Below are positions 1 to 28,313 of a stretch of 28,313 bases of DNA, one piece after another. Below the pieces are notes generated by a model, which did not search any database, had not been told where the DNA came from, and worked only from the letters and a program-made list of their open reading frames with translations. Origin of the DNA: a virus; IMG/VR virus record IMGVR_UViG_3300028596_000053, positions 1 to 28,313 of that record. One strand, 5' to 3'. Positions within the stretch are counted from its first letter, which is position 1. Each line of letters starts with the position of its first letter. Both the position numbers and the translations under genes were made by a program.

Positions 1-58
1 GAGGTCGAGCGTGGGGACGTCGCCCCGGCGGCGTGAAGGCGGCGTGACCGTCGCGTCG

Positions 59-64
59 TAGGAT
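59..64 (+). promoter_or_regulatory. -10 box TAGGAT of a probable leaderless promoter
   Basis: TAGGAT matches the Streptomyces housekeeping -10 consensus. It ends 8 nt before the GTG at 73, so transcription would begin at or next to the start codon. There is no purine-rich Shine-Dalgarno sequence between them. A -35 is not clear; GTGAAG at 33-38 is the nearest candidate, with a long 20-nt spacer. Confidence 0.55.
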
Positions 65-72
65 CTCCACTC

Positions 73-276
73 GTGGCTGACACTGATTTCCCCGACGACC
101 TGATCGAGCTGGAACGTTCCGCCTGGGCTGCGATCCAGGCCCGCACGCTCACGCCCGAGCAGGCCGCGGCCGTGCAGGCGCGCGTGACCGCGTTCGCCAC
201 CGAGACGGGCATGCCGCGGGTTGAGGTCGAGATGAAGCTGAAGAAGGCCGTCAGGCACGCGGGCGCCGACGCCTGA
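73..276 (+). CDS. Small conserved-looking hypothetical protein (67 aa)
   Basis: A 67-residue, mixed-charge, mostly helical protein starting at GTG 73. It begins MADTDFPDDLIELERSAWAA and ends in a basic stretch (KLKKAVRHAG). There is no signal peptide, membrane segment or recognisable catalytic motif. The start is supported by a TAGGAT box 8 nt upstream and the lack of a ribosome binding site, which suggests a leaderless mRNA. A perfect 12-bp hairpin follows directly after the stop, so it appears to be a single-gene unit. Proteins of this look occur in Streptomyces chromosomes and mobile elements, but I do not recognise a named family or function. Coding potential is good (G/C-rich third positions). 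Confidence 0.7.
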   Translation: MADTDFPDDLIELERSAWAAIQARTLTPEQAAAVQARVTAFATETGMPRVEVEMKLKKAVRHAGADA

Positions 277-283
277 CACCGCA

Positions 284-315
284 ACGCCCCGCCGGGCATC
301 ACACCGGCGGGGCGT
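284..315. terminator. Perfect 12-bp hairpin, bidirectional terminator
   Basis: ACGCCCCGCCGG (284-295) and CCGGCGGGGCGT (304-315) form a perfect 12-bp stem with an 8-nt loop. It lies between the end of the plus-strand gene at 276 and the end of the minus-strand gene at 368, so it can stop transcription from both sides. No long T-run follows, as is common in high-GC actinomycetes. Confidence 0.8.
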
Positions 316-367
316 CATTCGATTAGCTGACCGGGCAGAGCATGCACGGACAACGATGCTGGCAATG

Positions 368-577
368 CTACGAGCCGCCACCGACAACGCCGGGCCAGTC
401 GTCGAGGGTCTCGCCGGTCTCTTCGTCGACGAGGGTGACGCGGGCGCCAGGCCGACCCCAGTCGCCAACCCACTCCGTGAACTTGCCGCGAGCGACCGCC
501 TCGCTCCCCCACCAGCCCTGCGCTGCCACACGGCCGGTGACGGTGAGGTGGTAGCGGCCTGGCTGGTTGCTGTTCAC
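368..577 (-). CDS. Small hypothetical protein (69 aa, alternative start at 589)
   Basis: The protein reads VNSNQPGRYHLTVTGRVAAQ followed by a Trp/Gly-rich middle (QGWWG, WVGDWGRPG) and an acidic VTLVDEETGETLDDWP stretch, ending in glycines. The alternating beta-like pattern suggests a small beta-sheet protein. No catalytic motif or membrane segment is seen. Two in-frame ATGs lie upstream (589 and 586), but they fall inside a TATGAT hexamer that is placed exactly as a -10 box for the GTG at 577, with 7 nt between them, and no Shine-Dalgarno precedes any candidate. I therefore prefer a leaderless GTG 577 start, with 589 as the alternative (73 aa). It is transcribed divergently from the gene at 602. 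Function unknown. Confidence 0.65.
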   Translation of the reverse strand: MNSNQPGRYHLTVTGRVAAQGWWGSEAVARGKFTEWVGDWGRPGARVTLVDEETGETLDDWPGVVGGGS

Positions 578-584
578 GCCCACC

Positions 585-593
585 ATCATAGAA
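585..593. promoter_or_regulatory. Overlapping divergent -10 boxes (TATGAT minus, TAGAAT plus)
   Basis: On the minus strand TATGAT occupies 590-585, 7 nt before a GTG at 577. On the plus strand TAGAAT occupies 588-593, 8 nt before the GTG at 602. The two hexamers share 588-590. Neither gene has a Shine-Dalgarno sequence, so both transcripts would be leaderless and mutually exclusive at the polymerase level. The -35 regions are weak by eye (GGTTGC at 565-570 for the plus direction). Confidence 0.5.
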
Positions 594-601
594 TCGAACG
601 C

Positions 602-1030
602 GTGAACGAGTTGCCGCCTGATGCGCCGCGCCTACGGGAGATCCTGGCGTACCTCGACCGGCAGCTCGAAGACCACGACACCGTCGCCACCTACCTCCAG
701 CTCCAGCGCGACGCCGTCCAGGCCGCACTCGCCGACACGGGGACCGCGCCAGCACCGTCGACCCCGCCGCCCAGGAGCACGCCGCGGCCAGCCACCGCGC
801 CACCCTTCGCCCCCACCCGCAGCCAGCGGAAGTCGACCGGGTTCGTCGTCGACCACCAGCCAGCTGCCATCGGACCCGAGCCGGCCCGCATCCATGTCGA
901 CGATTGCACCAGCGTCGTCGACCCACAGCCGATCAGCGGGCAGGACGCGCGGGCCGCGCTGCTCGACCCGAGCGTGACCGCGTGCGCGATGTGCCGGCCG
1001 GACGATGAGCTCGGGATCCTCGACGAATAG
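602..1030 (+). CDS. DUF6233-like protein (142 aa)
   Basis: The N-terminus (NELPPDAPRLREILAYLDRQ) is followed by a second helix (residues 20-45), a Pro/Thr-rich linker (49-75) and a C-terminal module with RIHVDDC (97-102), DARAAL (116-120) and ACAMCRPDDELGILD (127-141). This order, short PPDLPRLR-type helical start, variable linker, then an HxxDC...ACxxCRPDxxLGxLD ending, is what I recall for DUF6233, a family of Streptomyces proteins of unknown function. The cysteines at about 102, 128 and 131 and a nearby His could bind a metal. GTG 602 is chosen because family similarity begins there; the longer frame from 356 overlaps the divergent gene. A TAGAAT box 8 nt upstream suggests a leaderless transcript. 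It converges with the XRE gene, 10 nt away, with no clear terminator between. Confidence 0.7.
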   Translation: MNELPPDAPRLREILAYLDRQLEDHDTVATYLQLQRDAVQAALADTGTAPAPSTPPPRSTPRPATAPPFAPTRSQRKSTGFVVDHQPAAIGPEPARIHVDDCTSVVDPQPISGQDARAALLDPSVTACAMCRPDDELGILDE

Positions 1031-1040
1031 TCGGCCGCCG

Positions 1041-1409
1041 TCAGCGGCCCCTCGCCATCACCCGGATCAGATCCAGGAGCGCCAACCGCTGCCCTTCCGG
1101 CAACGCGCCCACCAGTGCCAGCAGTTCTGCCGCCTCACCCGACGCCTCCCACAGCAGACGCAGCCCGAAGAACTGTGCAGCAGCAGCCTCCTGCAGCCGA
1201 ACCAAGTCCAGCCGCAAGCCAACCGACAAGGCAGCCAGAACCTCGGGGCTCGGCGCGACGACCGGGGCCCCCGTCTCCAGTCGGTGCAGCCAGCCATACG
1301 ACACCGAGGCACCTGACCCGGCGTCTACGCAGGCTGCGGCAAGCGACTGGTACGACAGGCCGAGCTCACCGCGCCGGGCCTTCAGCAACTCCCGCAATTC
1401 GTCAGCCAT
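1041..1409 (-). CDS. XRE-family helix-turn-helix regulator (122 aa)
   Basis: MADELRELLKARRGELGLSY followed by QSLAAACVDAG, SVSYGWLHRLETG and SPEVLAALSVGLRL is the standard five-helix HTH_XRE/Cro-C1 layout within the first 75 residues: LSYQSLA is helix 2 and VSYGWLHRLE is the recognition-helix region. The C-terminal 45 residues are Leu/Ala-rich and helical (LLALVGALPEGQRLALLDLI) and may mediate dimerisation. The ATG at 1409 is chosen over the one at 1421 because GGAGGG lies 6 nt upstream of it. It probably binds DNA as a small repressor of phage or accessory genes; the divergent and leaderless promoters nearby are plausible targets, but no operator is proven. It could equally be a host-type regulator. 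Confidence 0.8.
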   Translation of the reverse strand: MADELRELLKARRGELGLSYQSLAAACVDAGSGASVSYGWLHRLETGAPVVAPSPEVLAALSVGLRLDLVRLQEAAAAQFFGLRLLWEASGEAAELLALVGALPEGQRLALLDLIRVMARGR

Positions 1410-1433
1410 GCAACCCTCCACCCCAACGCAGAA

Positions 1434-1464
1434 GCCCCGCCGAGACGGGGGAGCCCGGCGGGGC
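1434..1464 (-). terminator. Hairpin terminator of the recombinase-nuclease operon
   Basis: GCCCCGCCG (1434-1442) pairs perfectly with CGGCGGGGC (1456-1464) around a 13-nt loop. It lies just downstream of the endonuclease VII-like gene (stop at 1494) on the minus strand and upstream of the XRE start, so it most likely separates the two transcription units. It could also act in the XRE leader. Confidence 0.6.
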
Positions 1465-1493
1465 CTGACGTCAGTGTGGCACGCGGCGGGCGA

Positions 1494-1994
1494 CTACAGC
1501 CCGATGTCCTCCGATGCGGCGTCGGTCCACTTGTCGGCCCAGTCGACTTCGCGAGGCAGCTGTGGTCTGGCGTACTCGCTCGTGACGGGGTTGAGATAGC
1601 GGATCGCGAGCCCGAGGATCGCGGCAGGGTGGCGCTCCCGATACAGGGAGAAGATCGTGCCTGGCTCCTGGTTCGTGCCCTCCGTTGTGTTGCAGGATCG
1701 ACAGAGCCAGCCGCGCACGAGACCCGTCGCGTGGTCGTGGTCGCAGACGAGGTCGCTCATCCGCCCGCAGATCGCGCAGCGGCCGTTCTGCCAGCGGGCC
1801 AGGACACTGCCGGCGTCGCCGAGAAGGGCATCTGCAGCGCGCTCCATGTCCCAGAGGACTCCGGCCTGTCCCGGCGTGCAGCCCATACGCTCGGACTCCG
1901 CGAGGAACTTCTGCCGGATATCCTCCGCGGTCGGCAGTTCGGTGGGCCAGCCCCAGCACACAGGCGCGGGCGCATCTGGACGGCTCTCGCTCAC
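1494..1994 (-). CDS. Endonuclease VII-like HNH nuclease (166 aa)
   Basis: The core is CAICG (73-77), CDHDHATGLVRGWLCRSCN (84-102): two CxxC knuckles (C73/C76 and C98/C101) around the DHDHxTGxVRGxLCxxCN signature of the recombination endonuclease VII family (phage T4 gp49 type, a His-Me finger fold). This family cleaves branched DNA such as Holliday junctions, although many short phage members are simply DNA nucleases. About 70 helical residues precede the core and a 60-residue tail (Trp-rich, DWADKW) follows. The ATG overlaps the stop of the upstream recombinase gene in an ATGA arrangement (1991-1994), so the two are translationally coupled. The pairing suggests a joint role in recombination or resolution, but that is inference. 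Confidence 0.82.
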   Translation of the reverse strand: MSESRPDAPAPVCWGWPTELPTAEDIRQKFLAESERMGCTPGQAGVLWDMERAADALLGDAGSVLARWQNGRCAICGRMSDLVCDHDHATGLVRGWLCRSCNTTEGTNQEPGTIFSLYRERHPAAILGLAIRYLNPVTSEYARPQLPREVDWADKWTDAASEDIGL

Positions 1995-2578
1995 TTCCCC
2001 TCCTTCTTGCGGGCGTTGGCGTCGGAGCGGTTGAGGTGGCCGTAGACCGTGGTGCGCGGGACGCTGAAGAGGTCGGCGATCTCCTGCACGGTCTTCTCGC
2101 GCTTGTCGTAAAGCTCCTGAGCGAGCGCGGCCTGCTGGTCGGTGAGCCTTGGGCGGCGCCCGCCGACACGGCCACGGGCTCGTGCGGCAGCGAGCCCATC
2201 CATCGTGTTGGCGTGGATGAGTTCACGCTGGAGCTCCGCCATGACGCCGAGCATTCCGAACATCGCGCGCCCTTCAGGCGTCGCGGTGTCGATGCCCTGC
2301 TCGATGATGTGCAGCCCGACTCCCCGCTCCTTCAACTCGGCGCCGAGGTTGACGAGATGGAGGAGCGAACGAGAGATGCGGTCAAGACGGGTCGCCTTGA
2401 GGGTGTCTCCTTCACGGAGTCGCTTCAGGAGGATGTCGAACTCTGGCCGGGACGCCTTGGCGCCGCTGGCGTAGTCGATGTGGATGTTCTTCTCGTCGAC
2501 GCCCGCCCGCTGGAGGGCGTCTATCTGGTGATCCGGGTTCTGGTCGGCGGTGGAGACCCGGGCGTATCCGAAGTCCAT
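1991..2578 (-). CDS. Small serine recombinase, resolvase/invertase family (195 aa)
   Basis: MDFGYARVSTADQNPDHQID carries the catalytic Ser9 in the YARVST motif. LKATRLDRISRSLLHLVNLG (about 79-98) carries the conserved active-site arginines, and GRAMFGMLGVMAELQRELI is the long dimerisation (E) helix start. ARARGRVGGRRPRLT leads to a C-terminal helix-turn-helix (about 145-185) with VQEIADLFSVPRTTVYGHLN. The length of about 195 aa fits Tn3/gamma-delta resolvases and Hin/Gin invertases rather than large serine integrases. Upstream are repeated TTCTCGACA sequences, one overlapping its own start codon, which may be recombination or autoregulatory sites. There is no convincing Shine-Dalgarno; a TAAGGT box 7 nt before the ATG suggests a leaderless start. 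Its substrate is unknown; multimer resolution and local inversion are both possible. Confidence 0.9.
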   Translation of the reverse strand: MDFGYARVSTADQNPDHQIDALQRAGVDEKNIHIDYASGAKASRPEFDILLKRLREGDTLKATRLDRISRSLLHLVNLGAELKERGVGLHIIEQGIDTATPEGRAMFGMLGVMAELQRELIHANTMDGLAAARARGRVGGRRPRLTDQQAALAQELYDKREKTVQEIADLFSVPRTTVYGHLNRSDANARKKEGK

Positions 2579-2698
2579 GTCGAGAACCTTACACGCAGAC
2601 TGTTAACCGTCATAGATTTTCGACACGCGTTCTCGACAACAACTTCCTGCGACGATAGGCTCGTTGACGAGATGACGGCAGACGGTCGTTTCTCGACA
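2578..2698. repeat. Four TGTCGARAA half-sites at the recombinase promoter
   Basis: TGTCGAGAA occurs at 2578-2586, and its reverse complement TTYTCGACA at 2617-2625 (TTTTCGACA), 2630-2638 and 2690-2698 (both TTCTCGACA). Three copies are identical and one has a single change. The TGTC-first 9-mer resembles the half-site pattern of Tn3/gamma-delta res sites (consensus beginning TGTC). The first copy overlaps the recombinase ATG (2578). The elements do not form a textbook three-subsite res, so function is inferred. Confidence 0.55.
2586..2613 (-). promoter_or_regulatory. Probable leaderless promoter of the recombinase operon
   Basis: On the minus strand, ATGACG (2613-2608) and TAAGGT (2591-2586) are separated by 16 nt, and the -10 ends 7 nt before the ATG at 2578. 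The promoter lies among the TGTCGARAA repeats, so recombinase binding there would be expected to repress it. Confidence 0.4.
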
Positions 2699-2726
2699 CG
2701 ACCCAGCAAGCCTCCGGACACGACGA

Positions 2727-2757
2727 AGGGCCCCGCCTCACGTGGAGGCAGGGCCCT
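2727..2757. terminator. Hairpin AGGGCCC...GGGCCCT
   Basis: AGGGCCC (2727-2733) pairs with GGGCCCT (2751-2757). After one mismatch, the inner GCCTC (2735-2739) pairs with GAGGC (2745-2749), leaving a 5-nt loop. It is downstream of the minus-strand gene at 2792-2977 and upstream of the recombinase promoter, so it would insulate the recombinase operon. Confidence 0.7.
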
Positions 2758-2791
2758 ACGCGTGCGGATCGCAGCCCGCCTGTATGGCATG

Positions 2792-2977
2792 TTATCGAGA
2801 GCTACGCCCCGCAACTCCGATGCCGGGGACGTGGGTTGTCGTCCGCTCGGGGCGCCACAGAACGATGCAGGGAAGGCGCGGAACGCCTCCCTGCTTCTCG
2901 ACTTCGTCGACAAGGCGACACAGGACGCGCGAGTGCTCCTGTTGCACGGACCGAAGAAGGCGATCGCGGAGGCTCAT
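2792..2977 (-). CDS. Possible small hypothetical protein (61 aa)
   Basis: MSLRDRLLRSVQQEHSRVLC continues through RLVDEVEKQGG to a Pro/Arg-rich end. It has a basic amphipathic helix followed by an irregular tail, with two cysteines. It sits alone between two strong hairpins (3007-3042 upstream and 2727-2757 downstream), the layout of a monocistronic gene. Third-position bias is modest, and neither a good ribosome binding site nor a clear promoter precedes the ATG (GAGG lies only 1 nt away). An overlapping minus frame (2802-2984) is a weaker alternative. I do not recognise the protein. Confidence 0.45.
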   Translation of the reverse strand: MSLRDRLLRSVQQEHSRVLCRLVDEVEKQGGVPRLPCIVLWRPERTTTHVPGIGVAGRSSR

Positions 2978-3006
2978 ACCTCATGATGGCCCTAGACGCG
3001 ACGAAG

Positions 3007-3042
3007 CGCCCCGCTCCCCTGCCGAAGCAGGAGGGCGGGGCG
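3007..3042. terminator. Tall hairpin ending the lysis/virion transcript
   Basis: CGCCCCGC (3007-3014) pairs with GCGGGGCG (3035-3042), and inside it CCTGC (3018-3022) pairs with GCAGG (3027-3031) around a CGAA loop. The outer stem begins immediately beyond the stop of the 36-aa gene at 3043, so it closes the leftward late operon. Confidence 0.8.
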
Positions 3043-3153
3043 TCACTCGACTTCGTCGTCGGGCGGCGGCATGGGCGGTGGTTCGAGGAACGGGTACGGG
3101 GACAGCCAGAACGGCGGGGGCTCGCTCTCCGCTTCGGGGCACACGCCGCTCAC
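3043..3153 (-). CDS. Proline-rich acidic small protein (36 aa)
   Basis: GTG at 3153 overlaps the stop of the preceding gene in a GTGA tetranucleotide (3150-3153), so it is translationally coupled. The product begins VSGVCPEAESEPPPFWLSPY and ends FLEPPPMPPPDDEVE, with 11 prolines and a net acidic charge. It stops one base before the stem of the terminator hairpin. The tight junctions and G/C-rich third positions support a real gene despite its size. No family is recognised. Proline-rich, Trp/Tyr-containing peptides at this place could be virion-associated or lysis accessory proteins, but nothing visible decides this. Confidence 0.6.
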   Translation of the reverse strand: MSGVCPEAESEPPPFWLSPYPFLEPPPMPPPDDEVE

Positions 3154-3431
3154 CGCTCACTGATCGTGAGGTTGATCGTCCGTTCGTCGATCAGCCCGCT
3201 GATGGTGGTGATCTGGCAGACCAGCTTGTACGCCTCGTCGAGGGTCCCGCCCGCGACCCGCTGGGTGACGAACCCTTCGTCGACAACGGGCGACCCGACG
3301 GCAGTGAGCCCGTCAGGCACGGTGACCGTGGCGGAGCTGATCGTGTCGTCCACGTCAGCGAGCCATGGCGTCCAGTCCCAGGTGTAATCCAGCCGCGCGG
3401 AAGGGTCCTTGATGTAGCTGTCGTCCGACAC
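3150..3431 (-). CDS. Probable fibre-tail adaptor-like virion protein (93 aa)
   Basis: SYIKDPSARLDYTWDWTPWL opens the protein, followed by alternating beta strands: ISSATVTVPDGL, VTQRVAGGTLDEAYKLVCQI and DERTINLTI. The pattern of a Tyr/Trp-rich lead, then a single Ig-like beta domain with a central Cys, matches a small virion protein family common in actinophages, sometimes annotated as a fibre-tail adaptor. It starts at GTG 3431, 4 nt after the lectin-like gene ends, and overlaps the 36-aa gene downstream, so it belongs to the late operon. Its role as adaptor or decoration protein comes from recalled family likeness and context only. Confidence 0.6.
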   Translation of the reverse strand: MSDDSYIKDPSARLDYTWDWTPWLADVDDTISSATVTVPDGLTAVGSPVVDEGFVTQRVAGGTLDEAYKLVCQITTISGLIDERTINLTISER

Positions 3432-3435
3432 GGGC

Positions 3436-4410
3436 CTACCTCACTGTCAGGGTGCGATGCTCGGCCGGCACGGTGAGTCGTCGGCGCTCGGCGGGGATCG
3501 TGTAGGTGCGTTCCGGGCTTGGCGTGACATCGGTCGGCACGGTGAGCGGGCGCGCTGTGTCGATCTCCAGCGCGGGCGGCAGGGCCGCGGTCTTGGAGCC
3601 GACCAGCGGTTGCGCCCCTTCGATGGATTCGGCGGCGCTGAGCGTGGCTGTCTTTACCCCGGTGAGCGCCTGGGCGGTGTCCTGCTCGGTAGCGGGTGTG
3701 AGCGTGGCAGCCTTCGTGCCCGTGAGGGGCTGCGCGGTTTCGACGGTGCCGGCGATACCGATCGTTGCGGTCTTGGCGCCGGAGAGACTCTGCGCCGCGT
3801 CCTGCTCTGTGGCCGGGGAGAGCGCTGCGGCCTTGGCTCCGACGAGCGTCTGTGCGGCGTCGGTTTCCGAGGCGGGGCTGAGGGTTGCGCCGGCGACGAT
3901 GTCCGCGGCGGCGAAGTCGTCGTACCTGATGGTCCCGGCCGACTCGGAGCGGATGCCGACGCTGGTGCCGGTCGTGACGCTGGTGTCGGTGACCGAGACG
4001 CGCTCAACGCCGTTGACGAGCGCCTTGATGGTGCTGCCGACGGCCTGCACGCGCCCGACGTCGCCTGGTGCGGCTGCGGCGGCGTAGCTGCCGATGACGC
4101 TGAAGCTTCCGCCTACGACAGAGAACAGGTCCCAGCTGCTTCCGTCGTTGCGCCACAAGTAGCCCTGCGAGATGTTGCTGTTGCCTCTGCACCACACGCC
4201 CATGCTGGCAGGCGCGGTGGCGGCGATCGTGACCTGCGCGTAGTGGTCGGCGGTGTCCATCGCCCCGCCCGCGCGCAGGATGATCGTGCCGCCCGCTGCG
4301 CCCGGCGACAGCTGGTTGGACACGATGGACCAGTCGCCGCTGACCTCGACCCACCCGGCGCCCAGGTCGGATGAGTTGGCCCTGTTGAAGTCGTCGGTGA
4401 AGGTCGCCAT
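3436..4410 (-). CDS. Lectin/LamG-like virion protein with six 20-residue repeats (324 aa)
   Basis: Residues 1-172 start FTDDFNRANSSDLGAGWVEV and look like a concanavalin A/LamG-type beta-sandwich as found in phage fibres (W-rich strands, a final YDDF strand at 163-166). Residues 175-294 are six tandem 20-residue units of the type ATLTPATEQDTAQALTGVKT, exactly in register. The C-terminus (295-324) carries shorter repeats (TIPAERR, TVPAEHRT). The domain layout suggests a carbohydrate-binding head on an extended repeat stalk, or the reverse, attached to the virion. It lies between two other probable structural genes in the late operon. Whether it sits on head or tail cannot be read from the sequence. 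There is no enzymatic motif. It might itself be glycosylated (Ser/Thr-rich repeats). Confidence 0.7.
   Translation of the reverse strand: MATFTDDFNRANSSDLGAGWVEVSGDWSIVSNQLSPGAAGGTIILRAGGAMDTADHYAQVTIAATAPASMGVWCRGNSNISQGYLWRNDGSSWDLFSVVGGSFSVIGSYAAAAAPGDVGRVQAVGSTIKALVNGVERVSVTDTSVTTGTSVGIRSESAGTIRYDDFAAADIVAGATLSPASETDAAQTLVGAKAAALSPATEQDAAQSLSGAKTATIGIAGTVETAQPLTGTKAATLTPATEQDTAQALTGVKTATLSAAESIEGAQPLVGSKTAALPPALEIDTARPLTVPTDVTPSPERTYTIPAERRRLTVPAEHRTLTVR
3529..3888 (-). repeat. Six tandem 60-bp coding repeats
   Basis: Six consecutive 60-bp units encode residues 175-294 of the lectin-like protein. The consensus is roughly A-T-L-S/T-P-A-x-E-x-D-x-A-Q-x-L-x-G-x-K-x. Units 1, 2 and 4 are closest to each other, unit 3 diverges at its start (ATIGIAGTVE) and unit 6 ends in VPTD instead of the GxK motif, as expected at the edge of an array. 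The period is exact, with no indel. Confidence 0.85.
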
Positions 4411-4416
4411 GGCCGC

Positions 4417-4863
4417 CTACGCGCTGGAGCTGGCCCGGAAGAAGTCGGCCAGGGTCAAGGTGAAGTTGAGCCCGTCCGGCGTCCAGGCGAGGTCGTGCTT
4501 GGTGAGCGGGATCAGGCTGGAGTCGGTGCCGCCCGTGGTGTCGGGATCGTAGGCGATCACAAATGCGGCGATGGGGTTGCCTGTGGGCGATGTCCAGGTG
4601 ACGGGGTCGGCGCTGAGCGCGACGCGGTCGTTGGTGTCGTCGACAGTGACGGCGACATTGGTGAGCGCCTTGCGGCCGACGGTGGTCTGCTCGTTGGTGG
4701 TGCCGGAGACGACCGCGGCGAAGTCGTCCTTGTCGCGCAGGACGGCGTCGGTCTCCAGGCCGCTGGACTCCAGGGCAATCAGGACGAGGCCGTCGTTCGC
4801 GGCGGGCAGGGACGCGTAGTAGGCGAGCCGTCCCAGAGCGACGTTGAAACTGATCTGAGCCAT
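4417..4863 (-). CDS. Conserved phage virion-associated protein (148 aa)
   Basis: MAQISFNVALGRLAYYASLP and the internal VTVDDTNDRVALSADPVTW, YDPDTTGGTDSSLIPLT and ADFFRASSS segments match a protein I recall as frequent beside minor tail or fibre genes in actinophages. It lacks an assigned function but is predicted to be beta-rich. Its ATG follows the membrane-protein gene by 18 nt, and the lectin-like gene starts 6 nt after its stop, so it is part of the late operon. There is no membrane segment. The likely role is in the virion (capsid decoration or tail appendage), inferred from position and composition. Confidence 0.65.
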   Translation of the reverse strand: MAQISFNVALGRLAYYASLPAANDGLVLIALESSGLETDAVLRDKDDFAAVVSGTTNEQTTVGRKALTNVAVTVDDTNDRVALSADPVTWTSPTGNPIAAFVIAYDPDTTGGTDSSLIPLTKHDLAWTPDGLNFTLTLADFFRASSSA

Positions 4864-4881
4864 GCCTTCGTACTCCAGTTC

Positions 4882-5214
4882 TTACAGCTCGATGTGCTCA
4901 AGGAACGGGCGAGCGCGTGCCGGGATAGCACGCGGGGCCGGCGGCTCCAAGCCGGCCTTGCGGATGTAGCCGACGAGCCGGCCGCGGTCGTCGACGAGCC
5001 AGGCGATCGCGGCACCTTGGCCGGTGAGCTGCTCCTGCTGCAGGTCGAGCTTCTCGCCCTGTCGCTTCAGCTCCTTGTCCATGCGGTCCGTGACCACGGA
5101 GAAGTCGTCACGCTTCTCCTGTCGCTTGGTGCGGCGGGCGGACCGGGCGGCAACCACACCGCCCGCTGCGCCTACGATCGCCAGCCCTGCCTGAACCCAG
5201 GTGTCGACGGTCAT
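4882..5214 (-). CDS. Single-pass membrane protein with coiled coil, holin-accessory candidate (110 aa)
   Basis: Residues about 7-24 (QAGLAIVGAAGGVVAARS) form one hydrophobic segment, followed at once by a strongly basic patch (ARRTKRQEKR) and a helical, Gln/Lys-rich stretch (about 40-68) likely to form a coiled coil, then a Pro/Arg-rich tail. The topology would be N-out/C-in by the positive-inside rule. It resembles small membrane proteins (DUF2746-like) found next to actinophage lysis genes. The start overlaps the stop of the four-helix membrane protein in ATGA (5211-5214), showing coupling. A role in holin timing or as an antiholin or spanin-like factor is inference from its place after endolysin and holin. 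Confidence 0.65.
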   Translation of the reverse strand: MTVDTWVQAGLAIVGAAGGVVAARSARRTKRQEKRDDFSVVTDRMDKELKRQGEKLDLQQEQLTGQGAAIAWLVDDRGRLVGYIRKAGLEPPAPRAIPARARPFLEHIEL

Positions 5215-5636
5215 GCGTTGCTCACTCTCTTCATACGGGGCGGCTCACGCCATCCCGCCACTACCAGCACGGGTACGGCGATCACCGCCCATACGAGAGC
5301 GGCAACCCACCCTCTCGGGAAGTCGCCCGCGATCCATGCCCCGAGGTAGGAGGCCATCCAGGGCAGCACCATCAGCGGCAGCGCCAGGAACCCGGGCCAG
5401 TCGAGGCCCTGCGGCATCCAGGCGGAGACGATCGCGACGAGCCCGGTGGCCACCCACAGCCAGCCCCACACGGTGAGCGACACCAGCTCCAGAAGGGGCT
5501 GGAGGCCGCGCTGGTCGGGCTGTGGGGAGGTGATCTGCGCGAAGCCGTAGAGGCTCCACACGGTGCCGTAGCTGAGGAGGATGGCGCCGCGGCGGCCCAG
5601 CGTTCTGCCCAGCCGCCGGACCACACGGCGCGGCAC
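5211..5636 (-). CDS. Four-helix integral membrane protein in the lysis module (141 aa)
   Basis: A basic N-terminus (PRRVVRRLGRTLGRRG) precedes four hydrophobic segments at about 17-36, 51-72, 83-103 and 109-128, and a basic tail (REPPRMKR). GTG 5636 abuts the holin stop with no gap, and its own stop overlaps the next start. It could be a second holin, an antiholin or a membrane protein involved in superinfection exclusion. No family signature beyond the hydrophobic pattern is recognised, so only membrane localisation is certain. Confidence 0.65.
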   Translation of the reverse strand: MPRRVVRRLGRTLGRRGAILLSYGTVWSLYGFAQITSPQPDQRGLQPLLELVSLTVWGWLWVATGLVAIVSAWMPQGLDWPGFLALPLMVLPWMASYLGAWIAGDFPRGWVAALVWAVIAVPVLVVAGWREPPRMKRVSNA

Positions 5637-5984
5637 TCAGACCCCCGCCGGCGCGTCCGGCTTGGACGGCGTCACCTGGACGCGAGTCAGCAGGGTGAGC
5701 CCGGCGAGGATCACGCCGTTGATGGCAGCCACCGTTGCCGGCGAGGCCTCGTACCCGAAGGTGGCAACGAGGGAGGCGCCCGCCGCAGTGACGGCGGTGA
5801 AGGCTTGCGGGGCGATCGGCCTGGTCATCGCTGCGGCGATGGCGCCGAGGATGGCGGTGGCGAAGCCGACGATGCCGCCGGCCATCTCGTCGGTCAGGCC
5901 CGTGATGCCGAGCGCAACGACCAGGCCCAGCGCGGCCGACAGGGCGTTCATGACAACGACCGGTTCTCTGCCGAAGAGCTTCAT
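5637..5984 (-). CDS. Holin (115 aa)
   Basis: A short basic/acidic start (MKLFGREP) is followed by hydrophobic segments at about 12-30, 34-52, 62-78 and 86-101, with AAMTRPIAPQAFTAVTAAG in the middle and a Pro/Lys-rich hydrophilic tail (TPSKPDAPAGV). This is the look of the holin commonly encoded after the amidase in Streptomyces phages. Its role would be to permeabilise the cytoplasmic membrane at a set time and release or activate the endolysin. It starts 15 nt after the endolysin stop in the same minus-strand operon. It is called on topology, length and position rather than on catalytic motifs. Confidence 0.75.
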   Translation of the reverse strand: MKLFGREPVVVMNALSAALGLVVALGITGLTDEMAGGIVGFATAILGAIAAAMTRPIAPQAFTAVTAAGASLVATFGYEASPATVAAINGVILAGLTLLTRVQVTPSKPDAPAGV

Positions 5985-5999
5985 GTCGGATCCGTTCTC

Positions 6000-6785
6000 T
6001 CAGACGTTGGGGACCTGGAGCTTGCTCCAGGTGGTCGGTCCGGGCGGCCACTTGGCTGCCGCGCCGGTGTAGCCGCACTTGCGCTGCCACGCTTCGTAGG
6101 AGTCGACGTCGGCCTGGCCGAGGGTCGGGCCAGGGCCGACCCTGTAGCGCCCGCAGCCCACGGCAACGAGCCGCTTGCCCATCGCGGTGAAGATCGGCGA
6201 CTGCTTGCCGAGGGCGGGCTTGCCGCTCTTCATGAAGAACGACTCACCGGGGTACGGCTCGTGCTTCGGCTTGGCCGGCGCTTCGGGCCGCGGCGCACCC
6301 TTCTGCACCCAGGAGTACAGGGCCGGGCCGGGGCATGCAGTGGCGTAGCCGTCCTTGTGCCCCTTGATCTCGGTGCCGGCGCCGTTCTTGCGCAGCAGTT
6401 CGATGCCGTCGCGGATGGCACCGAGCATGGCGTCCGTCGGCTTAGTCAGGCCCTCGCTGCCGACGAGTCCGACGATCGCGTAGTGCGCGGCGTTCAGCGC
6501 CTGGTTGCCGTTGGCGCCGGTCCGCTTCCGCAGGCCGCGCCCCTCCAGCAGGTACCCGTGCGGGCAGGCCCCGTAGTTGTAGGCGATGTCGGAGTAGTTC
6601 TCCTTCGTGTTCGCCAGGTGGGCCTTGCGGATGGCCTTCCACTCCGCGATGCATTCGGCGTGGTCGGTGAGCAGGGTCGTACTCACAGCCGTGCCTTCGT
6701 AGTGGACCTTGACGCCCTTCGTGGACGCCTGTCCGGGCGCGGCTGATGCGGGCCAGCCGAGTTGTGCTCTGGTGACGAGCTTCAT
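6000..6785 (-). CDS. Endolysin: N-acetylmuramoyl-L-alanine amidase with cell-wall binding domain (261 aa)
   Basis: MKLVTRAQLGWP is the typical start of the PGRP/amidase_2 fold. Putative zinc ligands are H28 (VHYEG), H143 (KGHKDG) and C151 (TACPG), with ENYSDIAYNYGACPHGYLLE around 62-81 forming the catalytic floor. A Pro/Lys linker (164-180) leads to a C-terminal domain (about 186-261: GKRLVAVGCGRYRVGPGPTL, DSYEAWQRKCGY) like the peptidoglycan-binding ends of Streptomyces phage lysins. The enzyme would cut the amide bond between muramic acid and the stem peptide. ATG 6785 is preferred over the upstream 6839 start because AGGAG lies 6 nt before it and the fold begins there. It is the first gene of the lysis operon, behind a good minus-strand promoter. 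Confidence 0.92.
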   Translation of the reverse strand: MKLVTRAQLGWPASAAPGQASTKGVKVHYEGTAVSTTLLTDHAECIAEWKAIRKAHLANTKENYSDIAYNYGACPHGYLLEGRGLRKRTGANGNQALNAAHYAIVGLVGSEGLTKPTDAMLGAIRDGIELLRKNGAGTEIKGHKDGYATACPGPALYSWVQKGAPRPEAPAKPKHEPYPGESFFMKSGKPALGKQSPIFTAMGKRLVAVGCGRYRVGPGPTLGQADVDSYEAWQRKCGYTGAAAKWPPGPTTWSKLQVPNV

Positions 6786-6871
6786 CGAGGCTCCTATGTG
6801 CCGTGCGGGGCGTCCCTGTGGGCATCCCAGAGAACCCAAGACCTTTGAATCGTAGCCTGAGACCGGCCATT

Positions 6872-6902
6872 AACCTACGAATCACAGGTACGCTTGCGTC
6901 AG
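6872..6902 (-). promoter_or_regulatory. Promoter of the lysis operon (CTGACG-19-TAGGTT)
   Basis: On the minus strand CTGACG (6902-6897) and the consensus Streptomyces -10 TAGGTT (6877-6872) are spaced by 19 nt, leaving a leader of about 80 nt before the endolysin ATG. The plus-strand cassette begins on the other side. TACGCT (6889-6894) is a possible plus -10, but without a clear -35. Confidence 0.5.
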
Positions 6903-6922
6903 GTTCTGTCAGAGGGACCGGT

Positions 6923-6958
6923 GGCAGGGGTGTGGCCGTGCGGGTCTGCACCCCTGTC
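6923..6958 (+). promoter_or_regulatory. Hairpin in the leader of the glycosylation cassette
   Basis: CAGGGGTG (6925-6932) and CACCCCTG (6949-6956) form a perfect 8-bp stem with a 16-nt loop; outer bases extend it with one G-T wobble. It lies between the divergent promoter region and the first cassette gene (7012). It could be a terminator protecting the two opposed units, an attenuator or an RNA-stabilising structure. No U-run follows. Confidence 0.4.
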
Positions 6959-7011
6959 ACTCCAACACCCGCGCCCCACCCGCACACGAAACCCCGCACA
7001 GGAGCACGCCC

Positions 7012-7269
7012 ATGAGCAGATGGGACGAAGAACGCGACCGCGTCTACGGCGCCGTCGCTGAAGCAGTCCGCGACCTTCGCGGCGGCATGCTCGTGAGCAG
7101 CGTCGTCATCGCCGTCACGGTCAACGACGAGGGCGAGAAGACCATCTCCTGCTGGCCGAGCCCAGACCAGCGGCATTGGGAGACCATCGGCCTCGTCGAG
7201 TACGTGCGCATGGACCACGGCGCCTACCTCACCGAACGCCGAGTCGTTGACGACGGGGAGAAGCCGTGA
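7012..7269 (+). CDS. Small hypothetical protein, first gene of the cassette (85 aa)
   Basis: MSRWDEERDRVYGAVAEAVR forms an amphipathic helix. It is followed by beta-like segments (SSVVIAVTVNDEGEKTISCW, WETIGLVEYVRMDHGAYL) and an acidic/basic tail. The ATG at 7012 has AGGAG 7 nt upstream (7000-7004), the clearest ribosome binding site of the cassette, consistent with this being the leading gene. No catalytic residues or membrane segment are seen. It is coupled through a GTGA overlap to the next small gene. I do not recognise its family. Confidence 0.75.
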   Translation: MSRWDEERDRVYGAVAEAVRDLRGGMLVSSVVIAVTVNDEGEKTISCWPSPDQRHWETIGLVEYVRMDHGAYLTERRVVDDGEKP

Positions 7270-7373
7270 CCGTCATCTGCCAGGCGCTGGCACTCCTGTT
7301 CGCGATCGTCGCCCTCTCCCAGCCCGGCCAAGTCCACTACGAATACGCGACCGTTGCGCGGAGCAGCCGATGA
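7266..7373 (+). CDS. Small membrane peptide (35 aa)
   Basis: GTG at 7266 overlaps the preceding stop (GTGA, 7266-7269), and its stop overlaps the next ATG (ATGA, 7370-7373). The product is VTVICQALALLFAIVALSQP, a single hydrophobic helix, followed by a polar tail (GQVHYEYATVARSSR). Its double coupling makes it very likely to be translated. It would insert in the membrane as one short transmembrane segment or act as a signal-anchor-like peptide. It might anchor the cassette enzymes at the membrane, but that is inference. Confidence 0.6.
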   Translation: MTVICQALALLFAIVALSQPGQVHYEYATVARSSR

Positions 7374-7627
7374 GCGGGCCGTCGGACGACCTCTTCGTGG
7401 GCCAAGGTGCGATCGCAGACTCCGTCCTGCACTTGCCCAAGCCCGAGTTCCTGGTCTCGCTGCGGGAGGACGACGGCACGCTCATCGTTGGCATCCACGC
7501 CGACGGCAGCATCGCCACCGGCCCGCGCTACGAACCCGACGCCGCGGCCCGCGAGTTCTGGAACGCCGTCACCCGCGCAGCACAAGCCGCCAACCCATGG
7601 CAGAACACCAGCAAGGAGCAGGCATGA
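7370..7627 (+). CDS. Small hypothetical protein (85 aa)
   Basis: MSGPSDDLFVGQGAIADSVL begins the protein, followed by short beta strands (EFLVSLREDDGTLIVGIHAD, IATGPRY) and a C-terminal helix (DAAAREFWNAVTRAAQAANP). Proteins of this type, with the strand-turn-strand pattern LIVGIHADGSIATGP, are familiar as small phage hypotheticals of unknown role. The ATG overlaps the stop upstream and its stop overlaps the epimerase ATG (7624-7627), so all are coupled. A longer start at 7247 in this frame would overlap the previous two genes and is rejected. Confidence 0.7.
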   Translation: MSGPSDDLFVGQGAIADSVLHLPKPEFLVSLREDDGTLIVGIHADGSIATGPRYEPDAAAREFWNAVTRAAQAANPWQNTSKEQA

Positions 7628-8577
7628 AGGTTCTCGTTACCGGCGGCTCGGGCTTCATCGCCTCGTGGATCCGCAAGGAACTCATTGCGCACGGCCACAG
7701 CGTCCTCGTCATGGACCACCAGGACCGACGCCAGCAACTCGCCGACGGTGAGGAGTTCTTCCTCGGCGACGTCCGCGACGCCACCGCCGTCACCGAAGCC
7801 GCCGCCCACGTCGACGGGATCATCCACCTCGCCGCCGTCCTCGGCACGCAGGAGACCATCCACAATCCGCGACCGTCCGCCGAGACCAACATCCTCGGCT
7901 CACTCAACGTCTTCGAGGCCGGAACGCAGTACAACCTGCCCGTCGTCTACGCCGGAGTCGGCAACCACTTCATGCGGCTGCAAGGCACCGGCTGCTACAC
8001 GATCACCAAGTCGGCCGCCGAAGACCTCGCCCGGATGTACAACGCCTACCGGCACGGCGGCCGCATCACGATCGTCCGCCCGGTCAACGCCTACGGCCCC
8101 GGGCAGAGCGTCGCCGAGCCCTACGGCACGAGCAAGGTACGGAAGATCCTCCCCGCGCTCTCATGCCGCGCCCTCGTCGGCAACCCGATCGAGGTGTACG
8201 GCGACGGCACCCAGATCAGCGACTGCGTGTACGTCGCCGACGTCGCCCGCACCTTCGTCACCGCGCTCGAGCACACCGCCACCCAAGGCCCAACCGAGAA
8301 GCCGGTGGAGGTCGGCCCACTCGAGTCAGTCACCGTCAACGACATCGCCCGCCTCGTCGCCGAAGAAGCCACCCGCTACACCGGCCGCGAACCCGTCGCC
8401 ATCAAACACCTCCCCATGCGGCCCGGCGAAGTCCCCAACGCCGTCGTCTCCTCCGACACCACCACCCTCCAGCAGATCGGCATGACCGCCGCCGACTTCG
8501 TCCCCCTCGACGAAGGCATCCACCACACCGTCCGCTACTACGCCGAGCACTGGCTCCCCGGATACCTGGCGGCCTGA
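7624..8577 (+). CDS. NAD(P)-dependent nucleotide-sugar epimerase/dehydratase, extended SDR (317 aa)
   Basis: An N-terminal Rossmann motif MKVLVTGGSGFIASWIRKEL (GxxGFIA), then IIHLAA (66-71), Y125-x3-K129 in CYTITKSAAE, RPVNAYGPGQ (152-161) and VYGDGTQISDCVYVADVART (191-210) are the ordered landmarks of the extended SDR family acting on NDP-sugars (4,6-dehydratases, 4-epimerases). Odd: the strand that normally ends in SSS and supplies the catalytic Ser/Thr reads VVYAGVGNH (107-115), so that residue seems lost. Length is normal for the family (about 310-330). The ATG at 7624 overlaps the preceding stop. It presumably makes or modifies the donor sugar for the glycosyltransferases that follow. 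Exact substrate cannot be assigned. Confidence 0.85.
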   Translation: MKVLVTGGSGFIASWIRKELIAHGHSVLVMDHQDRRQQLADGEEFFLGDVRDATAVTEAAAHVDGIIHLAAVLGTQETIHNPRPSAETNILGSLNVFEAGTQYNLPVVYAGVGNHFMRLQGTGCYTITKSAAEDLARMYNAYRHGGRITIVRPVNAYGPGQSVAEPYGTSKVRKILPALSCRALVGNPIEVYGDGTQISDCVYVADVARTFVTALEHTATQGPTEKPVEVGPLESVTVNDIARLVAEEATRYTGREPVAIKHLPMRPGEVPNAVVSSDTTTLQQIGMTAADFVPLDEGIHHTVRYYAEHWLPGYLAA

Positions 8578-8578
8578 C

Positions 8579-9601
8579 GTGGCGCGGATCCACTTCTGGA
8601 CAGCCGACGGCGCTGGCTCCGCGATGTACCGCGGCGTGCTCCCCGCCATGTCCCTGGACTGGCTCGGGCACGCCGCAAGCGCCCACCCGCGCCTACCCGA
8701 AGACTGGCGCGAGCAAGGCCTGGACGTCGTCGTCGGCTGCCGCGTCGCCAAGCCAGCCGTGTCCCAGACATGGCGGGAGATGCGCGACGCCGGCATCCGC
8801 CTGGTGATGGATCTCGACGACGACTACCTGCACATCGACCGCAGCAACGCCGAGGCGTACCGGGTGTGGAACACGCCCCTGCTGCGGCGCGGCCTCATCG
8901 ACAACATGCAAGTCGCGCACACAGTCACCTGCTGCTCCGAGCCGCTAGCCGCCGTGCTGCGCGACTACCACAACGACGTCCGTGTCGTCCCCAACGGGTT
9001 GCCCGCCCAGTACCTGGGGGAACCCCGCGACTACAACCCGGACGTCCTCAAGGTTGGCTGGGCGGGTACGGGGTCCACGGTCCACGAACTACAGGTGCCA
9101 GGCGTCGTCCGGGCCCTGAACCGGATCGCCGACTACAGGCGGCCGGGCGGCGTGCTGGTGCGGCTGGTCGGAGCCGACCCGCAGACCGCCATGCGCGCTG
9201 GCCTTCAGGGTGAGCGGCTCGGCGCGATGGGCTGGGTGGAGAACTTCGGGCACTACCTGCAAGCCGTGGGCGGGTTCGACGTGTGGTGCGCCCCGTACCG
9301 GGACACAGCGTTCAACCGGGCGAAGTATCCGACCAAGTTCCTCGAGTCGTCGATCCTCGGGATCCCGCTGGTCGCATCGGACATCGAGCCGTACCGGCGC
9401 GTGATCCGGCATGGGGAGAACGGCTTCCTCGTCCGCCACGAGCACGAGTGGGGGCGCATCCTCAAGCAGCTGGCAGACGACCCGGAGTTGCGGCAGCGAG
9501 TGGGCATGACCGCCCGCGGGGAAGCATCGGCGTCCATCCTCCAGGCCGTCAACCAGCAGTGGCAGGCCGCGCTCACCATGCCAGCGGGGGTGGCGGCGTG
9601 A
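8579..9601 (+). CDS. Glycosyltransferase, GT-B fold, GT4-like (340 aa)
   Basis: Two Rossmann-like halves are visible. The N-terminal half has HFWTADGAGSAMYRGVLPAM at 5-24 (the glycine-rich acceptor loop) and MDLDDDYLHID (77-87). The linker carries VPNG (137-140). The C-terminal half opens with VGWAGTGSTVHEL (159-171), followed by FDVWCAPY (233-240) and the donor-binding KFLESSILGIPLVASDIEPY (253-272) with GENGFLV. These are the hallmarks of retaining GT-B enzymes of the GT4 type, acting at the membrane or cytosol with an NDP-sugar donor. GTG 8579 follows the epimerase stop by one base. The short DDDYLHID motif is also seen in phage-encoded glycosyltransferases. Donor and acceptor are unknown. 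Confidence 0.85.
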   Translation: MARIHFWTADGAGSAMYRGVLPAMSLDWLGHAASAHPRLPEDWREQGLDVVVGCRVAKPAVSQTWREMRDAGIRLVMDLDDDYLHIDRSNAEAYRVWNTPLLRRGLIDNMQVAHTVTCCSEPLAAVLRDYHNDVRVVPNGLPAQYLGEPRDYNPDVLKVGWAGTGSTVHELQVPGVVRALNRIADYRRPGGVLVRLVGADPQTAMRAGLQGERLGAMGWVENFGHYLQAVGGFDVWCAPYRDTAFNRAKYPTKFLESSILGIPLVASDIEPYRRVIRHGENGFLVRHEHEWGRILKQLADDPELRQRVGMTARGEASASILQAVNQQWQAALTMPAGVAA

Positions 9602-9789
9602 CCGGACCTGACCACTACAGCGAGGGCGACCGCCTCCTCGAGCGCTGCTCCAAGATGATCGAGGGCAGCGACGGCCGCGCCAAGATGGCCGCCGAAGCGC
9701 AAGCCCACCTCACCGCCGCACTCGTCGCCTGCCTCGCCGCAAGCCAGCACCCCGAAAGCACCTCTTGGGCCCAGGCGGTCGAGTCGTGA
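9598..9789 (+). CDS. Small helical phage protein (63 aa)
   Basis: GTG 9598 overlaps the glycosyltransferase stop (GTGA), and its own stop overlaps the next GTG (9786-9789). VTGPDHYSEGDRLLERCSKM is followed by KMAAEAQAHLTAALVACLAA. The HYxxGDRLLE...A.AHLxAALVACLA pattern is a small, all-helical protein often found as an isolated phage gene with unknown function. It has two cysteines and no membrane segment or nucleotide-binding motif. It lies between a glycosyltransferase and an SDR enzyme, which suggests it could be a scaffold or regulator in the pathway, but this is unproven. Confidence 0.75.
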   Translation: MTGPDHYSEGDRLLERCSKMIEGSDGRAKMAAEAQAHLTAALVACLAASQHPESTSWAQAVES

Positions 9790-10649
9790 ACATCCTCGTC
9801 ACAGGGGCCGCAGGATTCATCGGCCGCCATCTCACCAGAGCACTCGACACCCGTGGCCACACCGTGACCGCAGCAGACAAGAGGAACGGTCGCCCCACCA
9901 CCGACCTCGACGCCTTCCAGCGCACCCTGAGCGCCGTCGAGCCCGAGGTAATCGTGCACCTCGGCGCCTCCTGCTCCACCCAGGTCTCCCTTGCCGACCC
10001 GGCCGCCGACTTCCACGACAACGCAATCGGCACCTTCAACGTCGTCGAAGCCGCACGCCGCGCCGGCGGCATTCCCGTGCTGTTCACGTCCAGCGTCAAG
10101 GTCTACCCGGGCCCCGACGGGCTCATCGCCCCGCTCGGGCAGTCGAAGCTGGTGGGCGAGCAGTACCTGCGCCTGTATGGCGACCTCTACGGCCTGCCGC
10201 ACGTCATACTCCGCCCGTCCACCGTGTACGGCCCCGGACAGGACGGCACCGCCGAGGCCGGCTGGGTGACCTGGTTCCTGCGCGCGTTCTGGGAGTGGAA
10301 GCAGATCACTGTCCACGGAGACGGCACCCAGTCCCGCGACATCCTCTACATCGACGACTGCACGCAACTCCTCGTCGACATCGTCGAACACTTCGACGCC
10401 TACCAGGGCCGCACCTACGACGTCGGGGGCGGACCGGACAACGAGGTGAGCCTCCTCGACCTCCTCTCCGGGCTGGAGATGTCCATCGGCGTGCGCCCCG
10501 ACGTCGTCCACGACGAGCGACTTCCCGGGGACTTGCAGCGCGTCGTCACCGACAACACGTCCATCAGCGGCGTGCGGGGCTGGAAGCCCACCACGCACTG
10601 GGTCGACGGCGTCCGGTCCACCCTCGACTGGATCGGAGAGCAGTGGTGA
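9786..10649 (+). CDS. NAD-dependent epimerase/dehydratase-like protein lacking the catalytic Tyr (287 aa)
   Basis: VNILVTGAAGFIGRHLTRAL has an intact GxxGxxG Rossmann motif (7-13). VIVHLGASCSTQ (56-67), VLFTSS (98-103), RPSTVYGPGQDG (143-154) and VHGDGTQSRDILYIDDC (176-192) follow the extended SDR order. The catalytic motif should read PYGxSK, but the sequence is APLGQSKLVGE (115-125): Leu117 replaces the general-acid/base Tyr while Ser and Lys remain. It may therefore be inactive as a canonical SDR, use another residue, or function with the first SDR. The GTG start overlaps the previous stop. Length is slightly short for the family. Its position between glycosyltransferases argues for an NDP-sugar role or an evolved binding role. 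Confidence 0.85.
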   Translation: MNILVTGAAGFIGRHLTRALDTRGHTVTAADKRNGRPTTDLDAFQRTLSAVEPEVIVHLGASCSTQVSLADPAADFHDNAIGTFNVVEAARRAGGIPVLFTSSVKVYPGPDGLIAPLGQSKLVGEQYLRLYGDLYGLPHVILRPSTVYGPGQDGTAEAGWVTWFLRAFWEWKQITVHGDGTQSRDILYIDDCTQLLVDIVEHFDAYQGRTYDVGGGPDNEVSLLDLLSGLEMSIGVRPDVVHDERLPGDLQRVVTDNTSISGVRGWKPTTHWVDGVRSTLDWIGEQW

Positions 10650-11398
10650 AAGTCGGCATCCTCATCCCCGCCCGCAACGCCCTCTCCTACCTCGCCACGA
10701 TGCTCGGATCCATCGCGCGGCAGACACATCCCGTGCACACGTACATCGTCGAGGACCGCGGCGACGACGGCACCTACGACTGGCTGCGGCAGAACCCCGA
10801 CTGCTGGTCCGGCATGCGGCGCAACCGTGTACGGAAAGGCTGGGCCGGCACCCTCAACGCCGCAGCGGCACTAGCCCTGGACGACGGATGCGACGCCATC
10901 TTCACTGCGTCCGCCGACGACCGGCTGCACCCCAAGTGCATCGCCCGCTGCGTCGCGCGCCTTGAGAGTGGCCTGGACTTCGTCGTCCCCTACGCCCAGC
11001 AGTTCGGCGAGGCCGACCACGTGCAGGCATCCCTGCCCGACTGCGGGCTTGACGATCTGGTGGTGTGGCCGCCGCTGATCGACAAGGCTCTGTTCCGGCG
11101 GGAGACGTGGGAGGCGGTCGGCGGTTACAGCCCCAAGGCCACCCTGCCCGGCAACTACGGCAGCGCGGAGGACTGGGAGTTCTGGATCCGTGTCTGGAAG
11201 GCCGGGCTCACCCGCTACGCGGTGATTGAGCAGCCGCTGTACTTCGTGCGCGTTCATCCCGGCCAACTGTCGCACGACCGCGGCGACGTGCATGCCGCCA
11301 CCATCGCCCTGTTCCGCAAGCTGCACCCAGACCTGCCGTGGACCGCCGACTCCGGCGTCTGGCCACCCCGGCATCGAACAACCAGGAGGACCACATGA
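10646..11398 (+). CDS. Family 2-type glycosyltransferase, GT-A fold (250 aa)
   Basis: VKVGILIPARNALSYLATML with IVEDRGDDGTYDWL (34-47) is the N-terminal nucleotide-binding half of GT2 enzymes. IFTASADDRLHP (85-96) holds the DxD-like ADD metal/nucleotide motif. RRETWEAVGGY (151-161), SAEDWEFWIRV (173-183; the ED catalytic-base region) and VRVHPGQLSHD (201-211) complete the pattern. It would transfer a sugar from an NDP donor with inversion. There is no membrane segment, so it is cytosolic or peripheral. It starts at GTG 10646 in a GTGA overlap and ends in ATGA with the next gene. The acceptor is unknown: virion protein, host wall polymer or DNA. Confidence 0.85.
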   Translation: MKVGILIPARNALSYLATMLGSIARQTHPVHTYIVEDRGDDGTYDWLRQNPDCWSGMRRNRVRKGWAGTLNAAAALALDDGCDAIFTASADDRLHPKCIARCVARLESGLDFVVPYAQQFGEADHVQASLPDCGLDDLVVWPPLIDKALFRRETWEAVGGYSPKATLPGNYGSAEDWEFWIRVWKAGLTRYAVIEQPLYFVRVHPGQLSHDRGDVHAATIALFRKLHPDLPWTADSGVWPPRHRTTRRTT

Positions 11399-12258
11399 TC
11401 GACGGCAAGCGCGTGGTGGCGTGGACCCCCTACGGCCGCCGCAGGACGTACAGCATCCTCATCAAGTACCTGCAGCGGGACGTTGAGCGCGGCCTCGTCG
11501 ACGAGGTGTGGGCGTACATGAATACCGACCCCATCGGTCAGGAAGGCGACATCGCCTACGCCCACGAACTCGACGAGCAGTTCGGCTGGTTCCACCTCAA
11601 GCACCGGCCCGAAGGCATCAACCTCGGCAACCTGCCCAAGCAGAGGTACACAGGACTCGCCTACCGGGAGATGACCGACCCAGACACGATCTACGTCCGC
11701 ATGGACGACGACCTCGTCTACCTCCACGACGACGCCATCGAGAACCTGGTCCGCGCGCGCATCCAGATGCCGGCGCCGACCGCTGTGTTCCCGGTCATCT
11801 TCAACAACGCGATCTGCTCCCACTTCCTGCAGGCCTGCCAGAAGGTGCCGATGGAATGGGGTGCCGTGGCCCCGTACTGCATGGACCCGGTGGGCTGGGC
11901 CAACGGCCCGTTCGCAGTGAAGCTGCACGAACTCCTCCTCGACCACATCGAGGCGGGTACCGTGCCGGAGCTGTACCTGTACCAGGACTTCCCGATCCAG
12001 CCCGGCACCCAGTTCTCCGTGTCCTGCTTCGCATCTCGCGGCGAGGACTACGCGGCCCTCCCTCAGCCCGGCGTCCTCGTCCCTGACGAGGAGGAAAGCT
12101 GGCACACGATCCACCGGCCGCTCGCCACCGGGGCGCCGAACATCCTGCGCGGGGACGCCATCGTCAGCCACTGGAGCTTCTTCCCGCAGCACCCCTTCCT
12201 CAACAACACCGACCTCCTGGACCGATACCGGGAGCTCGCAGACAAGGCGGTCGCGTGA
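11395..12258 (+). CDS. Glycosyltransferase-like protein with DDD motif (287 aa)
   Basis: KRVVAWTPYGRRRTYSILIK begins a GT-A-like fold. VDEVWAYMNTDP (35-46) and DTIYVRMDDDLVYLHDDAIE (97-116), where the DDD (104-106) corresponds to the metal- and NDP-binding DxD, resemble phage and bacterial glycosyltransferases of the GT2 clan. The C-terminus is Trp/His-rich (ESWHTIHRPLATG, DAIVSHWSFFPQHPF), and VSHWSFFPQH may help shape the acceptor site. I am less sure of the family than for the two other transferases; another sugar-active or nucleotide-binding role is possible. Start overlaps the previous stop in ATGA. It is the third transferase-like gene and the last large gene of the cassette. Confidence 0.72.
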   Translation: MIDGKRVVAWTPYGRRRTYSILIKYLQRDVERGLVDEVWAYMNTDPIGQEGDIAYAHELDEQFGWFHLKHRPEGINLGNLPKQRYTGLAYREMTDPDTIYVRMDDDLVYLHDDAIENLVRARIQMPAPTAVFPVIFNNAICSHFLQACQKVPMEWGAVAPYCMDPVGWANGPFAVKLHELLLDHIEAGTVPELYLYQDFPIQPGTQFSVSCFASRGEDYAALPQPGVLVPDEEESWHTIHRPLATGAPNILRGDAIVSHWSFFPQHPFLNNTDLLDRYRELADKAVA

Positions 12259-12485
12259 TGGGCCAGCAGATCAGCATCGAGGATGCCCTCGCCGCGTTCC
12301 GTAAGCGGTACGGCGAGGTCGCCGACGAGAACGTCCTCCTGCGGGCCCACGTCTCCATCCTGGAGCAGCGGGTGGCCGCACTGGAGGAGGAGAACGCGGG
12401 GTTCCTGTCGGCGGCTCAGGGTCCTGCGGCTAGTGACTCCGATCCTGCGCCGGCCGACGGGTACGACGCGAGGAAGCGTAGTTAG
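12255..12485 (+). CDS. Small coiled-coil protein ending the cassette (76 aa)
   Basis: MGQQISIEDALAAFRKRYGE is followed by a heptad-rich stretch, NVLLRAHVSILEQRVAALEE (about 24-48), that should form a two-stranded coiled coil, then an unstructured Ala/Ser/Asp tail. GTG 12255 gives a 4-bp GTGA overlap with the previous stop; ATG 12258 is the alternative. It resembles the small coiled-coil proteins found in many phages with no assigned role. It might be an oligomerisation partner for the transferases. It ends only 10 nt before the convergent minus-strand gene. Confidence 0.7.
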   Translation: MMGQQISIEDALAAFRKRYGEVADENVLLRAHVSILEQRVAALEEENAGFLSAAQGPAASDSDPAPADGYDARKRS

Positions 12486-12495
12486 TTGTCTTCGG

Positions 12496-12726
12496 TCACA
12501 GGGCCGTCCCATCCACGTCGAGCCTTGTGACGCTGGCGACCGTCGTGCTCCAGAGCGTCGCCACGGCGTCGGCAAAGTCCTGCACTTTGGCGTCGACCGA
12601 GGACGGGCCGGCGGAACTCGCTTGCGCGTTGAAGCCGATCGTGATCGGCGAGTTCTCGCCCGCTCCGTTGAAGAGGATCTGGTAGACGGGGAATTGGGTG
12701 TTGAGATCGTCGAAGTTGGCGGCCAT
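12496..12726 (-). CDS. Small virion-associated hypothetical protein (76 aa)
   Basis: MAANFDDLNTQFPVYQILFN and the later DAKVQDFADAVATLWSTTVA give a strand-rich start and a C-terminal helix. The ATG has GGAG 7 nt upstream, and the gene follows the fibre gene by 10 nt on the same strand, so it is the last gene of the tail operon. No known fold is recognised. Its place after a fibre suggests a fibre chaperone or small tail component, but that is context only. Confidence 0.7.
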   Translation of the reverse strand: MAANFDDLNTQFPVYQILFNGAGENSPITIGFNAQASSAGPSSVDAKVQDFADAVATLWSTTVASVTRLDVDGTAL

Positions 12727-12736
12727 GACTTGTCTC

Positions 12737-13840
12737 CTAGGCGATGCGCTCGAAGATGACGCGGGCGGTGAGCGTGTTACTGGCGCTTGCCGCCGCCCAT
12801 TGAGCGGTGATGACGAATGCGGTGGACGCAGTGGTGTCGCGGGTTACTGTGCCGTCAGTGGAGACGAGTTGAACGCCGCCCCCGACGCTGCCCGAGGCGC
12901 CTCCGACGGATCCGGTGTCCTGCGTATTGCGGTTTTCCTGGAGCATCGCGAACCATGTGCCGGACGCTCCCGTGGAGACGCAGACGAGGTCTGTCTGGAC
13001 GACGGATTCCTTGTTGGTCTGCCCTGTCCCGCTGAGTGTGGTGGGCCCCAAGGCTCCGAGTGCGGTTCCGGCGACGCCGCCGAGCCGGGCACGCCAGGTG
13101 AGTTGCGCGGATGCCAGGAACGACACGTTGGCGATCAGGCGGGCGCGGTAGGTGGCACCGACGACGGCGTCATTCGCGGGGATCGTGAACGTGCCGACCA
13201 CCGTCTCCGTGGTCGTATTCGCCACGGTGGTTGCCGCCGCGGTGAGCGCGTTCTGGTAGGTCGCCGACCCGATAACGAGGCCGGCGCTGGTGCCGGTGAT
13301 GGCGAGCCGGCCAGCGCCAGTACGGGCGAGTGCGACGTCTGTCGATGCAGCGCCACCCGGCCCCCAGGCCATAGCCCCGTCCGCGTTGACGAACCACCTG
13401 CTTGCCGTGTCGCCGGTGACGCGGGCGGAGAAGGAGTTGTTGCCGGCGCTGCTGCGGTAGGAGCGGAACAGTCCCTCGGTGGCCCAGGCTCCGGCGGCGT
13501 CGCGGCGTAGGTTGGTGTCCCCGCCAAGCGTGATGGAGGAACCGCTCGCGAGGTCGAGATCACCGCCGTAGGTGCCGGAGCTGTTGGGGATCTCCACCCA
13601 CGATGCGGATGCGGGGGCGGTTCCGTTGGAGAAGTAGCTGCGGTACGAGGTGTCGGACTCGGCGATCGCCTTGCCCGGGTAGGGGCTGCCGGGCCGGGTT
13701 GACGACGTGACGACCTGGAAGCCGACCGCCGCATCCAGCTTGTCCAGGTTTTGCCCAATATCCTGGGTGTAGGAGACGTCCTCAGAGCCGTCCGAAGCCG
13801 ACTTGTACATGCCGAGGCGGGTAGTGGGGCTGTCAGGCAC
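12737..13840 (-). CDS. Tail fibre / minor tail protein (367 aa)
   Basis: The N-terminus (TTRLGMYKSASDGSEDVSYT, then DIGQNLDKLDAAVGF) is a typical phage fibre attachment start. SPYPGKAIAESDTSYRSYFS, GTYGGDLDLASGSSITLGGD and WFVNADGAMAWGPGG are repetitive beta-helix-like fibre sequence. The C-terminal half (about 200-367) looks like a knob rich in Thr/Ser/Gly strands, ending VIFERIA. The composition (few Lys or Cys, many Gly, Ser, Thr) fits a trimeric receptor-binding fibre. It overlaps the 193-aa gene by 8 bp. It probably contacts the host surface; the receptor is unknown. Confidence 0.8.
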   Translation of the reverse strand: MPDSPTTRLGMYKSASDGSEDVSYTQDIGQNLDKLDAAVGFQVVTSSTRPGSPYPGKAIAESDTSYRSYFSNGTAPASASWVEIPNSSGTYGGDLDLASGSSITLGGDTNLRRDAAGAWATEGLFRSYRSSAGNNSFSARVTGDTASRWFVNADGAMAWGPGGAASTDVALARTGAGRLAITGTSAGLVIGSATYQNALTAAATTVANTTTETVVGTFTIPANDAVVGATYRARLIANVSFLASAQLTWRARLGGVAGTALGALGPTTLSGTGQTNKESVVQTDLVCVSTGASGTWFAMLQENRNTQDTGSVGGASGSVGGGVQLVSTDGTVTRDTTASTAFVITAQWAAASASNTLTARVIFERIA

Positions 13841-14414
13841 GGGTGTCCTCCTTCATGCCCCGGTGGCGCGCCTCGGGGTCAAAGACAATGTCCGGCTGGG
13901 GCATCGGCGCCTCGCCCCGGGCGCTGCGGCGTGCGGCATCCACGAGCGCCGCCTTCTGCCGCAAGCCTTCGTCGGTGACGCCCTGCTGTCTGACTGCGTC
14001 GAGGGGATCCGTCTTGCCCTTGGGGGCCTTCACCTGCACACGGGTCTTGGCGTCGCTGATACGAATGCGGTGTGCGTCGCGCGCATCCTTGATGGTGTCC
14101 GCGTTATGGAGGGTGATCGGCTCGTAGTCGATGGTTGGGCCGGGCTTGCGGACGACCATGCCGGCGCGCACGGCCGCGTCATCCCGGGCTTGCAGTGGGT
14201 CCGCTGGGCTGGTGGCGAAAGGCTCGTGCAGCACTATGTCCAGCGCCTCGTCGACGTCGCCCAGCTCGTACTCGGCCATGCGCCATTCGATCGCCGCGGG
14301 CGGGAAGGCGTGGCAGTGGACAGCGCCGTCCGGTTTGAGCATGGACACCAGCCAGATCGGCGTTCCCTGCCTGTTCCACGTCTTCTCGGCGCTCTGCACC
14401 ACGTATTCGTCCAT
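13833..14414 (-). CDS. Conserved phage tail-region protein (193 aa)
   Basis: MDEYVVQSAEKTWNRQGTPI then WLVSMLKPDGAVHCHAFPPA and WRMAEYELGDVDEALDIVLHEPF form a compact N-terminal domain. The C-terminal half is helical and charged (DAHRIRISDAKTRVQVKAPK, GLRQKAALVDAARRSARGEA). I choose ATG 14414 because the longer frame reads into the tail tip gene. It lies between the tail tip protein and the fibre. I recall similar proteins in Streptomyces phages at this position as hypothetical or minor tail proteins. It may be a fibre assembly or attachment factor. No enzymatic motif is seen. Confidence 0.7.
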   Translation of the reverse strand: MDEYVVQSAEKTWNRQGTPIWLVSMLKPDGAVHCHAFPPAAIEWRMAEYELGDVDEALDIVLHEPFATSPADPLQARDDAAVRAGMVVRKPGPTIDYEPITLHNADTIKDARDAHRIRISDAKTRVQVKAPKGKTDPLDAVRQQGVTDEGLRQKAALVDAARRSARGEAPMPQPDIVFDPEARHRGMKEDTRA

Positions 14415-14422
14415 GCTGTTCC

Positions 14423-17299
14423 TCAGATCCTGAAGCACCAGAAGTAGACCGCCCATGCGCCGCTGGCGGCTGGGTTGATGGTGAGGGTGAAGCCGGTGGT
14501 GTCTGATGCCGTGATCGCATACGAGTGGACGATGTCGTCGCGGATCGATGTGATCGGCAGCGGCTGTGTGAGCATGGTCGGGCCATAGGTTGCGCTGAAG
14601 CTGGTCGCCCCAGATGTCGCGTTGACGCTGCCTGTGAATAGGCCCTCGTAGCTTTCGGCGGCTGCAAAGTCGCGCCATCGACCGAAGTGCCTGGTCTGGT
14701 TCGACTGGAAGTAGAAATGGTTTGTCGTAGCGTCGGTGCCGTCGTTCCAGCCGATCCGGGCGTTAGACGAGGTCGCCTGGTAGATGCCGCCGTCGAGGCC
14801 GTCGGAGTTGAAGCCGGCGTAATACATGTCGGACTCGAAGCGCATGTAGCCGCCGCGGCGGTCCTGGCCTTCGGTGACGACGGCGATCTCGCTCGTGCCG
14901 TTGGCGAGGAAGACCCTCGCGTAGACGTCGGTCCCCCCGCCGTCGTCGAATAGGCCACTGTTGACGCCCATGTTGGCGTCTGTGCCGCCGCTGCTGGCGT
15001 TGATGTAGGCGTAGTTGCTGCCCTCGTTGGCGAAGAACCGCAGCTCCGGGAGGAATGTGGCGGTCGGGTTGATCTCCAGCCGCTTTCCGGACGACCCGGA
15101 GACGATCTGTCCGACGATGTTCACATTCCCTGTCGTGGCGTCAGCGAAGAAGGTGCGCGTACCGCCGGCGTCGTACAGCTCGTAGCCGTCAATGGACATG
15201 CGGGCTCGGGCGCCGGTGTCTGCCGTCTTGATTTCGCCGGCCATCACCCAGGATGCGGAGATCTCTCCAGCCGTCACCTTGGACACGGTGAGGTCGGAGA
15301 TGTGGGCGTCGTCGATGAGCAGGGCGGTCGCGGAGGCCGCGTCGGACGGCCCGGACTTGTTGCCGGTTTTATCGACGGCGACGACGCGCACGTAGCGGGT
15401 GGATGTCTCCTCGACCTGCACGGTTGTCACGGCAGGGATCTGCGCCTGGATCATGCCAGCAGTGGCGTTGACCTTCGCCTTGAGAGTCGACTCGGACGGC
15501 GTGAAGCCGGGCTCGTAGTCGACGTGGATCTCAAGGTGCTGGAGATCTGACTCCAGGTTGTAGGTGCCGCCGCTGGACTTGCCGAGCGCGTGCGTGATCT
15601 GCAGGGCGATCCGCGACCCTGCCACCGACGGCGCAGCCGGCGTGGACGGCGGGATGTTGTCCTCGGAAGCGACGAACGTCGTCGTGTTCGACCAGGCGCC
15701 GACGTTGCCTGCCTTGTCGACGGCGCGGATCTGCACGTCGTAGCCGACACCCGGCGACAGGTCGTTGAGCTGTGCCGTCGACTCGCCCCAGGGAACGTAG
15801 GCGGTCTGCCACTGGCCGGTGGGGGCGACGAATGGCTGGCCCCAGGTCTCCATGTCGGACCAGCTGATCTGCGAGACCTGCGTCCACGTCGCCGGGTAGA
15901 TCATGTCGGCGTCGACGGCGTACCGGATCTCATAGTGGTCGCCGTCGAGGATGGTGGAGCCGTCGATGTTGAGGGGGGCGTTCCAGGCGATGATGATGCG
16001 GGCCCGGGTGTAGCCGCGGGAGTCCAGGTAGGCGGAGCCCTCGAACGGTTCGACGAACGCAGGCACTCCAGGGACCGAGGTGTCCTGGCTGGGACGTGAG
16101 CCGACCGGCTGGGCACCGGAGCCCTCGAGGGCGCGGGCGAACCCGCCGACCGTGACGTAGACGGTGTGGGAGCCGTCCCACTCCACATGGTCGGTGAGGT
16201 CGTACCAGACACCATCAGCGTCCCGGTAGGCGACCGTATATCCCTCGGTGAGCGGCCACTTGGCCTCCGTCACCTGCAACTTGATCGGGTTGAGGCGCTC
16301 ACCGCGGAAGGTGATCTCCTGGTCCGGGTCGACAAGGCCAGCGTTCGGGTCCCACACCCACACGTAGTCGCCGACGTTGAAGGACCCCTCGATGTAGAAG
16401 TTGTCGGTCTCGACGACCAGCTCGTCCTGACTGGCCAGGTACTGCGACAGCAGGAGTTCGGCGCGGGTGTCGGCGAGGGTGACCCCGGTGTCGGACTCGG
16501 ATGCGAGGCGGGTGAGCTTCAGGGCGTTGCCGTGGATGTCCTTGTACGGGTTCAGGCCGGGCGAGATGTCCGCTGTGCCGGTGGCGATTGACTCGCCCTC
16601 GCCCTCGGCGAGGAGTACGACGCGGGTGGTGAAGTCCTCCATGTCGCGGGTCACGCCGAACGCGCCCGGCACCGACTCGATCCCGGATGTGTCCTTGCCG
16701 GCGGTCTTGCGGGAGATCACGCACCGCGGGTCGGTGACGTACAGGTCCGTCTCAGGGCCGGCGTCGAGGGTGCCGTCGCCGTTGACGCGCCAGCCCACCT
16801 TCTGCCCTGACGAGGCGGTGAAGGTGTCGCAGACGTACTGGATCGCCTTGCGCGGAGTCTCGTACTGGTGGCGGCCCGAGTAGGCGCCGGGGACGCTGTA
16901 GATGGTGCCTGCGGTGACGGCGCCGGAGGCGGGCAGCAGCTGGTTGACGGTGGATGCGAAGGTGGCGGACGCTGGGGTGACGGCGTTCTCGTAGATGGCG
17001 CCCTTGCCGTCGCCGTCGTCATCGCCGAGCCAGAACGCCATGCCGACGCCGGCAAGCTCGTAGCCCTGCTCGACGACCTTGGTGCGGCGGTCGTCGCCGG
17101 AGTTGCCGCGTTCGCGGACTACGCCGACGTAGCGGGCCGCGGTGAGGAGGTTGTCGCCGTACTGGGCGGGGTCGAGGCGGCCGGGGATGAACGCGACGTG
17201 CCCGAAGAAGTCGATCGCATCCCATACATCGGGCGGGGTGGTCGACTTGAGGGTGAGGTCCCAGGAGCCGAGAGCGTTCAGGACGTCATTGACCGGCAT
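14423..17299 (-). CDS. Tail tip / central fibre-type minor tail protein with fibronectin-like domains (958 aa)
   Basis: The N-terminal third (MPVNDVLNALGSWDLTLKST to about residue 350) resembles actinophage proteins that form the tail-tip hub (KAIQYVCDTF, YIEGSFNVGDYVWVWDP). Residues about 430-660 contain two fibronectin type III-like repeats: RARIIIAWNAPLNIDGSTIL with GVGYDVQIRAVDKAGNVGAW, and the VEETSTRYVRVVAVDKTGNK strand set. The stretch DAHISDLTVSKVTAGEISAS (about 668-690) is the common linker seen in phage tip proteins before the fibre part. The C-terminal 250 residues are Gly/Asn/Thr-rich fibre (ATSSNARIGWNDGTDATTNH). It probably binds the cell surface. It follows the first minor tail gene by 3 nt. 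Confidence 0.85.
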   Translation of the reverse strand: MPVNDVLNALGSWDLTLKSTTPPDVWDAIDFFGHVAFIPGRLDPAQYGDNLLTAARYVGVVRERGNSGDDRRTKVVEQGYELAGVGMAFWLGDDDGDGKGAIYENAVTPASATFASTVNQLLPASGAVTAGTIYSVPGAYSGRHQYETPRKAIQYVCDTFTASSGQKVGWRVNGDGTLDAGPETDLYVTDPRCVISRKTAGKDTSGIESVPGAFGVTRDMEDFTTRVVLLAEGEGESIATGTADISPGLNPYKDIHGNALKLTRLASESDTGVTLADTRAELLLSQYLASQDELVVETDNFYIEGSFNVGDYVWVWDPNAGLVDPDQEITFRGERLNPIKLQVTEAKWPLTEGYTVAYRDADGVWYDLTDHVEWDGSHTVYVTVGGFARALEGSGAQPVGSRPSQDTSVPGVPAFVEPFEGSAYLDSRGYTRARIIIAWNAPLNIDGSTILDGDHYEIRYAVDADMIYPATWTQVSQISWSDMETWGQPFVAPTGQWQTAYVPWGESTAQLNDLSPGVGYDVQIRAVDKAGNVGAWSNTTTFVASEDNIPPSTPAAPSVAGSRIALQITHALGKSSGGTYNLESDLQHLEIHVDYEPGFTPSESTLKAKVNATAGMIQAQIPAVTTVQVEETSTRYVRVVAVDKTGNKSGPSDAASATALLIDDAHISDLTVSKVTAGEISASWVMAGEIKTADTGARARMSIDGYELYDAGGTRTFFADATTGNVNIVGQIVSGSSGKRLEINPTATFLPELRFFANEGSNYAYINASSGGTDANMGVNSGLFDDGGGTDVYARVFLANGTSEIAVVTEGQDRRGGYMRFESDMYYAGFNSDGLDGGIYQATSSNARIGWNDGTDATTNHFYFQSNQTRHFGRWRDFAAAESYEGLFTGSVNATSGATSFSATYGPTMLTQPLPITSIRDDIVHSYAITASDTTGFTLTINPAASGAWAVYFWCFRI

Positions 17300-17302
17300 T
17301 CG

Positions 17303-18508
17303 TCACCGCCTCACCGCGTAGATCGTTTCCGGTAGGCAGGCGATATACATGTTCCGCAGGTCGGTGGCCGCGTCGCCGGACACGGCGCTGCTGCCACCGG
17401 CGGCGACACCGATCCAGAAGTCCAGCGTGGTCGTCGCGGCCTTCTGCACGCCACCGTTGGTGTGGGCGGTGAAGGTGTGGGCTGACCCTGCCGCGAACTT
17501 GTTGCCGTCAGCGTCGTTGCTCGTCGCTACGACGTACCCGGACGCGGCGAACGACGTGTTGGTCTCGCTGCTGGACCGGTAGGCGGCCAGGGTGTTCGAC
17601 GTCGTGGTCTGCAGGTAGCCCTCGACGGTGCGGGATCCGCGGCGCAGTGTGAGGTCCAGCGTGGCGCGGCCAGGGCTGAGACCCTTGGTCAGGCGGAGGA
17701 TGACGTGCTCGCAGTCGTTGCGCAGCAGGGTTGCTCCATCCCATGAGGTGATGGAGGAGGCGGAGCCGGCCACGCTGACGTTCCACAGCTTGGAACGCCA
17801 TGCGCCGCCCGTGTAGGCCTGTACGTCGAGCGAGGCGGACGCGCTGATGGAGATGTTGACCAAGCCGTTCGTCAGCGCCCATCCGGTAGGCGACAGGGGC
17901 TGGTCGACACCGCAGACCTCGGTGCCGCTCGAGGTGAGCCGCACGCGGCCGTTGAGGTAGTTCGCCGGCGTGCAGCCCCAGCGCGGTGACGCCCCGGTCG
18001 GGATGCCGCGGTACACGGTGATGGCGCCGTCGGCTCCGGTGCGGGTCATCGTCGTCGGGTTGGAGGTGCCGGTCTGGTAGCCGTAGTGGCCGATCGGCGG
18101 GGCGTGCCAGCGCTCCCCCGTCAGGGAGAAGTCGTTGACGCGGATGGCGCCGGTGAGCCTGGACTGCAGGTCGATCTCGGTGTCGGAGCCGAGCCGGGTC
18201 AGGCCGAGCTTCCAGTCGCTAGTAACGACGTCGGTGCGCCATTCCGTGTACTCGGCCGACACCGAGTTGATCTGCACGAAGCAGTTCCGCTCGGGTTTGT
18301 CAGTGAAGGTGAGCGGGAGTACGCAGCCACCTTCGAGTGCGGTCACATTGTCGTGCCTCCACACCAACTGCGCGCGCGTGAGGGGCGGGCTGGACTCCTG
18401 CCCTTCGAGGTCGAGGGTCCTCGAGGTGCCCGCCTGCTCGCTCTCCTTGAATGTCTCACGCAGCAGGAGGCGCCCGATGGTGAGGTCTCCCCAGTCTCCC
18501 TGCGGCAT
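17303..18508 (-). CDS. Minor tail protein, probable distal tail component (401 aa)
   Basis: Encoded directly after the tape measure (TGATG overlap at 18506-18510), the position of the distal tail (Dit-like) protein in siphoviruses. QGDWGDLTIGRLLLRETFKE opens the protein; long beta-rich stretches follow (CVLPLTFTDKPERNCFVQIN, LNGRVRLTSSGTEVCGV, GRATLDLTLRRGSRTVEGYL). No catalytic motif is seen. The length exceeds the simplest Dit (about 250 aa), suggesting an additional carbohydrate-binding-like domain in the C-terminal half (SWDGATLLRNDCEHVILRLT). The call is mainly from gene order, with general likeness to actinophage minor tail proteins. Confidence 0.8.
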   Translation of the reverse strand: MPQGDWGDLTIGRLLLRETFKESEQAGTSRTLDLEGQESSPPLTRAQLVWRHDNVTALEGGCVLPLTFTDKPERNCFVQINSVSAEYTEWRTDVVTSDWKLGLTRLGSDTEIDLQSRLTGAIRVNDFSLTGERWHAPPIGHYGYQTGTSNPTTMTRTGADGAITVYRGIPTGASPRWGCTPANYLNGRVRLTSSGTEVCGVDQPLSPTGWALTNGLVNISISASASLDVQAYTGGAWRSKLWNVSVAGSASSITSWDGATLLRNDCEHVILRLTKGLSPGRATLDLTLRRGSRTVEGYLQTTTSNTLAAYRSSSETNTSFAASGYVVATSNDADGNKFAAGSAHTFTAHTNGGVQKAATTTLDFWIGVAAGGSSAVSGDAATDLRNMYIACLPETIYAVRR

Positions 18509-21500
18509 CAGCGGCGCCTGCCCTTCTGGTAGTCGAGGAGTGCGTCGTTGAAGTCCTTGACCATGGCCTGCGCGAACGCCTTCCGCTCGGCGGCGGTGGG
18601 CAGCGTCATCGTGTTGAACGTGGCTGTCAGGTTGACCGTCGGCGCCGCAGTTGCAGGGGCAGCCGAGGTGGCGCCGGTCAGGAGTGCGGGCCGCACGCGC
18701 AGCCCGGCCGTGTTCCCGGCGAGGAGTGTGTTGCCGGCGGCGGCCCGCTTGACCCAGCCCTGCTCGACGCCTTGGAAGGCGAAGTCGCCGATGGGTTCCA
18801 TGACCTTGCTCGGGCTCTTGATCCCGAGGGCCTTCTTGATGGCCTTCTCCATCGACTTGGCGATGGCCATCATCGAGGCTTCGATGGCCTTCTGCTGCGA
18901 TGTCAGGCCCTTCACGAGGCCCTCGGCGGCACGGATCCCGGCCCCGTACATGGCGTCCGCGGTCACGGTGCCAGCCTTGCTGGCGGATGCCTCGAGCTGC
19001 TTCTGCAGGGCGTTGATCTCGGCGATCTGGGCGGGGGTGGCGTTGAGGAGGGACTGGGCGGTCGCCATGCCGCCGCCGGTGACGCCGGCCGCGGCGATGT
19101 CGGAGATGGCGGTGGCGTTGAGGCCGCGCGCTTTGAGCTGCTCGAGCTGCTTGGCGAACTCGGTGGTGCGCCCGGTGTCGGAGCGCAGCTGGTTGATGAG
19201 GGTGTCGGCGCTGGTCCCGTACTTGCCGATCTTGGTGATGTTCCCGAAGCCAACCAGCGACGAGGTCACGGACGTCTTGAGGGTGTCGAACTTGCCCTTC
19301 AGGTCGTCGAGGCTCGTCTTCGCCTTCTCCAGACTGGCGGTGACCTTGTCGTACTGGTCGTTCAGGGAGAACAGCTTCTTGGCGCTGGAGGTGATCTGCC
19401 CCTGCAGGGCGGCGTTCGTCTTCTTCGAGAACCCGGCCTTCGACACCTGGGTCTGCAGCTGGTTGAGGAAGTCCACCAGTGCGGACTCGGAGCGCTCCTT
19501 GCCGAGCTTGCTGCTGATCTCCGCGTTCTGCACCCCAGCGAAGATCGACATGTCGGTGAGGGTGGACTGGCCCTTCAGGAAGCTCTTGGCCTCCTTCTGC
19601 GACTGGATCGCAGCCTTCTGCTTCTCGGTGAGCTTGCCACCCTTCGCGAAGCCAGGCAGGCGCAGTCGCCCGGAGTTGACGGCATCCATGAACCGCACGC
19701 CGTACTTCGCCACGGCCGCGGACCGCATCACGTATTCGGTGTTGGAAACCATGGCGGCTGCGCCGGAACCCATCATGGCGAGGATGCTGTCCGAGGTGCC
19801 CGAACCGGGGCCGTCGACATAGCCGCCCATCGGGAACGCCTGCACCGATCCGCCGGATGCGTAGCGGCGTACCCGGCCGCCGGTCGCATACCGGCCGGAC
19901 GGCCCGAGGAAGGATGCGCCGTCGGAGCGGTAGTGGTAGGTGATGTTGTGGTTCGTGTACGTGTTAGCGGTCTTGCCGTTGAGCTTGTCCAGCGCCGACC
20001 GCACTGCGCCGATCGAGCCCAGGGACTTGCCGTTCGCAGTGAACACCTGCGTCTGACCGTCGGGGAGCTGCTTCGTCTTCAAGCCCACGGCCTCGAGCGC
20101 CTTGATGGCGGCGGCGTTCAAGGTGTCGACCCTGACGCTCTTCGCGCCGGGCGTCTTACGGATCTCCGCCTGCACCGCCTGGAGTCCGGTGATCGCCTCC
20201 TGCCGCTCGGCTTTGATCATCGTCTTGACCTCGGACGGGACGCCGAGCAACTTGTTGACGTACTCCTCGGCCGCCTTCTTGTTCCCGCCGAACGCCTCCG
20301 TCGCCAACCGCATCATCGTGGAGCGGAGCTTGTCGGACTTGCTGGTCATGGCAGCGAGGGACTCGCCAGCCGCAAGCCCCGACGCAACCATCTCGTCGTG
20401 CCCCTTGGCCGCCGCCGACATGGCCTGGCCGTTCGCCTGACCGGCCGCTGTGTCCAAGTTGAGGGTGGCGCCGTGCTCCTTGAACGAGGCGGTGAGCGCG
20501 TCGATGCCGGCCTCGAACTGGATCTGCGCGTCATACGCCGATCGGTTCACGTCGTTCAGGGCGAGTATGCTGGCCCGCAATCCGTCCGCCGCGCTCTTCT
20601 GCGCGTCCAGCTTCGCCTTCGTCGCCAGGGCCTGCTGTCCGAAGACGCCCATGCCGGCTGCTGCGAGCTCCGCCTCAGCCTTCAGTCCGGCCGCCGCCGC
20701 GTTGTACTCCGGGAAGGCAGCGTTGAAGTCCTTCAGGGACATGCCGCCCGCGAGCGCCGCCGCCTTGAAGGACCGGAACTGCTCGGCCGCCTGGTTCGCA
20801 TAGCCGTTCGTGGCCATCGCCGCGAGCCCCTGGTCGAACGACTTGAAGTCGTCCTTCGTGGCGCCGACGCTCTTCGTCCCGCGCACCAGGTCGTCGAGCT
20901 TCGTGACTGCCGTGTCGGCGAACGCGCCCAGCCCGGAGAACGCCAGGAACGGCTCCGCCTTCTCGAGAGCCGCGGACTCCGTCCGAAGCTTCCCGAGCTT
21001 GGCGACGAAGCCGTCCATGTCGCCGAAGGTGGCCTTCAGCTCCCCCGTGAACTTGCCCGTGGCCGACAGGGTCTTGAGGGAAGCCGTCAGCTTGTCGACG
21101 TCCGGCGGTGCGCCGCGTGACGCCTTCGCCAGTTCGTTGATGGCGAAAGCGCCGATGCCGAGGACGCCCAGGCTGCCGCCGACCTTCTGCAGCAGCGTCA
21201 TCCGCTGCGTCACACCGGCGATCGCGGAGCCGACCCCGCCGAACCGTGCAGCGCGCACGAACGCCGTCAGGTTGGCGACCGCGGCAGATGATGCGGCGGC
21301 TGCAACGCCGGCCATGCCGACCTTCAACAGCTTCATCCCCGCGTAGAGCTGCAGGATGGTGCTGAGGACTTCGGGGGGGATGGCGTTGACCATCTTCGCG
21401 AAGGCGTTCGCCACGGACAGGACGCTGACGCCGACGTCGGAGGCGCCGACGATGAGGTTCGTGAGGGCGCGTGCGAGGTTGCGGAGCGTCTCGCCGACGA

Positions 21501-22929
21501 GGGGGCCGTTGGCGCGGACGTAGTCCATGAACTCTTCGAGGTCGCTGCTGACTTCGCCGCTGTCGAGGGCCTGCGAGAACTCGACCAGGCCTCGGGTCGC
21601 GTCGGCGATCGCCCCGGCCGACCAGTCTGCCAGCTTGTCCATGAACCGTTCGAAGCCGGGGGTCTGCATGCCACCTGCGGCAACGTCGAGCATGTGCTGC
21701 AGTTCGTTCGAGACGCCTCGCACTGTGGGCGTGAGCCTCGGCAGCATCGCCTGGAACAAGCCGAGGCTCTTGGTGACGACCGGCATCGTGTCCGCGGCGA
21801 GCGCGTCAGACCAGCCCCGGTATTCCTCCCGCAGGACAGACAGGGCGGCAGCCGCCTCCTGGCTGGCGGGCGGCATCTTCGCCAGGATGCGCTGCTGCGT
21901 GAGCGCCGCCTCGGCCGCCTCCTTGGAGCCTCGCCCATGCTCGTCGACGGCTTCGGTGTACTTCGTCTGCGCCTGCGCCGCCGCAACGAGATCCTTGACC
22001 TGCCCGGCCACGGCTACTGCGAATGCCACAACACCGGCGCCCGCTGCCACGGTCTTGGCCGCGATGGCTGTCAGGCTGGCGCCTACTGGGATCAGCGCCG
22101 TCGACAGGGCTATGGCCACGGCCATCAGCTTCTGCATATTGCCCGACGTGCTCCCGGCAGATGATCCGACCCCTCCGATCCGGGGACGTAGGGCACCGAA
22201 GCCGCCGGCCACCCGCCGCACCGACCCGTCAAGGTCGTCCATGTCGCGACGCAGGGTCCGGGTGCGATCCGACAGAGCTGAGACGCGGCCATCGAGTCCG
22301 TCGACGCGGTTGCCGAAGGTTCGCAGCGCCATCGATGTCCGGCTCGTCGCATCCCGTAGATCCCGCATGGCATCCGCGGTGGCAGCCGCTCGGCCCCTGA
22401 GCGTTCGCAGTGCCCTGGATGCGCCCTGCGCCGCGTTCTCGAGCTCGTTGAGGGCTGCTGCCGCTACGGCGGCCCGTAGCGCGAGGGAGCCCAGCACCTG
22501 ACCGGCATCACCAGCGTTGTCCTTCAGGTCGCGCAGCGCCTGTGCCGTGGCCAGGAGCTGCGCCGTGTCCCCATCGAAAGAGACATCGATACGGACGGGG
22601 CTCTGCGCCTTCAGATCCTGGATGGCGGCCTTGACGGCGGCCACGCCCGCACTGGTCTCGTCGTTGAGTTCTGCCTTGACCCGGATGTCCCCGGCTACGG
22701 CGCGCAGCCCGGCGAGAGCCCGCTCGGCGTCCTCCGCCCGCTCCCCCATCCGGCCGAGGGACTGGCTGGCCGTGGTGGCGCGCTTTCCGAGATCCTTGAG
22801 CGCGTTGGCTGCCGCCTGCGCTGTGGGGCTGACCCCGCCCATTGCGCGGATCAGGTCCTGGATCTCGTTCTTGGCGTCGCGGGTGTTGGCGTCGACCTGT
22901 ACGTGACCGGACGCGACGAGGAAGCTCAC
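18508..22929 (-). CDS. Tape measure protein (1473 aa)
   Basis: The largest gene of the window, lying behind the frameshifted chaperones, as in nearly all siphoviruses. It is almost wholly helical and Ala-rich (MSFLVASGHVQVDANTRDAK, RALRTLRGRAAATADAMRDL). It has a hydrophobic stretch near residues 265-310 (VAIALSTALIPVGASLTAIA) suited for insertion during DNA ejection, and coiled-coil rich ends (QTQVSKAGFSKKTNAALQGQ). By the rule of about 0.15 nm per residue the tail would be about 220 nm. No lysozyme or peptidase motif is visible. GTG 22929 has GGAGG 9 nt upstream and lies 4 nt after the chaperone fusion stop. Confidence 0.95.
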   Translation of the reverse strand: MSFLVASGHVQVDANTRDAKNEIQDLIRAMGGVSPTAQAAANALKDLGKRATTASQSLGRMGERAEDAERALAGLRAVAGDIRVKAELNDETSAGVAAVKAAIQDLKAQSPVRIDVSFDGDTAQLLATAQALRDLKDNAGDAGQVLGSLALRAAVAAAALNELENAAQGASRALRTLRGRAAATADAMRDLRDATSRTSMALRTFGNRVDGLDGRVSALSDRTRTLRRDMDDLDGSVRRVAGGFGALRPRIGGVGSSAGSTSGNMQKLMAVAIALSTALIPVGASLTAIAAKTVAAGAGVVAFAVAVAGQVKDLVAAAQAQTKYTEAVDEHGRGSKEAAEAALTQQRILAKMPPASQEAAAALSVLREEYRGWSDALAADTMPVVTKSLGLFQAMLPRLTPTVRGVSNELQHMLDVAAGGMQTPGFERFMDKLADWSAGAIADATRGLVEFSQALDSGEVSSDLEEFMDYVRANGPLVGETLRNLARALTNLIVGASDVGVSVLSVANAFAKMVNAIPPEVLSTILQLYAGMKLLKVGMAGVAAAASSAAVANLTAFVRAARFGGVGSAIAGVTQRMTLLQKVGGSLGVLGIGAFAINELAKASRGAPPDVDKLTASLKTLSATGKFTGELKATFGDMDGFVAKLGKLRTESAALEKAEPFLAFSGLGAFADTAVTKLDDLVRGTKSVGATKDDFKSFDQGLAAMATNGYANQAAEQFRSFKAAALAGGMSLKDFNAAFPEYNAAAAGLKAEAELAAAGMGVFGQQALATKAKLDAQKSAADGLRASILALNDVNRSAYDAQIQFEAGIDALTASFKEHGATLNLDTAAGQANGQAMSAAAKGHDEMVASGLAAGESLAAMTSKSDKLRSTMMRLATEAFGGNKKAAEEYVNKLLGVPSEVKTMIKAERQEAITGLQAVQAEIRKTPGAKSVRVDTLNAAAIKALEAVGLKTKQLPDGQTQVFTANGKSLGSIGAVRSALDKLNGKTANTYTNHNITYHYRSDGASFLGPSGRYATGGRVRRYASGGSVQAFPMGGYVDGPGSGTSDSILAMMGSGAAAMVSNTEYVMRSAAVAKYGVRFMDAVNSGRLRLPGFAKGGKLTEKQKAAIQSQKEAKSFLKGQSTLTDMSIFAGVQNAEISSKLGKERSESALVDFLNQLQTQVSKAGFSKKTNAALQGQITSSAKKLFSLNDQYDKVTASLEKAKTSLDDLKGKFDTLKTSVTSSLVGFGNITKIGKYGTSADTLINQLRSDTGRTTEFAKQLEQLKARGLNATAISDIAAAGVTGGGMATAQSLLNATPAQIAEINALQKQLEASASKAGTVTADAMYGAGIRAAEGLVKGLTSQQKAIEASMMAIAKSMEKAIKKALGIKSPSKVMEPIGDFAFQGVEQGWVKRAAAGNTLLAGNTAGLRVRPALLTGATSAAPATAAPTVNLTATFNTMTLPTAAERKAFAQAMVKDFNDALLDYQKGRRR

Positions 22930-22933
22930 CGGG

Positions 22934-23613
22934 TTACACCTCCGCGCGTTCGATCAGTCCGGGGACCAGCAGGTTCATTGCGTCGACGGGCACGTCGGGC
23001 GTGGCGTCGCCTTGCGGGGGTGCGGGTTGGTCTTGCTGCTCGGCGTCCATGCGCGCGGCTACGACACTCCGGTAGGCGGGGAGTCGCACGGCGCGGGCGA
23101 GGAAGCGTTTGGCGCCGACCACGGTGCGGTCGAGGTCGATGCCGTAGACGGCTAGGAAGTCGGCGTCTAGGTCGTCGTAGTGGTCGACGATCCAGGCGTG
23201 GTCGGCGAGTCGCTGGGCGAAGCCGGTGAAGCTTTTCCCTGCTCGTCCTCGCCGGCCTCGCCCCTGGTGCGCTGGAAGAACAGGTCGTTCACCCGGGCGC
23301 TGATCTTGTCGAACTGGGCCTGGCTGATGCGCCGCTGTTCCAGCAGGGCGACGATCTTCCGGAACTGCGGTGTTCCCAGCAGCAGTTCGGTGAGGTACAT
23401 GGTTCCGAACAGGGCGCCCTCGGTGCGCATGTAGTTCATGGCGAGGAACACGATCCGCTCGTCCACGACCTTGGGGACGGTGATCTTCTCCCCGTCGATG
23501 GTGAAGAGCGTTCGGCGGTCCTCTGCCTCTTCCGCCGGCTCGGCCGTCGTGATCTCGAAGATCTCGTCGTCCTCGTGCGGGAGTGCGGGTCGCTCGGCGG
23601 ATGTCTTGGCCAT
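22934..23613 (-). CDS. Tail assembly chaperone fusion (gpG-gpT type), -1 frameshift product (226 aa)
   Basis: Ribosomes that slip back one base at GGGAAAA (23239-23233) join residues 1-127 of the short chaperone to a 99-residue extension (SFTGFAQRLADHAWIVDHYD ... NLLVPGLIERAEV) ending at 22934. The extension has no start of its own in this frame close to the junction and is strongly coding (helical, charged). This mirrors lambda gpG/gpGT: both forms bind tape measure and tail tube subunits and are left out of the mature tail. The fusion ends 4 nt before the tape measure start, the expected order. The heptamer sits in the correct zero frame (caG GGA AAA gct). Confidence 0.9.
23167..23613 (-). 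CDS. Tail assembly chaperone, unshifted form (148 aa)
   Basis: MAKTSAERPALPHEDDEIFE is acidic, followed by TLFTIDGEKITVPKVVDERI and the helical core LAMNYMRTEGALFGTMYLTE (to about residue 120). After the slippery site the zero frame continues into a low-complexity tail, SPASPSDSPTTPGSSTTTTT, before its stop, which is typical of the shorter partner. The gene lies between the major tail protein and the tape measure. Product ratio depends on frameshift efficiency at 23233-23239. Confidence 0.9.
   Translation of the reverse strand: MAKTSAERPALPHEDDEIFEITTAEPAEEAEDRRTLFTIDGEKITVPKVVDERIVFLAMNYMRTEGALFGTMYLTELLLGTPQFRKIVALLEQRRISQAQFDKISARVNDLFFQRTRGEAGEDEQGKASPASPSDSPTTPGSSTTTTT
23233..23239 (-). 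other. Programmed -1 ribosomal frameshift site GGGAAAA
   Basis: On the minus strand the heptamer G GGA AAA is in frame with the chaperone reading frame (residues 125-127, Q-G-K) and fits the X XXY YYZ rule. A slip of one base changes the next codon from GCT to AGC and opens 99 further codons. I did not find a long downstream hairpin by eye. Confidence 0.9.
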
Positions 23614-23622
23614 GAGGGGTCC

Positions 23623-24183
23623 CTAGCTGGTGGCGTCGATGAGCTTGAACGGGGCGATGACGGAGGACACGTAGAAGCCCTGCCACTTGACGGTGAAGAG
23701 GGTCTGGGCGTCCTTCTTGTAGGTGGACTCGACCTTGTCGTTGGACAGGCACTTGCGGATGATGAAGCGGCGCCGGATCTGGCCGGGGGCGTAGCCGTCG
23801 AGGATGACGGCCCGGTAGGTGGGCTGCGTCGCGGAGCTCGCGTAGATCGGCTCGAAGCTCTTGTAGCCGGAGCCGGATGCGGCGGTGCCGTCGTTGAGGA
23901 GGAACTTCAGGTTCTCCAGCGTCGGCTCGGCGAGGTTGGTCTCGATGGTGAACATGCGCTTGGTGAGGCGGGCGCCGGGCTCGTCGACGATCTGGTCGAC
24001 CTCGAGCGGCGTGTACGTCTGGTCGACGCTGAGCTTGACGCCGTCCTGCGTGCCGCCCAGATCCGTCCACGACGACGCCGCCGGGCTGACGTTGACTGCC
24101 GTGTCGAGGGGTTCGGTGGCGCCGAAGCTGCCGATGTACAGGTCCGCCGGACCCATGATCAGGTTGGTGGTGGTGACCGCCAT
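23623..24183 (-). CDS. Major tail (tube) protein (186 aa)
   Basis: MAVTTTNLIMGPADLYIGSF then TDLGGTQDGVKLSVDQTYTP and VDQIVDEPGARLTKRMFTIE is the beta-sandwich pattern of actinophage major tail proteins. The C-terminus (AQTLFTVKWQGFYVSSVIAP) ends the tube domain. Position upstream of the chaperones and downstream of the tail terminator is diagnostic. It starts at ATG 24183 with AAGGAG about 6 nt before it, the site lying in the end of the preceding 56-aa gene. It polymerises around the tape measure to form the tube. Confidence 0.9.
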   Translation of the reverse strand: MAVTTTNLIMGPADLYIGSFGATEPLDTAVNVSPAASSWTDLGGTQDGVKLSVDQTYTPLEVDQIVDEPGARLTKRMFTIETNLAEPTLENLKFLLNDGTAASGSGYKSFEPIYASSATQPTYRAVILDGYAPGQIRRRFIIRKCLSNDKVESTYKKDAQTLFTVKWQGFYVSSVIAPFKLIDATS

Positions 24184-24186
24184 GAC

Positions 24187-24357
24187 CTACTCCTTGCTGC
24201 TCTTCGCGGTGGCGGGGTTCTTGGCCGGTGCGGCGGCAGGGGTGGGAGCAGGCGCCGGGGTCTCGACAAGGAGGCCCTGCCGCTGCAGGTCGACGTACTC
24301 GGCGTCGGAGACGTCGAGGTCGACGTGGGGCTGGATGGTGGTGCGGACGGTCGGCAA
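24187..24357 (-). CDS. Small tail-region protein, TTG start (56 aa)
   Basis: This reading frame starts at TTG 24357, with AGGAG about 6 nt upstream, and ends at 24187, 3 nt before the major tail protein start. The product reads LPTVRTTIQPHVDLDVSDAE then YVDLQRQGLLVETPAPAPTP and an Ala/Pro/Lys tail (AKNPATAKSSKE). The regular strand-helix start (TVRTTIQPHVDLDVSDAEY) and the G/C-rich third positions show it is coding. I recall similar short proteins beside major tail proteins of Streptomyces phages. It may be a small structural or assembly protein. It has no in-frame ATG or GTG nearer to the ribosome binding site. Confidence 0.7.
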   Translation of the reverse strand: MPTVRTTIQPHVDLDVSDAEYVDLQRQGLLVETPAPAPTPAAAPAKNPATAKSSKE

Positions 24358-24366
24358 GGCAGGCTC

Positions 24367-24819
24367 CTAGAGGGTGATCCAGTGCAGGGCGAGGTCGGCC
24401 TGGAAGCGGGCATAGGACGCCTCATCGGCAGGCAGCCGGCGGGGCTCGGTCAGGAAGTGCGCGGTCATCACGCGGGCCTGCGGGTAACCCGCCGGCAGCG
24501 TGAGAGTGCGCTGCATGCGCGACTCGTCGTAGGTTGCGTCGACGAGCAGTTCGAAGAGGGAGGCCGCCTTGCCCCACGGTGGCTTGCCGGAGTTCGGGTT
24601 GGCCGCCCACGTCTCGACCTGGACGACGGGTTCACGCAGTGCGTAGTGCAGTTGGGGGGAGCCGCCGACCACTGCGGGCACGAGGACGAATCCGTTGGCT
24701 TCCCAGCCCGTCGTGTCGGTCGGCAGGGTTGTGGCGACCTGCCCCGCCTGGATGCCTGCGGCGCCGAGAAGCCACGCCACGGCAACGAGTTCGGAGTTCG
24801 CTTTCGGGGTCGTGGCCAT
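24367..24819 (-). CDS. Tail terminator protein (150 aa)
   Basis: MATTPKANSELVAVAWLLGA is followed by ANGFVLVPAVVGGSPQLHYA, REPVVQVETWAANPN, WGKAASLFELLVDATYDESR and FQADLALHWITL. The order helix, strand, VQVETWA strand, helix, strand is that of the gpU/gp17-like tail terminators of siphoviruses, which cap the tail tube and join it to the head. ATG 24819 overlaps the preceding stop (TGATG). Gene order (gp10-like, terminator, small protein, tail tube) supports the call. Confidence 0.82.
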   Translation of the reverse strand: MATTPKANSELVAVAWLLGAAGIQAGQVATTLPTDTTGWEANGFVLVPAVVGGSPQLHYALREPVVQVETWAANPNSGKPPWGKAASLFELLVDATYDESRMQRTLTLPAGYPQARVMTAHFLTEPRRLPADEASYARFQADLALHWITL

Positions 24820-25193
24820 CAGAGGGCCTCCCGTCGCCGGAACAGCGCGGGACGAAGGAACGGCTGTACGGGAGTGCCCGGGTGGTTGACGCGCGCAACC
24901 GGGTGCCGGGCGCCCGGCCAGTACAGGGCCTTCTTGTTGACGGGGGTGATGATGTGCGGTCCGGAGCCGAACTCGACGGTCATCCAGTACTTGACGTTGC
25001 GGACGCCGACGCGGAGCTGGAGTCCGTTGACCTCGTGGTAGATCCGGGAGCGCATCAGGCCGGTGTCGACGGCGGCGAGTCGCTTCGCGTCGTTCTCGAT
25101 GTCCGGACCCAGTTCGCGGAGGAAGCGGGAGGTTGCGCGGTCGACTTCGCTCGGCCAATCGGCGTTGACCGTGAGCGTGAACGCAGCGCCCAT
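24819..25193 (-). CDS. HK97 gp10-like head-tail/tail completion protein (124 aa)
   Basis: VDRATSRFLRELGPDIENDA then KRLAAVDTGLMRSRIYHEVN, VGVRNVKYWMTVEFGSGPHI and HPGTPVQPFLRPAL match the HK97 gp10 family. The family hallmarks are the DTGxxxxSI-type turn after a long helix, the aromatic YxxxVExGxxPH strand and the QPFLRPAL end. It functions at the neck between head closure and tail terminator. A GAGGAGG/AGGAG ribosome site precedes ATG 25193. The gene is preceded by a 100-bp gap without an independent gene. Confidence 0.85.
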   Translation of the reverse strand: MGAAFTLTVNADWPSEVDRATSRFLRELGPDIENDAKRLAAVDTGLMRSRIYHEVNGLQLRVGVRNVKYWMTVEFGSGPHIITPVNKKALYWPGARHPVARVNHPGTPVQPFLRPALFRRREAL

Positions 25194-25215
25194 CTCTCCT
25201 GCACCTCCTCTACGG

Positions 25216-25293
25216 CTAGCGGGTGTTCGTGCCCTGCTCGGCCGGCCGTTGACGGGCCGCGGCGCCGGTGGGGCGGTCGGTATGTCGGAGCCT
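25216..25293 (-). other. Open 25-codon extension after the head closure stop
   Basis: In the gap upstream of the gp10-like gene, the frame of the head closure protein continues after its TGA for 25 sense codons (RLRHTDRPTGAAARQRPAEQ and five more) to a TAG at 25216-25218. Third positions are mostly G or C, as in neighbouring genes. It could be a leftover of a longer C-terminus or a minor readthrough product. Otherwise the gap holds only the next ribosome binding site and GC-rich palindromic bits (GGCCGGCC). Confidence 0.3.
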
Positions 25294-25629
25294 TCAGGCG
25301 GCTCGTCCTGTGCGTTTCAGGTCTGCGCGCAGTGGCTGTGCGAGGACCGGGTTGGCGTTGCGGGTGACGGCGACGACGATGTAGATCTCGTTCGTCTGCT
25401 CGTCCTTGATCCGCGTGTTTTCGTCGACTGCCGTGCCCGGGGGGAGGCGGCAGATGTGGGTGCGGATGATGCGGGGGGTGCCGGTGACGGGCTCCATCGC
25501 GGTGCGTGTCGCCTCGATCAGCGAGGCAGAAACGTCGGAGGCGAGGACGGTGGTGCCGTCGGTGTCATCGCCGAACTCGTCCTCGCTGGCGCCGCCGAGG
25601 ATGCTGACGGTGGTGGTGGCCAGGAACAT
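25294..25629 (-). CDS. Head closure (stopper) protein (111 aa)
   Basis: MFLATTTVSILGGASEDEFG is followed by VLASDVSASLIEATRTAMEP, IIRTHICRLPPGTAVDENTR and IKDEQTNEIYIVVAVTRN. This is the small beta-barrel pattern of SPP1 gp16-like stoppers: VSILRG-like start, an internal RLPPGTxVxENxRIKDExTxxIYIV strand-turn-strand. It sits between the adaptor and the gp10-like gene, as in HK97/SPP1-type necks. ATG 25629 overlaps the adaptor stop by one base (TGATG). The C-terminus ends in basic residues (LKRTGRAA). Confidence 0.78.
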   Translation of the reverse strand: MFLATTTVSILGGASEDEFGDDTDGTTVLASDVSASLIEATRTAMEPVTGTPRIIRTHICRLPPGTAVDENTRIKDEQTNEIYIVVAVTRNANPVLAQPLRADLKRTGRAA

Positions 25630-26072
25630 CAGCCGCCCCCCATCGGCACCCACGGGAACTGCTCGTCGTCGGCGTCGGACAGGGCGTTGCCGTAGCCGCG
25701 CTGCCCGTCCTCGAACGGGGACCGCACGTGGATGGTGCGGCCCCGCATCCAGGAACAGCGCTGCAGCGCCTGCTTGGCCCGCGGCCCGAGCGTCAACGCG
25801 GAGTCGTTGAGGTTGGCGACGACGCCGTCCTGCTGGACCTGGTTGGCGTTGATGCGGGTGTTGAGGTCGTACTGGCCGGCTTCCCAGGCTGCTTGGTAGG
25901 CCACGGCGAGGCCCAGCCAGTACACGTCACGGGTGCGGATGCGGTCGGTGTCGGCGTAGATGCGGTTGCTGTACATCTCGATCGACGCCTGGGCGCGTGT
26001 CAGCTGGGCACCGCTCACCGTGACACCGGTGAGGTCGATGACCTGCTGTGGTGTGGCCCAGGCGTCGACCAT
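25629..26072 (-). CDS. Head-tail adaptor protein (147 aa)
   Basis: VDAWATPQQVIDLTGVTVSG then LTRAQASIEMYSNRIYADTD is the typical beginning of the helical gp15/gp6-type adaptor that docks on the portal: 'T..d..tGvtv...l..A..iIe.y.gr'. DVYWLGLAVAYQAAWEAGQY and LTLGPRAKQALQRCSWMRGR are the following helices. The C-terminal tail (PFEDGQRGYGNALSDADDEQ) is acidic. It starts 4 nt after the small gene and overlaps the stopper gene. Role: ring between portal and stopper. Confidence 0.82.
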   Translation of the reverse strand: MVDAWATPQQVIDLTGVTVSGAQLTRAQASIEMYSNRIYADTDRIRTRDVYWLGLAVAYQAAWEAGQYDLNTRINANQVQQDGVVANLNDSALTLGPRAKQALQRCSWMRGRTIHVRSPFEDGQRGYGNALSDADDEQFPWVPMGGG

Positions 26073-26075
26073 GCG

Positions 26076-26423
26076 TCAGCCCTCGATCTTGTCGCGGGGC
26101 GTGGTGGTGCTCTGCGGCTCGGAATCCAGGGCCGCGGGTACGACTTCGACGCTGTACCGGAACAGCCGGGACACGCCGTCGTCGAGCGTGGCGACGCCGT
26201 CGAGGGACACGTCGCCGCGCGGGTGCAGGCCCCGCTGGATCGCTTCCTGCAGCACGCCGACCTTGTTCGGGTCGTGCTCCGGGCCGTCCTCCTCGGGCAG
26301 GGCGGTCCCGAACAGCACGAACTCCTTGACGTGGCGCGTGCCTTCGCTGCCGTCGGCGGAGCGCTTGGCGACCTCCGCCTCGGGCTCGGGCTTCTTCGCT
26401 GCCGTCTTCTTTGCCGGGGGCAT
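26076..26423 (-). CDS. Hypothetical head-region protein with Lys/Ala-rich N-terminus (115 aa)
   Basis: MPPAKKTAAKKPEPEAEVAK is a basic, disordered lead, followed by a beta-rich body (RHVKEFVLFGTALPEEDGPE, GVATLDDGVSRLFRYSVEVV) and a short polar end. The gene is 3 nt from the capsid gene and 4 nt from the adaptor, so it is expressed with them. Its position fits a capsid decoration, head-completion or DNA-binding head protein, but no domain is recognised. The basic PAKK motif is common in phage head-region proteins. Confidence 0.68.
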   Translation of the reverse strand: MPPAKKTAAKKPEPEAEVAKRSADGSEGTRHVKEFVLFGTALPEEDGPEHDPNKVGVLQEAIQRGLHPRGDVSLDGVATLDDGVSRLFRYSVEVVPAALDSEPQSTTTPRDKIEG

Positions 26424-26425
26424 GA

Positions 26426-27340
26426 TCAGACTCCGACGAGGACGGCGGCGGCCTTCGGGTGGCCGAGGGCGAAGCCGCGGCGGGCGCGCATCTTCAGGAT
26501 CGACTCGTCCGTCAGCGCGGACAGGCCGTCGCGGCCGTCGATGAAGATGGACTCAGGGCCGGAGCGGCGGCCCAGGCGCAGGAAGTCGGCGTTGACGACG
26601 ACGAGGATCGGCTTGCCGGTCGGCGCGTCGGTGGCGGTGGCGGAGATCCGGCAGCCGAGCGACCAGCGCACCGGCAGGTCGAACAGGGTGTCGGGGGTTC
26701 CGCGGTCGCCGCCCTGGCCCTGCACGAAGACGGGCTGGCCCTGGTCGTCCTTGATGGTGCGGAGCACGCCGCGGAAGGACGGGTGGGCGATGACGACCAT
26801 GCGGGACAGGTCGAAGTAGTCGCCGCCTTCGACGTCCGACAGGGTGTCGGACAGGTTGTTGTACGTGACCGCGCTGGACGCGACGGTGACGTTGTCGTTG
26901 GCGGTGTAGCCGACGCCGGAGTCGGCCTGCGTCAGCGTGTAGTAGACCGAGTTGAACGGGACGTTCGAGCCGGCGGTCGCCGAGACGGCGAGGGTGGCGT
27001 TGTCGAGGTACTTGGCGTAGCTGGTCGCCCAGTCCTTCTGCTTGGTCGAGATGACGTTGGCGAGGGAGTCGTCGATGTCCTCTTCGGCGATCCGGATCGC
27101 CTTGCCGATCTTCTTCGCCGTGAGGGTGATGTCGTCGTTGGTCGACGTGTCCTCGGAGTACGTGCCGCCCTTGTCGACCAGGCTCACACCGACACCCGCG
27201 GACCGCGGGATGGACTTGGTGTTGGAGCTCATCGTCTCCGGGGAGGCGAGCGCCTCGACGGCCGACATCTGGTTGACGCGGGTGATGACCTCGGAGGAGT
27301 CCTCCTCCGGGATCCATGCCTCATAGGTGTTGCGTGCCAC
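26426..27340 (-). CDS. Major capsid protein, HK97 fold (304 aa)
   Basis: ARNTYEAWIPEEDSSEVITR begins the N-arm; SALPRS-like NTKSIPRSAGVGVSLVDKGG, TLTAKKIGKAIRIAEEDIDD, WATSYAKYLDNATL, FDLSRMVVIAHPSFRGVLRT, DLPVRWSLGCRISATATDAP and the ALGHPKAAAVLV end reproduce the order of strands and helices in actinophage HK97-type capsid proteins. About 300 aa without a long N-terminal delta domain agrees with the separate scaffold gene upstream. The GTG start has GGAGGG 7 nt upstream (27348-27353). A 10-bp hairpin sits just before it, which may stabilise this highly expressed message. Confidence 0.93.
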   Translation of the reverse strand: MARNTYEAWIPEEDSSEVITRVNQMSAVEALASPETMSSNTKSIPRSAGVGVSLVDKGGTYSEDTSTNDDITLTAKKIGKAIRIAEEDIDDSLANVISTKQKDWATSYAKYLDNATLAVSATAGSNVPFNSVYYTLTQADSGVGYTANDNVTVASSAVTYNNLSDTLSDVEGGDYFDLSRMVVIAHPSFRGVLRTIKDDQGQPVFVQGQGGDRGTPDTLFDLPVRWSLGCRISATATDAPTGKPILVVVNADFLRLGRRSGPESIFIDGRDGLSALTDESILKMRARRGFALGHPKAAAVLVGV

Positions 27341-27361
27341 GGTGGAGCCCTCCTGCGGGCG

Positions 27362-27399
27362 CGTGATGGGGAAGCGGTTGAGGCTCGGGCCCCATCACG
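27362..27399 (-). promoter_or_regulatory. 5'-leader hairpin of the capsid gene
   Basis: CGTGATGGGG and CCCCATCACG (27362-27371 and 27390-27399) make a perfect 10-bp stem with an 18-nt loop, ending 8 nt before the capsid ribosome binding site. It may act as an attenuating terminator between scaffold and capsid genes or as a 5' stabiliser of the capsid mRNA. No U-run follows. Confidence 0.55.
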
Positions 27400-27427
27400 G
27401 GCGCCTTCGCAAGTAAGGGCGGCGGCC

Positions 27428-27462
27428 GATCCGATCACCGGATCAATTCACCTAGTGATGAA
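27428..27462. repeat. AT-rich patch with two inverted repeats between scaffold and capsid genes
   Basis: GATCCG-ATCAC-CGGATC (27428-27444) is a perfect 6-bp inverted repeat. TCAC-CTA-GTGA (27448-27458) is a second dyad, nested in TTCA...TGAA (27447-27462). The bases 27445-27470 are unusually AT-rich for this sequence, so the spot may be an operator or promoter for the capsid gene. Confidence 0.4.
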
Positions 27463-27476
27463 TATACCTTCGATTG

Positions 27477-28124
27477 TCAACCCGTGCGGCCCAGCACCTT
27501 CATCGCGTGCCGTTCCGCCGATGACCGCGGCTTCTCCTCAGCCGGCTGCCGGTCCGCCGCCGTCGGACGCGGCTTCGGCTTGGGCTTCGCCGACTGGAAG
27601 AACTCCGGGTACTCCTGCTTCAGCCGGGCTACTTCGCCGTCCACGCCGATGACGTCGCCGTCGTCGTCGACCGAGAGGGCCTCGAGGTCGAGGAGTCGCA
27701 TGACGCGGTCCGTGGTTCCGCTCAGCCCGGCCTCCGACAGGGCTGCACGGGCGGCGGCCTTCACCAGCGGCGCCCGGTAGCGGGCCTCGCCCTGTTCCCG
27801 GGCCTCACGCAGCGCCTTCTCATGCTCCGTCTCGTTGGAGCGGGCCGCTTCCTCCAGCTCCTTGTTGCGGAGCCGGTGCCGCTTGCCGTCTTCGTTGGCC
27901 TTCTTCAGCGCGGCCTGCGTCTTGCGCCACTCCGTCTCGGACGGAGGCGAGTATGGGTCCTCTGTCTTGGCGTCCGGCGTGCCGGCGGGCGGCTTCGGCT
28001 TGGGTGCCTCGCTGCGCCCGGCCTCCTCGCCGCCTTCGTCCGTGTCGCTGGTCGACTCGTCGACTTCCTGCTCGTCTTCGGTGTCGTCCGAGACGTCCAT
28101 CGCCGTGTCGTCGTGGTCACTCAT
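27477..28124 (-). CDS. Capsid scaffolding protein (215 aa)
   Basis: The first 40 residues are extremely acidic (SDHDDTAMDVSDDTEDEQEV), then Pro/Lys-rich (APKPKPPAGTPDAKTEDPYS). A coiled-coil helix follows at about 65-115 (EWRKTQAALKKANEDGKRHR, ELEEAARSNETEHEKALREA), then VKAAARAALSEAGLSGTTDR, LLDLEALSVDDDGDVIGVDG and a basic tail. This layout and the position just before the capsid gene define the actinophage scaffold type. It would guide procapsid assembly and then leave. The GGGAG ribosome site lies 7 nt before ATG 28124. Confidence 0.88.
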   Translation of the reverse strand: MSDHDDTAMDVSDDTEDEQEVDESTSDTDEGGEEAGRSEAPKPKPPAGTPDAKTEDPYSPPSETEWRKTQAALKKANEDGKRHRLRNKELEEAARSNETEHEKALREAREQGEARYRAPLVKAAARAALSEAGLSGTTDRVMRLLDLEALSVDDDGDVIGVDGEVARLKQEYPEFFQSAKPKPKPRPTAADRQPAEEKPRSSAERHAMKVLGRTG

Positions 28125-28158
28125 GTCGTGCTCCCATCTCGGGGTTGCGGGTTACCCA

Positions 28159-28313
28159 TCACGGGCCTGTCGGTACGGTGCGGTCTTGGAAGCGGCCGGC
28201 CGCTACGGCGAGCCGCGCGAACTCCTCCACGCTGCGCGGGAGTCCGGCTCCGGCACGCAGGAGTTCACGGGCGGCACGTATGCGGGCGGCCCCGGATTCG
28301 GTGGGCAGGGACC
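28159..28313 (-). CDS. 3' end of an unidentified gene (partial, at least 50 aa)
   Basis: The frame open from the right edge to TGA 28159-28161 reads SLPTESGAARIRAARELLRA, then GAGLPRSVEEFARLAVAAGR and FQDRTVPTGP. Arg/Ala-rich helices and G/C-rich third positions indicate real coding, and it ends 35 nt before the scaffold start. The gene starts outside the window, so the product cannot be named. Genes in this place are often portal, MuF-type head morphogenesis or small helical proteins. Confidence 0.55.
   Translation of the reverse strand, partial: SLPTESGAARIRAARELLRAGAGLPRSVEEFARLAVAAGRFQDRTVPTGP

Follow-up and report, generated by a model that had tools for sequence, protein, structure and literature searches.

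Gene content and flanks of a plus-strand cassette

The window analysed here is a 28,313-nucleotide stretch of viral DNA, in which a plus-strand cassette of ten open reading frames, named g1 to g10, spans positions 7012–12485. As the first-pass annotation had described, it is flanked by minus-strand virion and lysis genes, identified by phrog matches, with lysis and tail genes on one side and tail genes on the other:

5211–5624, minus strand: minor tail gene (phrog match)
5637–5984, minus strand: holin gene (phrog match)
6000–6785, minus strand: endolysin gene (phrog match)
7012–7269, plus strand: g1, 85-aa small protein with a weak DUF7213 match, below the cut-off
7266–7373, plus strand: g2, 35 aa, hydrophobic N-terminal segment
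7370–7627, plus strand: g3, variable small protein
7624–8577, plus strand: g4 (SDR1), nucleotide-sugar SDR; Pfam Epimerase, 8.9e-39; phrog_540
8579–9601, plus strand: g5, GT-B glycosyltransferase (GT4-like); Pfam Glyco_trans_1_4, 6.2e-10; phrog_7162
9598–9789, plus strand: g6, 63-aa small protein; phrog_16141
9786–10649, plus strand: g7 (SDR2), epimerase-like; Pfam, 1.9e-46
10646–11398, plus strand: g8, GT2 glycosyltransferase; Pfam Glycos_transf_2, 8.5e-12
11395–12258, plus strand: g9, GT-A-fold glycosyltransferase by AlphaFold (AF2) model and Foldseek
12255 (or 12258)–12485, plus strand: g10, coiled-coil-like, 75–76 aa
from 12496 on, minus strand: tail genes (phrog matches)

All ten reading frames were confirmed by ORF calls, codon statistics and conservation. 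Eight junctions have a 4-nt overlap and one (g4/g5) a 1-nt gap, in agreement with the previous description, which had also given the two possible starts of the last gene, GTG 12255 and ATG 12258. Codon-position GC was coding-like in eight genes (all except g3 and g4), and both g3 and g4 were recovered by a codon-usage gene finder. The conservation of the reading frames across 34 loci (see below) shows that they are not due to chance.

Two extended SDRs, a GT-B, a GT2 and a GT-A-fold enzyme lend good support to the earlier proposal of a dedicated sugar-modification system. SDR1, whose gene is 75% identical at the nucleotide level to gp156 of phage Quantum, retains YxxxK, and its catalytic Ser/Thr position is replaced (VGN motif) in the aligned members. 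In SDR2, for which the best PDB chain is CDP-tyvelose 2-epimerase, the catalytic Tyr is lost, a feature conserved in the family (PLGxSK; Tyr to Leu). Because each SDR is thus devoid of one canonical catalytic residue, their chemistry may differ from that of ordinary epimerases and dehydratases. The g5 protein shares 32–33% amino acids with relatives in the Streptomyces phages Zuko (gp5, 33%) and KimJongPhill, and weakly resembles PimA. Homology of the transferases to cell-wall enzymes lacking any phage connection had been named beforehand as a refuting outcome; their close relatives are phage proteins.

The g9 protein belongs to no Pfam or NCBIfam family. A search of the PDB by sequence was unsuccessful and a search by fold was successful: comparison of the AF2 model (pLDDT 94.5, pTM 0.92) with solved structures by Foldseek returned LH3, B4GALNT1, GlfT2 and ppGalNAc-T, the best matches being mostly GT-A enzymes. 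The DDD motif is invariant in the g9 alignment; model, fold matches and motif together identify g9 as a GT-A-fold transferase with a DXD-type metal site. PADLOC gave no match to known defence families for the nine cassette proteins scanned, and an anti-phage defence system was rejected on this ground.

Conservation and modular content among relatives

Some 40 related Streptomyces phage or prophage loci carry this block in the corresponding place, and its position and orientation are identical in all relatives that have both flanks. The GC content of the cassette is that of its flanks. These results do not agree with the first-pass view of a block 'inserted backwards', which implies a recent insertion. 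An invertible or mobile insertion was likewise rejected, as no long inverted or direct repeats were found bordering the cassette and its position is fixed in relatives. The window also contains a resolvase gene, at 1991–2578.

Gene content was compared in 34 intact distinct loci, the window included; they were gathered via g9, so that the presence of g9 in 34/34 is by construction. Both g4 and g5 were present in all 34 loci, g10 in 32 and g2 in 29. The other genes were found less often (g6 in 19/34, g8 in 18/34 and g3 in 17/34), and g1 was found in the window only. By these counts, g2, g4, g5, g9 and g10 form a near-constant core and the remainder is modular. The description of the cassette as a closed ten-gene unit therefore goes too far.

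SDR2 lies immediately 5' of GT2 in 15 of the 18 loci that carry g8 (co-occurrence p = 4e-7), a distribution that defines g7–g8 as an optional module. One relative, L007, has a PF04989 methyltransferase (rhamnosyl-type O-methyltransferase), which, together with the SDR2–GT2 pairing, is consistent with glycan diversification. The identity of g9 and SDR1 to those of the window showed weak or no correlation with tail identity, and that of g5 a mild correlation; therefore, the history of the cassette appears partly uncoupled from that of the tail.

Divergent control region and RNA leader

The divergent control region upstream of the cassette, overlooked in the first-pass annotation, provides the strongest evidence on function. 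It contains the following features:

6842–6856, minus strand: predicted operator site A, GCTACGATTCAAAGG (minus direction), facing the endolysin-ward operon
6874–6888, plus strand: predicted operator site B, CCTACGAATCACAGG, facing the cassette
6889–6894: TACGCT, putative -10-like element, right after site B
6902–6919, plus strand: leader hairpin 1, identified by covariation
6921–6960, plus strand: leader hairpin 2, separated from hairpin 1 by one unpaired base
6967–6973, 6978–6985 and 6991–6999, plus strand: ACCCGCAC-type repeats, complementary to the hairpin 2 loop

Sites A and B are two copies of a palindrome, CCTNNGAWTCNNAGG, located 32 bp apart, and this spacing is identical in two out-of-sample relatives (L079 and L080). 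The palindrome was present in 17/17 long relatives (0 for reversed-pattern controls). In 12 extra regions of relatives it lies upstream of the TerS-position gene, between TerL and portal, or at both places, and site A has the 15-bp palindrome class and the orientation seen at these TerS-position and portal sites. Among 14 Streptomyces genomes, the exact CCTNNGAWTCNNAGG motif was detected in cassette carriers only (0 in 10 non-carriers), at the cassette and/or about 26–29 kb away. Because the palindrome is shared with the TerS-position and portal sites and its exact form is restricted to carriers among the genomes sampled, the cassette probably belongs to the late regulon. Operator sharing alone does not prove late timing, as the palindrome, a predicted operator, could serve activation or repression. 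Simple scans detected neither a plus-strand sigma-70 promoter nor an intrinsic terminator.

Relatives occur in Streptomyces genomes or bear integrases (11/17 records), and the cassette opposes the late genes, an orientation that is common for morons. A prophage could accordingly express the cassette during lysogeny and, by altering the sugars of the cell surface, keep competing phages out. We consider such lysogenic conversion very unlikely, however, as operators common to the TerS-position gene, portal and endolysin operons imply late co-regulation, and no membrane genes of the surface-conversion type are present in the cassette. The GtrABC serotype conversion systems similarly consist of sugar-modifying genes on temperate phages, but the cassette has neither a GtrA flippase nor a membrane GtrB, and has a late-gene operator instead of lysogenic expression. 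In Pfam, PHROG and NCBIfam searches of the ten cassette proteins, no GtrA was found and the only GtrB-like match was that of g8 to phrog_841 (E 0.036).

Downstream of site B, two-sided compensatory changes affect 4 of the 5 pairs of hairpin 1, with 93% of cells paired, and 8 stem pairs of hairpin 2 (32 sequences). The loop of hairpin 2 is GTGCGGGT at 6938–6945 (summary form GUGCGGGU), and the last of the complementary repeats adjoins the AGGAG ribosome site at 7000–7004. Complementarity between loop and repeats is retained in 98% of cells, including switches from GTGCGGGT/ACCCGCAC to TTGCGGGTT/AACCCGCAA. The two-hairpin core has a folding z of -5.26, compared with -0.03 when the leader-to-start region is folded whole; only the core is exceptional. 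The leader is retained although the first cassette gene varies between phages. A model of the leader gave one strong match per phage, as expected of a single-copy element, and the leader and g9 were found in the same 4 of 296 genomes, two of the four being outside the training set. An Rfam covariance-model search gave no match, and blastn of the leader against sequenced phages revealed no similarity. Given a predicted transcript start, the leader would therefore be a previously uncatalogued folded RNA. A trans interaction between the loop and ACCCGCATG, in the region of the endolysin start, was not adopted, as it holds in part of the relatives only.

With two adjacent stem-loops one base apart, about 60 nt in all, the leader is close to the layout of the HK022 put RNA, which also lies in a phage transcript leader (PMC9378689). 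It might chiefly be a put-like antitermination element rather than a translational switch, allowing polymerase to read the whole operon toward the head-on late operon. Its retention in front of differing first genes agrees with this proposal, which is compatible with other readings of the cassette. However, the leader has no Rfam match, belongs to a probably late and not an early operon, and its loop-to-tail complementarity, conserved next to the ribosome site, suggests a role in translation. We regard antitermination as a somewhat unlikely main role.

A proposed late virion-glycosylation locus

We propose, with moderate confidence, that these temperate tailed phages of Streptomyces express the cassette late and use it to glycosylate their virions. 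The packaging and head genes, the endolysin/tail-end operon and the divergent cassette would be controlled jointly, through the CCTNNGAWTCNNAGG operators, by a regulator specific to the phage. The two-hairpin leader would open the cassette transcript and tune its expression through base-pairing of loop and tail close to the first ribosome site, through an effect on RNA polymerase, or both, and the short gene overlaps would couple translation of the operon. SDR1 would convert a host nucleotide sugar to the donor of the core transferases, and g5 (GT-B) and g9 (GT-A) would work in the cytoplasm, building up a short glycan chain on virion proteins, with g2 and g10 as accessory proteins. SDR2–GT2, or the O-methyltransferase in L007, would be exchangeable modules altering the glycan, hence phage-to-phage diversity. 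More tentatively, the leader could form a class of its own among phage cis-acting RNAs, dedicated to a glycosylation operon, and could, with a new late-gene operator, control a modular virion-glycan locus with a non-canonical SDR catalytic centre.

Virion proteins, the host wall and superinfection exclusion had previously been listed as candidate targets; the late-gene operator and the lack of a flippase-type component favour the first of these. Late modification of an envelope glycan (teichoic acid or another wall polymer), serving to keep released virions from being captured by debris or to bar siblings from superinfecting, is in our opinion unlikely. Cytoplasmic nucleotide-sugar enzymes and glycosyltransferases could act on wall-polymer precursors before export, lysis genes adjoin the cassette, g5 is weakly PimA-like and g2 is a possible membrane peptide. 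However, the core has no flippase and no polyprenol-linked or multi-membrane transferase, the resemblance of g8 to GtrB-like proteins is limited to the match cited above, and little time would be left late in infection to modify a pre-made wall.

Besides the limits of operator sharing and the missing SDR residues noted above, some observations count against virion glycosylation. Ser/Thr-rich segments in the virion proteins of the window are only moderate, and a distant SDR1–g9 pair in L039 sits among DNA-metabolism genes, including a dNMP kinase, with recombination genes nearby, and not among virion genes. DNA base modification by phage glycosyltransferases is known, and the L039 neighbourhood, together with the filing of phrog_540 under nucleotide metabolism, would suit transferases that modify hydroxylated phage bases against restriction. 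Zuko, moreover, has a thymidylate-synthase-like gene. Nevertheless, a thymidylate-synthase-type base hydroxymethylase (PF00303) was found neither in the window nor in any of 17 relatives, in searches where controls matched, of records that may be incomplete; and the late regulon would be late for replication. A search for TET/JBP hydroxylases gave 0/21, with a control that also matched nowhere. We give DNA glycosylation the lowest probability of all. Virion glycosylation is favoured over lysogenic conversion and DNA modification because of the late wiring, the soluble enzymes and the lack of base hydroxymethylases of the thymidylate-synthase type.

Phage transferases glycosylate capsid and tail tube in mycobacteriophages, with Che8, Corndog and Myrna as examples (Freeman et al., 2023, as reported in PMC12363180). 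The cassette resembles these systems by its phage-encoded glycosyltransferases, its actinobacterial phage context and a likely cytoplasmic modification of virion proteins, but differs by its two SDRs, three transferases of different folds, small partners, late-gene operator and structured leader. Zuko and KimJongPhill, whose major capsid protein is related to that of the window (58–59%; Zuko 59%), also encode, ahead of terminase, a nucleotide-sugar epimerase and a glycosyltransferase, the g5 relative; in Zuko the SDR gene is beside the latter, and both lie just before terminase. However, these phages have two enzymes only, the Zuko SDR is of another type than SDR1, and Zuko has no R1 leader. 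Streptomyces phage Quantum (gp156–157) and Microbacterium phage Magritte (gp5–8) both have an SDR of the SDR1 family with the VGN motif, followed by other transferase-like genes; their transferases differ, no homologues of g5 or g9 were seen, and the R1 leader is absent from Quantum.

Virion glycosylation is documented in a few mycobacteriophages, and its control and sugar supply are so far poorly described. In this family, a delimited and exchangeable gene set encodes its own donor-making enzymes, the late regulon can be recognised by its operator in the bare sequence, and the covarying leader is open to deletion or mutation in prophages of non-pathogenic Streptomyces. The way in which phages choose and vary the sugars of their particles thereby becomes testable, and the family brings to light a GT-A group outside Pfam as well as a putative new RNA regulator of phages.

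Organization of the cassette and its relatives

In the window (an IMG/VR virus record of 28,313 bases), the ten plus-strand ORFs of the cassette (g1-g10, 7012-12485) are present as listed in the first-pass annotation, with 4-nt overlaps at all junctions except g4/g5, where a 1-nt gap is found; the start of g10 is ambiguous (GTG 12255 or ATG 12258). Minus-strand late genes flank the cassette; those to its left encode endolysin, holin and a minor tail protein, and those to its right are tail genes. Farther along the minus strand, 23167-23613 and 22934-23122, which lie between the genes for the probable major tail protein and the tape measure, resemble a pair of tail-assembly chaperone genes that a putative programmed frameshift may join.

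Relatives were gathered by scanning for g9, which yielded 37 IMG/VR loci, five loci in Streptomyces genomes and two remote Planctomycetota genes. The cassette had been described as inserted backwards; this is incorrect for a recent event, as every flanked Streptomyces-type relative carries it between lysis and tail genes and in the opposite orientation to the late genes. A small serine resolvase/invertase gene (1991-2578, minus strand) adjoins the late region; nevertheless, an invertible segment was rejected, since no inverted repeats that could make the cassette invertible flank it. A homing-like gene of the HNH/endonuclease VII type lies at 1494-1961, and similar genes are dispersed in the cassettes of relatives L024, L026, L031, L032, L035, L044 and L046.

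Gene presence was counted over 34 intact distinct loci. SDR1 (g4) and g5 were found in all 34, as was g9 by construction, since the search used g9; g10 was present in 32, g2 in 29, g6 in 19, g8 in 18, g3 in 17 and SDR2 (g7) in 15, and g1 was confined to the window. Integrases were detected in 11 of 17 long records and five loci are situated in Streptomyces genomes; therefore, this phage group is temperate.

Sugar enzymes

Matches to Pfam Epimerase identify both g4 (8.9e-39) and g7 (1.9e-46) as extended SDRs, and alignments showed that the canonical catalytic triad is altered in a conserved manner in each: SDR1 retains YxxxK, but its Ser/Thr site is occupied by a VGN motif, and SDR2 retains Ser and Lys (PLGxSK), Tyr being replaced by Leu. 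SDR1 belongs to a phage family whose members in Quantum-type phages of Streptomyces and in Microbacterium phage Magritte have other transferases as neighbours, and it immediately precedes g9 in two remote phages (L039 and L040); we infer that it is a donor-sugar enzyme. In three relatives SDR1 is interrupted in frame by an intein that carries a LAGLIDADG-type domain (L005:6604-8283, L014:6879-8570, L036:6271-7947; boundaries PYG|CVDPxTPVLC ... ASHN|SSKVRK). Inteins usually reside in important proteins.

Profile scans identified g5 as a GT-B, GT4-like enzyme and g8 as a GT2. The GT2 gene directly follows SDR2 with a 4-nt overlap in 15/15 loci (Fisher p = 4e-7), as expected for an exchangeable donor-plus-transferase module; in relative L007 this module is replaced, in the slot before g9, by a rhamnosyl O-methyltransferase/CmcI-type enzyme (8712-9350; PF04989, E 3e-47). 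No Pfam or NCBIfam family matched g9, and its predicted model (pLDDT 94.5, pTM 0.92) resembles GT-A enzymes, including LH3, B4GALNT1, GlfT2 and ppGalNAc-T; the DDD motif is invariant in the alignment. Its remote relatives include the Planctomycetota genes L047 and L048 and Synechococcus phage B23 gp354 (L082), whose cyanophage glycan cluster includes a thymidylyltransferase. A fold match was also found to Pithovirus A0A481Z534 (TM 0.79), a protein named as a methyltransferase.

Putative operator palindrome and leader RNA

The layout of the 226-bp endolysin-g1 intergenic region is conserved even among phages whose cassettes begin with different genes.

Elements of the divergent region, in window coordinates
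6842-6856: site A, palindrome CCTNNGAWTCNNAGG
6874-6888: site B, second copy of the palindrome, 32 bp apart from the first
3' of site B: -10-like TACGCT, then the hairpins
6902-6919: hairpin 1
6921-6960: hairpin 2, separated from hairpin 1 by one base
After the hairpins: repeats ACCCGCG/ACCCGCAC/ACCCCGCAC, the last abutting AGGAG

The palindrome pattern matched 17/17 long relatives, and a reversed control gave zero matches. Twelve of the additional palindrome regions were fetched for gene context: the sites lie just 5' of an HTH gene occupying the small-terminase position, and most regions also have one between large terminase and portal. Their orientation relative to the late gene that follows is constant, and each of the two divergent operons at the cassette is faced by one copy. 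Five copies of the exact motif were counted in 14 Streptomyces genomes. All belong to cassette carriers and lie either at the cassette or about 26-29 kb away from it; the ten non-carriers lack the motif. Its presence at late genes and its restriction to carriers point to a phage-specific late-gene operator, which would place the cassette in the late regulon.

The two-hairpin leader folds with z = -5.26. Across 32 leader sequences, pairing was kept in 94% of cells versus 87% in shuffled ones, two-sided changes occurred at 13 pairs versus a shuffled mean of 6.7, and pairing dropped to 41-55% in slid structures. Complementarity between loop GTGCGGGT and the repeats was kept in 98% of cells and survives a switch to TTGCGGGTT/AACCCGCAA. 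The loop-tail helix itself varies little, so that its support comes from few changes, and the repeats may alternatively be DNA-binding sites. A sequence complementary to the leader loop, ACCCGCATG, is found at the start of the minus-strand lysis operon in part of the relatives only (L006, L007, L011, L014, L017, L018, L020, L023, L028 and L041), where it could pair in trans with the leader.

A covariance model gave a single strong match for the window and for each of 17 relatives, and none for Streptomyces phages Zuko or Quantum. Run on 296 Streptomyces genomes, it picked out the four that were also found with g9, its matches lying about 4-6 kb upstream of that gene; two of these matches (L079 and L080) were outside the training set, and both have the operators, the hairpins and the loop/repeat switch. 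The leader has no match in Rfam. Its layout is reminiscent of the HK022 put RNA (PMC9378689), which provides a lead rather than a family assignment.

Predicted glycan acceptor

Predicted late-gene co-regulation, soluble enzymes and the absence of a thymidylate-synthase-type hydroxymethylase from the window and relatives make virion proteins the most likely predicted acceptor. In mycobacteriophages, phage transferases are documented to glycosylate capsid and tail tube (PMC12363180). Zuko carries SDR and GT genes immediately before terminase, and its capsid protein is 59% identical to that of the window. Counting against virion proteins, the SDR1-g9 pair of the distant L039 is set amid DNA-metabolism genes; DNA glycosylation, like wall modification or lysogenic conversion, is possible, with a lower probability than a virion acceptor. 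Virion protein phrog_2804 (3436-4410, minus strand), whose C-terminal half contains Ala/Thr-rich repeats, is a possible candidate acceptor. The gene arrangement described in the first-pass annotation is confirmed, and its interpretation is supported in part and sharpened. The leader RNA and the operator are the most novel components of the system.
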